Source: Mesorhizobium sp. M00.F.Ca.ET.216.01.1.1
Lineage (GTDB): Bacteria; Pseudomonadota; Alphaproteobacteria; Rhizobiales; Rhizobiaceae
Assembly: GCF_004010325.2 (NCBI RefSeq)
Contig: NZ_SADR02000002.1
Location: forward strand, 62,001-126,000
Length of the DNA stretch: 64,000 nucleotides
Direction of reading: 5' to 3'
The notes under the pieces are model-generated. The model ran no database searches and was not told the origin of the DNA. It worked only from the letters and a program-made list of their open reading frames with translations. The position numbers were made by a program, and so were the translations under genes. The first letter of the stretch is position 1. The number at the start of each line of letters is the position of its first letter. Below are positions 1-64,000 of this stretch, in pieces.

Positions 1-1344
1 ATAGATAGGCCGCCACGCGGGACCGACCTTGCGCGCCTTGATGGCCGCGGCAAGCGCCTCGTTTGCCTGCCCTGCAAACAGGTAAGCGAGTGCCAGAATA
101 TTGAACCATACGAAATTCTGCGGATCGTGCGGGTTCAGCAAAAGACCGTGTTCGAGCGGCGCTATCGCTTCGGATGCGCTGCCGCGGAAGAGCTGCCCCA
201 TTCCCATCGCCAGATGGCCAAGGGCGAAACTTGGGCTGATCTCGATCGCCGTTTCCGCGGCAAGGACGGCCTGTTCCGGCGCATTGGCGTAGGTGCTGCA
301 AATGGCCAGTGCGTAATGCGAATAGGGGTTCTTCTCGTCGAGCCGAACCGCCTTCAAGGCCGCGTCCAGGCCTTCCCGGATATCCTGTGCCGGTTTGTCG
401 CTCCAGCCGTAAGCGACGATGCCGGCGCTGACGCGGCCGAGCCAGAGATGGGCTTCCGCGAGTTCAGGATCAAGCCGGCACGCCTCGCGAAACAGCCCGC
501 GGGCGCGCAAGTGAGTCTGCCGGCCGACATGGTGAAAATGCCAGGTACCTTGCCGCACCAGGTCCCAGGCCGTCGCGTTTCCACTGCTGCGTGCAGTGGC
601 TGGAAGTGACTCCGTCCTGAGCAGTTCGGGCTCGATCGCTCCTGCCACCCGCTCGGCTATGGCGTCCTGGACGGCGAATACCTCAGTAATCTCCATCTCG
701 TATCGCTCGGCCCAGATCTGGTTGGCCGAGGCGGCATCGACCAGTTGCGCCGAGACCCGGATGTGCTGGCCGGATCGGCGCACGCTGCCTTCCAGCACAT
801 AGCGGACGCCAAGCTCGCGGGCCACCTGTTTGGAGTCGACCGATTTGTCCTTGTAGACGAAGCTGGAACCGTGCCCAATCACCCGGAACCACCGGAACCT
901 CGTCAGCGCTGTGATGATGTCCTCGGTGATGCCGTCGGCCAGATAGGCCTGTTGCTTGTCGTCGCCGACATTGGCGAACGGCAGGACCGCAATCGACGGT
1001 CTTTCGGGGAGGCTCGCCGGCTGGCCGGGGCTTGGCAGCGCGCCGTCTGCAACGGCATTCAGTACGCGGACGCTGCCGGCGAAACGATATCCGGTGCGGG
1101 GGACCGTCGCGATCCACTGGCTGCCGTCCGGCTGTGGGCCGAGCAGCTTGCGCAGTGCCGCAATCTGCACCGAGAGATTGCTCTCCTCGACAACCGTATC
1201 GGACCATGCCGCTTCCATGAGCATCGTCTTGCTCAGCACCTGCGTCGGTGCCTCCAGCAGGGCCTGAAGCAACGCCAAACCCTTTTGCCCGACCGCTACT
1301 GGCCTGCCCTCGCGAACAAGGGCCCTGCGCGGCACATCGAACAC
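1..1344 (-). CDS. Winged-helix regulator with TolB-like and TPR regions (3' end outside window)
   Basis: Reading leftward there is one uninterrupted frame to the window edge. It encodes an N-terminal OmpR/PhoB-type winged helix (FGPFVFD, then VEESNLSVQIAALRKLLG and VPRTGYRF), a TolB-like stretch beginning SIAVLPFANVGDD and containing GVRYVLEGSVRR and LVDAASANQIWAERY, and TPR-like helices. The gene at 6428-7936 is a paralog of the same architecture, so this is probably a transcription regulator whose TPR part senses a ligand or partner. The start is unclear. The first in-frame start codon is GTG at 1344, but the conserved FAFGPF motif lies upstream of it, and the only nearby ATG (1366) is in another frame, so a start-proximal indel is possible. 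It is divergent from the cupin gene. The C-terminus is not in the window. Confidence 0.75.
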   Translation of the reverse strand, partial: MFDVPRRALVREGRPVAVGQKGLALLQALLEAPTQVLSKTMLMEAAWSDTVVEESNLSVQIAALRKLLGPQPDGSQWIATVPRTGYRFAGSVRVLNAVADGALPSPGQPASLPERPSIAVLPFANVGDDKQQAYLADGITEDIITALTRFRWFRVIGHGSSFVYKDKSVDSKQVARELGVRYVLEGSVRRSGQHIRVSAQLVDAASANQIWAERYEMEITEVFAVQDAIAERVAGAIEPELLRTESLPATARSSGNATAWDLVRQGTWHFHHVGRQTHLRARGLFREACRLDPELAEAHLWLGRVSAGIVAYGWSDKPAQDIREGLDAALKAVRLDEKNPYSHYALAICSTYANAPEQAVLAAETAIEISPSFALGHLAMGMGQLFRGSASEAIAPLEHGLLLNPHDPQNFVWFNILALAYLFAGQANEALAAAIKARKVGPAWRPIY

Positions 1345-1393
1345 GAACGGGCCGAACGCGAAGCATCGCGGTGCTGAAGTATCTCGCTTCCCG

Positions 1394-1414
1394 GCTTCGG
1401 AAGAATTCGGAACT
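1394..1414 (-). promoter_or_regulatory. Candidate operator with tandem TTCC half-sites
   Basis: On the minus strand the element reads AGTTCCGAA, TT, CTTCC, G, AAGC. It matches 18 of 21 positions with the element at 6392-6412 in front of the paralogous regulator. The two TTCCRAA half-sites start exactly 10 bp apart, the kind of tandem arrangement bound by OmpR/PhoB winged-helix domains. Autoregulation is inferred. Confidence 0.5.
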
Positions 1415-1497
1415 TTTCGCCTCCCCTTTAAGGACTTGGGCTGGACGCGCGGCCATTCTGGTCATCTTCGCACAGACTAACACAAATGGAGGTCGAA

Positions 1498-1944
1498 ATG
1501 ACGATGTTGAAGCTACCGGCCGCAGCGGACAATGCTGGGTCCAGCGACGGAAAGGCTGTGGTCGTCAGGGGTGGCGAGGCTTACCGGGCCGAACAGGGAT
1601 CGGACTATCTGCCGGGCATCAGTTCTGAGACGGTCGGAGCCAAGGCGCTTTGGCTTGGCGTCGCCTCAATCCCGCCGGGGAAGCGTACCAAGGCCCACGT
1701 CCACGCGCGTCACGAAACAGCATTTTATATGCTGAGCGGCGACGAGTTGGAAATGTGGAGCGGCGACGAACTCCAGTTTCGCGACGTCGTCCATCCTGGC
1801 GACTACCTCTATATTCCGGCCAATGTGCTCCACGTTGCCGTGAACCGGGCAAGCCAGCCGGCCGTCTTCATCGGCGCCCGCAACGAACCGACTGCACAGG
1901 AAAGCGTCGTTCTGTTCCCGGAGATGGACAACCGGGTGCCATGA
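1498..1944 (+). CDS. Cupin domain protein
   Basis: 148-residue single-domain cupin. The start at 1498 (MTMLKLP) is preferred over an in-frame ATG 12 bp upstream because GGAGG lies just ahead of it. Cupin motif 1 is visible around residues 65-85 (KAHVHARHETAFYMLSGDEL, with His, His and Glu as candidate metal ligands), and motif 2 follows as HPGDYLYIPANVLHVAVN. Small cupins of this type bind a divalent metal and act as dioxygenases, isomerases or sensors; the substrate cannot be told from sequence. It precedes the RidA-family gene by 60 bp on the same strand, so the two may be co-transcribed, and it is divergent from the TPR regulator. Confidence 0.85.
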   Translation: MTMLKLPAAADNAGSSDGKAVVVRGGEAYRAEQGSDYLPGISSETVGAKALWLGVASIPPGKRTKAHVHARHETAFYMLSGDELEMWSGDELQFRDVVHPGDYLYIPANVLHVAVNRASQPAVFIGARNEPTAQESVVLFPEMDNRVP

Positions 1945-2004
1945 TTTTGGCCGCGCCGGCGCCAGCCCGCTTGATCGACGCAACAGTTAATCGATGAGGG
2001 TCCC

Positions 2005-2490
2005 ATGTCACGTATCGAAGCAAAACTCGACGAGATGGACTTGGTTTTGCCGGAACCTCTGTTGGTGCCAAGCGGCCTCCGAATGCCGTTCGCCTGGGTT
2101 CGCATCCGCGGCAAACGCGCGTTCGTCTCCGGACACGTTCCACAGAATGCGGATGGCAGTCTGGCGCAACCGCTTGGGAAGGTGGGGGCGGATGTCACTC
2201 CGGAAGAAGGCTATCAGGCGGCCCGGCTAGTGGCACTTGGTCATTTGGCCAGCCTCAAGCGCGCGCTCGGCGATCTTGATCGCGTCACAGCCTGGCTGCG
2301 GGTTTTTGCGATGGTCAATGTTGCACCCGGCTTCGATCAAACGCCGCGCGTCACCAACGGGTACTCAGATCTCATTCTGGAGCTTTACGGAGCAGACGTG
2401 GGTATGCACGCGCGCTCATCGATTGGCATGATGATCCCGCTGAACGCTCCAGTAAATTGTGAAGCCGAAGTGGAGGTCGACGGCGGATGA
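2005..2490 (+). CDS. RidA (YjgF/YER057c) family protein
   Basis: 161 residues, of the longer RidA subclass (about 150-160 residues) rather than the 130-residue archetype. RidA archetypes deaminate reactive enamine/imine intermediates of amino-acid metabolism, but many subfamily members lack that activity. Visible family features are the strand AFVSGHVPQ and the C-terminal segment ARSSIGMMIPLNAPVNCEAEVEV, in which Arg and Glu would line the active-site cleft. It probably shares a transcript with the upstream cupin gene and is convergent with the sugar ABC operon. The substrate is unknown. Confidence 0.85.
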   Translation: MSRIEAKLDEMDLVLPEPLLVPSGLRMPFAWVRIRGKRAFVSGHVPQNADGSLAQPLGKVGADVTPEEGYQAARLVALGHLASLKRALGDLDRVTAWLRVFAMVNVAPGFDQTPRVTNGYSDLILELYGADVGMHARSSIGMMIPLNAPVNCEAEVEVDGG

Positions 2491-2570
2491 CGCGCCCAGC
2501 TCGTCGCCGGTTTTTGTGCCACTCCCAGGATTCGCGTCCTGATTGATGGAGACCTGCCAGAACGAGGTGC

Positions 2571-3413
2571 TCACCCCTTCACCCCGCCCGCGGTGAGGCC
2601 GGAGATGATCTTGCGCTGGAAGATGAGGACGAGGATGACGAGCGGCACGGTGACGATCACCGATGCCGCCATGATGTTACCCCATGGGATCTCGAACTGC
2701 GAGCTTCCGGAGAGCAGCGCGATCGCCACCGGCACGGTTCGCTGCTCGTTGCTGGAGGTGAACGTCAGAGCGAAGAGGAACTCGTTCCACGCGCCGATGA
2801 AGGCGAGCAGCCCAGTGGTCGCCAGCGCCGGCCACATCAGCGGCAGAAAGACGCGTGTGATGATGATCCACGGCGTCGCGCCGTCGATGATCGCCGCCTC
2901 CTCGATCTCGAGCGGCAGATCGCGAACGAAGGCGGTGAGCACCCAGACGGTGAACGGCAGCGTGAAGATCATATACGAGAAGATCAGCGCGAAGAGCGAG
3001 TTGTAGAGGCCGAAGGTGCGGATCAGTTCGAAGAGGCCGGCCAGCACCGCCAATGGCGGGAACATCGAGACGGACAGGATGATGAACAGCAGAGCAGAGC
3101 GGCCGCGGAAGCGGATGCGCGCAAGCGCATAGGCGGCGGTGACGCCGAGGAACAGCGAAATGGCGACGACGGCGCTCGAGACAAACAGCGAGTTCAAGAG
3201 GTTGCGCAGGAAAGTGCCCTCGGTGAGGACGTTCCTGTAATTGCTGAAGCTGATCATCTTCGGCCAGTAGTCGACCTCGAAGAGCACCGTCCCCGATTTC
3301 AGGCTGGTGACGATGGCGTAGTAGAACGGGAACACCGCGACGACGACGATGACGGCGACGAGGAGATAGAATGCCGTGCGCTTGACGATCCACATGGTCA
3401 ATGGCCGCCGCAT
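2571..3413 (-). CDS. Carbohydrate ABC transporter permease (MalG type)
   Basis: 280-residue inner-membrane permease of the MalFG family. It has about six membrane segments, starting TAFYLLVAVIVVVAVFPFYY. The EAA loop that contacts the ATPase is visible as EEAAIIDGATPWIIITRVFL. Start: its ATG overlaps the TGA of the preceding permease gene (TGATG at 3411-3415), indicating translational coupling; an open frame continues upstream but has no homology. It is the last gene of the operon: no ATPase gene follows, and the next gene (RidA family) is convergent 80 bp away. Confidence 0.93.
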   Translation of the reverse strand: MRRPLTMWIVKRTAFYLLVAVIVVVAVFPFYYAIVTSLKSGTVLFEVDYWPKMISFSNYRNVLTEGTFLRNLLNSLFVSSAVVAISLFLGVTAAYALARIRFRGRSALLFIILSVSMFPPLAVLAGLFELIRTFGLYNSLFALIFSYMIFTLPFTVWVLTAFVRDLPLEIEEAAIIDGATPWIIITRVFLPLMWPALATTGLLAFIGAWNEFLFALTFTSSNEQRTVPVAIALLSGSSQFEIPWGNIMAASVIVTVPLVILVLIFQRKIISGLTAGGVKG

Positions 3414-4357
3414 CAGTAACCCCTGTCCAGTCTTACCCGGCCCAGCCACAGGACCAGCATGGTCAGCAAAGCGAGGATGGCGAAGAGCAGCGTCGAGGCG
3501 GCGGAACCGTAGGCGAACTTGTCGAACTCGAACAGGTTCTCGCGGGCAAACACCGACATCGACTTGGTCTGCACATTGTTCGGCGTCAGCACGTAGATCA
3601 GGTCGAAGATGCGCAGCGCATCGAGACCGCGGAAGATCACGGCCACCATCAGTGCCGGCCGGATAAGCGGTAGGGTCACCCTCCAGAAAACCCGCCACGG
3701 GCTGACGCCGTCGAGCTTGGCGACCTCGAAGATCTCCTGCGGCAGCATCTGCAGCGCGGCAAGGATGAGAAGCGCCATGAACGGTGTCGTCTTCCAGATA
3801 TCGACGATGAGGACGGCGAACATCGCCGTATCGGCGTTGGCCGTCCAGGCGATCTTGGTGCTGATCAGGCCGAGCCTGAGAAGGACATCGTTGATGATGC
3901 CGAACTGGTCGTTGAGCATCCACTGCCACATCTTTGCCGAGACGATGGTCGGGATCGTCCAGGGGATGAGGATGGCGGCGCGCACGATGCCGCGGCCGCG
4001 GAATTCGGCGTTGAGCACCAGGGCTACGATCATGCCGAGGATCGTCTCGCAGGTCACCGATATCACCGCGAAGCGCAAAGTGTTCCAGACTGCGCGCCAC
4101 CAGACCGGATCGACGAGCAAGCCGTCATAGATGACCCGGCCGCTCGGCATTTGCAGGATCGAGAAATAGTTGGCGAAGCCGATCCACCGACTGGCTTCGA
4201 GGTCGGCCAGCGAGGCGTCTGTGAAGCTGAAATAGATCGTGCGCAGGAGCGGCCAGCCGGCAACGGCGGCAAGCACGATCAGCATCGGGGCAAGGAACAG
4301 CCACGCCGAGCGCGCGCGCTGACGCATCAGCTGCGGGCGCCGGCGCGGCGAGGTCAC
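3413..4357 (-). CDS. Carbohydrate ABC transporter permease (MalF type)
   Basis: 314 residues; first permease of the operon. An arginine-rich N-terminus (MTSPRRRPQLMRQRAR) is followed by a membrane segment (SAWLFLAPMLIVLAAVAGWP) and further helices of the binding-protein-dependent permease fold. The EAA loop reads EVAKLDGVSPWRVFWRVTLP. It begins at a GTG that overlaps the stop of the binding-protein gene (GTGA) and ends overlapping the next permease, so the three genes form a tight operon. It would pair with the MalG-type permease and an ATPase encoded elsewhere. Confidence 0.93.
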   Translation of the reverse strand: MTSPRRRPQLMRQRARSAWLFLAPMLIVLAAVAGWPLLRTIYFSFTDASLADLEASRWIGFANYFSILQMPSGRVIYDGLLVDPVWWRAVWNTLRFAVISVTCETILGMIVALVLNAEFRGRGIVRAAILIPWTIPTIVSAKMWQWMLNDQFGIINDVLLRLGLISTKIAWTANADTAMFAVLIVDIWKTTPFMALLILAALQMLPQEIFEVAKLDGVSPWRVFWRVTLPLIRPALMVAVIFRGLDALRIFDLIYVLTPNNVQTKSMSVFARENLFEFDKFAYGSAASTLLFAILALLTMLVLWLGRVRLDRGY

Positions 4358-5622
4358 CAGGCGGCGCCCTTGAGCTTGGTCAAGGATACTTCGAGATCGG
4401 CAAGGTTGTCGGCAGCCGTGCCCTCGCCGGATATGGTCTTGTGGACGGCGGTCCAGAACTGGCTCGATACCTCGTTGTAGCGGACCTTGGCCTGGGCCGA
4501 GGGACGTGGCACCGCGTTGAGGAAGACCTCCTTCCAGCGCGGAATGACCGGCTGTTTCCTGGCGATGTCGGCATCGTCATAGAGCGCCTGGATGGTCGGC
4601 AGGTATGACGCGTTCAAGGCGCGGTATTTCTGCATCTCGGGAGACGCGATCCATTTGACCAGTTCGATCGCGGCATCCGGGTTCTTCGAATATTTGGAAA
4701 CCGCGAGGTTCCAGCCGCCAAGCGTTGCAGCGGGGCGGGCGCCCTCACCCGACCCCGGCGGCAGCGTGGTCACGTCGAACTTGCCTTTGATGGGCGAGCC
4801 TTCGCTTTCGCCGAGCGAATAGGCGTAGGGCCAGTTGCGCATGAAGACAGCGTTGCCGGTCTGCCAGACACCGCGTGACTCTTCCTCCTGGTAGGCCAGA
4901 ACGCCGGGAGGCGAGATGGTTCCCACCCAGCCCCTGGCCATTTCGAGGGCGGCGGCCGCTTTCGGGTTGTTGATCGAAATGGTGCCGTCAGGCTCGACGA
5001 TCTGGCCGCCGCCGTTCGACATCACCCATTCGAGCGCGTCGCAGGTCAGCCCCTCATAGGCGTTGCCCTGGAAGACGAAGCCCCATATGTCCTTGTTGCC
5101 GGCCGCGCGCTCCTTGTCCATGACAAGCTTGGCGGTGTCGGCAAGCTCGGCCCAGGTGGCCGGGAGCTTGACGCCGTATTTGTCGAGCAGGTCCTTGCGG
5201 TAATAGAGCGCCGGAGCATCGGTGAATATCGGCAAGGCGACCAGTTTGCCATCGACTGTCTGCGACTGGATGATCTGCGGGAAATGGGCGCCAACGACAT
5301 CCTTGGTCGCTTCGGTCAGGTCGACGAGCTGGCTTGCAAGCTGCGGCGCCCAGATGACATCCGTCTGGTAGACATCGATGTCGCTGTTGCCGGCGGCGAG
5401 CCAGAGCCTGTACTGGCCGAACTGATCCGTCGTCGAGGGCGGCATCGGAACGACGGTGACCTTGTTGCCGGTCTTCTTCTCGTATTGATCGAGTATCTCG
5501 CGAAGGACTTTCTGGCCAACACCGGTATCGCCCGACACCATGGAGAGATCGACAGCCCTGGCCGGGCCGGCCGCCAGAACGGCACCTAGGGCAAACGCAA
5601 GAAATGCGTGAGGAAACTTCAT
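4354..5622 (-). CDS. Sugar ABC transporter substrate-binding protein (ThuE/trehalose-maltose-like)
   Basis: 422-residue family 1 extracellular solute-binding protein. The start at 5622 (MKFPHAFLAF) follows an AGGGAGGT ribosome site; a longer in-frame ORF lacks signal-peptide logic. The signal peptide ends about residue 23 (GPARA) and there is no lipobox, so the product is a soluble periplasmic protein. The mature protein begins VDLSMVSGDTGVGQK and contains VFQGNAYEGLTCDALEW and a conserved NWPYAYSLGE segment, which remind me of trehalose/maltose-type binders such as rhizobial ThuE; this assignment rests on memory of the family. It is the first gene of the operon with two permeases. A 433-bp upstream spacer holds a perfect dyad at 5753-5766. 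Confidence 0.9.
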   Translation of the reverse strand: MKFPHAFLAFALGAVLAAGPARAVDLSMVSGDTGVGQKVLREILDQYEKKTGNKVTVVPMPPSTTDQFGQYRLWLAAGNSDIDVYQTDVIWAPQLASQLVDLTEATKDVVGAHFPQIIQSQTVDGKLVALPIFTDAPALYYRKDLLDKYGVKLPATWAELADTAKLVMDKERAAGNKDIWGFVFQGNAYEGLTCDALEWVMSNGGGQIVEPDGTISINNPKAAAALEMARGWVGTISPPGVLAYQEEESRGVWQTGNAVFMRNWPYAYSLGESEGSPIKGKFDVTTLPPGSGEGARPAATLGGWNLAVSKYSKNPDAAIELVKWIASPEMQKYRALNASYLPTIQALYDDADIARKQPVIPRWKEVFLNAVPRPSAQAKVRYNEVSSQFWTAVHKTISGEGTAADNLADLEVSLTKLKGAAW

Positions 5623-6055
5623 GATGGTGGACCTCCCTTTGGAGCTCAGCCCGGGCGCCGGAGATGGACAAGCCAAAGCCTGCACCTTCCTCCACGCCGG
5701 CCGCTCACAAGACGCGCATTCGCCCTCCCCGCATTGAACTGCAAAGATACGCGTTGGGTTCCCAACACAAAGCGTCGGTAACTGTTACGTCATCTTGCGG
5801 ACGCATCCTGACGCATCCTGTTGGAGCGCACGTCGGTGCCGGACGTTTCGGTCCACGACGAACCCTATCAACCGGCGGCACACTCTGCAGGGCATCACGA
5901 TGTTGTGGGCAGTTGCACCAGCTGACCCCTGGCCATCCTGGGTAGATCGTGCCGTATCCCTTCGTTTGAGAGCAGCGGCCCCGGTGCGCTCGACCGTGCA
6001 GTTATCCGTTGTGAAGCCTTGCTACGGCTTGGAGCCTCCTCATCGCCCGCCGCGG
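5623..6055. other. Intergenic spacer upstream of the sugar-uptake operon
   Basis: 433 bp between the binding-protein gene and the DUF1127 gene. It contains a 14-bp dyad at 5753-5766 and a short tandem duplication of ACGCATCCTG near 5802-5821. I see no convincing gene. The open frames here lack ribosome sites or are antisense to the DUF1127 gene. Confidence 0.5.
5753..5766. promoter_or_regulatory. Perfect dyad, candidate operator of the sugar ABC operon
   Basis: GTTGGG-TT-CCCAAC, about 130 bp upstream of the substrate-binding-protein start. Sugar uptake operons are commonly controlled by LacI-, GntR- or ROK-type repressors that bind such dyads. No regulator gene is adjacent, so the assignment is tentative. 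Confidence 0.3.
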
Positions 6056-6295
6056 TCACCGGCGCCAAAACGGCTTCGCGATCTCAGCCTCGATCTGCTG
6101 CATTGTCAGCCCGATATCGTCGATCAGTTCGGGGGTGTCGTTCGCCAGCCGTGCCAATTCCCAGCGGAAATAGCTGCGTTCGCGCCAGGCCGAGATGAGG
6201 TTTCCCAAGGCCGCCAGGGTATAGGCCCGGCCCGCCGCCTCGGCCGGCCGTGCAGCGTGATCGGCGTTCGATGCGCGGGTGAGAATGGCGTTCAT
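6056..6295 (-). CDS. DUF1127 family small protein
   Basis: 79 residues ending in the typical DUF1127 region: RSYFRWELARLANDTPELIDDIGLTMQQIEAEIAKPFWRR, an arginine-rich amphipathic segment followed by a conserved D-IGL turn. The start at 6295 is the second of two adjacent ATGs and has AGGAGG at the proper 5-nt spacing; the first is too close to it. DUF1127 proteins in alphaproteobacteria are small and basic; some bind RNA or affect phosphate and stress responses, but this member's role is unknown. It is divergent from the TPR regulator at 6428 and could be its target. Confidence 0.85.
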   Translation of the reverse strand: MNAILTRASNADHAARPAEAAGRAYTLAALGNLISAWRERSYFRWELARLANDTPELIDDIGLTMQQIEAEIAKPFWRR

Positions 6296-6391
6296 CATTT
6301 CCTCCTGTCGCCCGTTCGCGGCCGCTTCTGGCCCGAACGATGCGGCAACTATGCGGGAAGCGATGCCCGGCGTAATTAAGCGGCGCTGAAT

Positions 6392-6412
6392 AGTTCCGAA
6401 AACTTCCAAAGC
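6392..6412 (+). promoter_or_regulatory. Candidate operator with tandem TTCC half-sites
   Basis: AGTTCCGAA, AA, CTTCC, A, AAGC, ending 15 bp before the ATG of the TPR regulator; a -10-like CTATAC follows. It is 18/21 identical to the element upstream of the paralogous regulator (1394-1414) in the same orientation relative to the gene. The position suggests promoter or operator function. Confidence 0.5.
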
Positions 6413-6427
6413 GGCTATACATATCCT

Positions 6428-7936
6428 ATGCAGGGACTTCGTTTTGCCTTTGGTCCGTTCGTTTTGAATGCCGAGGCGGGAACGCTGCTTCGGCAGGAAA
6501 TTCCTGTTGCGGTCGGTCATCGCGGATTGCTGCTCCTGGCGGCGTTCGCGAGGCGCCCCAACGAAGTGCTGACCAAATCCGATTTGATGGAAGCGGCATG
6601 GCCGGGGGCAGTCGTCGAGGAGGGCAATCTCACGGTTCAGATTGCTCTTCTTAGGAAGCTTCTCGGCCCGGCGCCCGATGGCCACGAGTGGATCGCGACG
6701 GTCCCGCGTGTGGGATATCGGTTCATCGCAGAGGTCGAAACGATCGGAGGTCTGCAGAAGAGACCGTTGTCACTGCCCGGCAAGCCGTCGATAGCCGTGC
6801 TGCCCTTCGCCAATGTCAGTAACGAGCCCGAGCAGGAATCCTTCGCGGATGGGTTGACCGAAGACCTGATCACCGACCTGTCCCGGATTTCCGGCCTTTT
6901 CGTCATCGCGCGCAATTCGGCCTTCGCCTACAAGGGCAAGGCGATGGATGTGCGCGGGATCGCACAGGACCTTGGCGTGCGCTATCTGCTGGAGGGCAGC
7001 GCGAGGCGCGTCGCGGGACGCGTGCGCATCAACGCACAACTGGTCGACGCGGTGAGTGGCGATCATCTGTGGGCGGAACGCTTCGATCGCAGCCTGGAAG
7101 ATATCTTTGCCGTTCAGGACGAGGTCACCGGCAAGATCGTGGAGGCATTGCTCGGCCGACTGCGCGCGCCGCCGCCGCGCAACCGGCCAAAAAATCTCGA
7201 GGCTCACGATCTCTGCGTGCGGGCGCGCAAGCTGATCGATGATTCGCCGCAGACGGCGCGGGAAGCGCATCTGATGCTCACGCGCGCGGTTTCGCTCGAT
7301 CCCGAATACGCCGAGGCCTATCGCTGGCTTGCCATGAACCACTGGATGGGATGGGTGCATTGGGGCGAACCGATGGAACCAACCCGCAGCCTCGCCATGG
7401 AGCTGGCGCGGAAGGCGGTAGCGCTCGATCCCAACGATGCCGGCTGCCGCTGGGTCCTGGCTAACCTGCTTGCATATGAGCGCAGCTTCGCCGAGGCGGA
7501 TGCGGAATTCGCCAAGGCGATCGAGCTCGACCCGAACGAGGCCGACACCTGGGCGACGCTGTCCGACATCTCTGTGCTGGCCGGCCGGGTCGAGGAGGGC
7601 CTCGAGCAGATTCGCAAGGGGTTCCGGCTCAACCCGTTTCCGGCAAGTTGGTACTATCTGACGCTCGGCCAGGCGCAATATGCGGCTGGCGAGTACGAGG
7701 CCGCTGTCGAGACGCTGCGCAGGGACGAGACTTATCGCACAAGTTCACGCCGGTTCCTGGCGGCAAGCCTTGCCCAACTGGGGCGGCTCGACGAGGCGCG
7801 CGCGGAGGTCGAACTGTTCCTCGTCAGCAATCCGCATTTCACAATCCGCCACTGGGCCACGACAGAGCCATTCCGCGACGCTACGACGCTCGAGCATTTT
7901 GTCGACGGCTATCGCAAGGCAGGCCTGCCGGAATGA
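6428..7936 (+). CDS. Winged-helix transcription regulator with TolB-like and TPR regions
   Basis: 502 residues. Residues 1-105 form an OmpR/PhoB-type winged helix (LRFAFGPFVLNAEAG at the start, VPRVGYRFIAE at the end) without a receiver domain, as in CadC/adenylate-cyclase-associated regulators. Residues about 118-245 are the TolB-like region (SIAVLPFANVSNE, GVRYLLEGSARR, AERFDRSLEDIFAVQ). The remainder is TPR-like helices with YAEAYRWLAMNHWMGW and further pairs. There is no membrane segment, so it is probably cytoplasmic. Its ligand is unknown. It is a paralog of the partial gene at the window start and shares an upstream element with it (6392-6412). Confidence 0.88.
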   Translation: MQGLRFAFGPFVLNAEAGTLLRQEIPVAVGHRGLLLLAAFARRPNEVLTKSDLMEAAWPGAVVEEGNLTVQIALLRKLLGPAPDGHEWIATVPRVGYRFIAEVETIGGLQKRPLSLPGKPSIAVLPFANVSNEPEQESFADGLTEDLITDLSRISGLFVIARNSAFAYKGKAMDVRGIAQDLGVRYLLEGSARRVAGRVRINAQLVDAVSGDHLWAERFDRSLEDIFAVQDEVTGKIVEALLGRLRAPPPRNRPKNLEAHDLCVRARKLIDDSPQTAREAHLMLTRAVSLDPEYAEAYRWLAMNHWMGWVHWGEPMEPTRSLAMELARKAVALDPNDAGCRWVLANLLAYERSFAEADAEFAKAIELDPNEADTWATLSDISVLAGRVEEGLEQIRKGFRLNPFPASWYYLTLGQAQYAAGEYEAAVETLRRDETYRTSSRRFLAASLAQLGRLDEARAEVELFLVSNPHFTIRHWATTEPFRDATTLEHFVDGYRKAGLPE

Positions 7937-8009
7937 CGGGTCGTCAAACCTTCGGCAAACGACCGGGGCTTCAGTTCACAAATCTATCGGCGAAACTCGA
8001 CCGTCGTCA

Positions 8010-8520
8010 TTACTTCGTGTTTGCTGGTACATATTCCATGCCCAAGACGCCATTGGTGAAGGGCGTCGCCGAGATCAGCTCAAGTTCGTGCTGTTCACCA
8101 GGCGCGAAGAACGGCTTTCCCTGACCGAGAGCGACGGGATAGCTGAGAAGCCTGATGCGGTCGACGAGGCCGTGTCGCAGCAATTCCTGATATTGCCGCC
8201 ACTGCCTTGCTTCAGCTTTCTGACCGCTTCCGGCAGTGCACCCTTCAGCAACTCGGAGGGCTTCCAATCGAGTTTTTTCAATGTCGTCGACGCAACATAT
8301 TTTGGCGTGAATTGAACCTGTCGGCGAAATCTCCGGTTTCTTTGGGCCAAGAGCTGGCAAAAATTTGATATGTAGTGCGCCCCAAGAGCATGGCGCCGCT
8401 GTCTGAAAGTTCGTCATTCTTGAATTTATCCATTTCAGAGTTCCAGGTTGCCTGCGTCAACTTTTCGACGTCGGCAATGCCATCAACGCTGATGAATTCG
8501 GTGACGATAATTTTCCTCAT
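8010..8520 (-). pseudogene. Frameshifted dihydrofolate-reductase-like (RibD C-terminal) protein
   Basis: Three minus-strand frames together spell one protein of the DHFR/RibD-C family, about 170-190 residues when intact. Frame 1 starts at 8520 after a GGGAG site (MRKIIVTEFISVDG ... GAMLLGRTTYQIF ... DFADRFNS). Frame 2 continues from about 8310 (TPKYVASTTLKKLDW ... LKQGSGGNI). Frame 3 runs from about 8190 to the stop (LLRHGLVDRIRLLSYPV, LGQGKPFF, ending YVPANTK). The first shift fits loss of one or a few bases; the second coincides with loss of several residues after GSGGNI. The gene cannot make the full enzyme. Immediately upstream is a short open stretch (ADIQVPRNWYLKSAALLANI) that may be another gene remnant. 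Confidence 0.8.
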
Positions 8521-8672
8521 TTCGCTCCCCATTTGTTAGAGAGATCGAGTGGATGCGGTGCCGACGATGTTGGCCAGCAGGGCGGCGGATTTGAGGTACC
8601 AATTGCGCGGCACCTGTATGTCGGCCTCCACCCCTTACGGACATCCCGACCGAGGCTCTACCCACGCGTCTC

Positions 8673-9122
8673 CTACGCCTTGCGCTCCCAACGCCGGTCG
8701 GGCGTCTGCTGCCAGTAGGTCACCGCGTGGCCGGCATCCTTCATCACCTTCCAATGCACGCGCGCCGCCTCGAGTTGGGCCGCATCGTGGCCGTCGAACA
8801 GGAACACGGCGCGTTCATAGGAGCCAAGCTCCGGCGGCACCGCGCCGTCGACGAGGAAGCGGATCTGCGCCTGGTTGGGATTGTCCTGGCCGGTGGTCAA
8901 AAGGATCGGCTGCTCGGCAAGATGGGCCTCGCGGTCCGTCGCATGGGCCAGGAAAGAATCGTCCCTGAAAGTCCACAGATGTTGGTCGAGCGCGTCGCGC
9001 CGCTCCTCGGTGCCGGTCTGCACCACGGCGCGCCAGCCGCGATCGACGCTGCGCTCGAGCAGGCCGGGCAGAGCATCCTCCAGCGTCGATTCGGTCAAAT
9101 GATAAAACAAGACGTCGGCCAT
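8673..9122 (-). CDS. holC: DNA polymerase III subunit chi
   Basis: 149 residues, the usual length of alphaproteobacterial HolC. It begins MADVLFYHLTESTLEDALPGLLERS, with conserved WRAVVQTG, DQHLWTFRDDSFLAH, QPILLTTG and FLFDG segments. In the clamp loader, chi pairs with psi and contacts SSB. It lies 28 bp downstream of pepA on the same strand, a conserved pair in these bacteria. Confidence 0.95.
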   Translation of the reverse strand: MADVLFYHLTESTLEDALPGLLERSVDRGWRAVVQTGTEERRDALDQHLWTFRDDSFLAHATDREAHLAEQPILLTTGQDNPNQAQIRFLVDGAVPPELGSYERAVFLFDGHDAAQLEAARVHWKVMKDAGHAVTYWQQTPDRRWERKA

Positions 9123-9150
9123 GGCGTCAGCCTACACCGTCTGCAGCCGG

Positions 9151-10662
9151 TCACTGTTCATAATGGTCGCGCACCAGTCGGTCGAGCAGCCGAACGCCGA
9201 AGCCGGAACCCCATGACTGGTTGATCTCGTTGGGCGGCGAGCCCATGGCGGTGCCGGCGATGTCGAGATGCGCCCACGGCGTCTCCTTGACGAAGCGCTG
9301 CAGGAATTGCGCGGCGATGATGGCGCCGCCATAGCGGCCACCGATATTCTTCATGTCGGCGTTCTTGGAATCGATCAGCTTGTCGTATTCGGCGCCGAGC
9401 GGCATGCGCCATAGCCGTTCCTGCGTCGCCTGCCCGGCACTGGTCAGCCTGTCCGCCAGCTCGTCATTGTTGGAGAACAGGCCGGCATAATGCTGGCCGA
9501 GCGCCACCATGATGGCGCCGGTGAGCGTCGCCAGGTTGACCATGAATTTCGGCTTGAAGCGGTCGTTGCAGTACCACAGCGCATCGGCCAGCACGAGGCG
9601 GCCCTCGGCATCGGTGTTGAGCACCTCGATCGTCTGGCCCGACATCGAGGTGACGATGTCGCCGGGGCGCTGGGCGTGGCCGTCGACGGCGTTTTCCACA
9701 AGCCCGATGACGCCGACGATATTGGCCTTGGCCTTGCGCGCGGCCAGCGCGTGCATCAGCCCGGTGACGGCGGCCGCACCGCCCATGTCGCCCTTCATGT
9801 CCTCCATGCCGGAGGCCGGCTTCATCGAATTGCCACCGGTGTCGAATGTGACGCCCTTGCCGACGAAGGCGACCGGACTGTCCTTGGCTTTGCCGCCATT
9901 CCACTGCATGACGGCCATGCGGGCGCCGCGCGGTGAGCCTTGCGCGACGCCGAGCAGCGAGCCCATGCCGAGTTTTTTCATCTCCTTCTCGGTCAGGATC
10001 TCGACCTTGACGCCGATCGCCTCGAGTTCGCTGGCGCGCGCGGCAAATTCCACTGGCCCCAGCGCATTGGCCGGCTCGTTGACCAGATCGCGCGCCAGAA
10101 GCACGCCGTCGATCACCGCCGCCTCATCGGCGAAAGCCTTCTTCGCCGCCGCCGGGTCGGCGGTGTGGATGGTCACCTTGGCCGGCTTCTTCGGCTCGTT
10201 CTTCTTGCCGTCGCGCTGGTCGTCGTCCTTGTCCTTTTTCGTCTTGTACTTGTCGAAGGCATAGGCGCGCAGAAGGATGCCTGCGGCAAAGCTGGCCGCC
10301 TGACCGCCGCCGATCGCGGCGCCCGGCACATCGAGCACGACGGCCACTTCGGTCGCCTTACGCAGCGACCCGGCAACAGTGCCGCCAAGCTTCAGCAATG
10401 CATGGTCGTCGAGGCCGGAGACCTTGCCGGCACCAACCGCCACAAGCCGGTCGAGCGACGCCCCCTCCGGCGCCAGCACTTCCACGAGACTGGCGAACTT
10501 GCCGGAAAAATCGGCCACCGGAAACGCCCGCTGGAGCGTTTTTGCCGGATCGCAGGCCTTCGCCGCCTCGCCAAGGCCGCCGTCGTCGGCCGCCAGCACG
10601 AAGACGCTGCCTTTTTTTGGCGCGGCGAATTTGGCGAAGGTGATCGAAGGTTTCAAAGTCAT
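9151..10662 (-). CDS. pepA: Leucyl aminopeptidase (M17 family)
   Basis: 503 residues, full length for PepA. The C-terminal catalytic domain shows the signature [14 protein letters not shown] and the metal-binding region [12 protein letters not shown], with the conserved Lys and Asp. It hydrolyses N-terminal residues from peptides using two metal ions as a cytoplasmic hexamer. I chose the ATG at 10662 ([11 protein letters not shown]), the second of two adjacent ATGs, because AGGA is better spaced there; the longer frame upstream has no homology. A lysine-rich insert ([20 protein letters not shown]) at about residues 155-175 lies in the linker before the catalytic domain. A 19-nt repeat lies in its promoter region (10718-10736). 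Confidence 0.95.
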
Positions 10663-10717
10663 CATGTCCTGCTTTCGGGAACGGCGTTGGTTTCTTCGAG
10701 GAAGCGCGTTGAAGATA

Positions 10718-10736
10718 CGCGACATTTGGTCGTTTT
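10718..10736. repeat. 19-nt repeat with dyad symmetry, copy 1 (pepA upstream)
   Basis: CGCGACATTTGGTCGTTTT, identical to 12145-12163. It contains the dyad CGAC-atttg-GTCG. It lies 56 bp upstream of pepA; the other copy lies upstream of lptF, on the far side of the monooxygenase gene. Confidence 0.7.
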
Positions 10737-10806
10737 CCGCCAGGGAATGCCACCCCTCTTTTTTCGGATATTGATTTTGTTGGTCTTTTTGCCGGTTTTG
10801 CCCCGA

Positions 10807-11994
10807 CTATTTTCCGTTGGCGATTCGGGCGGCGATCGCGCTCGCCTGGATGCGGGCGTTGGCAAAACAGCCGCGGATGCTCGGCCGCATGCCGGTGAAC
10901 CACAGGCCGGGCAGTTTCGGATCCGTCTCGCCGCCATTGAACAGCGGAACGCCCTTGCCGTCGAGGACGCCGAGCTTGCCGACCATTTGCTCGAGCCCGG
11001 TGCGATAGCCGGTCGCGGCAATGACGATATCGGGCGCTATCAGCGTTCCGTCGTCGAGGATGACACCGTCGCGGGTAAATTCGCGCACCTGGGGCACGAC
11101 GATGATCCTGCCTGCCTTGATGGCGTCGACGGCGCCGTCGTCGGATGCGATTGCCGTGTAGTCCGAGCCCAGGCGGCTGGCGCCGCCCGAAGGCGCGGGC
11201 GGCAGGCCGAGTTTCGTCAGATCGCCGAAGACGAGGCGCTGCGTTACCGCCATCACCGCATCTGCGATCCGCACCGGCAGGCGCGCCAGGAACGGCGAAA
11301 ACCGGTGGACCGCGATCTTGCTGATGCGCTTGGGCAGAAGCGAGGGACCGTTGCGGGCCGACAACCAGATTTGCGCGGTATTCGCATGAGCCAGATGATT
11401 GAGGGCGTCGAAGCCTGAATTGCCGGCGCCGACGACCAGCACCTTCTTGCCGGCATAGTCTGTTGCCGCGCCGAAGTCCGCCGAATGGATGATCCGGCCG
11501 GCAAAGTCCGCCATGCCCTTCCACCGCGGAACGAACGGCACCCGGTCACGCCCGGTGGCGACGACGACGTGGCGCGCCAGACGAGGCCCCGCACTGGTCC
11601 GCACCCTCCAATGGTCGCCTTCGAAGGCGATCTCCTCGACGGTGACGCCGAACTCGACCGGCAGACCGTGCGCCTGGCTGTAATCGTTCAGGTGGCGGAT
11701 GACCGCTGTCCTGTGCGGAAAGGCCGGTGTCCCGGCAGGATAGAAGACACCGGGCAATTCGGAAAGGTCGCGATGCGTGTTGAGGTGGAGCCGTTCGTGC
11801 CGCCGGTGCCAGGGCTCGGCCAGCCGGCTTTCCCTTTCCAGCACGACGGTCGGCATGCCGGCCCTGATCAGCGCATGGGCGGCAGCCAGTCCCGCCGCGC
11901 CGGCTCCGATCACGATCACGCCACGGAAAACCGCGTCCTGGCCGGTTCGACTGTGCAATTGCCCCGCTCCCATGTCCTGACCTGTTGCGATCAC
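10807..11994 (-). CDS. FAD/NAD(P)-dependent flavin monooxygenase-like oxidoreductase
   Basis: 395 residues. The N-terminal FAD-binding Rossmann motif is VIVIGAGAAGLAAAHAL (about residues 26-42) and a second nucleotide motif, KVLVVGAGNSGFDALNHLA, lies near residue 180 for NADPH. Between them HVVVATGRDRVPFVP and a C-terminal IVIAATGYRTGLEQM give the pattern of flavin-containing monooxygenases, which hydroxylate small organic substrates at N, S or C. The substrate is unknown. It lies between pepA and lptF, gene neighbours that usually face each other directly, and is flanked by copies of a 19-nt repeat, so it looks like an insertion. Confidence 0.88.
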   Translation of the reverse strand: MIATGQDMGAGQLHSRTGQDAVFRGVIVIGAGAAGLAAAHALIRAGMPTVVLERESRLAEPWHRRHERLHLNTHRDLSELPGVFYPAGTPAFPHRTAVIRHLNDYSQAHGLPVEFGVTVEEIAFEGDHWRVRTSAGPRLARHVVVATGRDRVPFVPRWKGMADFAGRIIHSADFGAATDYAGKKVLVVGAGNSGFDALNHLAHANTAQIWLSARNGPSLLPKRISKIAVHRFSPFLARLPVRIADAVMAVTQRLVFGDLTKLGLPPAPSGGASRLGSDYTAIASDDGAVDAIKAGRIIVVPQVREFTRDGVILDDGTLIAPDIVIAATGYRTGLEQMVGKLGVLDGKGVPLFNGGETDPKLPGLWFTGMRPSIRGCFANARIQASAIAARIANGK

Positions 11995-12444
11995 GGCGGC
12001 CTGGTGTCCCGAACCGCCCTAGTGCTCCGAATCGGAAGACACTGGCAACCTCTTGATTTCCAGTGTCGTTTTGATCTCGGATCCCGCTTCGAACTCGATA
12101 TCGAAATCAAGCGAACTTCGAAATCGCGACACGAGCGCGGCCGGCGCGACATTTGGTCGTTTTGCGGCATTTGGCAAGACTTCGCCGAAATCGCATCCTA
12201 TATGCGCGCTTGAACCAATAACGATTCGTCGCGGCACGGCCCCGCTTTTCTGCCGCAACCTATTGTTAACCATCGATGTTCGCCCTTTCTTATCCATTGC
12301 CGCCGACACTTCGGCCCGCCGGAAACCGCGATGTGGGACGGGAACTCGATCGAACCGCCAAATGGACCCAGTTGTACAGGCATCGCCGGACGACTACCTT
12401 GTCCGCGGGCATGATGCCGTTCGGCAAAATCGAGAAAAGCCTTC
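11995..12444. other. Intergenic region between the monooxygenase gene and lptF
   Basis: 450 bp. It contains the palindromic AGTGCTCCGAATCGGAAGACACT at about 12019-12041 (written here as a single inverted repeat around CCGAATCGG), AT-rich TCGATATCGA-type dyads near 12095-12125, and the second 19-nt repeat at 12145-12163. The promoter of the lpt operon must lie here. A 96-codon minus-strand frame (12019-12309) is not convincing. Confidence 0.45.
12145..12163. repeat. 19-nt repeat with dyad symmetry, copy 2 (lptF upstream)
   Basis: CGCGACATTTGGTCGTTTT, identical to 10718-10736 and in the same orientation. It lies about 280 bp before lptF and 150 bp before the monooxygenase start. Confidence 0.7.
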
Positions 12445-13644
12445 ATGAAGGTCGTTGAACGCTACATTATGCGTCGCGCTTTGGCGGTCTTCCTGGCTGC
12501 GCTGATCTGGACGCTGGCAATCGTGTGGACGACACAGGTGCTCGCCCGCATCGACCTCGTCACCGACAACGGCCAGTCGGTGCTGACCTTCTTCGAGGTC
12601 GCCGCGCTGATCCTCCCGTCGATCATTCCGACCGTGGTGCCGTTTGCACTGGTGGTGGCGGTCGCCCAGACGCTCAGCGTCATGAACACCGACTCGGAAC
12701 TGGCGGTAATCAACGCGGCCGGCGCCTCGCGCTGGACCATCGTGCGGCCGATCTTGCTGCTGGCGCTGGCGGCCAGCGTTTTTTCCTTCGCCGTCGACAA
12801 CGGCGTCGACCCCTATGCGCGCCAGAAGAACCGCGAGCTGGTGGCCTCGTCGCGTGCCGACCTGTTGTCGCTGATCATCCAGGAAGGCACCTTCCGCAAG
12901 ATCGACGACGGGCTATTCCTGCAGGTCGGCGAGCGGCTTCCCGACAACCGGCTCGGCGGCATCTTCGTCGCCGACTCGCGCGAGGAAGGCGCCAACCTGA
13001 TCTATTACGCCAAAACCGGCAGCATCGTCGAACGCGGCGGCGAGAAAGTGCTGATGATGAATGACGGCGTCATCCACCGCAAGACGCTGTCCGGCGACCT
13101 GTCGGTCATCCGCTTCACCTCCTATGCCTTCGACCTCTCGGCCTTCATGTCGGCCGCGAACGACATCACGCTTCTGCCGAAGGATCGGACGACCCCATAT
13201 CTGCTCAATCCGAGCCCCAACGACAAGGTTTTCCAGCGCAGTCCCGGCCGCTACAAGGCCGAGCTCGACCAGCGCTTTTCCGAATGGTCCTATTCGCTGG
13301 TGTTCGCACTGATCGCGCTGGCGGTGGCCGGCGACGCGCGCTCGCACCGCGAGGCGCGCATCCATCCGCTGATCACGGCCATCGCCATTGCGCTGTTCGT
13401 GCGCTGGCTCGGCTTCTTCGCAGCCGGCAAGGCCGACAAGATCCCGCAATACGCCTATATGGTCTACGGCGTGCCGATCGCGGCTTCGGCGATCGCCATC
13501 TGGTTCATCGTCTCCAACCGGACGATGGAACTGCCGGTTGCCTGGGCGGACTGGGTGACCAATATCGCCGGCCGCGTCAGCGACGGCTGGACAGCCATCA
13601 AGCTGCGCTTCGCCGGGCGCGCTTCCGGACAAGGCGTCAGCTGA
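12445..13644 (+). CDS. lptF: LPS export ABC transporter permease LptF
   Basis: 399 residues, YjgP/YjgQ family. N-terminal helices (RRALAVFLAALIWTLAIVW and two more) precede a periplasmic beta-jellyroll region (about residues 130-270), followed by three C-terminal helices. With LptG and the LptB ATPase it extracts lipopolysaccharide from the inner membrane and feeds the LptA/C/D bridge. The stop overlaps the ATG of lptG (TGATG), so they are translationally coupled. Confidence 0.95.
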   Translation: MKVVERYIMRRALAVFLAALIWTLAIVWTTQVLARIDLVTDNGQSVLTFFEVAALILPSIIPTVVPFALVVAVAQTLSVMNTDSELAVINAAGASRWTIVRPILLLALAASVFSFAVDNGVDPYARQKNRELVASSRADLLSLIIQEGTFRKIDDGLFLQVGERLPDNRLGGIFVADSREEGANLIYYAKTGSIVERGGEKVLMMNDGVIHRKTLSGDLSVIRFTSYAFDLSAFMSAANDITLLPKDRTTPYLLNPSPNDKVFQRSPGRYKAELDQRFSEWSYSLVFALIALAVAGDARSHREARIHPLITAIAIALFVRWLGFFAAGKADKIPQYAYMVYGVPIAASAIAIWFIVSNRTMELPVAWADWVTNIAGRVSDGWTAIKLRFAGRASGQGVS

Positions 13645-14726
13645 TGGGCTGGACTCTGGGCCGCTACTTCTTCTTCCGCTACGTGACGATCACGGTGTGG
13701 TTCTTCATCGGCCTGCTGGCGCTGGTGTTCCTGATCGATTTCACCGAGCTTTCCGGCCGCATCACCGGCCTGCCGGGCGTCACCTATGGCGCGGCGTTCG
13801 CCATTTCGGGGCTGAGGATGCCGATGATCATGCTGCAGACGGTGCCGTTCGTCGGGCTGTTCTCGGCGATGGCGACGCTGGTCTCGCTCAACCGCAAATA
13901 CGAGCTGGTCATCGCCCGCTCGGCCGGCGTTTCGGCCTGGCAGTTCCTGTTGCCGTGCTGCGTCGGGGCACTGATGTTCGGCGTGCTCTCGGTCGGCGTG
14001 CTCAACCCGGTCGCCGCGCACGCATTTTCCTGGTCCGAGCAGATCGAAAACCAGCTGCGCTCCGGCAAGTCCAACACCGTTTCGGCGGACGCGGCCCCCT
14101 GGATCCGGCAGAAAACCAGCTCGGGCGATACCATCATCGGCGCCCGCGCAATCCTCAACCAGGGCCTGGAGATGTCCGATGCCGTCTTCTTCGTCCTCGA
14201 CCAGCAAGGCAACATCGTAGAACGCAAGGACGCCGTGCGCGCCTTCCTGCGCGACGGCTATTGGGAGCTGCAGGACGTCAAGGTGTTCCGGGATGGCAAT
14301 GTCCGGCCGGAGACAAGCGACCGCGTGGCGACCAATCTCAAGCCGGAATTCGTGCAGGAACGGCTGGCGCGTCCGGAAACCATCCCTTTCTACGACCTGC
14401 CCGGCAAGATCGAGGTTGCCCGTTCCTTCGGCCTCAAGGCAAATGCCTTCGCCATGCAGTTTGATTCGCTGCTGGCGTTGCCGTTCCTTCTCGTCGCCAT
14501 GACGCTGATTGCGGCCACGGTCTCGATGAGATTTGCCAGGATGGGGCAGTCAGTGACGATGATTCTGGGTGGCGTCGTGGCTGGCTTTCTGCTTTATGTC
14601 GTTTCGGTGCTGGTCAAGGCATTCGGCGTGGCGGGATTCGTACCCACAGTGGTGGCTGCATGGGTTCCGGTTGTCGTGGCTATGTTCTTCGGGGTGACGT
14701 ACCTGCTGTACAAGGAAGACGGCTAG
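13644..14726 (+). CDS. lptG: LPS export ABC transporter permease LptG
   Basis: 360 residues. The start MGWTLGRYFFFRYVTITVWFF overlaps the lptF stop. It has the same three-helix, periplasmic jellyroll, three-helix layout, ending VPVVVAMFFGVTYLLYKEDG. It forms the transmembrane half of LptB2FG together with LptF. lptD begins at the very end of this gene. Confidence 0.95.
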   Translation: MGWTLGRYFFFRYVTITVWFFIGLLALVFLIDFTELSGRITGLPGVTYGAAFAISGLRMPMIMLQTVPFVGLFSAMATLVSLNRKYELVIARSAGVSAWQFLLPCCVGALMFGVLSVGVLNPVAAHAFSWSEQIENQLRSGKSNTVSADAAPWIRQKTSSGDTIIGARAILNQGLEMSDAVFFVLDQQGNIVERKDAVRAFLRDGYWELQDVKVFRDGNVRPETSDRVATNLKPEFVQERLARPETIPFYDLPGKIEVARSFGLKANAFAMQFDSLLALPFLLVAMTLIAATVSMRFARMGQSVTMILGGVVAGFLLYVVSVLVKAFGVAGFVPTVVAAWVPVVVAMFFGVTYLLYKEDG

Positions 14727-17143
14727 TGAGGGAGGCGGTTTTGCGCAGCCATAGGCAGGCCGGTCTGGCACGCCTTTATGGGGCGAGCGCCTTGGCATGC
14801 CTGTTCGCCTGCGCGGTCCCTGTGGCTCCTGCGCTGGCGCAGGATGTCACCGACGTGGCAACGAAGGTTCCTTCCGGCACGCAGATGCTGCTGGCTGCCG
14901 ACACGCTCGTCTACAACAACGACAACCAGACCGTCACTGCGGTCGGCGGCGTCCAGATCGACTATGGCGGCAATCGCCTCGTCGCCCAGCGGGTCGAATA
15001 CAACCGCAACACCAAGCGCCTTGTCGCCAGCGGTGCCGTCGAGGTCATCAACAGCGACGGCACCAAGATCTATTCGGACCATATCGACATCACCGACGAT
15101 TTCGCCGACGGCTTCGTCAACGCGCTGCGCGTCGAAACCATCGACAAGGCCTATTTCGCCGCCGAAAGCGCGGAACGCATGGGCGGCGTGCTGACGACGT
15201 TCCACAACGGCGTCTACACGGCCTGCGAACCGTGCGAGGACAAGCCGGACAAGGCGCCGACCTGGCGCATCAAGGCCCGGCAAATCATCTGGAACGGCGA
15301 GAAGAAGACGGTCCGCTTCGAGAACGCGAATTTCGAGTTCTTCGGCTTTCCGCTTGCCTACCTGCCGGCCTTCGAGATCCCCGACCCGACCGTCAAGCGC
15401 AAGAGCGGCTTCCTGATCCCCGGCATCGCCTACAAGACCGACCTCGGCGTCGGCGTCAAAGTTCCCTATTATTTTGCGCTGTCGCCGACCTACGACCTCA
15501 CCGTCACCGGCAGTGGTTACACCAAGCAGGGCTTCCTCGGCGAAGCGGAGTGGCGCCAACGCTTCAACAATGGCCAGTACACCCTGAAGATGGCCGGCAT
15601 CCGGCAAGAGAATCCCGAGGAATTCATCGACGCCAACGGCCGCAACGTCGATTCGGGCCCTGCCGGCGACCCGAACAAGTTCCGCGGCATGATGGGCACC
15701 AAGGGCCAGTTCGCCATCAATTCACGCTGGGACTTCGGCTGGGACGTGCTGCTGCAGACCGACAAGAACTTCTCGCGCACCTACGCCATCGACAACTTCA
15801 ATGCCCTTGTGCATCAGTCCTCTGTCTACCTGACCGGTCTCAACGGCCGCAACTATTTCGACGTGCGCGCGATGCGTTTCGAGGTCCAGGAAAACACGCT
15901 CCCTGACGATCCCAGCGCGCGCGCCGCCAAGCAGCCCTGGGTGCTGCCCTCGCTCGACTACGCCTACATTCCCGACATGGCGGTGGCCGGCGGGCAATTG
16001 TCGTTCAACGTCAACGCACGCGCGATCAGCCGCGACAGGCTGGACACTGCGCTTGTCATTCCGGGTGATGATTCAACCGTCGAAAACGTCCGCGGCATCG
16101 AGGGCCAATCCGGCCGTCTCACCGCCGAGGCCGAATGGAAGCGCACCTTCACCAGCGATGGCGGGCTGCTGTTGACGCCGCTTCTGGCGCTGCGCGGCGA
16201 CGCTGGCTATGTCAGCGCGACCTCGGGCTCGCTTGCTGCCATCAACCAGATGGCGACGAACCTCGGCGACGACGACAACATGCGCTCCTCGCTCGCCCGC
16301 TATATGGCGACCGCCGGGCTTGAAATGCGTTGGCCGGTGCTGTTCTCGTCGACCAGTTCCAGCCACATCTTCGAACCGATGGCGCAGGTCTTCGTGCGCC
16401 CGAACGAGCAATATGTCGGCGGCCTCGCCGTTCCCAATGAGGACGCACAGAGCTTCGTCTTCGACGCCACGACGCTGTTCGAGCGCGACAAATTCTCCGG
16501 CTACGACCGCATGGAAGGCGGCAGCCGCGCCAATGTCGGCCTGCGCTATTCCGGCGCCTACGACAATGGCTGGAGCACCAACGCGCTGTTTGGCCAGTCC
16601 TATCAGCTGGGCGGGCAGAACTCCTTCGCTACGCCGGACCTGGTCAATGTCGGCGCGAATTCCGGCCTCGAAACCGCAACCTCCGACTATGTCGGCCTCG
16701 TCGGCTTCAACAGCCCAAGCGGGTTTTCCGGCTCGGTCAGCGGCCGTTTCGACGAGCAAAGCTTCGACGTTCGCCGCGCCGAGGTGAAGGCCGCCTATTC
16801 CGGCCTGCCGGTGTCGCTGAGCGCCAAATATACCTTCATCCAGGCGCAGCCGCTCTACGGCTTCACCACCGACCGCCACGAGGTCACGCTCGGTGCCTCC
16901 ACGCACCTTGCCGAGAATTGGCGCGTCTTCGGCACCGGCACCTACGACCTGGAGCAAAGTGTCCTGGTCAAGGACGGCGTTGGCTTTGCCTATAATGATT
17001 CATGTTTCACCTATTTGATGACGTTCTCGGAATCCCGCGACCTGAATACCAAGGAAGTGTCGCAGAACATCGGCTTCAACCTGTCGTTCCGCACGCTCGG
17101 CGAATTCGGTTCGTCGACCAGTGCCCTCGACACCGTCCAGTAA
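14726..17143 (+). CDS. lptD: LPS-assembly outer membrane protein LptD
   Basis: About 805 residues. The N-terminal signal sequence (ASALACLFACAVPVAPALAQ) is followed by an OstA/LptA-like jellyroll (GTQMLLAADTLVYNNDNQTV ... GVQIDYGGNRLVAQRVEYN) and then a large barrel domain. It inserts LPS into the outer leaflet. A Cys pair (TACEPCEDKPDKAPTWRIKA) resembles the conserved alphaproteobacterial LptD pattern. The start is uncertain: GTG at 14726 overlaps the lptG stop, whereas TTG at 14741 has a strong GGGAGG site. An ATG at 14660 inside lptG is in frame but adds no signal sequence. Confidence 0.93.
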   Translation: MREAVLRSHRQAGLARLYGASALACLFACAVPVAPALAQDVTDVATKVPSGTQMLLAADTLVYNNDNQTVTAVGGVQIDYGGNRLVAQRVEYNRNTKRLVASGAVEVINSDGTKIYSDHIDITDDFADGFVNALRVETIDKAYFAAESAERMGGVLTTFHNGVYTACEPCEDKPDKAPTWRIKARQIIWNGEKKTVRFENANFEFFGFPLAYLPAFEIPDPTVKRKSGFLIPGIAYKTDLGVGVKVPYYFALSPTYDLTVTGSGYTKQGFLGEAEWRQRFNNGQYTLKMAGIRQENPEEFIDANGRNVDSGPAGDPNKFRGMMGTKGQFAINSRWDFGWDVLLQTDKNFSRTYAIDNFNALVHQSSVYLTGLNGRNYFDVRAMRFEVQENTLPDDPSARAAKQPWVLPSLDYAYIPDMAVAGGQLSFNVNARAISRDRLDTALVIPGDDSTVENVRGIEGQSGRLTAEAEWKRTFTSDGGLLLTPLLALRGDAGYVSATSGSLAAINQMATNLGDDDNMRSSLARYMATAGLEMRWPVLFSSTSSSHIFEPMAQVFVRPNEQYVGGLAVPNEDAQSFVFDATTLFERDKFSGYDRMEGGSRANVGLRYSGAYDNGWSTNALFGQSYQLGGQNSFATPDLVNVGANSGLETATSDYVGLVGFNSPSGFSGSVSGRFDEQSFDVRRAEVKAAYSGLPVSLSAKYTFIQAQPLYGFTTDRHEVTLGASTHLAENWRVFGTGTYDLEQSVLVKDGVGFAYNDSCFTYLMTFSESRDLNTKEVSQNIGFNLSFRTLGEFGSSTSALDTVQ

Positions 17144-17235
17144 CGGACGGGCGGCCGAACGGGCGACAGGCCGACGACATCGTTTTGCCGCATAGAGCGG
17201 GCAGGGATTTCGTCCGAAATCGGGATAGAATTGGG

Positions 17236-18171
17236 ATGCTTTCGATGAGGAAATACCTCTTTTCGGCAGGGTTCGCGCTGCTCGTGGCGGCGACCTCAGT
17301 CTCGGTCACCGTGATGACGCCGCCGGCGTTCGCCAGCGAGATCAAGTACGTCGTCAACAGCGTACCGATCACCACCGGCGATATCGCGCACCGGGCCGCG
17401 TTCCTGCGCCTGCAGCACAAGAAGGGCGACGCCGCCCAGGAAATGATCGACCAGACGCTGCGGGTGGCCGAAGCCAAGCGTCTCGGCATCCGTATCAGCG
17501 ACGCCCAGGTCGAGGCTGCCTATCAGCGTTTTGCCTCGAACAACAAGATGCAGCTCAAGCAGCTCGACGGCGTCATGTCGCAGTCTGGCGTCAGCAAGGA
17601 GCATTTCAAGGAGTTCATCCGCGCCCAGATGGCATGGAACCAGGCGCTGAGCGCGCGCTACCGCTCCGACAGCGGCGGCGGCGCCATGAGTGAACAGGAC
17701 GCGGTCAGGCGCATGCTCGACAAGGGCGGCAACAAGCCGACCGCCATGGAGTACATGCTGCAGCAGGTCATCTTCGTCGTGCCGGCGGCCGAACGCAGCG
17801 CCACGCTCGCCAAGCGCAAGCGCGAGGCCGACGCCATGCGCGCCCGCTTCAACGGCTGCAACACCACGCACGAATTCGCCAAGGGCCTGATCGACGTCAC
17901 CGTCCGCGATCTCGGTCGGGTGCTGGCGCCGCAATTGCCGCCGGAATGGGCCGACCAGATCAAGGCCACCAAGGTGGGCGGCGCCACGACTACGCGCGAG
18001 ACCGATCGCGGCGTCGAATTCATCGGCATCTGCTCGTCGCGCGAAGTCTCCGACGACAAGGCCGCTCAGATGGTGTTGCAGAGCGAAGGCGGCAACGACA
18101 AGAACGCCGACGACCTCTCCAAGAAATATGTCGAGGAGCTGCGGAAGACAGCCCGCATTGTCCAGCGTTAG
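17236..18171 (+). CDS. SurA-like periplasmic chaperone / PpiC-type N-terminal domain protein
   Basis: 311 residues starting [21 protein letters not shown]; a second in-frame ATG 9 bp on is equally plausible. The signal peptide ends near AFA|SEIKY. The SurA N-terminal domain follows ([22 protein letters not shown] ... [17 protein letters not shown] ... [10 protein letters not shown]). The C-terminal half is a divergent parvulin-like region. Its place between lptD and pdxA is that of surA, which helps fold LptD and other outer membrane proteins. Confidence 0.88.
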
Positions 18172-18215
18172 CATGGCCAGGCAAGTGGACAGAGCCCCAT
18201 CCCGCTTCGATCGGG

Positions 18216-19271
18216 ATGGATCGGCCTGCAAAGCAGCATAACGTGCGCAAGGCAGACGCTCCGCTGGCGTTGAGCGTTGGCGATCCGTCCGGCATCGGGC
18301 CGGAAATCGCCATCGCCGCGTGGCAGGCCGGCAGCAGCGCGGGCGTGCCGCCGTTCTATCTTCTCGCCGATCCGGCGCTGATTGCCGCGCGCGCGCATCG
18401 GCTCGGTGCCAATGTGGCGATCGCGGAAACGGCACCGGCCGAAGCGTCGCGCGTCTTTGCACGTGCCCTGCCCGTCGTGCCGCTTGATGCCCGCTTCATC
18501 GACAGTCCCGGCCGCCCGGACCCGGCCAACGCCACCGGCGTCATCGAGGCCATAGACCGTGCTGTTGCCGACTGCCTGGCCGGCGATGCTGGCGCGGTCG
18601 TCACCTGCCCGATCGCCAAGAAGCTGCTCTACGACGCCGGCTTCCGCTTTCCCGGCCATACCGAGTATCTGGCACATCTGGCTTCGCGCCACAGCGGCGC
18701 CGAGCTGACGCCGGTGATGATGCTTGCCGGTCCCGAATTGCGCACCGTCCCGGTCACTATCCACATTGCGCTGGCCGAGGTGCCGAAGACGCTGACGACG
18801 GAACTGATCGTCACCACCGCCCGCATTGCCGCGACCGATCTTGCAAGCCGTTTTGGCATCGCGGGGCCAAGACTTGCCGTGACCGGCCTCAATCCGCATG
18901 CCGGCGAAGGCGGCACGATAGGCACCGAGGACGAGCGCATCATCCGTCCGGCGATCGAAAGGCTAAGGGCGGAAGGCATCGACGCCTTCGGGCCGCTACC
19001 GGCCGACACCATGTTCCATGCCCGGGCGCGTGCCGGCTATGACGTGGCAATCTGCATGTATCACGACCAGGCGCTGATCCCGGCCAAGGCGCTGGCCTTC
19101 GACGAGGCGGTCAACGTCACGCTCGGCCTGCCGTTCATCCGCACCTCGCCCGACCACGGCACCGCCTTCGACATCGCCGGCAAGGGCTTGGCGCGCGCCG
19201 ACAGCCTGATCGCGGCGCTGAAACTCGCGCGCAGGCTGGCCGACACCGGCACGAAGGCCGCAGGTGCATGA
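18216..19271 (+). CDS. pdxA: 4-hydroxythreonine-4-phosphate dehydrogenase
   Basis: 351 residues from MDRPAKQHN (an alternative GTG at 18243 trims nine residues). Family motifs are [16 protein letters not shown] near the start, [21 protein letters not shown] and [10 protein letters not shown], which supply metal and phosphate ligands. It oxidises 4-phosphohydroxythreonine in pyridoxal-phosphate biosynthesis, using NAD. The stop overlaps the start of rsmA (ATGA). Confidence 0.96.
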
Positions 19272-20134
19272 GCGCAATGCATGAGGGTGGGCGCACGACC
19301 ATCGACGGGCTGCCGCCGCTGCGTGAGGTGATCGACCGCCACGGGCTGCGGGCGAAGAAGACGCTCGGCCAGAATTTCCTGCTTGATCTCAACCTGACCG
19401 GCAAGATCGCGCGCGCCGCTGGCGACCTCACCGAGGCCACGGTGATCGAGGTCGGCCCAGGTCCCGGCGGACTGACGCGGGCGCTGCTTTTCAACGGCGC
19501 CCGGCGGGTCATCGCCATCGAGCGTGATGAGCGCTGCCTGGCGGCGCTTGCCGAGGTTTCGGACCATTATCCGGGCCGGCTCGAGATCATCGCCGGCGAT
19601 GCGTTGAAGACCGATTTTTCCGCTCTTGCCAATGCTGCATCAGCAAGCGGTGGATCGGTGAAGATCGTCGCCAACCTGCCCTATAATATCGGCACCGAAC
19701 TGTTGATCCGCTGGCTGACCGGCGCCGAGTGGCCGCCCTTCTACGCTTCGATGACGCTGATGTTCCAGCGCGAGGTGGCCGAGCGCATCACAGCCCGCCC
19801 AGGCAGCGACGCCTATGGCCGGCTCGGCGTGCTGGCCGGCTGGCGGACAGAGGCGAGGATCGCGTTCGACGTGCCGCCCCAGGCCTTCATTCCACCGCCC
19901 AAGGTGACCTCCTCGGTGGTGCATCTGGTGCCGCGCGCATCCCCACTGCCCGTCGAGGTGAAGAAGCTCAGCCGCGTCACCGAAGCCGCCTTCGGCCAGC
20001 GCCGCAAGATGCTGCGGCAGAGCGTGAAGAGCCTCGGCGGCGAAGCCTTGCTCGTCCGCGCCGGCATCGATCCGACACGGCGCGCTGAAACGCTCGATGT
20101 CGAGGAATTCGTGAGGCTGACCAACGCGGTGTGA
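19268..20134 (+). CDS. rsmA: 16S rRNA dimethyladenosine transferase RsmA (KsgA)
   Basis: 288 residues, overlapping pdxA by 4 nt. It shows [10 protein letters not shown] at the N-terminus, the SAM motif [16 protein letters not shown], and the catalytic [10 protein letters not shown]. It dimethylates two adjacent adenines near the 3' end of 16S rRNA, a late 30S maturation step. It is the last gene of the lptF-to-rsmA run. Confidence 0.97.
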
Positions 20135-20245
20135 CTGTGCAGGCCCTTCCTTTTTCCCCTGTGGGAGAAGGCGGATGCAGCGCTCAACCGCTGGAAACCG
20201 CGCCATCCAAGCATAGATGATCAGCGCGATACCAGGAGACAAACA

Positions 20246-20539
20246 ATGCCTGCCTATGTCATTTCCGATGTCACGATCCGCGATGCAGAGGCGATCGAGG
20301 CCTATCGCACCCGCGCCGCAGCTTCCATTGGCCAGCATGGCGGTCGCTATCTGGTGCGCGGCGGCCAGGTGGAGACACTTGAAGGCAACTGGAATCCCGG
20401 GCTGCTGATCGTCGTCGAATTCCCCGACATGGAGCGGGCGCGGCGTTGGTACGGCTCCGCCGAATACGCCGCAGCGCTGGAACTGCGCGATGCCGCGCTC
20501 GGCCGCAACCTGATCCTGGCCGAGGGAATGCAACCTTGA
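20246..20539 (+). CDS. DUF1330 family protein
   Basis: 97 residues, ferredoxin-like alpha-beta fold of the dimeric-barrel type (MPAYVISDVTIRDAEAIEAY ... GGRYLVRGG ... LLIVVEFPDMERARRWY ... EYAAALELRDAA). An AGGAG site precedes the ATG. DUF1330 proteins are common in rhizobia and have no established reaction. It lies between rsmA and the convergent gmk. Confidence 0.88.
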   Translation: MPAYVISDVTIRDAEAIEAYRTRAAASIGQHGGRYLVRGGQVETLEGNWNPGLLIVVEFPDMERARRWYGSAEYAAALELRDAALGRNLILAEGMQP

Positions 20540-20564
20540 GCGAGACTGCTGGCCAGCTCGTGCC

Positions 20565-21239
20565 CTAATCCGTCTTCTCGTCGAGCAGGCCCGAGACAAA
20601 ATCGAACAGGCCGGGGCGGCGGTCGCGCCGCAGCCGCTCGGCGGTGACGATGCCCCGCACCTCGGCGAAGGCGCGGTCGAGATCGTCGTTGACGATGACG
20701 AAATCGTATTCCTTCCAGTGCTCGATCTCGTTGCGGGCGTTCTTCAGCCGCGTCTCGATCACCGATTCCTGGTCCTCGGCGCGTCGCTTCAGCCGCGCCT
20801 TCAATTCCTTCATCGATGGCGGCAGGATGAAGATCGAGACGATGTCGGCGCGCATCTTCTCCTTGAGCTGCTGGGCGCCCTGCCAGTCGATGTCGAACAG
20901 CATGTCGCGGCCCTGCGCCAGCGCCAGTTCCGCCGGCTCGCGCGGCGTCGCATAGCAATTGCCATGCACCTCCGCCCATTCGAGCAATGCATCGCAATCG
21001 CGCAGCCGCTCGAACTCGCGCATGGTGCGAAAGTGATAGTGCACGCCCTCGATCTCACTGCCGCGGCGCGGCCGCGTGGTGACGGAGACCGACAGTTCGA
21101 GGCTGGAATCGCTTTCGAGCAGGTTGCGCGCGATCGTCGACTTGCCGGCGCCTGACGGCGACGACAAAACCAGCATCAGCCCTCGGCGGCGAATGCGGGA
21201 ACCCAAATCCCTGGCAACCACAGGCTCCTTGGCGACCAT
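20565..21239 (-). CDS. gmk: Guanylate kinase
   Basis: 224 residues. The P-loop is [14 protein letters not shown]. The GMP-binding region [18 protein letters not shown] and the lid segment follow. It phosphorylates GMP to GDP. I chose the start at 21239 (MVAKEPV), just after the yicC stop; upstream in-frame codons overlap yicC. It follows yicC by a few bases, consistent with co-transcription. Confidence 0.96.
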
Positions 21240-21244
21240 CGGGG

Positions 21245-22135
21245 TTACTCCAGATTCTGGACCTGTTCGCGAAACTGGTCGACGACCGCCTTGAGTTCCA
21301 GCCCGATGGCGGTCACCGCCGCGGCGTTCGACTTCGAACACAGCGTATTCGATTCGCGATTGAATTCCTGCGCCAGAAAATCGAGCTTGCGGCCGATGGC
21401 GCCGCCGCTTGAAAGCAGCCCTCGGCCGGATGCCACATGCGTCTTCAGCCGGTCGATCTCCTCGCGGATGTCGGCCTTGGTGGCCAGGAAGGCGGCTTCC
21501 ATGTGCAGCCGCGTGGCGTCGAGATTGGCGGACGCATCCATCAGCAGCCGGACCTGCTCGGCGATCCGCTCGCGGATCGCCGCAGGCTCGCGTGACGGAT
21601 CGGCCTCGGCGCGCAGCGTCAGCGCCTCGATGGCGTCGATATGACCGGACAGCAGCGAGCGAAGCGCCTCGCCCTCGCCCTGGCGCGCCTGCTCCAGTCC
21701 GCCAAGCGCGACTTCAAGCGCCGACAGGATCGCGCCGTCGAGAGCGGCACGCGCCTGTTCGGTTTCGATGGTTTCCGGAATGTCGAGCACGCCGCGCAGC
21801 GAGAGCAGCCCGTCGGCGGTCGGGGGTGCCGCGCCGAACTGTTCCTGCAGCCGCTTGGCGAGCCCCGCCAGGTCTTTCAGGAAGGCCTCGTTGACCACGG
21901 GCTGGGCTTGTGAGCCGGCAGCGCGGCCGATGGTCAGCGTTGCCTGGAAATTACCGCGCGCAAAGCGCTTCTGCACCGTCTGCCTGACAGCCGGTTCCAG
22001 CCGCTCGAAGCCCTGTGGCAGCCGCAGCCTGACCTCGACGCTCTTGCCGTTGACCGACTTGACCTCCCAGGCGATCGAGGTGCCGTCGTGTTCGGCGATG
22101 GCACGCGCAAAACCGGTCATGCTCTGCAAATTCAT
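21245..22135 (-). CDS. YicC family endoribonuclease
   Basis: 296 residues starting [12 protein letters not shown], the family hallmark, with C-terminal DUF1732 ([55 protein letters not shown]). E. coli YicC is an endoribonuclease that acts on RNA including small RNAs. The mltG-yicC-gmk order is conserved in this order of bacteria. Confidence 0.93.
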
Positions 22136-22286
22136 GGTGCCTGCTTTTCCCCCTGGCGCGCGATCGCGGATCACGCGGCTTAAGACGACTGAGCGTCCTG
22201 GCACGTCGAACCGGGCGCTCTCGTCAAAATATCAATGCGCCCCTTGCCGCCAAGCGCAAGGGACAAGTTCAAAAACCGCTTGTCGG

Positions 22287-23510
22287 CTATTGAGCGGCGC
22301 CGGCATCGCCTCCGTCGCTGCCGTCCACCGGCGCATCGGTCTGGCCTTCCACCTTGGCGGCGGCAGCCTTCGCAGCTTCGTCGGCCAGCTTCTTCTGCTG
22401 CGTCCGGTAGCGGGCGACGTTCTGATTGTGCTCTTCGAGCGTCGCGGCAAAGACATGGCCGCCATTGCCGTCGGCAACGAAATAGAGGTCATCGGTCTTC
22501 GACGGGTTGGCGACGGCTTCCAGCGCCGCGCGGCCGGGATTGGCGATCGGCGTCGGCGGCAGGCCGTTGATCAGATAGGTGTTGTAGGGCGTCGGCTTCT
22601 GGATGTCCGACTGGAAGATCGGGCGGTCTGCGGGTTTGCCCTTGCCGCCGAACAGGCCGTAGATAATGGTCGGATCCGACTGCAGCCGCATGCCCTTGGC
22701 AAGCCGGTTGAGGAAGACCGCGGCGACCCGCGAGCGCTCGTCACCCCTGCCCGTCTCTTTCTCGACGATCGAGGCCAGGATGACGAAGTCTTCGATATTG
22801 GCGAGCGGCAGTTCGGGGGCGCGCCGCTGCCAGACGTCATCGACCAGCTTCTGCTGATCGGCCAGGAGCTTGTCGACCATCTGCTCGCGTGTCGCACCGC
22901 GGGTGAAGCGCAGCGTGTCGGTGGCGAGGCTGCCCTCGGGCGGCCTGGTCGCCGGCATGTCGCCGGTCAGCGCGCTCTGCTCGGCGATGCGCTGCAGCGC
23001 CTGCTCGACCGTCAGCCCCTCGGGAATGGTCAGCGAATACATCACCGACTTGCCGCTCTTCAGCAATTCCATGATGTCGCGCATCGAAGCCTGCGGCTTG
23101 ATCTCGTATTCGCCGGCCTTGAGCGCGGAATCGTTGCCATAGGCGCGCACGCCAAGGCGGAAGATGCGGGCGTCGCTGATCAATCCGCGCCGCTCGAGCT
23201 GGTCGGCAATGTCCTGGACGCCGGTGTTAGGCTTGACCAGGAAGGTGTCGCCATTGGCCGACGGGCCGGGTTCGTTGAATGCCTGTTTGCCGAAATAGAG
23301 CGCAATGCCGGCAGCCAGTACCACCAGCATCACCGCCGAGATGACGAAGTTCATGAACACGACGACCTGGCTGCGCGAGGCGCGCGAGCGCCTGGGCGGC
23401 GGCGTGCCGGCCTCAGGCCGCAATGCCTCGGCGGCCGTCTTCGGCACGATCGGTCCCGGCACCGCTTGCCGTTGCCCGAATTCTCCGTTGCCAGCCGGAT
23501 TTGTGTTCAT
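22287..23510 (-). CDS. mltG: Endolytic murein transglycosylase MltG
   Basis: 407 residues. A cytoplasmic proline-rich N-terminus is followed by one membrane helix (VVFMNFVISAVMLVVLAAGIALYF, about 48-71), a LysM-like region and the YceG catalytic domain with ASIVEKETGRGDERSRVAAVFLNRL, whose Glu is the expected catalytic residue. It cleaves nascent glycan strands and limits their length. The C-terminus carries an alanine/aspartate-rich tail. A palindromic repeat lies in the gap to fabF. Confidence 0.95.
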   Translation of the reverse strand: MNTNPAGNGEFGQRQAVPGPIVPKTAAEALRPEAGTPPPRRSRASRSQVVVFMNFVISAVMLVVLAAGIALYFGKQAFNEPGPSANGDTFLVKPNTGVQDIADQLERRGLISDARIFRLGVRAYGNDSALKAGEYEIKPQASMRDIMELLKSGKSVMYSLTIPEGLTVEQALQRIAEQSALTGDMPATRPPEGSLATDTLRFTRGATREQMVDKLLADQQKLVDDVWQRRAPELPLANIEDFVILASIVEKETGRGDERSRVAAVFLNRLAKGMRLQSDPTIIYGLFGGKGKPADRPIFQSDIQKPTPYNTYLINGLPPTPIANPGRAALEAVANPSKTDDLYFVADGNGGHVFAATLEEHNQNVARYRTQQKKLADEAAKAAAAKVEGQTDAPVDGSDGGDAGAAQ

Positions 23511-23530
23511 GGTGCCCTGCCATTTGATCT

Positions 23531-23640
23531 CTTAGAGCGACGTGCGTCCAATTGGACGCACAAAGTACGCTCTAACATTTCAAGTGTGCGCAACGTGCTT
23601 TCCGAAAATCGATTTCGATTTTTGGGCCGACGTGCGAATC
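23531..23640. repeat. Palindromic intergenic repeat between mltG and fabF
   Basis: The perfect 20-bp palindrome at 23542-23561 (GTGCGTCCAATTGGACGCAC) is enclosed by the arms TTAGAGC (23532) and GCTCTAA (23569). A second hairpin around 23600-23620 pairs AAAATCGA with TCGATTTT. The composite structure matches a repeat family dispersed in rhizobial genomes (from memory). Confidence 0.65.
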
Positions 23641-23714
23641 CCCTTGGGCAGAGTAGGGGTGAATATGGCAAAATTGACGACAGCTCGCCGCGACGGCGTC
23701 GGTCGATAGACCGG

Positions 23715-24977
23715 TCAGCCATTGTAGCGCTGGAAGACGAGCGAAGCGTTGGTGCCGCCGAAGCCGAAGGAATTGGACAGTGCGACGTCGATCTGGCGGG
23801 GACGCGGCGTGTTCGGCACCAGATCGATCGACGTCTCGCGCTCAGGGTTGTCGAGGTTGATGGTGGCCGGCGCGATGTTGTCGCGGATGGCGAGGATCGA
23901 AAAGATCGCCTCGGCGGCGCCCGCAGCACCGAGCAGATGGCCGATAGACGACTTGGTCGACGACATCGAGATCTTCGACGCGGCGTTGCCGACCAGCCGC
24001 TCGACGGCGCCGAGCTCGATCGTGTCGGCCATGGTGGAGGTGCCGTGCGCGTTGATGTAGTCGACATCGGCGGGCGTCAGCTCCGCCCGGTTCAGCGCCG
24101 CCATCATGCAGCGGAAGGCGCCGTCGCCATCTTCGGCCGGCGCAGTGATGTGGTAAGCGTCGCCGGTCAGGCCGTAGCCGGTGACCTCGGCATAGATTTT
24201 TGCGCCGCGCGCCTTGGCGTGTTCGAGTGCCTCCAGCACGACGACGCCGGCACCTTCGCCCATGACGAAGCCGTCGCGGTCGCGGTCATAGGGGCGGGAA
24301 GCTGTTCCAGGCGCGTCGTTGCGCTCGGTGGACAGTGCCCGGCAAGCGGCAAAGCCGGCGATCGACAGCCGCGTTACCGGCGCTTCGGCGCCACCGGCGA
24401 GCATCACGTCGGCATCGCCCCACATGATCAGCCGGGCGGCATCGCCGATAGCGTGCGCGCCGGTCGAGCACGCGGTGACGACAGCGTGGTTGGGGCCTTT
24501 CAGCCCATGCCGGATCGAAACCTGGCCGGAGACGAGATTGATGATCTGGCCTGGGATGAAGAACGGGCTGATGCGGCGCGGGCCGCGCTCCTTGAGGATT
24601 ATCGCGTTCTCGGCGATGCCTTCGATGCCGCCGATGCCGGAGCCGATCAGCACACCGGTGGCGCACTGCTGCTCATGCGTCCTGGGTGCCCAGCCCGAAT
24701 CCTTGAGCGCTTCGTCGGCGGCCGCTATCCCGTAGAGGATGAAGTCGCCGATCTTGCGCAGCTCCTTCGGCTCGAGCACGGCCTCGGGATTGAAGGTGCC
24801 GTTGGTGCCGTCGCCACGCGGAATGACATGGGCGATCTTGCAGGCAAGATCCTCCACCTCGAACTCGGTGACGCGCTTGGCGGCGCTGCGCCCGGTCAGG
24901 AGTTCCTTCCAGCTGTGCTCGAAGCCCATACCGAACGGTGAAAGCAGGCCAAGCCCCGTGACGACGACACGCCTCAT
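23715..24977 (-). CDS. fabF: Beta-ketoacyl-ACP synthase II
   Basis: 420 residues. The catalytic Cys lies in VVTACSTGAHAIGDA and the two His in NAHGTSTMADT and KSSIGHLLGAAGAAEA; the C-terminal NSFGFGGTNASL is present. It condenses malonyl-ACP with acyl-ACP and is the temperature-responsive elongation enzyme in E. coli. It lies directly downstream of acpP. Confidence 0.97.
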   Translation of the reverse strand: MRRVVVTGLGLLSPFGMGFEHSWKELLTGRSAAKRVTEFEVEDLACKIAHVIPRGDGTNGTFNPEAVLEPKELRKIGDFILYGIAAADEALKDSGWAPRTHEQQCATGVLIGSGIGGIEGIAENAIILKERGPRRISPFFIPGQIINLVSGQVSIRHGLKGPNHAVVTACSTGAHAIGDAARLIMWGDADVMLAGGAEAPVTRLSIAGFAACRALSTERNDAPGTASRPYDRDRDGFVMGEGAGVVVLEALEHAKARGAKIYAEVTGYGLTGDAYHITAPAEDGDGAFRCMMAALNRAELTPADVDYINAHGTSTMADTIELGAVERLVGNAASKISMSSTKSSIGHLLGAAGAAEAIFSILAIRDNIAPATINLDNPERETSIDLVPNTPRPRQIDVALSNSFGFGGTNASLVFQRYNG

Positions 24978-25011
24978 CGCAGGTCCTCCCCGGTGATGAC
25001 TGCAGAAAGCG

Positions 25012-25248
25012 TCAGGCCGAAGCCTTGTCGATGTATTTCACGGCGTCGCCGACGGTGAGGATGGTCTCGGCCGCATCGTCGGGAATCTCGACGCCGAATT
25101 CTTCCTCGAACGCCATGACCAGTTCAACCGTATCGAGGCTGTCCGCTCCCAGATCATCGATGAAGCTTGCCTGCTCCGTCACCTTCTCGGCATCGACGCC
25201 AAGATGCTCGATGACGATCTTCTTGACGCGCTCTGCGGTGTCACTCAT
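25012..25248 (-). CDS. acpP: Acyl carrier protein
   Basis: 78 acidic residues with the phosphopantetheine site in [15 protein letters not shown] (the Ser of DSL). It starts at [12 protein letters not shown]; an in-frame ATG 9 bp upstream is less likely. It carries acyl intermediates in fatty-acid synthesis. Normally fabG lies just upstream; here fabG is 6.7 kb away. Confidence 0.97.
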
Positions 25249-25281
25249 TTGGGGCATCCTCGTCTTTTGCTTGTCTGTCTT

Positions 25282-25310
25282 CGTTAGCGGGCAGAATGCC
25301 GCTAATCAAG
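25282..25310 (-). promoter_or_regulatory. Candidate acpP promoter
   Basis: On the minus strand CTTGAT (25305-25310), a 17-bp spacer and CTAACG (25282-25287) fit the alphaproteobacterial housekeeping pattern, with a good -35 and a weak -10. An own promoter would keep acpP-fabF expressed although the operon is split. Confidence 0.35.
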
Positions 25311-25499
25311 TTGAAAGATGGCCCTGCCGGAAACGCAACGACACAGGACCGGTTTTTGCCCGAACCGCCGGGTTGCGGGCCGCATTACACGAAAAATGCC
25401 GTACGTCCAAGCCGAAATGGGGTGTTTTCCCGCGATGTCAGATCATTGCCATGCCGGCGCTGATATGAATGGCCGGTGCCGGCTTTGCTGCGCATAGAA

Positions 25500-25524
25500 A
25501 GCCCGCCACTTGCGATGGCGGGCT
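25500..25524. terminator. Hairpin, terminator-like
   Basis: AGCCCGCCA and TGGCGGGCT form a 9-bp perfect stem with a 7-nt loop. There is no long U-tract; polarity is unclear. Confidence 0.45.
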
Positions 25525-25602
25525 CTCTAACTGGCCGGAGGCTAGGAGAGTGTCATTTACCCCCCTCACGGCTGATTGGCACTTCCGTTCCGGTGCTATC
25601 GG

Positions 25603-25719
25603 TCAGCGGCTGGCGATCAGCAGGCAGAGCTGGCGCAGGTCGCGATAGTATGTGTCTTGGCTGCTGAGCACGTCCACGCAGGATGTACAAAAATAACCAA
25701 ATTCGATAGCCGGGAACAA
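25603..25719 (-). CDS. Possible 38-residue small protein (TTG start)
   Basis: This small ORF reads MFPAIEFGYF ... CTSC ... and ends DLRQLCLLIASR. It has a CxxC pair and natural-looking composition, but its only candidate start is TTG and there is no clear ribosome site. No function can be assigned; it may be an artefact. Confidence 0.22.
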   Translation of the reverse strand: MFPAIEFGYFCTSCVDVLSSQDTYYRDLRQLCLLIASR

Positions 25720-25828
25720 CCCCTCAACGACTGACGTTTGTCGCTCGAGACCCGGTTTCCATCTCTCCTATGGTCCGGCTGTAAAGGCCCGCTTCCTTAA
25801 ATGGGCGGCGGGCCGGGGGCTTGCATAG

Positions 25829-26053
25829 ATGTTGCGCCAGCGTAGCAATCGCGCCTGCCTTAGCCCCCACGATCTGGCTGTTTGCCAGCGCGTGTTCGAC
25901 CAAGTCTGTGCAGACGAACACCTCGACCCGTTGAGCCGAGACGCCGAAAGCGTGGCGATCCTGGTTGTGGCGATCTTTCAGAATGCTCACACCAATGAAC
26001 GCCAACTGCTGGAGGCAGTCAGGTCGCGTCGTCGCGCGACGGTGGCAGAGTAG
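25829..26053 (+). CDS. Small hypothetical protein
   Basis: 74 residues: MLRQRSNRACLSPHDLAVCQ ... RVFDQVCADE ... ESVAILVVAIFQNAHTNERQ ... LLEAVRSRR. The helical pattern LSPHDL-CQRVFD ... A-F-NA-T-E--LLEA resembles a family of short uncharacterised proteins common in rhizobia (from memory). The minus-strand frame over the same bases is less natural. It is followed within 100 bp by a stem-loop at 26143-26170. Function unknown. Confidence 0.5.
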   Translation: MLRQRSNRACLSPHDLAVCQRVFDQVCADEHLDPLSRDAESVAILVVAIFQNAHTNERQLLEAVRSRRRATVAE

Positions 26054-26142
26054 GCGCCTTAGCCGTCCCGGAAGTCCTGAAGCGATGCGTGCCTCAGGTC
26101 TTCCTCGCCCTCAGGTGCTTCACGCGGGGGTTGAAAATCAAA

Positions 26143-26170
26143 GCCCGCGCCTCGTGCGGAGAACGCGGGC
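26143..26170. terminator. Hairpin 1 of the spacer cluster
   Basis: GCCCGCG pairs with CGCGGGC across a 14-nt loop. It is downstream of the small + strand gene and could end its transcript. Confidence 0.4.
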
Positions 26171-26187
26171 CGATCGGCCGATCTTCA

Positions 26188-26211
26188 ACAGATACGGGGG
26201 ACGGTATCTGT
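26188..26211. repeat. Hairpin 2 of the spacer cluster
   Basis: ACAGATAC and GTATCTGT form a perfect 8-bp stem around an 8-nt G-rich loop. The AT content of the stem makes a factor-independent terminator unlikely. Confidence 0.4.
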
Positions 26212-26260
26212 CGCTCCCGTTAAATATTAGAGGTCTCTAAAAGTTTCAAGACGGAACAAA

Positions 26261-26289
26261 AAGCCCGCCGACCGGGAGCCAGCGGGCTT
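26261..26289. terminator. Hairpin 3 of the spacer cluster
   Basis: AAGCCCGC pairs with GCGGGCTT. A run of A precedes it, so on the minus strand the stem is followed by a T-tract: a plausible terminator for leftward transcription. Confidence 0.5.
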
Positions 26290-26324
26290 CTTGGGCAGCA
26301 AAACCGGCGGGCTACTGCCCTCAT

Positions 26325-26344
26325 GATCCAAGGGGGCTTGGATC
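26325..26344. repeat. Hairpin 4 of the spacer cluster
   Basis: GATCCAAG-gggg-CTTGGATC, a perfect 8-bp stem with a four-G loop. Confidence 0.45.
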
Positions 26345-26427
26345 GACCTGAATCGTAGTCCTGGGCTGTTTGAAATTCAGTCAGGTTTTGGACCGGAAGA
26401 TGGTGTCTTAACCCGCGTAAATGCAAC

Positions 26428-26461
26428 GGCCCATCTCAGGGTGCGAGTCCTGGGATGGGCC
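26428..26461. repeat. Hairpin 5 of the spacer cluster
   Basis: A 13-bp stem with one G-T wobble (GGCCCATCTCAGG with CCTGGGATGGGCC) and an 8-nt loop; the most stable structure of the group. Confidence 0.5.
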
Positions 26462-26624
26462 TTGCGACTGGCCGCCGGTGAGGGGGATCGCCCGACGGCA
26501 TTCACATAAAATATCAACCTGAAACGACAGGTCCAGAGTTTTCATGACAGTTGGTAATCTCCGTACAGTCAGGCGACTTGGCGAAGGCGGCTCGGAACGC
26601 TGCCAAGGTCTCCAAGGGGGTCCA

Positions 26625-26804
26625 TCAGCCGTCCCCTCGCTGTCTCCTGTCGCGATAGTTTAGAAGCTCGACAAGCTCGTCGGCCTCTTCGACAGGCATG
26701 TCGATCAAGGGCACGCCGTCCTCGGTGACAGGCAGCCCGGTGAACACATCGATGACGTCCCATGAACCTTCAGGGGTCTTTCGGATGCCGTAGCGTTGAG
26801 TCAT
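26625..26804 (-). CDS. Small hypothetical protein (59 residues)
   Basis: Starts MTQRYGIRKTPEGSWDVIDV, continues FTGLPVTEDGVPLIDMPVEE and ends in a polar, arginine-rich tail. The composition and the hydrophobic/acidic alternation look like a folded protein, and a GGCGGGAA site precedes the ATG. The phrase W-VID--TG-P reminds me of short rhizobial hypothetical proteins, but no function is known. Its 5' end overlaps the 3' end of the 55-residue ORF upstream, so the two may be translated together. Confidence 0.5.
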   Translation of the reverse strand: MTQRYGIRKTPEGSWDVIDVFTGLPVTEDGVPLIDMPVEEADELVELLNYRDRRQRGDG

Positions 26805-26937
26805 ATCGTTCCCGCCTGGCCTGTTCGATTGCCTCAAGCAATGGAGCAATGGGCGGCGGCAGGCCGGGGTCGACGGCCAGCTTCAGCAGCTTGTAGAGGT
26901 ACCGACGGTTGTCTTCGGAACCGATCAACTGCTGCAC
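26770..26937 (-). CDS. Small hypothetical protein (55 residues, GTG start)
   Basis: The GTG-started frame reads VQQLIGSEDNRRYLYKLLKL ... AVDPGLPPPIAPLLEAIEQA ... RRERYDSTLRHPKDP. It is helical with a proline-rich turn. It overlaps the start of the 59-residue gene by 35 bp in another frame. An upstream stop limits the N-terminus. Function unknown. Confidence 0.38.
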   Translation of the reverse strand: MQQLIGSEDNRRYLYKLLKLAVDPGLPPPIAPLLEAIEQARRERYDSTLRHPKDP

Positions 26938-27353
26938 GGCTTGGCAACAGAATGCTGTCCCACTCTGTCAAACTCTTGCATCTGGGGGTTTCCTACGGCG
27001 CCAGTCTGAAACCCACCCGCGACGAAATGGTTCCAAAAGGCACGCCAATGGAGAGGCGTCAGGTTTCGCGGAGTCGAAGGCGACGAACATCGCTTCGGCG
27101 GTCGCCAGCTCAACTACGACCAACCAGGATGACGTCAGCGCACCTCAGTTCCGTCTACGCGCTCGAGCGCCGGACCAAGGCCACGCCTTCATGCAGTACC
27201 TCTCATGCCGGACTGCCGAGCGTTTATCTCTTCTACATGTCATCACACCTTCTAGTTGAATCGTCCCAACTACTGTGGCATAGGGGATATGGGCAGGGGT
27301 GCTGACCATCAGGCTTTCTCATCAAGAGAAGCCCAAAAAAGATGGAGTACCGA
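26938..27353. other. Upstream region of the pilus operon
   Basis: 416 bp between the tiny ORFs and the pilin gene. A minus-strand open stretch (ELATAEAMFVAFDSAKPDAS, about 26960-27130) is protein-like but has no usual start codon and may be a remnant. The promoter of the pilus operon should lie in the last 150 bp; no confident -35/-10 pair is visible. Confidence 0.35.
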
Positions 27354-27851
27354 ATGCGCATCCTGCCCCTGGCTGCATCGACCGTCATCCTAAGCCAATC
27401 ATTGCTCGCCGGCCCCGCAATTGCGGCGGTCGCGACCGGCAACATGACGGTTCGCATTACGATCACGGCCGAATGCAAGGTCCAGACCGCGAACGATCTG
27501 GATTTCGGCTCGAAGGGTGTCATCGATTCCAATTTTGACCAGACCAGTACCATCGGCGTGCAATGCACCTCCGGCCAGACCTACAATGTCGGCCTGAGCG
27601 CGGGCGCCGGCGCCGGTGCCACCGTTGCGGTTCGCAAGATGACCGGGCCGGATGCCGCGACGGTCAATTACACGCTTTACCGTGACACCGCGCGCACCCA
27701 GCCTTGGGGGGTGACAATAGGCACCGACACGCTTGCGGGAACCGGTAACGGCAATGTCCAGAACCTGACCGTCTATGGGCGAGTGCCGCCGCAGGCAACG
27801 CCGGCCGCAGGCGTCTACACGGATACGGTTGCGATCACCGTAACCTACTGA
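27354..27851 (+). CDS. Spore coat U (SCPU) domain pilin, archaic chaperone-usher type
   Basis: 165 residues. The start at 27354 (MRILPLAAS) follows GGAG at 7 nt; an upstream in-frame ATG has no site. The signal peptide ends near AIA|AVATG. The mature protein is one SCPU domain with paired Cys (AECKVQT and VQCTSGQ), YTLYRDTARTQPWG and a C-terminal GVYTDTVAITVTY that supplies the beta strands for donor-strand assembly. It is probably the major subunit of a Csu-like pilus. It is the first of four genes: pilin, chaperone, usher, two-domain tip. Confidence 0.9.
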   Translation: MRILPLAASTVILSQSLLAGPAIAAVATGNMTVRITITAECKVQTANDLDFGSKGVIDSNFDQTSTIGVQCTSGQTYNVGLSAGAGAGATVAVRKMTGPDAATVNYTLYRDTARTQPWGVTIGTDTLAGTGNGNVQNLTVYGRVPPQATPAAGVYTDTVAITVTY

Positions 27852-27872
27852 CCATTCCGACGGAGGGACGAC

Positions 27873-28592
27873 ATGCCACCCATGCTGTCACGCATCGGTG
27901 CCGCGGCACTCTTCTTGCTGTGTGCGACCGTTTCACAGGCTGCCTCTCTCAGGGTGGCGCCGACCAATCTGGAACTGATTGCTCCCGACAGCGCCGCCGT
28001 GCTCAATCTGCACAACGATGCCAAGCAGCCGATCAACGTGCAGCTTCGCGTTTTCAAATGGAGCCAGGTGGACGGCGTAGAACGGCTGGAGCCAACTTCT
28101 GATGTCGTCGCCAGCCCGCCGTCGACGCAACTCGGGCCAGACGCCGACTATGTCGTTCGCGTCGTGCGCCTGAGCAAAATCCCGGTGCGCTCGGAAGAGA
28201 GCTACCGGGTGCTGGTGGACGAATTGCCCGATCAATCGCGCAGAAAGGCTGGGACAGTCACCCTTGTGCTTCGCTATTCCGTGCCAGTCTTCTTTCGCAA
28301 CCCGGACGCAAAGACCCCTGACGTATCGTTCAGCCTATCGCGGGCACGCGGCGGTCTCGTTCTGACGGCGCGCAACAATGGCGAAAGCCGCCTGAGACTG
28401 TCCAATATCAATCTAACGCAAGGCGGCAAGAAGCTTGGAAGCCGCAGCGGCTTAGTCGGCTACGTTTTGGGTGGCGCCATCATGCAATGGCCGATCGGCA
28501 GCCGCAGATCGCTGTCCGGAAGCTCTGTCACGCTGAAGGCACAGAGCGACTTCGGACCATTCAATGCCCCAGTTGCGATCAAAGGGCAGTAG
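27873..28592 (+). CDS. Periplasmic pilus chaperone (PapD-like)
   Basis: 239 residues. The signal peptide ends at SQA|ASLRVAPTNLEL. The PapD N-terminal Ig domain shows SYRVLVDELPDQS, a variant of the conserved Y-R segment, then LRYSVPVFFRNPDA. The second domain contains NNGESRLRLSNINL. It folds pilins and delivers them to the usher. It has no frameshift, unlike the two genes downstream, and overlaps the usher start by 29 bp. Confidence 0.92.
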   Translation: MPPMLSRIGAAALFLLCATVSQAASLRVAPTNLELIAPDSAAVLNLHNDAKQPINVQLRVFKWSQVDGVERLEPTSDVVASPPSTQLGPDADYVVRVVRLSKIPVRSEESYRVLVDELPDQSRRKAGTVTLVLRYSVPVFFRNPDAKTPDVSFSLSRARGGLVLTARNNGESRLRLSNINLTQGGKKLGSRSGLVGYVLGGAIMQWPIGSRRSLSGSSVTLKAQSDFGPFNAPVAIKGQ

Positions 28593-30975
28593 GATCGCGG
28601 TCGTCGTTGCGGCACTTTTTTTCCTGTCCTGCCGGCGAACGCGCAGGATTCGCAATCCCAAATTGCGGAGCCCGCTCCCGCCCAAACGGAACGCCGCGAT
28701 CTCTATCTCGAGGTGTTCATTAACGACGTCTCAACGGAGCTGATCGGCACCTTCACGCAATTCCCCGACGGTGGCCTGGCGGCAACCCCGGATGAGTTGA
28801 CACAGGTCGGCTTGAAGCCGGTGGAGAGCGCTGCAGACCGCGATGGCCTGATCAGGGTCGATCGGCTTCCCGGCGTCTCTTTTCGGATCGATGAGGCAAC
28901 CCAACGCCTCTACGTCACGACCACGAACGAGGGGCGCGCCGCGCACATCGTCGACTTCGGCGGGGACAAGAAGGAAGACCGGATTCAACCGCAGTCCGGC
29001 TATGGAGCGGTGCTCAATTATTCGCTCTTCGCCAGCTCCAACCAATTGTTCGAGAAGGACGTCGATCTGTTCCAGGGCATCTCCGGCGGCTTCGACGCAC
29101 GACTATTCAGCCCGTTCGGCACACTCAGCCAAACTTCATCGCCGGTTATTCGGACGGCGAATTTGGCGGCTTCACGCGGCTCAACACGACGTGGAGTTAC
29201 TCGGACCCGGAGCGGTTGATGACCTACCGGGCGGGGGATTTCATCTCCGGCGGGCTTTCCTGGACGCGGCCCGTCTACCTCGGTGGTGTCCAGGCTGAGC
29301 GCAACTTCGCCTTGCGACCCGATCTGGTCACGTTGCCGCTGCCCTCCTTCGGAGGGACCGCGGCCGTCCCCTCAACGCTTGAAGTCTACACCCACAACGT
29401 CCGCACCTATGCCGGCAGCATTCCGGCCGGCCCTTACCAGATCACCAACCTGCCGGTGTTTGCAGGCGCCGGCGAAGCGCAGGTCGTGTTGAGGGACAGT
29501 CTCGGTCGCGAGACGACAACCAGGCTCCCCCTCTACACGTCCAGCGACATGCTGGGTCAGGGCTTGCTCGATTTCTCGGCAGAGATTGGATTTCCGCGAC
29601 GCAATTTCGGGATCGAATCCGACGACTATGACAGCCGCGTGTTTGCGGTCGCAACGGCGCGCTACGGCCTCACCAACTGGCTGACGCTCGAAGGCCATGC
29701 CGAGGGCGGCGAGGATCTGGTCAATGGCGGGGTGAGCGCCGCCTTCCCGCTCGGGCCTTATGGCGCGGCTTCGGTCGCGGTCGCCGGCAGCCATCATGCG
29801 GGGCGCACGGGCTCGCTTGTAAATGCGTCGCTGGAGATGAGCTACGAAGGCTGGTCTATCTACGGCCGAATCCAGCGCGCCTTCGGCGACTACGACGACA
29901 TCGCCTCATGACGGCCGAGCCGTCGTTTTCCGATCCCGGCGACATTCCGATCTTCAGTGCAGACGTTCCGCGCGCGATTGACCAGGTCACCCTGACCATT
30001 CCAACGCCGCTCGACTTTTCGAGCTTCAACCTCTCCTACACGCACCTCGAAAGTGCCGAAGGCCAGAAGAGCCAGATCGTCGGCCTTTCCTACAGCCAGC
30101 AGATATTCAAACAAAGCAGCCTCTATGCCACGGCCTTTGTCGACCTTGAGGATCGCGGCAGCTTCGGGGTCTTTGCCGGCGTCTCCGTCCCGTTCGGCGA
30201 CGATAGCACCGCGTCCACGGGGGTCGAGCAAGGACCTGACGGCCTGAATGTCGTGGCCGACATCGCCAAGTCGGAGCGACTGGAGGACGGCAGCATTGGC
30301 TGGCGAGCACGAACCTCGGAAGGCGACACGCCCAATCGTTCGGCCGCAGTGAGCTACCGCTCACCCTTCGCCCGTTTCGAGGCCGGCGTCCAACAATACG
30401 GCAAGGATGTTCGGGCGACAGCGCAAATGGACGGTGCGATTGCCGTGGCAGGCGGCGGGGTCTTTGCCACCAACCGTATCGACGATGCTTTCGCCGTCGT
30501 CGAGGTCGGCACCCCTGACGTCGATGTCCAATTCCAGAACCGGCCGGTCGGAAAGACCAATCGGCAAGGGCGTATTCTGGTCCCCGGCCTCAACTCCTAT
30601 GAACCGAACACGGTTTCGATCGACCCCAAGAACTTGCCGGTCGATGCAGATGTCCCCGCAACCAACGAGGTGGTGATGCCGGCCGATCGCAGCGGCGTGG
30701 TGGTGAAGTTCGGGGTCTCTGAAGCGCCGGAGGCAGCGCTGGTCACCCTGGTCGACAGCAGCGGCGCGCCGCTGGAGGCCGGCCTGAAGGGTCGCGTCGA
30801 GGGTAGCGCGGAAGAATTCGTCATCGGCTACGACGGTCAAGCCTACATTCGCGGCCTCAATGCCCAGAATGCGGTTGTGATCGACCGCCTCGACGGAACC
30901 TCCTGCCGAGCCGACTTCCCCTATAAGCCCGAGCCAGGCCCGCAAGTCGCAATCAAGGACGTAGCCTGCCGCTGA
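28564..30975 (+). pseudogene. Outer-membrane usher of archaic pilus, three frameshifts
   Basis: The reconstructed protein is about 804 residues, normal for a Csu-type usher. It begins MPQLRSKGSRIAVVVAALFF at 28564, shifts frame in a T7 run (28616-28622) to PVLPANAQDSQSQ and DLYLEVFINDVSTELIG (the PapC N-terminal domain), shifts again near the A3 run at 29131-29133 to reach NFIAGYSDGEFGGF, and a third time near 29905-29912, between DYDDIAS and TAEPSFSDPG. Each break is explained by loss of one base, and each frame stays open. The C-terminal part includes GRILVPGLNSYEPNTVSIDP and ends QVAIKDVACR. Sequencing error is the alternative, but such breaks are absent from the core genes here. Confidence 0.85.
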
Positions 30976-30989
30976 AAACAGAAGAAAAA

Positions 30990-31933
30990 ATGCTGCGCAT
31001 CATCATCCTCTTGACCGTCGCGTTGAGTCCCTCGCTCGCCTGGGCGCAAAGCTGCAGCTTCAGCGTTTCCAACATGAACTTCGGTTCGATCGATACGCTG
31101 TCGGGCAGCCAGACCAACTCGACCGCCACGATCAGCATGAATTGCCTGGGTTTGGCCGGTCAGCGCATCCTGATTTGCCCAATCTCGGGACCGGCACGGG
31201 AGGCGCATCCTCGGCGGCCACACGTCAGATGCTGAGCGGAGCCAACAGCCTGAACTATCAGCTCTATTCGGATTCGGCGCGCAGCCTGGTTTGGGGCACT
31301 TATACGTGGGCATATGCCTCCCGCGCACCGGCGTTGGCATTGACGCCGAACATATTGGGTGCCGCATCCGGAACCGCGACCATTTACGGCGCGGTGTTTG
31401 GTGGCCAGGGAACGACGCCGCCGGGAACCTACCTCTCGGTGTTTTCCGGTGCATATGCCGAGTTCCGCTATCGCTACAGCACCGGCAACAATTGTGGTTC
31501 GGGTACCGGTATCCTGGCTCCAAGCCCAACCTTCACCGTAAATGCTGCGGTCGCCGCTAATTGCCTTGTGTCGACACAGAACATCGATTTCGGATCGACA
31601 GGGGTTCTTAGCGCCAATGTCGATGCGACCGGCCAGGTTTCGGTCACCTGCACGCCGGCAACGGCTTATACCGTCTCGCTGGGCGGCGGCACGACTGGTT
31701 CGCCGCCCACGGCGCGCAAGATGTCGAAGGTTGCGGAAACCGTGACCTACGGCCTCTACAAGGACGCCGGTCGGATTCAACCTTGGGGCGATGCCTCGAC
31801 GCCTGGCAGCACAGTCCCGGGAACCGGAAGCGGTGCAGTGCAGAACTTGACCGTCTATGGCCGCGTGCCGCCGCAGGCGACGCCGTCGGCCGGCGTCTAC
31901 ACCGACACGGTCGTCGTCACCGTCACTTATTGA
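30990..31933 (+). pseudogene. Two-domain SCPU tip subunit (CsuE-like), one frameshift
   Basis: The signal peptide (LLTVALSPSLAWAQS) and start of the first SCPU domain (CSFSVSNMNFGSIDTLSGSQ) are in one frame. After RILICP the frame changes at CCC (31179-31181) to NLGTGTGGASSAATRQ. The rest completes domain 1 and a second full SCPU domain (NCLVSTQNIDFGSTGV ... YGRVPPQATPSAGVYTDTVV). Adding one C restores about 314 residues. Two-domain organisation is that of the tip adhesin of Csu pili. The C-terminal domain closely resembles the pilin at 27354, sharing TVYGRVPPQATP. Confidence 0.82.
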
Positions 31934-31966
31934 GACATCAGGGCATTGGCCGCCGACCGTGTCTCA
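31931..31966. terminator. Inverted repeat spanning convergent stop codons
   Basis: TGAGACA (31931-31937) and TGTCTCA (31960-31966) include the stop codons of the tip gene and of fabG. It could terminate both convergent transcripts, though the loop is long (22 nt) and there is no T-tract. Confidence 0.35.
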
Positions 31967-32701
31967 AATCATCGCCATGCCGCCATTCACGTGGATGGTC
32001 TGGCCGGTGACGTAGGCCGCTTCGTTGGAAGCGAGATAGGCGACCGCGGAAGCGACCTCGGCGCTGGTGCCCATGCGCCTTGTCGGGATCGCCGCCATGA
32101 TCGCCTCTTTCTGCTTGTCGTTGAGCTTGTCGGTCATCGCCGATTCGATGAAACCCGGGGCCACGCAGTTGACGGTGATGTTGCGGGTGGCGATCTCCTG
32201 CGCCAGCGACTTGGAAAAGCCGATCATGCCGGCCTTGGAGGCGCAGTAATTGGTCTGGCCGGGATTGCCGGTGACGCCGACCACCGAGGTGATGTTGATG
32301 ATGCGGCCGTGCCGTCGCCGCATCATCGGATGGGTGAGTTCGCGGGTCAGCCGGAACACGGCGGTCAGATTGACTTCGAGCACGCTATCCCAGTCCGCGT
32401 CCGCCATGCGCACGAACAACCCGTCCTTGGTGATGCCGGCATTGTTGACCAGGATGTCGACGCCTTCGAGATCGGCCTCCGCCTTCTGGCCGAGCGCCTT
32501 GACCTCGTCGCGGCTGGAAAGATTGGCCGGAAACAGCTTGACCCGGTCGCCGAGCTCAGTTGCCAGCGCCTCCAGTTTCTCGACGCGGGTGCCGTGCAGG
32601 CCGACGATGGCGCCTTGCGCGTGCAGCACGCGGGCGATCGCTTCGCCGATGCCTCCCGATGCGCCGGTGACGAGCGCCTTGCGGCCAGTCAATTCGAACA
32701 T
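31964..32701 (-). CDS. fabG: 3-oxoacyl-ACP reductase
   Basis: 245 residues, classical SDR. The NADPH motif is VTGASGGIGEA, the NAG motif is NNAGIT, and the catalytic residues lie in ITSVVG and YCASKAG. It reduces beta-ketoacyl-ACP. The expected neighbours are displaced on both sides: acpP by the pilus operon and spacer, fabD by the toxin-antitoxin pair. Confidence 0.96.
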   Translation of the reverse strand: MFELTGRKALVTGASGGIGEAIARVLHAQGAIVGLHGTRVEKLEALATELGDRVKLFPANLSSRDEVKALGQKAEADLEGVDILVNNAGITKDGLFVRMADADWDSVLEVNLTAVFRLTRELTHPMMRRRHGRIINITSVVGVTGNPGQTNYCASKAGMIGFSKSLAQEIATRNITVNCVAPGFIESAMTDKLNDKQKEAIMAAIPTRRMGTSAEVASAVAYLASNEAAYVTGQTIHVNGGMAMI

Positions 32702-32742
32702 GTCTTATCCTCTTCTCAAATCGTGCAGGCCGGTGAATTCGA

Positions 32743-33009
32743 CTATCTGTAGACGTCGCCGCGATGACCTATGGTTACCACCAGAATGACGAGCCGGTCA
32801 TCTTGGACATCGCAAATGATCCTGTAATCGCCGACGCGATATCTCCAGAAGGTTGCGAGCGGGCCTTTCAGCGGCTTGCCGAGTTCACGCGGATTGTCGA
32901 CGACGGCAATGCGGTTTTCGATGAAGTCGCGGATGCGGTGACGTATCTGCGGATCCAGCTTTTCGACAGATTTGCGGGCCGAACGGGCGTATTCAAGCGT
33001 CCAGGCCAC
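32743..33009 (-). CDS. RelE/ParE family toxin
   Basis: 88 residues: AWTLEYARSARKSVEKLD at the start, GKPLKGPLATFWRYRVGDYR in the middle and ILVVTIGHRGDVYR at the end, a standard RelE-type toxin. RelE toxins cleave mRNA at the ribosome; ParE relatives act on gyrase, and the subgroup cannot be set here. The Arg-rich C-terminus and WRYRVGDYRI favour RelE. It overlaps the antitoxin gene by 17 bp. Confidence 0.9.
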   Translation of the reverse strand: MAWTLEYARSARKSVEKLDPQIRHRIRDFIENRIAVVDNPRELGKPLKGPLATFWRYRVGDYRIICDVQDDRLVILVVTIGHRGDVYR

Positions 33010-33214
33010 GCCAGAAGTCCTCGGCCTTCACGACGTCCTCTTCGCCACGCCTGATCCGCTCCAGGACCTCGGCTGCGAGGTAATAATCCTCCATGTCCTC
33101 CAAGCCGCGTTCGATGAGCTCGCGCAGATAATAGGCCTTGCTGCGGCCGGTCTTGGCCGCGAGAAAATCCAGGCGCTGCTCGACTTCAGGCGAAAGGCGG
33201 ATCGATGTGGGCAT
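32993..33214 (-). CDS. RelB-like ribbon-helix-helix antitoxin
   Basis: 73 residues from MPTSIRLSPEVEQRLDFLAA. The N-terminal strand TSIRLSPEVEQ and helices form an RHH DNA-binding fold; the C-terminal acidic part (RRGEEDVVKAEDFWRGLDA) should wrap the toxin. The start at 33214 has AGAGGT upstream; the longer frame runs into fabD. It probably represses its own operon. Confidence 0.88.
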   Translation of the reverse strand: MPTSIRLSPEVEQRLDFLAAKTGRSKAYYLRELIERGLEDMEDYYLAAEVLERIRRGEEDVVKAEDFWRGLDA

Positions 33215-33266
33215 GCCGCACCTCTTTGCGATACATGTATTCATGTAGCGCCACGCGCCGATGAAT

Positions 33267-34232
33267 TCAAGCTGCGGTTCCCCCCAACGCCGCCAGCACC
33301 GCCTCGACATCGGCCGGCGTGCCGACGGCCGATGTGGCGATGTCGCGGTTGATGCGCCGCGCCAGGCCCGACAGCACCTTACCGGCGCCTACCTCGTAAA
33401 GCGTCGCAACGCCGTTGGCGCCGAACCATTCCACCGTTTCGCGCCAGCGCACGCGGCCGGTCACCTGCTCTACCAGGTGACGAGCGATCTCGTCCGGATC
33501 GCTCGACGGGATCACAATGACATTGGAAACGACGGGAACAACCGGCCTGTTCTTCGCCACGCCGGCCAACGCTTCGCGCATGATCTCTGCCGCAGGCTTC
33601 ATCAGCGCCGAATGGAAGGGCGCCGAGACCTGCAGCATCAGCGCCCGCTTGGCGCCCTTTTCCGTGCACAGCCTAGCCGCCAGCTCGACCGCCGCCTTGG
33701 CGCCGGAGATCACCAGCTGGCCGCCGCCATTGTCGTTGGCGATCTGGCAAACGGATTGCCTGGCCGAGCCCTTGGCGGCTTCAGCGCAGGCGGCTTCGAC
33801 ATCGGCCTGCTCCAGTCCGATGATCGCTGCCATGGCGCCCTCACCGGCGGGTACTGCCGCCTGCATGGCGTTGCCGCGGATGCGCAGGAGCCTTGCTGCA
33901 TCGGCAACCGAAACGAAACCGGCAGCGGCAAGTGCCGAATATTCGCCGAGCGAATGGCCGGCGACGTAAGCGACCTTGTCCTTCAGCGAGAAACCGCGCG
34001 ACTCCAGCGCCCGGATCGCAGCAAGCGACACCGCCATCAGCGCCGGCTGGGCGTTCGCCGTCAGCGTCAGCGTCTCTTCCGGTCCTTCCCAGATCAACTT
34101 CGACAGGTTTTCGCCGAGCGCGGCGTCGACTTCCTCGAAGATCCTCCGCGATTCCGGAAAGGCGTCGGCGAGGTCCTTGCCCATGCCGACAGCCTGGCTG
34201 CCCTGTCCTGGAAAGGTGAATGCGACGGCCAT
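33267..34232 (-). CDS. fabD: Malonyl-CoA:ACP transacylase
   Basis: 321 residues. The N-terminus is VAFTFPGQGSQAVGMG, the catalytic Ser lies in VAGHSLGEYSALAAAG, and the His in VSAPFHSALMKPA. It loads malonyl units onto ACP. In related genomes fabG follows directly; here a toxin-antitoxin pair intervenes. It is divergent from the LtaS-like gene at 34501. Confidence 0.96.
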   Translation of the reverse strand: MAVAFTFPGQGSQAVGMGKDLADAFPESRRIFEEVDAALGENLSKLIWEGPEETLTLTANAQPALMAVSLAAIRALESRGFSLKDKVAYVAGHSLGEYSALAAAGFVSVADAARLLRIRGNAMQAAVPAGEGAMAAIIGLEQADVEAACAEAAKGSARQSVCQIANDNGGGQLVISGAKAAVELAARLCTEKGAKRALMLQVSAPFHSALMKPAAEIMREALAGVAKNRPVVPVVSNVIVIPSSDPDEIARHLVEQVTGRVRWRETVEWFGANGVATLYEVGAGKVLSGLARRINRDIATSAVGTPADVEAVLAALGGTAA

Positions 34233-34500
34233 GTGCGGCTCCCAAGCGGCTGATTTTGCCTTGCCTGTGACGCAAGGCAGGCGGCCAAGTCAAGTCCGCG
34301 ATGGCCAGATCCAGGCCCGCTCTGGCACGTAGCTATCGGCCGAGTGCCTGTTCCAAAAGGCTTTTTGGCGATCACTCATGATGAAAATCGCTCACGATTC
34401 GTTTGCTGGCTCTTCTTATTTCCGCCACAGGCGCTAGCTTTGCGTGACAGTTCGATGACATTCGCGTGACGCGTGTGTTGCAGGCCGGGGGAACGACAAG

Positions 34501-36426
34501 GTGGCAAGGATTAGGAAAGGCGCAGGCAAGCCCGCGCCACAATTTCTGGAAGGCGATCCGTCCACCGGCTATCTGCCGGGGCGGAAATGGCCTGTCATCC
34601 GCTATGGCCTCGTCAGCCTGCTCGCCGCCGCCATCCTGGTGTTTGCGATCGAACTGATCGTGCGCGGCGACTTTGCCGGCACCGTGGCCTTCTTCCTGCA
34701 GCCCTTCAAGCCAGGCTGGACCACCATCATCATCTTCGCGCTGGTCCTGATCGGTCTCGACGCCATGCTCGGCCGCAGCCACCAGAGCCTGATGATCGTC
34801 GCGCCGCTGACGCTGTCGCTGGCCTTTGTCGGCCACCAGAAATCGCTCTATCTCGGTGATCCGCTCTATCCGACAGATTTCCTCTATTCCCGGCAGATCA
34901 TGGCGCTGATGCCGCTTCTGGTGCGCGATCGCCCGTGGACCGCCGTCGCCATGGCGATCGGAATCGTCGGCGGGTTGTCGTTGCTCGTCTATGGCTGGCG
35001 GCTGTGGCGCCGCGTGCCGGCGCTAAGCCGCAAGGGCAGGCTTGCCCGGCTGACACTGACCGTGCCGCTGATCGCCTTCTTCGTCTCGATCATGGACTAC
35101 GCCACCTTCTCATGGACCCGCGACCGGCTGCAGATCATCCCGATCATGTGGGACCAGAAGGAGAACTACGCCTCCAACGGCTTTGCGCTGGCCTTCGCGC
35201 TTAACGTGCCGATGGCCCATGTCTCGGCGCCGCCCGGCTATTCCGACAAGGCAATCGCGGCAATCGACAGGCCTAGCGTGACAGCCTCGGTGCCGGCCGA
35301 GAAGCCCGACATCATCGTCGTCATGAGCGAATCCTTCTGGGATCCGACCAAGCTGCCCGGCGTCACCATCACTCCGGATCCGATCCCCAGTGTGCGGGCG
35401 CTGCGCAACGGCTACATGTTCTCGCCCGAATTCGGCGGCATGACCGCCAATATCGAGTTCGAGGCGCTGACCGGCTTTTCCAACGCCTTCCTGCCGGCGG
35501 GCAGCATCCCCTACCAGCAATATGTGCGCACACCGACCCCCTCTCTGGCGACCTTCCTGAAAAGCCAGGGTTACAGGGCGCGCGCCATCCATCCGGGCAC
35601 CAACTGGTTCTGGAACCGGGGCGCGGTCTATGCCGACTTCGGCTTCAACGACTTCAGGTCCGAGGAGACGCTGCCGCCGCTGCAAAAGCGCGGACCGCTG
35701 GCATCGGATGCGGCGATGACCGACGAGATCATCCGCGAGGCCGACGCCAGCGCCGATCCCGTCTTCTTCTTCGCAGTCAGCTTGCAGAACCACGGCCCCT
35801 ACGAGCCGTATCGTTACTACAATCCGACCCACAAGGTGCAGGCGCCGATCAGCCAGTGGGCGCGTGAATCGCTGTTGAGCTACGCCGAAGGCTCTGCCGA
35901 TGCGGACCGCGGCCTTAAACGGCTGATCGAATGGGCGAAGAAACGCGAACGGCCGACGGTGATCGCCTTCTTCGGTGACCACCTGCCGCCGCTCGGGCCG
36001 GTCTACGTCGAGACCGGTTTCCTGAAGGACAATGTCGCGCCGCGCAAGGAACCGTCCGCCGAGGCCGCATTGGAACATCACCAGACGCCGCTGATCATCT
36101 GGTCGAACCGCACCGGTCCGGCACAGAATGTGGGCGCTGTAAGTCCGGCCTTCCTGCCCTATCATATCCTGACCACGGCCGGCATCAGCCATCCCTACTA
36201 TACCGGCTTCCTGGGCGCATTGCGCGAACGCTACCGCGTCGTCGACCGCAATCTGCTGTTGACGCCGGCGGGCGCGGCGACGCCGGACTGGGCGCGGCAG
36301 AAGAAGATTGACCCGGCGATCAACGATTTCCGCCTGCTGCAATTCGACATGATGTTCGGCAAGCGCCGCGCGGCGCCCGACTTCTTCCCCGAAACGGTGG
36401 TCAAGCCCGTCGCCCATATGAGCTGA
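34501..36426 (+). CDS. LtaS/OpgB-like phosphoglycerol transferase
   Basis: 641 residues, GTG start with a GGGGGAA site upstream. About five N-terminal membrane helices (VIRYGLVSLLAAAILVFAIE onward, to about residue 200) precede an extracytoplasmic alkaline-phosphatase-fold domain beginning DIIVVMSESFWDP. GGMTANIEFEALTG supplies the likely Thr nucleophile and AFFGDHLPPLG metal ligands. Relatives transfer phosphoglycerol to lipoteichoic acid, osmoregulated periplasmic glucans or cyclic beta-glucans (rhizobial CgmB). A glucan-modifying role is likely but not shown. Confidence 0.85.
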   Translation: MARIRKGAGKPAPQFLEGDPSTGYLPGRKWPVIRYGLVSLLAAAILVFAIELIVRGDFAGTVAFFLQPFKPGWTTIIIFALVLIGLDAMLGRSHQSLMIVAPLTLSLAFVGHQKSLYLGDPLYPTDFLYSRQIMALMPLLVRDRPWTAVAMAIGIVGGLSLLVYGWRLWRRVPALSRKGRLARLTLTVPLIAFFVSIMDYATFSWTRDRLQIIPIMWDQKENYASNGFALAFALNVPMAHVSAPPGYSDKAIAAIDRPSVTASVPAEKPDIIVVMSESFWDPTKLPGVTITPDPIPSVRALRNGYMFSPEFGGMTANIEFEALTGFSNAFLPAGSIPYQQYVRTPTPSLATFLKSQGYRARAIHPGTNWFWNRGAVYADFGFNDFRSEETLPPLQKRGPLASDAAMTDEIIREADASADPVFFFAVSLQNHGPYEPYRYYNPTHKVQAPISQWARESLLSYAEGSADADRGLKRLIEWAKKRERPTVIAFFGDHLPPLGPVYVETGFLKDNVAPRKEPSAEAALEHHQTPLIIWSNRTGPAQNVGAVSPAFLPYHILTTAGISHPYYTGFLGALRERYRVVDRNLLLTPAGAATPDWARQKKIDPAINDFRLLQFDMMFGKRRAAPDFFPETVVKPVAHMS

Positions 36427-36745
36427 AGGCCGAAAGGCCAGAACTGCCCGCGTTTTCGGCCCTGCGACAGCAAGGTCACCGCTCGGGGCGACGCTTGCCC
36501 TTGCCTTCCAGCCGGATTGCTGTATAGACGCCCGCAATCTGCCGGTCCTTGCTGGGGGCTGAACGGAGGGCCGGAGGTTTTTCGAAAACCTTCGTGTGAA
36601 GCCAGAAGCGCTTCCGCCTCCCGTGTCTCCGCTCTCGACCGTCTCGTCATGCTCCTTTCTTCCCCGCCCGTCGCGGGTCAGAGAAGTTGCAGAGGCTTTT
36701 GCCGCGAGGAACCGGGAGAGAAACGAAGAAAGGCACTGACACATC
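36427..36745. other. Long leader region of rpsF
   Basis: 319 bp. The promoter at 36500-36528 would give a leader of about 210 nt. It contains a perfect stem-loop at 36575-36591 (AGGTTTT-tcg-AAAACCT) and further GC-rich dyads. S6:S18 autoregulatory leaders are known in other bacteria; I cannot assign this one to a described motif. Confidence 0.4.
36500..36528 (+). promoter_or_regulatory. Candidate rpsF operon promoter
   Basis: CTTGCC (36500-36505), exactly 17 bp, then TATAGA (36523-36528). It fits the alphaproteobacterial housekeeping consensus well. Confidence 0.5.
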
Positions 36746-37246
36746 ATGGCTCTATACGAACATGTGTTCCTTGCCCGGCAGGACCTCTCGCAGCAGCAGG
36801 TCGATGCGCTTGTCGAACAGTACAAGGGCGTCATCTCAGCGAATGGCGGGTCCGTCGGCCGGGTCGAGAACTGGGGACTGAAGTCCCTCACCTACCGGGT
36901 CAACAAGAACCGGAAGGCATACTACACGCTGATGGACCTCGACTGCCCGCCGGCCGCGCTCAACGAGATGGAGCGCCAGATGGGCCTGTCCGAGGACGTG
37001 CTGCGTTTCCTGACCGTCAAGGTCGATGCGCATGAGGAAGGCCCGTCGGCGATGATGCAGAAGCGCGAAGAACGCTCGGAACGCGGCGGCTTCGGCGACC
37101 GTGACCGTGGCGATCGCGGCCCGCGCTCGTTCGGCGACCGTGACCGCGGCGACCGTGGCGATCGTCCGCCGCGCTCGTTCGGCGACGCCGGTGCCGACCG
37201 TGGTCCGCGCCGTCCGCGCGAAGGCTTTGAAGGGGGTGCAGAATAA
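36746..37246 (+). CDS. rpsF: 30S ribosomal protein S6
   Basis: 166 residues, longer than E. coli S6 (about 135). The S6 domain is residues 1-95 ([20 protein letters not shown] ... [21 protein letters not shown]). The tail, about 60 residues, is a charged, low-complexity region with repeated GDRDRGDRG and PRSFGD. It binds 16S rRNA with S18. Its stop overlaps the start of rpsR (TAATG). Confidence 0.97.
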
Positions 37247-37494
37247 TGGTCGACATCAACCAGATCCCGACCCGGCGCCCGTTCCACCGCCGTCGCAAGA
37301 CCTGCCCGTTCTCCGGCGCCAACGCACCCAAGATCGATTACAAGGACGTGCGTCTCCTGCAGCGCTACATTTCAGAGCGCGGCAAGATCGTGCCGTCGCG
37401 CATCACCGCCGTCAGCCAGAAGAAGCAGCGCGAGCTCGCCAAGGCGATCAAGCGCGCCCGCTTCCTCGGCCTGCTGCCCTACGTGGTTCGCTAA
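37246..37494 (+). CDS. rpsR: 30S ribosomal protein S18
   Basis: 82 residues. It contains [40 protein letters not shown] and a C-terminal LGLLPYVVR. It pairs with S6 in the 30S platform. It is followed by a 217-bp gap before rplI with no gene. Confidence 0.97.
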
Positions 37495-37711
37495 GACTTT
37501 CGAAGCGGGTGGTTCGCCGCCCGCTTCTCTCCCCACGGCGACGGGCGCCGCAGGGTTTTGGCATCAAATCCCGGGTTGAGGTGGCAAAAACCTCTAACTG
37601 CCGCGACAGGCAGGACAGCGACATAGGCGGTAATGCCCTCAGCTTCCTGACCTGTTCCAGACAATTCGGCGCCGATCCTGTGGATTGACGCTCAAACGAA
37701 GGAACAAAACC

Positions 37712-38299
37712 ATGGAAGTCATTCTTCTCGAACGCGTTTCCCGCCTCGGCCAGATGGGCGATACCGTCAAGGTCAGGGACGGGTTCGCCCGCAATTTCCT
37801 GCTGCCGCAGGGCAAGGCGCTGCGCGCCAACGAAGCCAACAAGAAGAAGTTCGAGGGCCAGCGCGCCCAGCTCGAAGCCCGCAACCTCGAGCGCAAGTCG
37901 GAAGCCACCCAGATTGCCGAAAAGCTCGACGGCAAGAGCTTCGTCGCCGTGCGTTCGGCCGGTGAGACTGGCCAGCTTTACGGTTCGGTGTCGACCCGCG
38001 ACATCGCCGAGCTGCTGACGGCAGAAGGTTTTTCGGTCAACCGCAACCAGATCCTGCTCAACCAGCCGATCAAGACCATCGGCGTCACCAATGTGGCGAT
38101 CGCGCTGCATCCGGAAGTCGAGGTCACCATCACGCTCAACATCGCCCGCACGGCCGACGAAGCCCAGCGCCAGGCCAAGGGCGAGACGCTGACCACCGCC
38201 GAGGCCATCTATGGCGAGGACATCAACGACAATGCGCGGCCGGAAAACTTCTTCGACCCGAATGCCGAATTCGAAGGCGGCGAAGAAGACAACGCCTGA
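37712..38299 (+). CDS. rplI: 50S ribosomal protein L9
   Basis: 195 residues, start [20 protein letters not shown] after an AGGA site; an upstream in-frame TTG is not used. The long connecting helix and C-terminal domain ([17 protein letters not shown] ... [14 protein letters not shown]) are normal, with an acidic extension of about 25 residues ([15 protein letters not shown]). It binds 23S rRNA at the base of the L1 stalk. A strong terminator follows. Confidence 0.97.
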
Positions 38300-38357
38300 T
38301 CGCACATGACGGAGCGCATCCAAAGGGATGCGCGGCGCTGTAGTTGTTTCTGGACCA

Positions 38358-38385
38358 ATGCCCGGGCCTCGCGCCCGGGCATTTT
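38358..38385 (+). terminator. Rho-independent terminator of the rpsF-rpsR-rplI transcript
   Basis: A 10-bp perfect GC-rich stem (ATGCCCGGGC with GCCCGGGCAT), 5-nt loop, then TTTTT. Confidence 0.9.
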
Positions 38386-38464
38386 TGTGCCAAATGGAAC
38401 TTTTCGAACCCCTATATCTTGTTGCAGACTAGGACAGCCTGTCTGACCGAGAGGGGATTTGGTC

Positions 38465-39754
38465 ATGAACGTTCTGCTGAAACGCATTCTCGACCGCCTG
38501 GTGCGCACCGGCAATCTCAAGGTGACCGGGCCGAAGGGTTTTACAGTGGTTTTCGGCGACGGCAGCGGCGAGCCTGTGCACATGCACATCAAGACCGCGC
38601 ATGCCGAGCGCGCCATCAGCTTCGATCCGATGCTGGCGGTGCCGGAAGCCTATATGGACGGCGAACTCGACATTCTCGAAGGCGGCGTGCTGGGTGTGAT
38701 GCGCATCGCCTTCCAGAATATGGGCAGCGGCGGCATCGACGCCACCTGGTCGAAGGCGATCGAGGGCCTGCGCCACGCCTTCCGCCGCTTGCAACAGATC
38801 AACACGGCGGCGCGAGCACGCCGCAACGTGCAGCGCCACTACGATCTGTCGGGCGACCTCTACCGGCTCTTCCTCGACGACGACATGCAGTATTCCTGCG
38901 CCTATTTCGAGCAGCCGGACATGACGCTCGACGAGGCGCAGGCGGCCAAGAAGCGCCACATCGCCGCCAAGCTCAGGCTGAAGGCCGGCCAGACAGTGCT
39001 CGACATCGGCTCCGGCTGGGGCGGGCTCGGCCTCTATCTCGCCAAGGCGTTCGACGTTGACGTGCAAGGCGTGACGCTGTCGACCGAGCAGCACGGCGTC
39101 GCCACCGACCGCGCCCATGCGCAAGGCCTTGAAAACCGTGCGCATTTCGACCTGAAGGACTATCGTGAGCTCAACGAGCGTTTCGACCGTATCGTTTCGG
39201 TCGGCATGTTCGAGCATGTCGGCGTCAACCACTACCGCACCTTCTTCGAAAAGTCGGCGACGCTGCTGAAGCCGGACGGCGTCATGCTCTTGCACACGAT
39301 CGGCCGCTCCGGCGTGCCGTGGGCGACCAGCGCCTTCATCCGCAAATACATCTTCCCGGGCGGCTACGTCCCCTCGCTCTCAGAAGTGATGCCGGCAATC
39401 GAGAAGTCGGGGCTCGTGGTCACCGACATCGAGATCCTGCGGCTCCACTATGCCGATACGCTGAAGCACTGGGGCCAGCGCTTCGCCGCCAACCGCGACA
39501 AGGCCAAGGCGATCTATGACGAGCGCTTCTGCCGCATGTGGGAGTTCTACCTGGCCGCCTCTGAGGCCGCCTTCCGCTGGCAGGACCTTGTGATCTTCCA
39601 GATCCAGATCGCCAAGAAGAACGACACGCTGCCGATGACGCGCGACTACATGGGCAAATGCGAGAAGGCGCTGGAGATGCGCGATATGGGCCGTCGACGG
39701 GAGTCGGCGGTCGCCAAGCCGGCCCGCCGCCGCAAGGTTGCCGATCAGGAATAG
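38465..39754 (+). CDS. Cyclopropane-fatty-acyl-phospholipid synthase family methyltransferase
   Basis: 429 residues, start at ATG 38465 (MNVLLKRILDRLV) after GAGGGG. It has an N-terminal lipid-binding part and a SAM domain with VLDIGSGWGGLGLYLAKAF at about residue 180, then GVTLSTEQ and DRIVSVGMFEHVG, typical of CFA synthases. These add a methylene bridge to unsaturated acyl chains of membrane phospholipids in stationary phase. The C-terminal tail is basic (RRRESAVAKPARRRK). Confidence 0.93.
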   Translation: MNVLLKRILDRLVRTGNLKVTGPKGFTVVFGDGSGEPVHMHIKTAHAERAISFDPMLAVPEAYMDGELDILEGGVLGVMRIAFQNMGSGGIDATWSKAIEGLRHAFRRLQQINTAARARRNVQRHYDLSGDLYRLFLDDDMQYSCAYFEQPDMTLDEAQAAKKRHIAAKLRLKAGQTVLDIGSGWGGLGLYLAKAFDVDVQGVTLSTEQHGVATDRAHAQGLENRAHFDLKDYRELNERFDRIVSVGMFEHVGVNHYRTFFEKSATLLKPDGVMLLHTIGRSGVPWATSAFIRKYIFPGGYVPSLSEVMPAIEKSGLVVTDIEILRLHYADTLKHWGQRFAANRDKAKAIYDERFCRMWEFYLAASEAAFRWQDLVIFQIQIAKKNDTLPMTRDYMGKCEKALEMRDMGRRRESAVAKPARRRKVADQE

Positions 39755-39810
39755 AACTGCCGGCGGCCTGGCAATCAATCGGCCATTGTTCTTGCCATTG
39801 CCTCCCCAAG

Positions 39811-39847
39811 CATGAAAAAGGTCTCGTGATCACGAGACCTTTTCATG
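39811..39847. terminator. Palindromic bidirectional terminator overlapping the ynfA start
   Basis: A perfect 28-bp palindrome at 39816-39843 (AAAAGGTCTCGTGA and its complement) is extended by CATG on both sides. The A-run and T-run allow termination in both directions. The ynfA ATG (39845) lies in the right arm extension. Confidence 0.8.
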
Positions 39848-40168
39848 ACCTATCTCCTCTACATCGCCGCGGCGCTTGCCGAGATCGCCGGCTGCTTCTC
39901 GTTCTGGGCCTGGTGGCGGCTGGAGAAATCGCCGCTATGGCTGCTCCCCGGCCTTGCCTCGCTTGCCTTGTTCGGTTTCCTGCTGGCATTGGTCGACACA
40001 GTCGCCGCCGGCCGTGCCTACGCCGCCTATGGCGGCATCTACATCGCCGCCTCGCTTGGCTGGCTGTGGCTGGTGGAGGACGTGCGGCCCGACCGGTGGG
40101 ATCTTGCCGGTGCCGCGCTTTGCGTCGCCGGCGCCTCGGTCATCCTGCTCGCACCGCGCGGAGTCTGA
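39845..40168 (+). CDS. YnfA family inner membrane protein
   Basis: 107 residues, four membrane helices: [76 protein letters not shown]. It is of normal length for the UPF0060/YnfA family, SMR-like membrane proteins of uncertain transport function. No Shine-Dalgarno is visible because the upstream bases are the arm of a palindrome. Confidence 0.93.
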
Positions 40169-40171
40169 GCT

Positions 40172-41140
40172 ATGGAACTTCCTGCTCCACTCCGGCAGGG
40201 CGTCGAGCGCCTCCTCGACAAGGTGCCGCTGCCTGTCCTCAAGCAGGCTGCGAAGACGCTGTCGGACCGCTACCGCGCCGAGCTGCGCGACGGCCGCCTG
40301 CATATGGCCGAGGAGATGGCGGTGAAGGCCTATCTGGCGACGCGACTGCCGGCGACCTATGCCGCCGTCCGCGCCAGCCTCGATGCGCTGACCGATGCCC
40401 GGCCCGATTATGCGCCAAAGACCTTGCTCGATGTCGGCGCCGGCCCTGGCACGGTGCTTTGGGCCACGGCAGACCTCTGGCAAGATTTCGAACAGGCCGT
40501 GCTGCTTGAAGCGAGTGCGGCGGTGCGCAAGGTCGGCGAGGCGCTTGCCGCCGACGCGACCACCGCCAGGATTGAATGGCTGGCCGGTGACATCACTATC
40601 GACCTCGCCGATCTCAAGCCCGCCGACCTGGTCACCGCAGCCTATGTTCTCGACGAGATCGCGCCGGCGTCGCTGCCGAAGCTCATCGGCCGGCTCTGGC
40701 AACTGACCGCGGACACGCTGCTGATCGTCGAGCCGGGCACGCCGGCTGGATGGCAGCGCATTCTTGCCGTGCGCCGGCAGTTGATCGAGGCGGGCGCGCA
40801 TGTGCTTGCGCCTTGCCCGCATGACGCGCCCTGCCCGCTCGCTGCGCCCGACTGGTGCCATTTTTCCCGCCGCGTCGCCCGCTCGCGCCTGCACCGGCTG
40901 GCCAAGGATGCCGACGTACCATGGGAGGACGAGAAGTTTATCTACGTCGCAGCTTCGCGCCAGCCGACCGATCCGCCTCGGGGACGGGTGATCGCGCCGC
41001 CGAAATCGGGCTCCGGCAAGGTTTTGCTGAAGCTTTGCCAAGAGGATGGCGGCGCTGCCGAGAAACTGTTCAGCAAGCGCGACGGCGAGACGTTCAAGGC
41101 CGCGCGGCGGTTGGACTGGGGTGATGTGCTGCCGGAATGA
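40172..41140 (+). CDS. Rsm22-like small ribosomal subunit methyltransferase family protein
   Basis: 322 residues starting MELPAPLRQGVERLLDKVPL. The methyltransferase motif I is KTLLDVGAGPGTVLWATADL, followed by VLLEASAAVRKVGEAL. The cysteine cluster APCPHDAPCPL is typical of Rsm22 proteins, where these Cys can hold a metal or iron-sulfur cluster. Mitochondrial Rsm22 is associated with the small ribosomal subunit; the bacterial function is not well defined. It begins 3 bp after the ynfA stop. Confidence 0.88.
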   Translation: MELPAPLRQGVERLLDKVPLPVLKQAAKTLSDRYRAELRDGRLHMAEEMAVKAYLATRLPATYAAVRASLDALTDARPDYAPKTLLDVGAGPGTVLWATADLWQDFEQAVLLEASAAVRKVGEALAADATTARIEWLAGDITIDLADLKPADLVTAAYVLDEIAPASLPKLIGRLWQLTADTLLIVEPGTPAGWQRILAVRRQLIEAGAHVLAPCPHDAPCPLAAPDWCHFSRRVARSRLHRLAKDADVPWEDEKFIYVAASRQPTDPPRGRVIAPPKSGSGKVLLKLCQEDGGAAEKLFSKRDGETFKAARRLDWGDVLPE

Positions 41141-41164
41141 ATCCGGCCGATATTTTCCTGTTTT

Positions 41165-41180
41165 GTTCTCGTTCGAGAAC
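41165..41180. promoter_or_regulatory. Dyad upstream of dnaB
   Basis: GTTCTCG-TT-CGAGAAC, perfect. It lies 25 bp after the Rsm22-like gene and 165 bp before dnaB. A second dyad, AAGTCA-tcac-TGACTT, lies at 41288-41303. Confidence 0.3.
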
Positions 41181-41345
41181 GACTAGGCTCGTCGTCCTGA
41201 TTCGAGTCAACCGGGATTCTTTCCACCGAAAAATCTTGGCTGTGAATCGCGGGCACCAAGGCTGATTGGTTAGACACTGATGCAGATAAGTCATCACTGA
41301 CTTGTCCCATTCTGATATCGAGAAAACGGGATCGGAATCGGGGAC

Positions 41346-42839
41346 ATGATGGCAGAGGCAGCACGAAAATTCGGCGTGGCGGAAACACCGCTTTACCGCG
41401 AGGCGCCGAACAACATCGAGGCCGAGCAGGCGCTGCTTGGCGCCATCCTGGTCAACAACGACGCCTTCTACCGCGTCTCCGACTTCCTTAAATCAGGCCA
41501 TTTCTACGAGCCGTTGCACCGCAAGATTTTCGAGGTCGCGGCCGAGCTCATCCGCATGGGCAAGGTGGCGACGCCGATCACGCTGAAGACCTTCCTGCCG
41601 GCCGACGAGAAGGTGGGCGACATGACTGTGGCGCAATATGTCGTACGGCTGGCCGTTGAGGCGGTCACCGTCGTCAATGCCACCGACTATGGCCGCGCCA
41701 TCTACGACCTGGCGACGCGACGGGCGCTGATCACCGTCGGCGAGGACATGGTCAACATCGCCTATGATGCGCCGGTCGACATGTCACCGTCCGAGCAGAT
41801 CGAGGATGCCGAGCGACGCCTGTTCGAGCTGGCCGAGACCGGCCGCTACGACGGCGGCTTCGAGAGCTTTACCGACGCGGTCAAGACCGCCGTCGACATG
41901 GCCAACGCCGCCTATATGCGCGAGGGGCATCTGTCGGGCGTTGCAACCGGCCTGCGCGACCTCGACCGCCGCATGGGCGGCCTGCAGCCGTCCGACTTGA
42001 TCATCATCGCTGGCCGTCCGGGTATGGGCAAGACATCGCTTGCCACCAACATGGCCTTCAACATCGCCGAGGCCTATGTGCCGGCGCAGCAGGCCGACGG
42101 CTCGTTCAAGGCAGCCAATGGCGGTGTCGTCGGCTTCTTCTCGCTCGAAATGTCGTCGGAACAGCTCGCCACCCGTATCATCTCCGAGCAGACCGAAATC
42201 CCGTCGTCGAAGATCCGCCGCGGCGAGATCAGCGAGATGGATTTCGAAAAGCTCGTCGCCTGTTCGCAGACCATGCAGAAGATCCCGCTGTTCATCGACC
42301 AGACCGGCGGCATCTCCATTGCTCAGCTGTCTGCCCGCGCGCGCCGTCTGAAGCGCCAGCGCGGCCTCGACGTCATCGTCATCGACTATATCCAGCTGAT
42401 GCAGGGATCGAGCTCGAAATCCTCGCAGAACCGCGTGCAGGAGATCACCGAGATCACCACCGGGCTGAAGGCTCTGGCCAAGGAGCTGGCGGTGCCGATC
42501 ATCGCGCTGTCGCAGCTGTCGCGTCAGGTCGAAAGCCGTGACGACAAGCGCCCGCAGCTCTCGGACCTGCGTGAATCCGGTTCGATCGAGCAGGATGCCG
42601 ACGTGGTGCTGTTCGTCTACCGCGAGGAATATTACCTCAAGAACCGCGAACCCAAGCCCGGCACCGACGAATACATCAAGTGGGAAAACGAGATGAACGA
42701 AATGCGCGGCAAGGCCGAAGTCATCGTCGCCAAGCAGCGCCACGGCCCGACCGGCTCGGTCAGCCTCGCCTTCCAGGGCGAGTTCACCCGCTTCTCCGAC
42801 CTGGCCGAGGAGCATCATCTGCCGGACAGGTTTGAGTAG
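41346..42839 (+). CDS. dnaB: Replicative DNA helicase
   Basis: 497 residues. N-terminal DnaG-interacting domain (NNIEAEQALLGAILVNNDAF), linker, then a RecA-like ATPase with Walker A AGRPGMGKTSLA, VVGFFSLEMSSEQLATR, Walker B VIVIDYIQLM and SQLSRQVESRDDKRPQLSDL. It unwinds DNA at the fork as a hexamer. The start MMAEAARKFG is probable; the second ATG three bases on is equally possible. Confidence 0.97.
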   Translation: MMAEAARKFGVAETPLYREAPNNIEAEQALLGAILVNNDAFYRVSDFLKSGHFYEPLHRKIFEVAAELIRMGKVATPITLKTFLPADEKVGDMTVAQYVVRLAVEAVTVVNATDYGRAIYDLATRRALITVGEDMVNIAYDAPVDMSPSEQIEDAERRLFELAETGRYDGGFESFTDAVKTAVDMANAAYMREGHLSGVATGLRDLDRRMGGLQPSDLIIIAGRPGMGKTSLATNMAFNIAEAYVPAQQADGSFKAANGGVVGFFSLEMSSEQLATRIISEQTEIPSSKIRRGEISEMDFEKLVACSQTMQKIPLFIDQTGGISIAQLSARARRLKRQRGLDVIVIDYIQLMQGSSSKSSQNRVQEITEITTGLKALAKELAVPIIALSQLSRQVESRDDKRPQLSDLRESGSIEQDADVVLFVYREEYYLKNREPKPGTDEYIKWENEMNEMRGKAEVIVAKQRHGPTGSVSLAFQGEFTRFSDLAEEHHLPDRFE

Positions 42840-42888
42840 GCGTTTGTCCGCGGTCACAACAAAAATGCGGGATCACGGCGCTCTACGG

Positions 42889-42922
42889 CGCCCCCCTCTG
42901 TCCGGCAAGACAGAGGGGGGCG
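42889..42922. repeat. MITE-like palindrome, minimal copy
   Basis: The inverted arms CGCCCCCCTCTGTC and GACAGAGGGGGGCG surround only 6 nt. The arms match the ends of the longer element at 55882-56058, including the following CGAAGG. Confidence 0.6.
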
Positions 42923-42964
42923 CGAAGGATCACGCCGTCCGCCAGCGGGCGAGAAGGTAAGAGC

Positions 42965-44368
42965 TTGGCCAAATCGCGCGTCCAGTTCATCTGCCAGAAT
43001 TGCGGATCGGTGCATCAGCGCTGGGCCGGCAAATGCGATGCCTGCGGCGAATGGAACACGCTGGTCGAGGAAGGCACATCAGGCGGCATCGGTTCGGGGC
43101 CGGCCAACACACGCAATGCGCGCAAGGGCCGCGCCGTAGTGCTGACGACACTGTCCGGCGACATCGAGGATGCGCCGCGCATCGTTTCCGGCATCGGCGA
43201 GCTCGACCGCGCCACTGGCGGCGGCTTCGTGCGCGGCTCGGCGCTTCTAGTCGGCGGCGATCCCGGCATCGGCAAGTCGACGCTGCTCACCCAGGCGGCG
43301 GCAGCACTGGCGGCAAAGGGCCACCGCATCGTCTATGTCTCGGGCGAGGAGGCGGTTGCCCAGATCAGGCTGCGCGCGCAGCGCCTAGGCGTCGCCGCAA
43401 CCCCGGTCGAACTTGCCGCCGAGACCAATGTCGAGGACATCCTCGCCACAATCGCCGACGGCAAGCGGCCGGACCTGGTGATCCTCGATTCGATCCAGAC
43501 GTTGTGGACCGACATGGCCGAATCGGCGCCCGGCACCGTCACACAGGTACGCGCCGCCGCCCAGGCGATGATCCGCTACGCGAAATCCACAGGGGCGGCG
43601 ATCGTGCTGGTCGGCCACGTCACCAAGGAAGGCCAGATCGCCGGGCCGCGCGTCGTCGAACACATGGTCGACGCGGTGCTCTATTTCGAGGGCGAGGGCG
43701 GCCACCATTACCGCATTCTGCGCACGGTGAAGAACCGCTTCGGGCCGACCGACGAGATCGGCGTCTTCGAAATGTCGGACAAAGGCTTGAGGGAAGTCGC
43801 CAACCCGTCCGAGCTTTTCCTTGGCGAGCGCCATGCGAAATCGGCGGGTGCGGCGGTTTTTGCCGGCATGGAAGGAACCAGGCCGGTGCTGGTCGAGATT
43901 CAGGCGCTGGTGGCGCCATCGTCACTCGGCACGCCGCGCCGCGCCGTCGTCGGCTGGGACGGCGCCCGGCTGTCGATGATCCTCGCCGTCCTCGAAGCCC
44001 ATTGCGGGGTGCGCTTCGGCACCCACGACGTCTACCTCAACGTCGCTGGCGGCTACCGGATCAGCGAGCCGGCTGCCGATCTGGCGGTGGCTGCCGCGCT
44101 GGTTTCATCGCTCACCGGTCTTGCCCTTCCTGCAGATTGCGTCTATTTCGGCGAAATCAGCCTGTCGGGCGCGGTGAGGCCGGTTGCGCATGCGCAACAG
44201 CGGCTCAAAGAAGCCGAAAAGCTGGGTTTCGGAAGCGCGGTTCTGCCCTTGGGCAGCGAGGAACTTGCCGGGGGGATCGGGGCCGGCGCTTTCCAGCCCA
44301 CCGAGCTTGCCGATCTTGTGGCGCGCATAGCCGGCTCACGGCGCAGCCGCGCCGACGAGCAAGACTAG
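42965..44368 (+). CDS. radA: DNA repair protein RadA
   Basis: 467 residues with TTG start, after AAGG. N-terminal zinc finger FICQNCGSVHQRWAGKCDACG; Walker A VGGDPGIGKSTLL; the RadA-specific KNRFGPTDEIGVF; and a C-terminal Lon-like domain (DVYLNVAGGYRISEPAADLAV). It promotes branch migration in recombination. It follows dnaB after a 125-bp gap holding a repeat. Confidence 0.96.
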   Translation: MAKSRVQFICQNCGSVHQRWAGKCDACGEWNTLVEEGTSGGIGSGPANTRNARKGRAVVLTTLSGDIEDAPRIVSGIGELDRATGGGFVRGSALLVGGDPGIGKSTLLTQAAAALAAKGHRIVYVSGEEAVAQIRLRAQRLGVAATPVELAAETNVEDILATIADGKRPDLVILDSIQTLWTDMAESAPGTVTQVRAAAQAMIRYAKSTGAAIVLVGHVTKEGQIAGPRVVEHMVDAVLYFEGEGGHHYRILRTVKNRFGPTDEIGVFEMSDKGLREVANPSELFLGERHAKSAGAAVFAGMEGTRPVLVEIQALVAPSSLGTPRRAVVGWDGARLSMILAVLEAHCGVRFGTHDVYLNVAGGYRISEPAADLAVAAALVSSLTGLALPADCVYFGEISLSGAVRPVAHAQQRLKEAEKLGFGSAVLPLGSEELAGGIGAGAFQPTELADLVARIAGSRRSRADEQD

Positions 44369-44370
44369 TG

Positions 44371-44490
44371 CATGTCGCCCAAAAGTGCGCAGCGGTTTTG
44401 GGACAACGACATGCATCAAACAAAAGACTTGATGCGCGCCGCATGAATCCATTCAGATGCGACGCGCTTAAGGCGGCTCATGGAGTGGGG
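44371..44490. repeat. Dispersed palindromic repeat between radA and cvpA
   Basis: An imperfect inverted repeat: CATGTCG, CCAAAA with TTTTGGG and CGACATG at 44374-44415, followed by a second arm set (GATGCGCGCCGC ... GATGCGACGCGCTT). It resembles a short repeat common between alphaproteobacterial genes. Confidence 0.5.
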
Positions 44491-44498
44491 CGAAAGAC

Positions 44499-45176
44499 AT
44501 GCCGATTACGCTGCTTGACGGAATTCTCGTCGGCTTCACCCTGGTCTCGGCGATGCTCGCGATGGTTCGCGGCTTTTCACGCGAGATCCTGTCGATCATC
44601 TCCTGGGCGGCGGCTGCCGCGGCGGCCTTCTTCTTCTACAAGCCGGTGCTGCCTTACGTTCAGCCTTATATCGACAATGACAAGATCGCCATGGCAGCGG
44701 CCGCCGGCATCGTCTTCATCGTCGCGCTGATCGTCGTTTCGGTCATCACCATGAAGCTCGCCGACTGGATCATCGATTCCAGGATCGGCGCGCTCGACCG
44801 CACGCTCGGCTTCCTCTATGGCGCGGCGCGCGGCGTCCTGGTCGTCGCCGTCGCGCTGCTGTTCTTCAACTGGCTGGCCGGCGCCAAGGCCCCGGCCTGG
44901 GTCGCCGATGCCAAGTCGCGGCCGCTGCTGGAATCGATCGGCGCCAAGCTCGAAAGCCTGCTGCCCGAGGATCCGGAAAACGCCATCCTGAAGCAGCTCA
45001 ATCCTGGCCAGCCGGCGGCCGAGCCAGGGACAGAGACGCCTACGGCGCCCGATGCGCCGGCGGCGGATGCGCCTGCAACCGGCGACGAGGCCCCGGCACC
45101 GGACGACAGCGAGGGCGATGCCCCGGCCGACAATGCTCCGCCCCCTCCGCCCACCAATCCGGTGCCGGCAAACTGA
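44499..45176 (+). CDS. CvpA family membrane protein
   Basis: 225 residues. Four membrane helices in residues 1-130 (LDGILVGFTLVSAMLAMVRG, ILSIISWAAAAAAAFFFYK, and two more), then an unusually long Ala/Pro/Asp/Glu tail (about 50 residues, GTETPTAPDAPAADAPATGD). E. coli CvpA is needed for colicin V production and lies next to purF, as here. CvpA relatives support envelope integrity; the precise role is unknown. Confidence 0.92.
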   Translation: MPITLLDGILVGFTLVSAMLAMVRGFSREILSIISWAAAAAAAFFFYKPVLPYVQPYIDNDKIAMAAAAGIVFIVALIVVSVITMKLADWIIDSRIGALDRTLGFLYGAARGVLVVAVALLFFNWLAGAKAPAWVADAKSRPLLESIGAKLESLLPEDPENAILKQLNPGQPAAEPGTETPTAPDAPAADAPATGDEAPAPDDSEGDAPADNAPPPPPTNPVPAN

Positions 45177-45303
45177 TATGTGGCGAACTGGCGCCAGCAA
45201 AACGGGCGCCACAAGACCGACGATGATGTGAACGCCGCACAGCGTGGCGTTGCTTTCGCCGCGCTATCACCTTATATGGCGACTTTAGCGGAGCTTGAGC
45301 CCA

Positions 45304-46773
45304 ATGGCAGACGCAGACGACGTGCTTTCCGCGGAAGCCGACGACCATTTCCACGACGAATGCGGCGTGTTCGGCATTTTCGGCCGGCAGGACGCGGCGG
45401 CAATCGTCACACTCGGCCTGCACGCGCTGCAGCATCGCGGCCAGGAAGCGGCCGGCATCGTTTCCTATGACGGCACCCAGTTCCATGTCGAACGCCATGT
45501 CGGCCTGATCGGCGACACCTTCACCAAGCAGCGCGTCATCGACAGCCTGCAAGGCAACCGCGCCATCGGCCACACCCGCTACGCCACCACCGGCGGCTCC
45601 GGCCTGCGCAACATCCAGCCGTTCTTCGCCGAACTCGCCGAAGGCGGCTTCGCCGTCGCCCACAACGGCAACCTCACCAACGCCATGACCGTGCAGCGCG
45701 CGCTGCAGAAGCAGGGCGCGATCTTCTCGTCGACCTCCGACACAGAGACGATCCTGCATCTGGTCGCCACCAGCAAGGAGCGCGATTTGAATTCGCGCTT
45801 CATCGACGCGGTGCGCCAGGTCGAAGGCGCCTTCTCACTGGTGGCGATGACTTCCAAGAAGATGATCGGCTGCCGCGACCCGCTCGGCATCCGCCCACTG
45901 GTGCTCGGCGACCTCGACGGCGCCTGGATCCTGGCTTCCGAGACCTGCGCGCTCGATATCATCGGCGCGCGCTTCGTGCGCGACCTGAAGCCCGGCGAGA
46001 TGGTCGTCGTCACAGCCAAGGGCATCGAGAGCGTGTTTCCGTTCGAGCCGCAGAAGACCCGCTTCTGCATCTTCGAATATGTCTATTTCGCGCGGCCGGA
46101 TTCGTCGGTCGAAGGTCGTAATGTCTACGAGGTGCGCAAGCGCATCGGCGCCGAACTGGCGGTCGAAAGCCCGGTCGAGGCCGACATCGTCGTGCCGGTG
46201 CCGGATTCGGGCACGCCGGCGGCAATCGGCTTTAGCCAAGCCGCGGGCATTCCCTTCGAGCTCGGCATCATTCGCAACCACTATGTCGGCCGCACCTTCA
46301 TCCAGCCCGGCGATTCGATCCGCCACATGGGCGTCAAGCTCAAGCACAACGCCAACCGCCGCATGATCGAGGGCAAGCGCGTGGTGCTGGTCGACGACAG
46401 TATCGTGCGCGGCACCACCAGCCAGAAGATCGTGCAGATGGTGCGCGATGCCGGCGCCAAGGAAGTGCACATGCGCATCGCCTCGCCGCCGACGCGCGCC
46501 TCCTGCTTCTACGGCGTCGACACGCCGGAGAAGTCGAAGCTCCTGGCGTCGCGCATGTCGGTTGAGGAGATGGCCGAGTTCATTCGCGTCGATTCGCTCG
46601 GGTTCTTGTCGATCGATGGGCTCTACCGCGCCGTCGGCGAGGCCGGCCGCGACAACGACCAGCCGCAATTCTGCGACGCCTGCTTCACCGGCGAGTATCC
46701 GACCCGGCTTGCCGACTTCGAAGGCTCCGACAATGTGCGCACGCTGTCGCTGCTGGCGGCGGGCGGGTCTTAG
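45304..46773 (+). CDS. purF: Amidophosphoribosyltransferase
   Basis: 489 residues from MADADDVLSA, ATG after GGAG; the upstream TTG is not used. A 19-residue propeptide ends before the catalytic CGVFGIFG (Cys20). The PRPP motif is VVLVDDSIVRGTTS. FCIFEYVYF and CDACFTGEYP carry cysteines of the iron-sulfur-containing B. subtilis-type enzyme. First step of purine synthesis. The gene is followed by a large palindromic repeat. Confidence 0.97.
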   Translation: MADADDVLSAEADDHFHDECGVFGIFGRQDAAAIVTLGLHALQHRGQEAAGIVSYDGTQFHVERHVGLIGDTFTKQRVIDSLQGNRAIGHTRYATTGGSGLRNIQPFFAELAEGGFAVAHNGNLTNAMTVQRALQKQGAIFSSTSDTETILHLVATSKERDLNSRFIDAVRQVEGAFSLVAMTSKKMIGCRDPLGIRPLVLGDLDGAWILASETCALDIIGARFVRDLKPGEMVVVTAKGIESVFPFEPQKTRFCIFEYVYFARPDSSVEGRNVYEVRKRIGAELAVESPVEADIVVPVPDSGTPAAIGFSQAAGIPFELGIIRNHYVGRTFIQPGDSIRHMGVKLKHNANRRMIEGKRVVLVDDSIVRGTTSQKIVQMVRDAGAKEVHMRIASPPTRASCFYGVDTPEKSKLLASRMSVEEMAEFIRVDSLGFLSIDGLYRAVGEAGRDNDQPQFCDACFTGEYPTRLADFEGSDNVRTLSLLAAGGS

Positions 46774-46806
46774 GACTGCCGGACCATAATTTGCCTTCGC
46801 CAGTTC

Positions 46807-46963
46807 ACCCCCCTCTGTCCCGCCGGACATCTCCCCCTCAAGGGGGGAGATCGGCTGAACGCAAGGCTTTCGCCAATCGCCGAGGCATCAGGACAAGCGC
46901 CAACCTCGACGATGCCCAATCTCCCCTCTTGAGGGGGAGATGCCCGGCAGGGCCGAGGGGGGT
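46807..46963. repeat. MITE-like palindromic element after purF
   Basis: Outer arms CACCCCCCTC / GAGGGGGGTG and inner arms ATCTCCCC / GGGGAGAT on both sides enclose about 70 bp. Each half contains its own hairpin (CCCCCTCAAGGGGG, CCCTCTTGAGGG). No ORF. Confidence 0.6.
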
Positions 46964-46993
46964 GTTTCACGCTGACCTGACGGAAACTCTCCC

Positions 46994-47734
46994 ATGACTC
47001 TCGACCTCTCCAACCGCGTCGCGGTCGTCACCGGCGCCTCGCGCGGCATCGGCTACTTCATCGCCAAGGAGCTTGCCGCTGCCGGTGCGCATGTCATCGC
47101 CGTTGCCCGCACGGTGGGCGGGCTGGAGGAGCTCGACGACCAGATCAAGGCCGCTGGCGGACAGGCCACGCTGGTGCCGCTCGACCTTGCAGATATGGCG
47201 GGAATAGACCGGCTGGGCGGCGCCATCCATGAGCGCTGGGGCAAGCTCGACATCCTCGTCGCCAATGCCGGCGTGCTCGGCGTCATCTCGCCGATCGGCC
47301 ATGTCGAAGCAAAAACCTTCGAGAAGGTGATGACCATCAATGTCACCTCGACCTGGCGGCTGATCCGCTCGGTCGACCCGCTTCTGCGGCTCTCCGACGC
47401 CGGCCGCGCCATCCTGCTTTCCTCCAACGCCGCCCATTCGGCGCGGGCGTTCTGGGCCCCCTATGCCGCATCGAAGGCGGCGGTCGAAGCCATGATGCGC
47501 TCCTGGGCGCATGAAACGCAAAACCTGCCGCTCAGGGTCAACGCGGCCGATCCCGGCGCCACCCGCACCGCCATGCGCGCGCAGGCTGTGCCCGGCGAGG
47601 ATCCGGAAACGCTGCCGCATCCGTCAGAGATTGCCAGGCGCATCGTACCGCTGGCCAGCCCGACGCTGAGGGAAACCGGGCTGATCTTCCAGGCCAGGCA
47701 CAATCGTTTTGTCGCCTACCGGCAGCCGGAGTAA
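46994..47734 (+). CDS. SDR family NAD(P)-dependent oxidoreductase
   Basis: 246 residues. NAD(P) motif VVTGASRGIGYFIAKEL, NAG motif VANAGVLG, catalytic LLSSNAAHS and YAASKAAVEAMMR. C-terminal half typical of classical short-chain dehydrogenases. The substrate is unknown. It follows purF after a repeat. Confidence 0.92.
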   Translation: MTLDLSNRVAVVTGASRGIGYFIAKELAAAGAHVIAVARTVGGLEELDDQIKAAGGQATLVPLDLADMAGIDRLGGAIHERWGKLDILVANAGVLGVISPIGHVEAKTFEKVMTINVTSTWRLIRSVDPLLRLSDAGRAILLSSNAAHSARAFWAPYAASKAAVEAMMRSWAHETQNLPLRVNAADPGATRTAMRAQAVPGEDPETLPHPSEIARRIVPLASPTLRETGLIFQARHNRFVAYRQPE

Positions 47735-47856
47735 GGCACGCCGCACAGATCACGGGACTGTGTGGCGAAACACCGCGCTCCGGCCGAGCTTTCGCCGCTC
47801 ACGCGGAGTAGGTAGGATTGCTGCGACTCCCACAACAAGCAGAGCGAGGAAATCCC

Positions 47857-48078
47857 ATGGCTGCTCCTAGCGTAGCGTTGGTCTGGTATCTGGTGATCGC
47901 CGGGCCGCAGGGCGGCATGGTCGTGCTGCCCAGCACCTTCGATACCCGCGAACAGTGCACCTTCGCTGTCACCGAGTACCAGAAGCAGCCGACACCTGCC
48001 GGTTGGTCGGTGCAGTGCGTGCCGAGCGCCTCGCCCTTTGCCGACGAAGGCGACGCCGAAGAACCGTCGGCGCAGTAG
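47857..48078 (+). CDS. Small hypothetical protein
   Basis: 73 residues, start at ATG 47857 after GAGG: MAAPSVALVWYLVIAGPQGG, with paired Cys in REQCTFAV and SVQCVPS and an acidic tail (FADEGDAEEPSAQ). It may be secreted (a disulfide between the two Cys). No recognised family. Confidence 0.6.
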   Translation: MAAPSVALVWYLVIAGPQGGMVVLPSTFDTREQCTFAVTEYQKQPTPAGWSVQCVPSASPFADEGDAEEPSAQ

Positions 48079-48117
48079 AGAGCGTCATCTCCTCCCTTGC
48101 GAGGGAGATCGACGGCT

Positions 48118-48621
48118 TCAGCGCCGTGCGCTCACCGTCAGTTCCGGCTTCTGGTTGATGGTCTGGAACACCACGCAGTAGCGTTCGGTCAGCTTGAGCA
48201 GCGCGTCGATGCGCTCCTGTGGCTCGTCGGTGTCGAGGCCGAAATTCAGCCGGATGGCGCGGAAGCCAACGGGCTCCCTGGCCACACCAAGCGTGCCGCG
48301 AAAGTCGAGGTCGCCTTCAGCCGCCACCGTGGCAGCGCCGAGCTTGAACTCCAGCGCCGTCGCCACTGCCTTCAGCGTCACGCCGGCACAAGCCACCAGC
48401 GCCTCCAGCAGCATGTCGCCCGAGCACAGCTCGAGCCCGGAACCGCCGGTTGCCGGATGCAGCCCGGCGACCGCCAGCGCCCTGCCCGTCTCGACCTTGC
48501 AGGCGATCGACTGATCGTCGATCGAGCCCTTGGCTCTCAGCGTGATCAGCGCGCGCGAGGCGTCGTCGCGATAGGCCTCCTTCAGCGGCGCCTGCATGGC
48601 CTTCAGTGCGGTCGCGTCCAT
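48118..48621 (-). CDS. OsmC family protein
   Basis: 167 residues from MDATALKAMQ. Conserved OsmC region: GGSGLELCSGDMLLEALVAC AGVTLKAV is divided here by its two cysteines (ELCSG and VACAG), the redox pair that reduces organic peroxides in OsmC/Ohr proteins. RERIDALLKLTERYCVV at the end is variant. A GGACAAG site precedes the ATG. It is convergent with the 73-residue gene. Confidence 0.9.
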   Translation of the reverse strand: MDATALKAMQAPLKEAYRDDASRALITLRAKGSIDDQSIACKVETGRALAVAGLHPATGGSGLELCSGDMLLEALVACAGVTLKAVATALEFKLGAATVAAEGDLDFRGTLGVAREPVGFRAIRLNFGLDTDEPQERIDALLKLTERYCVVFQTINQKPELTVSARR

Positions 48622-48644
48622 GTCTTGTCCTTGTCCGTTGTTTA

Positions 48645-48675
48645 CCCTCTCTGCCCTGCCGGGCCGAGGGGGCAT
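48645..48675. repeat. Partial copy of the C/G palindromic repeat
   Basis: Remnant half-copy: ACCCTCTCTGCCCTGCCGGG then CCGAGGGGG, matching the ends of the full elements at 46807 and 55882. Confidence 0.45.
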
Positions 48676-48917
48676 CTCCAGTCATTTCGCGAAAATCCAT
48701 GGCACCCCGACAGCCCCGCCGCTAGCCCCTGCCCCAACGCAAGCCCGCCGCTGGCGCAGCGGCGCGCAGGGTTTCGCCCGTATAGCGTACACGGTGACGG
48801 CTTGATTTGGCAGGCTTTCCTACCCGCAATCGCTTTAGAGCCGGCAGGTGGGCTTCTGCTGACACTACGATGTCAGGACGGCTGGAATAGCCTGGTGAAA
48901 CGACAGGATCCCTACGT

Positions 48918-49811
48918 ATGTCAGGCACCACCGACCTCGCCCCCGAGCGTACCCTCGGCATCATGCTGGTTTCGGCATCGGCGGCCGTCTTCGGCCTCAC
49001 CGGCGTGCTGACGAAGTCTATCCACGCCGACCCGCTGACCATCACCTGCTGGCGCGGCTTTGTCGGCTCGATCCTGATCACCTTCTATGTGTTGTGGCGC
49101 CGCCAGCGCTCCGGCGGGCGCGAAAGCCTGCGGCTCGGCTGGCGTGGCTGGCTGCTGGCGATCGAGGGCGCGCTCGCCAGCATTGCCTTCATCTCGGCGT
49201 TCAAGTTCACCTTCGTCGCCAATGTCGCAATCATCTATGCTACCGCGCCCTTCGTCACCGCGCTCCTGGCCTTCCTGCTGGTCGGCGAGCGGTTCCGCCT
49301 GCAGACGCTTGCCGCCGCGGCCATTTCGCTGTGCGGCGTGGCGATCATGGTCGGATCGGGCTTCGGTACCGGCCATCTGTTCGGCGACGGGCTGGCGCTG
49401 CTGATGACGGTCGGCAGCGCGCTTTACATGATCATGGTGCGCGCCTTTCGCGGCACGCCGGTGGTGTGGGCGGGTGCTGTGTCGGCGTTCCTTTTGTTCG
49501 TGCTCGGCTGGTTCGTCACCAATCCGCTGGCGGTCTCGCCCAGGGATGCGGTGCTGCTAGTCGGCTTCGGTGCGTCCTTCGCGCTGGCGTCGATCCTGTG
49601 GACGGAAGGCGCGCGGCTCATCCCGGCAGCCGAATCCGGCCTGCTCGGTTCGGCCGAAGTGCCGTTCGCGATTCTGTTCGCCTTCCTGTTCCTGGCCGAA
49701 ATCCCGCCGGCCGCCAGCATGACCGGCGGCGCCATCGTGCTGTGCGCGGTGTTCGCCCATGCCGGGCGCGACTGGCTGCTGGCCAGGCAGCAGCGCGCGG
49801 CGAACGCCTGA
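48918..49811 (+). CDS. DMT family (EamA) transporter
   Basis: 297 residues, about ten membrane helices in two EamA repeats. Repeat 1 begins LGIMLVSASAAVFGLTGVLT and contains FVANVAIIYATAPFVTALLA; repeat 2 includes LIPAAESGLLGSAEVPFAIL. Many relatives export amino acids or metabolites. The substrate is unknown. Confidence 0.93.
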   Translation: MSGTTDLAPERTLGIMLVSASAAVFGLTGVLTKSIHADPLTITCWRGFVGSILITFYVLWRRQRSGGRESLRLGWRGWLLAIEGALASIAFISAFKFTFVANVAIIYATAPFVTALLAFLLVGERFRLQTLAAAAISLCGVAIMVGSGFGTGHLFGDGLALLMTVGSALYMIMVRAFRGTPVVWAGAVSAFLLFVLGWFVTNPLAVSPRDAVLLVGFGASFALASILWTEGARLIPAAESGLLGSAEVPFAILFAFLFLAEIPPAASMTGGAIVLCAVFAHAGRDWLLARQQRAANA

Positions 49812-49962
49812 CCCGATTGATCGGGCGCGCTGAGGCCCGATCACGGAAAATCTGCCTCCGAAAATAAATTTGAAAGTCATGGAACCATCATGGGATTCAG
49901 GCATTGTTGCTATGACGGGCCACCCCCAAGTCCCCCCAAACCCCTCGGCCCGTCCTACTTAC

Positions 49963-49987
49963 AGCCGACCGCAAGGTCGGCTTTTTC
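49963..49987 (+). terminator. Rho-independent terminator (possible sRNA end)
   Basis: AGCCGACC-gcaa-GGTCGGCT with a GNRA tetraloop, then TTTTTC. It lies 150 bp after the DMT gene, with C-rich sequence in between, so it may end a separate short transcript. Confidence 0.8.
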
Positions 49988-49996
49988 TTTGCAAAA

Positions 49997-50863
49997 TCAA
50001 GCTGTTGCATCTTTTGAAAGAGCAAGATTGCCGCTGAATAGCGCGGCCATATCTTGCGTTGGCCGGTTGGCATCCTCACGCAGCCGGATGGCGAATTCGG
50101 CAATCGGAACCGGCGGCAGGTCAAGCTCGCGCGGCGCCTCGACGATGCCGGAATGGGCAAAGCGCGCCGTCCGCAGCGTCAGCGCAATGCCGGCATTCAC
50201 TGCCGTACGCAGGCCGGCCAGGCTAGCGCTGCCTGCGGCGATGCGGTAGCGGCGGCCGGCAGCATGGAGCGCGGCGATCGCCGCTTCGCGAAAGCCGCAA
50301 TGCGGATCGAGCAGCGCCAGTGGCACCTCGTCCTGGCGCGAAGCCAAGCCTTTTTGCGAACAGAGCCAGACCATCGGCTCCCTCAGCACGCCGACTTCGT
50401 CCGGCGCGGGTGCCTGGCGCATGGCGATCGCCAGGTCGAGCAGGCCGGATTGCAGCGCCTGCGCCAATTCGGCGGAGCGGCCGACGCGCAATTCGATCCT
50501 GACGCGCGGGTGACTTGCGGCAAAAGCCCTGAGCAGCTCCGGCAGGCCGCTGTCGGCGAAATCCTGCGTGGTGCCGATGGCGACGCGGCCATCGGCACGC
50601 GCGCCCTTCAGCGCTAGCCACGCCTCGCGGTGCACGGCCAGGATGCGCCGCGCATGGCCGACAAGATCCTCGCCCGCCGGCGTCAGGCCGCGTCCTCGCC
50701 CCTGCGGCGCCAGAAGCGATTCGCCGACGATATCCTCCAGCCGCTGCATCTGCGCCGTCACCGCCGAGGGCGAGCGCCCGACAATGGTTGCCGCCTGCGC
50801 CAGCGAGCCGCCGTCGACGAAGGCGAGGAAGGTTTTGAGAAGGTCGGGATCGAGCGCCTGCAT
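49997..50863 (-). CDS. LysR family transcription regulator
   Basis: 288 residues. N-terminal winged helix (LLKTFLAFVDGGSLAQAATI VGRS is interrupted here at residue 29 of the helix-turn-helix), then the substrate-binding fold with DGRVAIGTTQDFAD. It is divergent from the tautomerase gene at 50977 with a gap of 113 bp that probably holds shared operators; the LysR T-N11-A motif could not be fixed. Confidence 0.93.
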   Translation of the reverse strand: MQALDPDLLKTFLAFVDGGSLAQAATIVGRSPSAVTAQMQRLEDIVGESLLAPQGRGRGLTPAGEDLVGHARRILAVHREAWLALKGARADGRVAIGTTQDFADSGLPELLRAFAASHPRVRIELRVGRSAELAQALQSGLLDLAIAMRQAPAPDEVGVLREPMVWLCSQKGLASRQDEVPLALLDPHCGFREAAIAALHAAGRRYRIAAGSASLAGLRTAVNAGIALTLRTARFAHSGIVEAPRELDLPPVPIAEFAIRLREDANRPTQDMAALFSGNLALSKDATA

Positions 50864-50976
50864 AATTCAGTTATATCGAAGTGTCTGTGAAAAACAATTC
50901 GATTTTTTCGATGCAAGGACCGTGGCATGATCACGTCAACGGCGAACGACGTCGCGCAAACCAAAGGAGGAAAACA

Positions 50977-51384
50977 ATGCCGATCATCAATGTCAGCGTC
51001 ACCGGAAAGCCCGATGCGGCCTTGTCCGCAGAAATCGCCAGGGAGGTGACCGAAACGACCGCCACCCATCTGCGCAAGGACCCGACGATCACCGCTGTCG
51101 CCATATCCTATCTCGACCCGCAGCACTGGTTCGCCGGCGGCAAATCGCTTGCCGAGCATGGCGCCAACACATTCTGGCTCGACATCAAGGTGGTCGACGG
51201 CACCAACACCAAACTCGAGCTGGAGGGCTATCTGAGGGCGCTCTTTGCCGCCTTCGGCCGCTTGCTCGGCAAGGTGCATGAGGAAAGCTACGCTTTCGTG
51301 CATGAAGTGCCGGCCGCCGCTTATGGCTATGGCGGCAAGACGCAGGAATTCCGCTTCATCAGCGGCAGGTTGAAAGCGGCCTGA
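50977..51384 (+). CDS. 4-oxalocrotonate tautomerase family protein
   Basis: 135 residues: MPIINVSVTGKPDAALSAEI at the start, with the invariant Pro2 as catalytic base. The double length (two 4-OT-like halves) and C-terminal KTQEFRFISGRL are typical of the YusQ-like/tautomerase_3 group. A GGAGG site precedes the ATG; an earlier in-frame GTG is not used. It is probably regulated by the divergent LysR. Confidence 0.9.
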   Translation: MPIINVSVTGKPDAALSAEIAREVTETTATHLRKDPTITAVAISYLDPQHWFAGGKSLAEHGANTFWLDIKVVDGTNTKLELEGYLRALFAAFGRLLGKVHEESYAFVHEVPAAAYGYGGKTQEFRFISGRLKAA

Positions 51385-51527
51385 GCGGGTGCTCTTACCG
51401 TCTCCCCGTGTGGAAGAAGGGAAAGGAGGGTGCACCTCCGCATTGACGTTGATCCCACTTCGGCTAGGTTCTCACCGAAAGCGGCCGCTAAAGAGCCGCG
51501 ACGTGAGGAACGTTGGGAGAGAGCGGC

Positions 51528-53750
51528 ATGGTCCTGACACTGGCGCTGCTTGCAGGTCTTGTTGCGGCGTGGCTGATGATCGGCGTGGTCGAGAAGTTCC
51601 GCCTCGGCTTGCGCTTCACCCAGGCGCTGCTCTACGTGCCGTTCAAGCTCGCCTACCGAATCGCCGATGACCGCATCAGGATCGCGCGTAACGCGCCGGC
51701 CCCGGTCATCTATGTCATCTCGCACCAGTCGCGCTTCGAGCCGGCGCTGATGATATCGCTGCTGCCGGAAGACACGCTGCACATACTCGACGAGATCTCG
51801 GCCAGGTCGCCATGGCTGGAGCCCTGGCGCGAGCTCGGCCGCACCATCGCCTTCAACGCCGAGCATGTCTTCGTCAGCCGCCGGCTGGTGCGGGTGCTGA
51901 AAGGCAGGGGCCGGCTCGCCGTATACCTGCCGGACACGGTCGAGCCCGATATCAAGGCATTCCGGCTGTTTCGCGCCGTCACCCGCATCGCCATGCAGGC
52001 CGATGCCCGCGTCGTACCGATCTTCGTCGCCGGCGCGCGCATCCTGCCGGTGTCGCTGACGCCGGCCGACAGAGCGCCGCGCCGCTGGTTCCCGCGGCTG
52101 TCGCTCAGCGTGCTGGAGCCGATGACGATCGCCGAACTGGTGGCGCGGAACCCCGCTCAGGCCTCCAACACCAACGCGCTGTTCGACCGTTTCGCCGAGG
52201 CCCGGCTTTTCGGCACCAATCTCAACCGCGGCCTGTTCCTGGCCATTCGCGACGCCTGCGACCGCGTCGGCGCCTCGCATCAAATAATCGAGGATGTCAT
52301 CGGCGGCTCGCTGAGCTACAGAAAAATGTTCATCGGCGCACGGGTGCTCGGCCGACGCTTCGAGGCCGTATCGGCGCCAGGCGAAGCGGTTGGGCTGCTC
52401 TTGCCCAACGCCAATGGCGTGGTGCTGTCTCTCGTTGGCCTTCTGTCGGCCAGCCGCGTGGCGGCGATGATCAACTACACCGCCGGGCCTGCCAGCGTCA
52501 CCGCAGCCGTGCGCACAGCGGTGATACGAACGGTTATCTCCTCCCGCGCGTTCATCGACAAGGCCAACCTCGCCGACATCGTCGCGGCAGTGGAAAAAGG
52601 CGGCGCCAGGCTGCTGTGGCTGGAGGATGTGCGGACCAGCGTCACCGTGCTGGACAAGCTCGCCGCCGCCTTGCTGTGGCATTGGCCGCTGCAGCGGCAG
52701 GACGCAGCCAAGCCGGCAGTGATCCTGTTCACCTCCGGTTCGGAAGGCACGCCCAAGGCGGTGGTGCTGTCGCACCGGAACCTGCTCACCAACGCCATGC
52801 AGGCCGAGGCGCGCGTCACCATCTCGCCGGCCGACATCCTGCTCAACGTGCTGCCGGTGTTCCACTCGTTCGGGCTGACGGGCGGCACCATCCTGCCGCT
52901 GGTCACCGGGGTAAAACTGTTCCTCTACCCCTCGCCTCTCCACTACAAGCTGATCCCCGAGGTCGCGCGCAAGGCGAGGCCGACCGTGATGTTCGGCACC
53001 GACACGTTCCTCGCCAATTATGCGCGCACCGCCAAGGACGGCGATTTCTCCAGCCTGCGCTTCATGGTCGCCGGCGCCGAGGCGGTGAAGCCCGAGACGC
53101 GCCGCGTCTACCGCGAACGCTTCCAGGCCGAGATCATCGAAGGTTTCGGGCTGACCGAGGCGTCACCGGTCGTCGCCGTCAACACCGCCATCCACGGCCG
53201 CGACGGCACGGTCGGGCGGTTGCTACCGGCCATGCGCATGAAGCTCGAACCGGTCGAGGGCATCAGCGACGCCGGACGGTTGTGGCTCGACGGGCCGAAC
53301 CTGATGATGGGCTACATGACATCAGACCGGCCAGGCGAACTGCAGCCGCTTGAGGGCTGGCACGACACCGGCGACATCGTTTCGGTCGACCGCGAGGGCT
53401 TCATCACCATTCGCGGCCGCGCCAAGCGTTTCGCCAAGATCGCCGGCGAGATGGTGTCGTTGGGCGCGGTCGAGATGCTGGTGCAATCGCTGTGGCCGGA
53501 AGAGCACCACGCCGTGGTGGCGGTGCCGGACAAGCGGCGCGGCGAGCGCATCGTGCTGGTCACCACCGCCGGCAACGCCGATCCCGAGGAGTTGCGCGAG
53601 TTCGGCAAGCAGGCAGGAGCTGCCGAACTGATGGTGCCGAACGACATCGTCAAGGTCGAGGAAATCCCGGTGCTGGGTTCGGGAAAGACCGACTATGTCT
53701 CGGCCCGCAAGCTGGCGATCGACCGGCTTGGGCTAAGTGCTGCAGCCTAA
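51528..53750 (+). CDS. Bifunctional acyltransferase / acyl-ACP (CoA) synthetase, Aas-like
   Basis: 740 residues, start at ATG 51528 after GGGAG. Residues about 1-240 are a PlsC-type acyltransferase with an N-terminal helix (VLTLALLAGLVAAWLMIGVV) and SHQSRFEPALMIS, where the usual HX4D is HX4E. Residues about 260-735 are an AMP-binding domain: ILFTSGSEGTPKAVVLSHRN, GLTEASPVVAVNTAI, WHDTGDIVSVD. This is the layout of E. coli Aas (2-acylglycerophosphoethanolamine acyltransferase). PssA and Psd follow nearby. Confidence 0.92.
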   Translation: MVLTLALLAGLVAAWLMIGVVEKFRLGLRFTQALLYVPFKLAYRIADDRIRIARNAPAPVIYVISHQSRFEPALMISLLPEDTLHILDEISARSPWLEPWRELGRTIAFNAEHVFVSRRLVRVLKGRGRLAVYLPDTVEPDIKAFRLFRAVTRIAMQADARVVPIFVAGARILPVSLTPADRAPRRWFPRLSLSVLEPMTIAELVARNPAQASNTNALFDRFAEARLFGTNLNRGLFLAIRDACDRVGASHQIIEDVIGGSLSYRKMFIGARVLGRRFEAVSAPGEAVGLLLPNANGVVLSLVGLLSASRVAAMINYTAGPASVTAAVRTAVIRTVISSRAFIDKANLADIVAAVEKGGARLLWLEDVRTSVTVLDKLAAALLWHWPLQRQDAAKPAVILFTSGSEGTPKAVVLSHRNLLTNAMQAEARVTISPADILLNVLPVFHSFGLTGGTILPLVTGVKLFLYPSPLHYKLIPEVARKARPTVMFGTDTFLANYARTAKDGDFSSLRFMVAGAEAVKPETRRVYRERFQAEIIEGFGLTEASPVVAVNTAIHGRDGTVGRLLPAMRMKLEPVEGISDAGRLWLDGPNLMMGYMTSDRPGELQPLEGWHDTGDIVSVDREGFITIRGRAKRFAKIAGEMVSLGAVEMLVQSLWPEEHHAVVAVPDKRRGERIVLVTTAGNADPEELREFGKQAGAAELMVPNDIVKVEEIPVLGSGKTDYVSARKLAIDRLGLSAAA

Positions 53751-53809
53751 GAGCTCGTCGAGAATTCGCTCTAGTAAGATGGCGTGATTTTCAACGGTAT
53801 TCGAGTCCG

Positions 53810-54076
53810 TCAGCCGAGCACCACCACCGACAACAGCAGGATGACACCGACCGCCATCATCAGCAAACCCGGCCAGTTCTGAGACAGGCCGAGGAAACCG
53901 AGGCCGCGCCGCCGTGGCTCTAGTGTCGGACCTGGCGTTGCGAGATTTGGAGGTGGGCGATCCGGCGTTGCGCGAACGGGCGCCGGATCGCTGAGCGGCC
54001 CGCGTCTGAGAGCTGCGCTCGCCATATAGACAACGCCAGCGACAATGAGCAACGCACCAATGAGGACGACGGCCAT
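53810..54076 (-). CDS. Small membrane protein
   Basis: 88 residues from MAVVLIGALLIVAGVVYMAS after GAGGAG. Two membrane helices (residues 1-20 and LLMMAVGVILLLSVVVLG at the end) flank a Pro/Arg-rich loop. The upstream open frame is non-homologous. It lies between the Aas-like gene and pssA. No function is recognised. Confidence 0.65.
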   Translation of the reverse strand: MAVVLIGALLIVAGVVYMASAALRRGPLSDPAPVRATPDRPPPNLATPGPTLEPRRRGLGFLGLSQNWPGLLMMAVGVILLLSVVVLG

Positions 54077-54244
54077 TTCTCCTCGCTCTTCGTCAGGTGC
54101 TGTGCCTGATACAGCAGCTTGCAAGAACTGTGGCGAGGCGTTTCGCGAGGTCGCGCGCCTCGCCCGCTGAGACAGAACGGTCAAGTTGCCCGGCAGGTTC
54201 CCGCGTCAGGCGCGTCAGGGGGAAGCGAATTGGCAGCAGGCCTG

Positions 54245-55066
54245 TCAGCCGATGTCAGAAGGCGGCACCTTCTCGCCTTCGCGCTTGGCTCGTCTGGAAT
54301 AGGCGCGCACGCTGAACGGCAGGAAGAGCAAATAGCCGGCGACCGAGGCAGTCAGCGTGTACCAGGGATAGGTCATCAGAAGCAGAACGTAGAGGACGAC
54401 GGCAAGGATGACCGGCAGCACCCTGTCGCCCGGCACCTTGATGCTCTTGCCGGAATAGACCGGCAGCCGGCTGACCAGCAGGAAGGCGACCAGGATGGTG
54501 AAGCCGGTGGCGACGAAGGCGGCCAGGCGGCTGGGCTCGAGGCCAAGCCTGAGGAAAGACAAATAGAGCGGCAGCATCACCAGAACCGCGCCAGCAGGCG
54601 CCGGCACGCCGACGAAATATTCGGCCTGCCAGATCGGGCGGTCGGTCTTCTCATCGTCGAGCACGTTGAAGCGGGCGAGCCTCAGCCCGCAGGCGATGGT
54701 GAACAGCAGTGCCGCGATCCAGCCCGGCGAACCGGCTTGGTCGAGCAGGAACGCATAGAGAACCAGCGCCGGTGCGACGCCGAAATTGACGATGTCGGCC
54801 AGCGAATCCATCTGCGCGCCGAATTTGGATGTCGCCTTCAGCATCCGCGCCAGGCGGCCGTCGATGCCGTCGAGGAAGGCGGCGAGCAGCACCATCACCA
54901 CCGCCGGCTCGAAGCGGCCTTCGAAGCCGAAACGGATGCCTGAAAGGCCGGCGCAGATGGCAAGCACGGTGACGAGGTTGGGCAGCACCATGCGCATCGG
55001 GATTTCGCGGATGCGCGGGCCGCCGCGGCCGTGCGCCTCGAATTTCTTGAACGGCGCGCCCACCAC
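54245..55066 (-). CDS. pssA: CDP-diacylglycerol-serine O-phosphatidyltransferase
   Basis: 273 residues, GTG start right after the psd stop. The CDP-alcohol transferase motif is DGRLARMLKATSKFGAQMDS LAD across residue 100, matching DG-x2-AR-x8-G-x3-D-x3-D, and about eight membrane helices follow. It makes phosphatidylserine, which Psd then decarboxylates. Confidence 0.96.
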   Translation of the reverse strand: MVGAPFKKFEAHGRGGPRIREIPMRMVLPNLVTVLAICAGLSGIRFGFEGRFEPAVVMVLLAAFLDGIDGRLARMLKATSKFGAQMDSLADIVNFGVAPALVLYAFLLDQAGSPGWIAALLFTIACGLRLARFNVLDDEKTDRPIWQAEYFVGVPAPAGAVLVMLPLYLSFLRLGLEPSRLAAFVATGFTILVAFLLVSRLPVYSGKSIKVPGDRVLPVILAVVLYVLLLMTYPWYTLTASVAGYLLFLPFSVRAYSRRAKREGEKVPPSDIG

Positions 55067-55765
55067 TCAGGAAACCCGTACCAGCGGCGTCGCGGCAACG
55101 CCGCCGAATTCGGCCAGCACGGTCTCGCCGCCGACAGCCGTCTGGCCGATGGCGACACGCGGCGTCGCGGTTGCAGGCAGGAACACGTCGACGCGCGAGC
55201 CGAAGCGGATCAGCCCGAAACGCTCGCCGATACCGATCGTGCCGCCGGTCTCCGCCCAGCAGACGATGCGCCGCGCCACCAGGCCGGCGATCTGCACCGC
55301 GGCAACCGTGCCGTTGGGGCTGTCGATAACCAGGCCGTTGCGTTCGTTGTCGGCGCTCGCCTTGTCGAGCGCGGCGTTAAGGAATTTGCCTGGCCGATGC
55401 TCGATCCGCGTGATGCGGCCGCGCACCGGGGCGCGGTTCACATGGCAGGAAAAGACGTCCATGAAAACCGAGATGCGGGTCATTTCACCGCCGCCAAGGC
55501 CAAGTTCGCGCGGCGGCACGGCCGGGCCGACCGCCGTGATGACGCCGTCGGCCGGGCTCACCACCAGCCGGTCGTCGACCGGCGTGACACGCTCGGGATC
55601 GCGGAAGAAATAGACGCACCATGCCGTCAGGATGAGGCAGACCCAGAACAGGATCGAGGAGAAATAGCCGAGGAAAAGCGTCACCGCGGCGAAGGCGGCG
55701 ATGAACGGGTAACCCTCGCGATGGATCGGAACCAACGTTTTCTTGATCGTGTCGACGAGGTCCAT
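55067..55765 (-). CDS. psd: Phosphatidylserine decarboxylase
   Basis: 232 residues, the short archaeal/rhizobial-type enzyme. An N-terminal membrane helix ([20 protein letters not shown]) is followed by the catalytic domain ending [10 protein letters not shown], whose Gly-Ser is the expected self-cleavage site giving the pyruvoyl group. It converts phosphatidylserine to phosphatidylethanolamine. It overlaps pssA directly. Confidence 0.96.
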
Positions 55766-56203
55766 GGAATGGCAGCCGCCCTAGTTTCAGGTCGGGCCTC
55801 AATAGCCGAAACACCCCCTCCCCGCAACGCAACAATGGGGGGCGGTGTGGCGCATTGCGGCGTTTGACGTCGACGGGACAGCGCCCCCCTCTGCCCTACC
55901 GGGCATCTCCCCCATTTGGGGAAGATTGGCAGCTCCGTCGGACGTGCCTTTCTTCTTCGACGGCGGAGATCGGCGAAAGCTGCCGTGACGGCTGATCTCC
56001 CTCCTTGTGGGGGAGATGCCAAGTTTCGGCAAAGAGGGCAGGACAGAGGGGGGCGCGAAGGGTCGAGACAGAACTAAAGCAAAATCTCCATATCCATGTT
56101 GTCGGGGCCGGACCCCCTCGCCCGTCCTTGGCAAGACAGCGCTTCGCGACGGTGCCAAAGGTCGGCGAAGCGCCAGCCGCTCAGAAAACCAGGGAGCCAG
56201 CAC
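55766..56203. other. Intergenic region with a full repeat element
   Basis: 438 bp between divergent psd and the SMP-30 gene; most of it is the palindromic element at 55882-56058. Nothing else is recognisable. Confidence 0.5.
55882..56058. repeat. MITE-like palindromic element, long copy
   Basis: Outer arms CGCCCCCCTCTG and CAGAGGGGGGCG, inner arms GGGCATCTCCCCC and GGGGGAGATGCC, about 177 bp in all. The outer ends match the minimal copy at 42889-42922. Confidence 0.6.
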
Positions 56204-57085
56204 ATGCGGTCGCAGAAATCAGCAGCCAAAGAAGCACTTGTCATCACCAACGGCCTGGCGTTCGGCGAGTCGCCACGCTGGCATGACGACCGCTTGTGGG
56301 TCTGCAATTGGGGAACCGGTGAAATCATTGCCGTCGATGCAGAGGGCAACAGCCAGATCGCGCTCACCGTGCCGGCCACCCTGCCCTATTGCATAGACTG
56401 GCTGCCGGACGGACGGCTGCTCGTCGTCTCCGGGCGTGAAGGGCTGCTGCTGCGGCAGGAAGCAGACGGGACGCTCGTCACCCATGCCGATCTGCGACAT
56501 CTGTCGAAGAGCCCGTGGAACGAGATCGTCGTCGACGGGCGCGCCAACATCTACGTCAATGGCGGCGGGCCGGCGCCTGCTCCGGGCCAGCATTTCGGCC
56601 CTGGCACCATCGCGCTGATTGCTCAGGACGGCTCGATCCGGCAGGTGGCCGAGAACCTTGCCTTTGCCAACGGCATGGCGGTAACACCTGACAACAAGAC
56701 GCTAATTGTCGCCGAATCCCACGCCAACAGGCTGACCGCCTTCGACATCGCCGCCGACGGCGGGCTTTCCAAACGGCGGGTTTGGGCCGACCTCGGCAAC
56801 GGCTTTCCTGACGGCATCTGCCTCGATGCCGAGGGCGCGGTGTGGTATGCCGACGTGCCCAACCGACACTGCGTGCGGGTGCGCGAGGGCGGCGCGATGG
56901 TCGAGAGCGTCGATGCCGATCGCGGCTGCTTTGCCTGCATGCTCGGCGGCACCGACGGCAAGACGCTGTTCATCGTCGCCGCCGAATGGCGCGGCTTCGA
57001 ACACATGATCAGCGATGCCCGCACCGGCCAGGTGCTCAGCGTCGAGGCGCCTGCACCCGGTGCCGGCTGGCCGGGGAGGAACTAG
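56204..57085 (+). CDS. SMP-30/gluconolactonase family protein
   Basis: 293 residues, start at ATG 56204 (MRSQKSAAKE) after GGGAG. A six-bladed propeller with FGESPRWHDDRLWVCNWG (the metal-binding Glu), VNGGGPAPAPGQHF, FANGMAVTPDNKTLIVAES and WADLGNGFPDGICLD. Members hydrolyse sugar lactones using a divalent metal. The substrate is not known. The stop overlaps that of the convergent ABM gene by 4 nt. Confidence 0.92.
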   Translation: MRSQKSAAKEALVITNGLAFGESPRWHDDRLWVCNWGTGEIIAVDAEGNSQIALTVPATLPYCIDWLPDGRLLVVSGREGLLLRQEADGTLVTHADLRHLSKSPWNEIVVDGRANIYVNGGGPAPAPGQHFGPGTIALIAQDGSIRQVAENLAFANGMAVTPDNKTLIVAESHANRLTAFDIAADGGLSKRRVWADLGNGFPDGICLDAEGAVWYADVPNRHCVRVREGGAMVESVDADRGCFACMLGGTDGKTLFIVAAEWRGFEHMISDARTGQVLSVEAPAPGAGWPGRN

Positions 57086-57429
57086 ACGCCGGGAATCCGC
57101 TGATAGTTGGCGATATCGGCCCTGACGCCGAGCCGGGCGATCGTCTCCTGAGGGTTGAAGGCAATGCGCTCATGCGCGGCCTTGATGATCGGCACCACCT
57201 TGTCGACGGCCGCCTGGCTTTCCCATTCGACAATCGTCACAAGGTTGAACTCGCCTGGCCCCGAGTATTGCTCGAGCAGGAAATCCTGCACGAAGCCCTG
57301 CTGCTGGCGCAGCAATTCATGCGTCATCCTGACCTTGGCGATTATCTCCTCGCGGGCATTGGCAGGGACGACGAACTTGTCCACTCTGAACACGCTGCCG
57401 CCGTTAACCGCCTGATTTATCTCACTCAT
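57082..57429 (-). CDS. Antibiotic biosynthesis monooxygenase (ABM) domain protein
   Basis: 115 residues: FRVDKFVVPANAREEIIAKV, then QGFVQDFLLEQYSGPGEFNL and TIVEWESQAAVDKVVPIIKA, a dimeric ferredoxin-like fold. ABM proteins include quinol monooxygenases and haem-degrading enzymes; this one is of unknown substrate. Confidence 0.88.
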   Translation of the reverse strand: MSEINQAVNGGSVFRVDKFVVPANAREEIIAKVRMTHELLRQQQGFVQDFLLEQYSGPGEFNLVTIVEWESQAAVDKVVPIIKAAHERIAFNPQETIARLGVRADIANYQRIPGV

Positions 57430-57554
57430 ATCGATTGTCTCCGTTCTTGAACGACGCGTTCTGCTGCGATCAAAAAACGGTCTACAAGCTCAACTTAGAT
57501 TGAGGTCAAGCGGAAAAATCGCCTCCCGAATTTCCGTTCACTTCTCCTGAATCG

Positions 57555-59441
57555 TCAGCTCATCTCTGAGGTGCGGCGGCGGACGACGACGCCGAACTCG
57601 TCGCTCTCGCGAGCGATGCGCAGCCGCTCCTCGGCTTCCGTCGCCTCGCGCTGGCGGTCCCACATCGAGGCATAGAGGCCATGCTTGCGCAGCAAGGCGG
57701 CATGGGTGCCGCGCTCGGCGATCTGGCCGTCCTGCAGCACGATGATCTCATCGGCCGAAATCACCGTCGACAGCCGGTGGGCAATGACGATGGTAGTGCG
57801 GCCGCGGCTGACCAGGTCGAGCGCCGCCTGGATCTCCTGCTCGGTGTGGCTGTCCAGCGCCGAGGTCGCCTCGTCGAGCATCAGGATCGGCGGCGCCTTC
57901 AGGATGGTGCGGGCGATGGCCACGCGCTGCTTCTCGCCGCCGGACAGCTTCAGCCCGCGCTCGCCGACCATCGAACGGTAACCAGCGGGCAGCCGCTCGA
58001 TGAACGGCCCGATCTGGGCGAGTTCGGCCGCCTTGCGCACATCCTCCTCGCTGGCGTCGACGCGGCCGTAGCGGATGTTGTAGGCGATGGTGTCGTTAAA
58101 CAGAACGGTGTCCTGCGGCACCATGCCGATCGCCGCACGCAGGCTCTCCTGCGTCACGTCGCGGATGTCCTGGCCGTCGATCAGCACCTTGCCGCGCTGG
58201 ATGTCGTAGAAGCGGAACAGGAGCCGCGAAATCGTCGACTTTCCGGCGCCGGACGGCCCAACGATGGCAACCGTCTTGCCGGCCGGCACCTCGAAGCTGA
58301 TGCCCTTCAGGATCTTACGGTTCGGATCATAGGAGAAGTGCACGTCGCGGAACTCGACCTTGCCGGCGCCGACGGCCAACGGCCTGGCGTCGGGCCGATC
58401 GACGATTTCCTGCGGCACATCGAGCAGGTCGAACATCTGCTCGATGTCGGTCAATCCTTGCCGGATTTCGCGATAGATGAAGCCGATGAAGTTGAGCGGC
58501 ACCGAAAGCTGCATCAGCATGGCGTTGATGAAGACGAAATCGCCGACGCTCTGCGTGCCGGCTTGCACTTCCAGCACCGACAGGCACATGACGACGACCG
58601 TGCCGAGACCAAAGATGATGCCCTGGCCGAAGTTCAGCCAGCCGAGCGAGGTCCAGATCCTGGTCGCGGCGATCTCGTAGCGCGCCATCGAGCGGTCGAA
58701 GCGCTGGGCCTCCATGGCCTCGTTGTTGAAATATTTGACCGTCTCGAAATTGAGCAGCGAATCGATCGCCTTGGTGTTGGCGTCGGTGTCGCTGTCGTTC
58801 ATGTCGCGGCGGATGCCGATGCGCCAGTCGCTCGCCCTGACCGTGAACCAGACATACAGCCAGACCGTGACCGCGACGACCGCAACATATTTCCAGCCAT
58901 AGGTGTAAGCAAAGATGCCGGCCGTCAGCGCAAATTCCAGGATGGTCGGCAAGGTATTGAGCACGGTGAAGCGAACGATCGTCTCGATGCCCTTGGTGCC
59001 GCGCTCGATGATGCGCGACAGGCCGCCGGTGCGGCGTTCGAGATGAAAGCGCAGCGACAGTTGATGCATGTGGATGAAGGTGCGGAAGGCGAGCTGGCGC
59101 ACGGCATATTGCCCGACGCGGGCAAACAGCGCATCGCGCAGCTGGTTGAAGCCGAGCTGCACCAGCCGCACGACATTGTAGGCGACGACCAGCATCACCG
59201 GCGCCAACAGGAAGGCCGGCAGCGGCGGCGGCGACTTGGCGTCACCAGCCAGCGCGTCGGTCGCCCATTTGAAGAAATAGGGCCCGGCAACCAGCGTCAG
59301 CTTGGCGACGACCAGAAGCACGGTCGCCCACACCACCCGCGCCCTGAGGTCGGCGCGGTCGGCCGGCCACATATAGGGCCACAGATTGCGCAGCGTGTTA
59401 TAGGTCGAGCCGGATTCGGCGGAGACGGTCTTTTCGGCCAT
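57555..59441 (-). CDS. ABC exporter, Atm1/HMT1 family
   Basis: 628 residues from MAEKTVSAES, start after AAAGGCA. Six membrane helices in residues 40-330 and an ATPase domain: Walker [14 protein letters not shown], signature LKLSGGEKQRVAI, Walker B ILMLDEATSALDS. The membrane half with LSLRFHLERRTGGLSRIIERG and FNNEAMEAQRFD is typical of Atm1-type transporters, which export glutathione-linked sulfur compounds or metal-glutathione complexes. The ArsR gene 19 bp upstream suggests a metal or metalloid link. Confidence 0.93.
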   Translation of the reverse strand: MAEKTVSAESGSTYNTLRNLWPYMWPADRADLRARVVWATVLLVVAKLTLVAGPYFFKWATDALAGDAKSPPPLPAFLLAPVMLVVAYNVVRLVQLGFNQLRDALFARVGQYAVRQLAFRTFIHMHQLSLRFHLERRTGGLSRIIERGTKGIETIVRFTVLNTLPTILEFALTAGIFAYTYGWKYVAVVAVTVWLYVWFTVRASDWRIGIRRDMNDSDTDANTKAIDSLLNFETVKYFNNEAMEAQRFDRSMARYEIAATRIWTSLGWLNFGQGIIFGLGTVVVMCLSVLEVQAGTQSVGDFVFINAMLMQLSVPLNFIGFIYREIRQGLTDIEQMFDLLDVPQEIVDRPDARPLAVGAGKVEFRDVHFSYDPNRKILKGISFEVPAGKTVAIVGPSGAGKSTISRLLFRFYDIQRGKVLIDGQDIRDVTQESLRAAIGMVPQDTVLFNDTIAYNIRYGRVDASEEDVRKAAELAQIGPFIERLPAGYRSMVGERGLKLSGGEKQRVAIARTILKAPPILMLDEATSALDSHTEQEIQAALDLVSRGRTTIVIAHRLSTVISADEIIVLQDGQIAERGTHAALLRKHGLYASMWDRQREATEAEERLRIARESDEFGVVVRRRTSEMS

Positions 59442-59460
59442 TTTGTTGCCTTTTTCTCTC

Positions 59461-59799
59461 TTAGCGGCCGGAGCAGCAGGAATTGACGAGCGCGGACAGC
59501 GATGCGGAAAGGCCGGCGAGCGCGGCGCGGTCGAGCTCATAGCGCGAGCGCTGGCGGTCCGGCTCGAAGCGGACAAGCCCGGCTTCGACCAGTATCTTCA
59601 GGTGCTGGGAAACGGTGGACTGCGCCAGGTCGAGATGATCGACGACCTCGCGGCAGCAGCAGGAGCGGCTGGCCGAAAGATGCTTGAGGATTTCGATTCG
59701 TGCCGGATGCGAAAGGGCTGCAAGGCGGGTGGCGAAGGCATGGCTGTCCGGCTCGCAGCTGGCTACGCGGCAGCTTCTATTGAGGGGAGATTCGATCAT
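59461..59799 (-). CDS. ArsR family regulator with cysteine clusters
   Basis: 112 residues. Winged helix: HPARIEILKHLSASRSCCCR, then EVVDHLDLAQSTVSQHLKIL. The seven Cys fall in three groups: N-terminal SCRVASC, SCCCRE before the recognition helices, and C-terminal VNSCCSGR. ArsR sensors bind As(III), Sb(III) or soft metals with such Cys and release DNA. It probably represses the Atm1-like gene that follows on the same strand. Confidence 0.92.
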   Translation of the reverse strand: MIESPLNRSCRVASCEPDSHAFATRLAALSHPARIEILKHLSASRSCCCREVVDHLDLAQSTVSQHLKILVEAGLVRFEPDRQRSRYELDRAALAGLSASLSALVNSCCSGR

Positions 59800-59865
59800 C
59801 GTCCATCGGCGATAAACGATGACCAGTCTTGTCGCAAGCTGCTCTCGTGGGCAGTTCGGCTATTT

Positions 59866-61242
59866 CTAGTTTGCCTTGCTTGGGGCCGTCGTCACCTGAT
59901 CGCCCAACGCCTTGAGGTCGGCAGCCTCGCCTTCCTTCGACTTTTCCGGGACCTTGAACACCTGACCCGGCCAGATGCGGTTGGGATTGCTGATCTGGTC
60001 CTGGTTGGCGAGGTAAATGGTCGAATAGCGCACGCCGTAGCCATAGACTCGTCGTGAAATCCGCCACAGCGTGTCGTGGCGACGGATGATGACGGCGCCG
60101 TCGGTCTGCTCGAGCTTGGGGGCCACGGTCTCCGGGGGGCTTGCCGCCGCGACATCGGCCGGAGCCTCGGTTGCGGGTGCAGACGTTGCCGGCGCGGCCG
60201 GCTTCAGTTCGGTCGGCGCAACGGCCGAGACCGACTCGCCCGGCTCGCGCTCGAAGGGCACGGCGGCACGCGCTACCACCTTCGCCCCGTCGGCATCGAG
60301 CACATCGACATGAATGGTGTAGCTGCCGACAGGGATGTCGCGCGTTGCCTCGACCAGGAAATGGCCGTCAGCCGAGGTCTGCGCGTCGCCGAGCAGGATG
60401 TCGTTGGCATAGGCGCGCACCTTGCGGCCGGGATCGGCGATGCCAGCGACGAAAACCTTCCTGCCATCGATCTCGACCGCCTCGACGACGATCTTGGGTT
60501 CCGTCCCAGCAGCGGGTGCAGCTGGCGCGGATGTGGCTTCCGCCACAGCGGGTGCGGCAGGCGCCTGCGTGGTTGGCGCTGGCGCCGCGGTGGCCGCTGC
60601 CTGGTCGCCGGCAGCCGGCGCGTCAGGTTTTGTCTCGGGCGCCGGAACGGTGAGCAATTCGGACGGCTTGCCGGGTTCCTCGACCATGGCCAGCACCTGG
60701 CCCGTTGGATTTGCCGGTACCGAGACCAGGGCGGTCTGTGCCGAGGCGGCGGCGACCTTGTCGGGAGTCGTCGAGCGCAGCGTGATCGTGTAGTCGCCGG
60801 GCTTCAGCGGATCGTCGAGAACGATGGCGAAGGCGCCATCGGGACCGGCGACCGTCGAGCCGAGAACCGCCGAACCGTTGAGGATCTCGACATTGGCATT
60901 GGGCGTGGCATTGCCGGCGACGACGATCGAGCCGTTGCTTTCGACACGCACGACATCGAAGGTCGGCGCAATGGTACCTGGTGCGGCAGGCGCTGCGGCA
61001 TCCGCCCCCGGAGCAGGCGCGGCTGGCGCCATCGCATCGGTGGCCGCGGCCGGTGCCCGCGGAACACGTCCCTCGGTTCCCGAGCCGGCCGGCTCCGCTG
61101 CCGGCGGCGCCAGCGCCGCCACTTCCGCGGGCGGCGTGCGATTGAGATACGGGTCGAGCGCGCCCGACACATAGGCGGTTCCCGCCACGGCGACGGAGCC
61201 GCCGGCGGCGAACAAAAGCGCCTTCAATGGATTAATTGCCAT
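59866..61242 (-). CDS. LysM domain protein with Ala/Pro-rich linkers
   Basis: 458 residues from MAINPLKALLFAAGGSVAVA, N-terminal membrane anchor or signal. Two Ig-like (Big/BON-type) modules, IVVAGNATPNANVEILNG and KVFVAGIADPGRKVRAYAND, alternate with Ala/Pro-rich linkers. The C-terminal LysM domain (HDTLWRISRRVYGYGVRYST) should bind peptidoglycan. An upstream in-frame GTG is possible. The exact role is unknown; it would sit in the periplasm. Confidence 0.9.
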   Translation of the reverse strand: MAINPLKALLFAAGGSVAVAGTAYVSGALDPYLNRTPPAEVAALAPPAAEPAGSGTEGRVPRAPAAATDAMAPAAPAPGADAAAPAAPGTIAPTFDVVRVESNGSIVVAGNATPNANVEILNGSAVLGSTVAGPDGAFAIVLDDPLKPGDYTITLRSTTPDKVAAASAQTALVSVPANPTGQVLAMVEEPGKPSELLTVPAPETKPDAPAAGDQAAATAAPAPTTQAPAAPAVAEATSAPAAPAAGTEPKIVVEAVEIDGRKVFVAGIADPGRKVRAYANDILLGDAQTSADGHFLVEATRDIPVGSYTIHVDVLDADGAKVVARAAVPFEREPGESVSAVAPTELKPAAPATSAPATEAPADVAAASPPETVAPKLEQTDGAVIIRRHDTLWRISRRVYGYGVRYSTIYLANQDQISNPNRIWPGQVFKVPEKSKEGEAADLKALGDQVTTAPSKAN

Positions 61243-61373
61243 ATTTCCCTGCCCCTTAGCCACCTAACGCCGGTTTAGCGTGTTTTGCCAAGGTCGACAA
61301 CAAAAAGGGGCCGACAAGAAAAAGCCCGCCCCAGGGCTTGACCGCGTTGATAGTCCCTATCACCAATCATACC

Positions 61374-61985
61374 ATGAACACGATCCGATCCGTCTGCGTC
61401 TATTGCGGCTCGTCTACCGGCCGCGATGAAACCTATGTCAAGGCCGGACACCTGCTCGGGCGCTCGATCGCCAGGTCAGGCCTGCGTCTGATCTATGGCG
61501 GCGGTACCAAAGGCATTATGGGAGCCGTCGCCGAAGGCGCAATGCGGGCCGGCGGCAAGGTGACGGGCATCATTCCGCGCTTCCTGATCAACAGGGAGGC
61601 AACCGAAACCGCGCTTGACCGGCTCGACGAGCTCGTGATCACCGAAAACATGCACGAGCGCAAACATAGCATGTTCGAAAAATCCGACGCCTTTGTGGCG
61701 CTGCCCGGCGGCATCGGCACGGTCGAGGAGATCGTCGAGATCATGACCTGGGCCCAACTCGGCCATCACCGCAAGCCGATTGTCTTCGGCAATATCAAGG
61801 GGTTCTGGGATCCGATGCTGGCGCTGCTCGACCATATGGCGGCCGAAGGCTTCATCCACACCGCGCAGCGGGTCAGGCCGCTGGTGGTCGAGGACCCGGA
61901 AGCCATCGTCGCCGCCATCATGGTGGCGGGGTCATCCGTCGACGCGCCGACCGAGGGGGTGCAGTCGGTGATCGACAGGCTCTAA
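61374..61985 (+). CDS. LOG family (TIGR00730) Rossmann-fold protein
   Basis: 203 residues from [20 protein letters not shown]. Motifs: [19 protein letters not shown], then [17 protein letters not shown] (PGGxGTxxE). LOG proteins hydrolyse cytokinin or other nucleoside 5'-monophosphates to base and ribose phosphate. The TTG-started longer frame has no ribosome site. The stop overlaps the convergent LysR stop by 4 bp. Confidence 0.94.
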
Positions 61986-62884
61986 CCCTGCTTGCTTGCC
62001 TCCTGCCGGACCGCCTGCCGCAAGGCGGCAATTACCACGCGCCGGTCCTGGCGCCGCCAGGCGAGATGGATCGAGACGGTGCGTTCGAACCACAGCAATT
62101 CGCGAAACACGATTTCGGGCGGAGCGGCGCTCCGCAGGCTCGCCTGTACCGTCGCCAGGCCAAGCCCGGCGCTGACCAGGCCGAGCGATGTCAGCGGATC
62201 GGCCGTCTCGTAGGCAATATCAGGCACAAAGCCGGCCTTGGCGCAGGCGGCCAGGAACTGGCCGCGGTTGGTATCGTCCGGCTGGCGCACCACGGTGATC
62301 CAGGTACGGCCGTCGAGATGCTGCGGCCGGATGTCGGCGACATCGGCAAGCGGATCGCTGGCCGGCATGGCCAGCACCAGTGGCTCGCGCTTGATCAGCA
62401 TGGCGGCAATGTCAGGATCGTCGGCGGCCGGCGGCGAATAGACCAGGCCCAGATCGAGCTCGCGCTGACGCAGCCCCTCCAGCTGCGCAGCGGAACGCTG
62501 GCTCATCAGCCTGAGATGGAATTCGGGCCGGTCGCGGCGGAACTGCCGCAACATCAGAGCGACGAGGCCGGCATGAACCGCGCCCTCGACATAGCCGATG
62601 GCCAGGCGGCCGACCGCGCCACTGGCAAGGTCGCGGCCGAGCTCTTCCAATCGCCGCGCATTAGCCAGCAGCCCACGTGCCTCGGCAAGGAAGGCGCGGC
62701 CCTCGGCATTGAGATGGACCCTCTGCTTCGCTCGTTCGAAAAGCGTGACGCCTAGCTGCTCTTCGAGCTGCATGATCTGGCGGCTGAGCGGCGACTGCGA
62801 GATATGCAGCAATTCGGCGGCGCGGCCGACATTGCCGGTTTCGGCCACAGCAACGAAATAGCGAAGCTGGCGCAGGTCGAACAT
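61982..62884 (-). CDS. LysR family transcription regulator
   Basis: 300 residues. N-terminal winged helix [20 protein letters not shown] then [20 protein letters not shown], of the CatR/BenM-like subgroup. The effector domain follows. It is divergent from a muconolactone-isomerase/YciI-like gene at 62986, its likely target. Confidence 0.94.
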
Positions 62885-62985
62885 TTTTCTTCAGTCCTGA
62901 AAGGTCTCAACTTTAGCCTAATCAGTCTTGGACTGTCTGGCCAGCCAAGGCGATAGTTTCGCCATCCCAACCACAGGAGACCGCC

Positions 62986-63276
62986 ATGCAGTTCTTTGCC
63001 CTTCTTGCCCGTAATACCGAAAAATTCACCGACGCCGATTTCGCCCCGCTTCTGCCCGAAGAGGCCGAGCAGCGCCGCTCACTCTATGCCGAAGGCGCGG
63101 TGCGCCAGGTGTGGAATCGCGGCGACATTCCAGGCAGCGGCATGATGTTCGAGGCCGGCAGCGATGCAGATGTGCGCCGCCATCTCGCCGCTCTGCCGCT
63201 GGTCAAGGCCGGCATGATGGATATTGCCGCCGTCGTGCCGCTCAGCCCCTATCCCGGCTTCGGGCCGAAGCGCTGA
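62986..63276 (+). CDS. YciI/muconolactone isomerase-like small protein
   Basis: 96 residues: MQFFALLARNTEKFTDADFA, then GAVRQVWNRGDIPGSGMMFE and GSDADVRRHLAALPLVKAGM, a dimeric ferredoxin-like fold of the muconolactone isomerase/YCII type. An AGGAGA site precedes the ATG. Function unknown; it is divergent from the LysR gene. Confidence 0.85.
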   Translation: MQFFALLARNTEKFTDADFAPLLPEEAEQRRSLYAEGAVRQVWNRGDIPGSGMMFEAGSDADVRRHLAALPLVKAGMMDIAAVVPLSPYPGFGPKR

Positions 63277-63382
63277 GCGGCGGCGTCGAACGGACGCGGC
63301 TGGCGGCGAGCCAGCCAGTGCGCGTGTCTACTAGAAGAGGCGCATGAGCGGATTTGGTGAGGATCCGGAAAGGCAGCTGCGC

Positions 63383-64000
63383 TCAACGCCCATTCGCCCG
63401 GCTGACCCGCCAGATGACGTTACCGACATCGTCGGTGACGAGCAGCGCGCCAGTCTGATCGATAGCAACGCCGACCGGACGGCCCATCGCCTTGCCATCA
63501 CGCCCGATGAAGCCAGTGAGCACATCCTTCGGTGGACCGCTCGGTTTACCACCACGGAACGGCACGAAGATCACCTTGTAACCGCTGTGCACGCTTCTGT
63601 TCCACGAGCCGTGTTGGCCGACGAAGGCGCCGTTGCCGTAGGCCGCACCGAGCTGCACGCCTTTGGAGAAGGTCAGTCCCAGCGAGGCGGTATGGGAACC
63701 CAGCGCGTAATCGGGCTTGACTGCCCTCGCCACGAGATCGGGGCGCTGCGGCCTGACGCGGTTGTCGACGTTCTGGCCATAGTAGCTGTAGGGCCAGCCG
63801 TAGAAAGCGCCGTCACGAACCGAGGTCATGTAATCCGGCACGAGATCGTCGCCGATCTCGTCACGCTCGTTCACGGCGACCCAAAGCTCGCCAGTCTCAG
63901 GATTCCAGGAGAGCCCGTTCGGGTTGCGCAGCCCCGAGGCGAAGACCCGTGTGCGGCGGGTGGACCCATCCACTTCAAGGACGGCGGCGCGGTTCTTCTC
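63383..64000 (-). CDS. PQQ-dependent sugar dehydrogenase-like protein (5' end outside window)
   Basis: About 205 C-terminal residues. The frame continues upstream of the window ([20 protein letters not shown]). Motifs: [51 protein letters not shown] and [20 protein letters not shown], typical of the soluble glucose/sorbosone dehydrogenase propeller that uses PQQ in the periplasm. The substrate is not fixed. Confidence 0.88.

What the first reader, a model, noticed from the sequence alone, without database searches (positions are those of the whole stretch)
1394..6412. Two paralogous TPR regulators share a tandem-repeat element at their starts
Seen: 1394-1414 (minus strand) and 6392-6412 (plus strand) agree at 18 of 21 positions and stand just ahead of the two winged-helix/TolB-like/TPR genes in the same orientation. 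TTCCGAA and TTCCRAA begin 10 bp apart. Known: OmpR/PhoB-type domains bind tandem half-sites with about 10-11 bp period. Inferred: both regulators bind this element, auto- and cross-regulate, and may control the divergent cupin/RidA and DUF1127 genes. No other copy was noticed in the window.
Basis: partly seen in the sequence, partly recalled or inferred. Interest (0 to 1): 0.62.

Follow-up and report, generated by a model that had tools for sequence, protein, structure and literature searches.

The report
Shared operator of TPR regulator genes
Two regulator genes carry, just before their start, the same three-fold repeated DNA sequence that recurs ahead of many related regulator genes in other root-nodule-type bacteria, so it is very likely the docking site through which these regulators control themselves and the gene next door.

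Summary
The 18/21 match is real, and the element is larger than described: three direct repeats, about (n)CCRAAnnn TTCCRAAnnn TTCCRAAnnn, ~10 bp apart. The last ends ~5-8 bp before a -10-like hexamer, and the element usually lies 14-36 bp before the regulator's start. The own genome has only two exact TTCCRAA-N3-TTCCRAA sites, both here. In the genus, 27 of 51 exact sites read lie just ahead of a winged-helix/TPR gene. A weight matrix built from other regulators finds the element in 70 of 80 orthologues of the window's second regulator within 400 bp, and in 79 of 80 within 2 kb. In 24 of these 79 it is displaced from the regulator, yet 83-107 bp from a divergent start signature in 22 of the 24. 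In six same-genus genomes, 16 of 16 genes with recognition helix VEE[GS]NL[ST]VQ carry it, against 2 of 34 others. In another family 10 of 10 with that helix have the element and a divergent cupin gene, against 0 of 13 others with the element. Best reading: an operator shared by autoregulation and control of the divergent neighbour. Binding and sign are untested.

The parts
1..1374 (-). Winged-helix/TolB-like/TPR regulator gene P0001 (runs off the left edge; start codon not identified)
   Evidence: translation; Pfam Trans_reg_C 57.6 bits, TPR; start-codon analysis
1393..1422 (-). Element A: three 10-bp direct repeats AGGCGAAAAG TTCCGAATTC TTCCGAAGCC
   Evidence: matrix score 33.0; TTCCGAATTCTTCCGAA in 10 of 10 orthologues, own gene included
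1498..1944 (+). Divergent cupin gene (likely target); start 75 bp from element A, GGAGG before ATG 1498
   Evidence: Pfam Cupin_2; divergent cupin next to element-bearing regulators in another family, 10 of 10
2005..2490 (+). RidA/YjgF-like gene downstream of the cupin gene (possible operon)
   Evidence: Pfam YjgF_endoribonc; a similar ORF is divergent from the regulator of L159
6056..6298 (-). Divergent DUF1127-like small gene (likely target); start 85 bp from element B
   Evidence: Pfam DUF1127 E 0.12 in the window, E 0.084 in the orthologue of L176, both well below the curated cut-off; neighbour conserved
6384..6413 (+). Element B: three 10-bp direct repeats CGCTGAATAG TTCCGAAAAC TTCCAAAGCG
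   Evidence: matrix score 33.1; matrix hits in 79 of 80 orthologues within 2 kb
6416..6421 (+). -10-like hexamer TATACA, 5 bp after the last TTCCAAA, 6 bp before ATG 6428 (suggests a leaderless transcript; inference)
   Evidence: read; TA-rich hexamers 4-8 bp after the last repeat in many element-bearing regulators, judged by eye, not counted
6428..7936 (+). Winged-helix/TolB-like/TPR regulator gene P0002 (502 aa)
   Evidence: AlphaFold2 model mean pLDDT 78.2, pTM 0.56: winged helix ~1-106, alpha/beta domain ~120-222, helical repeats ~223-500

Best explanation
Each copy is the operator of a one-component regulator, probably soluble, made of an OmpR/CadC-type winged helix, a TolB-like alpha/beta domain and a TPR solenoid. 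The operator is three direct half-sites about one DNA turn apart. The last one abuts the -10 region of the regulator's own, probably leaderless, promoter, so the bound protein sits over the -35 region and controls its own gene. From the same intergenic stretch it controls the divergent neighbour: cupin/RidA for P0001, the DUF1127-like gene for P0002. Shown by sequence: the repeats, their geometry, their recurrence, their link with one recognition-helix class and with the divergent neighbour. Inferred: that the regulator itself binds, that P0001 and P0002 can each use the other's site (similar helices), and the sign. My guess is activation of the neighbour, and self-control either as activation in the SARP manner or as repression.
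For: Only two exact sites in the genome, both at these genes. 52 exact sites in 44 of 146 genus genomes, against 14 for the reversed control pattern. 27 of 51 read stand 8-28 bp ahead of a winged-helix/TPR gene, in groups 33-45% identical to P0002; 6 more of 51 lie 90-94 bp ahead of a class II aldolase gene, in genomes with a P0001-like regulator on the same contig. Weight matrix from 12 non-P0002 regulators: 70 of 80 P0002 orthologues score 12.5-34.9 within 400 bp; best of 400 control stretches 5.1. 79 of 80 within 2 kb; 24 displaced by 79-1886 bp from P0002, 22 of these 83-107 bp from a divergent start signature; median 89 bp over 71 of the 79. Helix class: 16 of 16 against 2 of 34 (Fisher p 3e-11). 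Another family: 10 of 10 against 0 of 13 (p 9e-7), the ten with divergent cupin. P0001 relatives: 25 of 25 with this helix score 8.9 or more, the one without (L174) -12.2.
Against: No binding or expression data. The helix tests are not corrected for phylogeny; the class and the score limit of 8 were defined after seeing the scores; 3 of the 16 positives (L295, L322, L323) are genes used to train the matrix and others are close relatives of training genes. Two genes with another helix (L314, L333) score above 8, and L021 scores 17.0, all with repeats in or beside the first codons. Near-class helices L304 and L298 score only 3.4 and 2.7. L222 lacks the element and L346 (helix NLPVQ) scores -2.4. 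Within P0002 orthologues alone the element columns (0.83-0.87) are no more conserved than third codon positions (0.89) and hardly more than their flanks (0.73-0.85) (register blurred by 10/11-bp steps). 18 of the 51 exact genus sites read are neither ahead of such a regulator nor aldolase-linked. Outside the genus 2 of 27 exact sites read stand ahead of such a gene.
Confidence: 0.82

Rival explanations
1. The element is the binding site of some other factor (or an alternative sigma factor's promoter box) that co-controls this gene family; the regulators do not bind it.
For: The element touches the -10 region and might be a promoter part; a few genes with other helices score too.
Against: Its presence follows the recognition helix of the adjacent gene: 16 of 16 against 2 of 34, and 10 of 10 against 0 of 13. 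Displaced copies lie up to 1.9 kb from the regulator but stay near the divergent start, so it is not simply the regulator's -35 box. It is a direct repeat, not a palindrome. An ECF-type GGAAC box (motif recalled) is absent from the TTCTCAA/TTCCAAA versions.
Confidence: 0.1
2. The element serves the divergent neighbour only; its closeness to the regulator start is a by-product of divergent arrangement, with little autoregulation.
For: In 24 of 79 P0002 orthologues the element is moved away from P0002 but kept near the divergent start. In some Rhizobium loci (L245, L247), where no DUF1127-like ORF was found, it stands 110 bp before an MFS gene.
Against: In the other 55 of 79 the last repeat is within 20 bp of the P0002 start, and in the other groups it stands 14-36 bp before the regulator, with a -10-like hexamer a few bp on (by eye).
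Confidence: 0.2
3. Chance similarity, or residual identity from a recent duplication of the two regulator genes.
For: Half-sites are short, and the loose pattern is near chance in the window.
Against: The two proteins are only ~40% identical, and the element recurs ahead of many paralogues, species and a second family.
Confidence: 0.01

Closest known systems
SARP regulators (AfsR and relatives) and their direct-repeat boxes; PMC10936776, passages seen
   Same: OmpR-type winged helix followed by helical domains; direct repeats one turn apart overlapping the -35 region and close to the -10.
   Different: Here three repeats of ~10 bp with ~5-8 bp to a -10-like hexamer (SARP: 11 or 22 bp steps, 8 bp to the -10); no BTAD match in Pfam at E<=0.001; TolB-like domain present; the operator is shared with a divergent gene.
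CadC / ToxR / HilA-type one-component winged-helix regulators
   Same: NCBIfam CadC 72.9 bits and HilA/EilA 59.8 bits for P0002; the model's winged helix matches DNA-bound ToxR 8b4b (Z 16.5, rmsd 2.0 A over 103 residues); weak overall Foldseek match to the CadC periplasmic domain 3ly8 (E 1.3e-6, TM 0.24 by query and 0.34 by target length, rmsd 17.4 A).
   Different: Far below the curated NCBIfam cut-offs (400 and 589 bits), so not these equivalogs; no membrane segment was noticed (no predictor run); the HilA box could not be checked in this library.
OmpR/PhoB-family tandem half-sites (PhoP direct repeats, KdpE half-sites; starts of abstracts seen in the listing)
   Same: Direct-repeat half-sites bound by winged-helix domains.
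   Different: No receiver domain among the Pfam matches; three half-sites; the step is 10 (sometimes 11) bp.
Small DUF1127 proteins of Agrobacterium (PMC12501420; start of abstract and passages)
   Same: Putative target of P0002 is a DUF1127-like small protein.
   Different: ~80 aa and well below Pfam's cut-off for DUF1127; no regulator or operator of this kind appears in the passages seen.

Membership tests
OmpR/PhoB-type winged-helix regulator | Trans_reg_C domain | tested here: met
   52.2 and 57.6 bits against cut-off 26.2
OmpR/PhoB-type winged-helix regulator | binds tandem direct half-sites | not testable with these tools
   Repeats are present and linked to the helix class; binding needs the bench
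SARP | BTAD domain after the winged helix | tested here: inconclusive
   Not among the Pfam families at E<=0.001 for P0001 or P0002; the fold search was filled by TPR folds
SARP | direct repeats with 11- or 22-bp step, 3' repeat 8 bp from the -10 | tested here: not met
   Step 10 (some 11) bp and mostly ~5 bp to a -10-like hexamer, by eye; the -10 itself is not mapped
CadC (NCBIfam NF007540 equivalog) | curated score cut-off 400 bits | tested here: not met
   72.9 bits for P0002, 55.4 for P0001
HilA/EilA (NCBIfam NF009037 equivalog) | curated score cut-off 589 bits | tested here: not met
   59.8 and 65.4 bits, although the match spans residues 5-407 of P0002
CadC/ToxR | membrane segment between winged helix and sensor domain | not tested
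   No membrane predictor run; none noticed in the sequence or model
DUF1127 (PF06568), the neighbour | curated score cut-off 23.3 bits | tested here: not met
   12.6 bits in the window, 13.1 in the orthologue of L176; called DUF1127-like only

The most novel reading that the evidence does not exclude
One operator grammar (direct repeats one turn apart abutting a leaderless promoter, shared with a divergent target) may hold for this whole class of CadC/HilA-like TPR regulators, with half-site letters set by a readable recognition-helix motif. Sites and targets of hundreds of orphan regulators could then be read from sequence: the NLxVQ helix reads CCRAA, and sister helices have their own repeats (e.g. 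CCTGAA-like copies at 10-bp steps ahead of VEENTLQVH genes, L313 and L332).
Probability: 0.35. Interest if true: 0.68.

Novelty: new member of a known kind. Interest (0 to 1): 0.52.

Why it matters
Winged-helix/TPR regulators are numerous in these soil and nodule bacteria (3 to 13 winged-helix hits per genome in six genomes), and the literature searches I made for them listed none, or one paper that by title and abstract start is off-topic. A conserved operator with a matching recognition helix gives each a predicted binding site and a predicted target (cupin/RidA, DUF1127-like/MFS, class II aldolase, methyltransferase, or a small-protein family without a Pfam or NCBIfam match), all testable with ordinary binding and reporter assays.

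Tried and rejected
Alternatives considered: recent-duplication identity (proteins ~40% identical); ECF sigma box GGAAC (recalled motif; absent from the orthologue versions); palindromic operator (the P0001 copy contains GAATTC; the others read are direct repeats). The strict two-half-site pattern was too narrow. At order level 33 of 397 genomes had a match; 29 loci were read, 27 of them outside the genus, of which 2 stand before such a regulator (L275, L283); the rest show none, and 3 further sites (G313, G376, G513) were not read. The one exact genus site not read was G145:C24:41728.

Loss of the element in 10 of 80 P0002 loci first looked like counter-evidence. A wider scan showed 9 of the 10 keep it 0.9-1.9 kb upstream. 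L228 has two matrix hits, 14.8 at 18 bp and 30.4 at 836 bp; it counts among the 70 and as displaced. The limit of 9.9 was set after L252 had scored 10.0. Of the 79 loci, 71 gave a divergent start signature (a simple text pattern) nearer than 200 bp; 8 were dropped. The scan of eleven loci on both strands gave one unrelated hit above 4 (L222, 5.1) besides element copies and offset duplicates. Column conservation inside P0002 orthologues did not single out the element. Five of 50 winged-helix hits were unscored and 17 of 30 loci; one search rescored them with a looser search: the five score at most 0.8, and ten more loci of the other family have a winged helix, all without the NLxVQ helix and all below -5. 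A three-copy periodicity search over other helix classes beat its shuffles only for L021, L314, L333, L332 and L298; L313 tied.

Literature searches with no useful paper; the HilA box could not be checked. SARP geometry comes from passages of PMC10936776. The fold search was dominated by TPR folds, so BTAD absence there means nothing.
Full report
OBSERVATION. The two 21-mers exist as described and agree at 18 of 21 positions. TTCCGAA-N3-TTCCRAA without mismatch occurs only at these two places in the window. In the own genome (7.24 Mb, 690 contigs) TTCCRAA-N3-TTCCRAA has exactly two exact sites, these two. Reading the surroundings shows a third, weaker half-site 10 bp further upstream in both: AGGCGAAAAG TTCCGAATTC TTCCGAAGCC (1422-1393, minus) and CGCTGAATAG TTCCGAAAAC TTCCAAAGCG (6384-6413, plus). 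In element B the last TTCCAAA is followed after 5 bp by TATACA and after a further 6 bp by ATG 6428, so the transcript may be leaderless (inference).

THE GENES. P0001 (minus, runs off the left edge) and P0002 (6428-7936) have a Trans_reg_C winged helix and TPR repeats; TolB_N matches P0002, and FlgO matches P0001 just below its cut-off. They are about 40% identical. The AlphaFold2 model of P0002 (11 close sequences; mean pLDDT 78.2, pTM 0.56) shows a winged helix, an alpha/beta domain and a helical-repeat solenoid; the winged helix aligns with DNA-bound ToxR (Z 16.5, rmsd 2.0 A over 103 residues). The genus is very probably Mesorhizobium: the place reported for G145 coincides with the contig coordinates of a named Mesorhizobium wenxiniae record (inference).

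ELEMENT-FIRST SURVEY. In 146 genomes of the genus there are 52 exact TTCCRAA-N3-TTCCRAA sites in 44 genomes; the reversed control pattern has 14. I read 51 of the 52. Twenty-seven stand 8-28 bp ahead of a gene matching the winged helix of P0001 or P0002, including groups 33-45% identical to P0002. Six (L037, L044, L066, L067, L068, L079) lie 90-94 bp ahead of a class II aldolase gene; all six genomes also hold a P0001-like regulator on the same contig. The other 18 show no such link. Outside the genus, 2 of 27 exact sites read stand before such a regulator.

GENE-FIRST SURVEYS. (a) All 10 orthologues of P0001 in the genus (own included) carry TTCCGAATTCTTCCGAA. Of 26 P0001 relatives fetched, the 25 with the NL[ST]VQ helix score 8.9-47.4 on the matrix (three degenerate: L168, L170, L172); L174, with another helix, scores -12.2. 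(b) A 30-column matrix from 12 regulators that are not P0002 orthologues finds the element in 70 of 80 P0002 orthologues from named genomes (scores 12.5-34.9 in the 400 bp upstream; best of 400 control stretches 5.1). A DUF1127-like ORF was found divergently 98-322 bp upstream in 63 of these 70, and in none of the other 10 at that distance. Scanning further, 79 of 80 have the element within 2 kb (limit 9.9, set after one locus scored 10.0); L222 lacks it. (c) In six same-genus genomes all 50 winged-helix hits at E<=1e-6 were fetched and scored (45, five). Of the genes whose recognition helix reads VEE[GS]NL[ST]VQ[IV]A, 16 of 16 score 8.9-43.6; of 34 with other helices 2 score above 8 (Fisher p 3e-11; uncorrected for phylogeny, class and limit chosen after seeing the scores, three of the 16 being training genes). 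The best of 500 shuffled 320-bp stretches scores 5.0. (d) In a genus of another family (f35/g41, probably Bradyrhizobium, unverified) 30 loci were fetched and 23 have a winged helix in the alignment. Ten of these have the NLSVQ helix; all ten carry the element 15-36 bp before the start (scores 22.6-35.6) and a divergent cupin gene at 55-72% identity. The other 13 score -21.6 to -2.4.

DISPLACEMENT. Of the 79 P0002 orthologues with the element, 55 have it within 20 bp of the P0002 start, 14 at 79-208 bp and 10 beyond 400 bp (one of these, L228, has a weaker second hit at 18 bp). Examples in same-genus orthologues show palindromic, repeat-like DNA in between; some show an extra ORF (L239, L248). 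In 22 of the 24 displaced loci a divergent start signature was found, 83-107 bp from the element; over the 71 of 79 loci with such a signature the median is 89 bp. In Rhizobium loci where no DUF1127-like ORF was found the element stands 110 bp before an MFS transporter gene (L245, L247); a similar ORF follows the DUF1127-like gene elsewhere (L178, L186). So the element stays with the divergent side even when the regulator is moved away.

NEIGHBOURS. Other groups have the element 69-110 bp from a divergent start: methyltransferase (L046, L061), cupin (L155, L283), class II aldolase (L172) (Pfam matches for L061, L172 and L283), a protein that resembles the DUF1127-like one by eye only (L033; no Pfam match at E<=0.1), and a ~60-residue family with core EEFRxALDRYxxxYxxxQRR (L043, L167, L173).

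MECHANISM. The regulator most likely docks winged-helix domains side by side on the repeats, over the -35 region of its own promoter, and from there also acts on the divergent promoter. The nearest described geometry is the SARP box: direct repeats at 11- or 22-bp steps, the 3' repeat 8 bp from the -10, overlapping the -35 (PMC10936776, passages). It differs in step, distance and number of repeats, and no BTAD domain was found in Pfam. Self-activation in the SARP manner and self-repression both fit. Cross-regulation of P0001 and P0002 is plausible (helices VEEGNLTVQIALLRK and VEESNLSVQIAALRK) but untested.

VERDICT. It is a new operator of a known kind of regulator.

Noticed in passing
window 1374-1480 (minus), and L149-L158: P0001 has no in-frame ATG, GTG or TTG between the preceding in-frame stop and its first conserved residues (FGPF). 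The same holds in L150, L151, L152 and L158; L154 has a TTG, L153, L155 and L156 an ATG ahead of the element; L157 could not be read in register. How it is started is unclear.
   Followed up: partly
L043, L162-L167, L169, L171, L173, L293 and others: A small-protein family (~60 aa, core EEFRxALDRYxxxYxxxQRR) beside element-bearing regulators, without Pfam or NCBIfam match at E<=0.1 for the three sequences scanned.
   Followed up: partly
L089, L095, L096, L098, L100 and similar loci, upstream of P0002 orthologues: Palindromic repeat-like DNA (resembles rhizobial intergenic mosaic elements, recalled) lies between the element and the P0002 -10 region.
   Followed up: no
L313, L332, L298, L021, L314, L333: Genes with other recognition helices show their own tandem repeats at 10-11-bp steps, e.g. 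CCTGAA-like copies (L313, L332), or CC[CT]GAAA repeats over the first codons (L021, L314, L333).
   Followed up: partly
L175, L191, L195, L206: P0002 orthologues at 84-88% identity occur in records labelled Rhodospirillaceae, Pseudomonas, Xanthobacteraceae and Bosea: horizontal transfer or mislabelled records.
   Followed up: no
window 8010-8532 (minus): Two overlapping ORFs in different frames look like one dihydrofolate-reductase-like (RibD-type) gene that is frameshifted; judged by eye, not searched.
   Followed up: no
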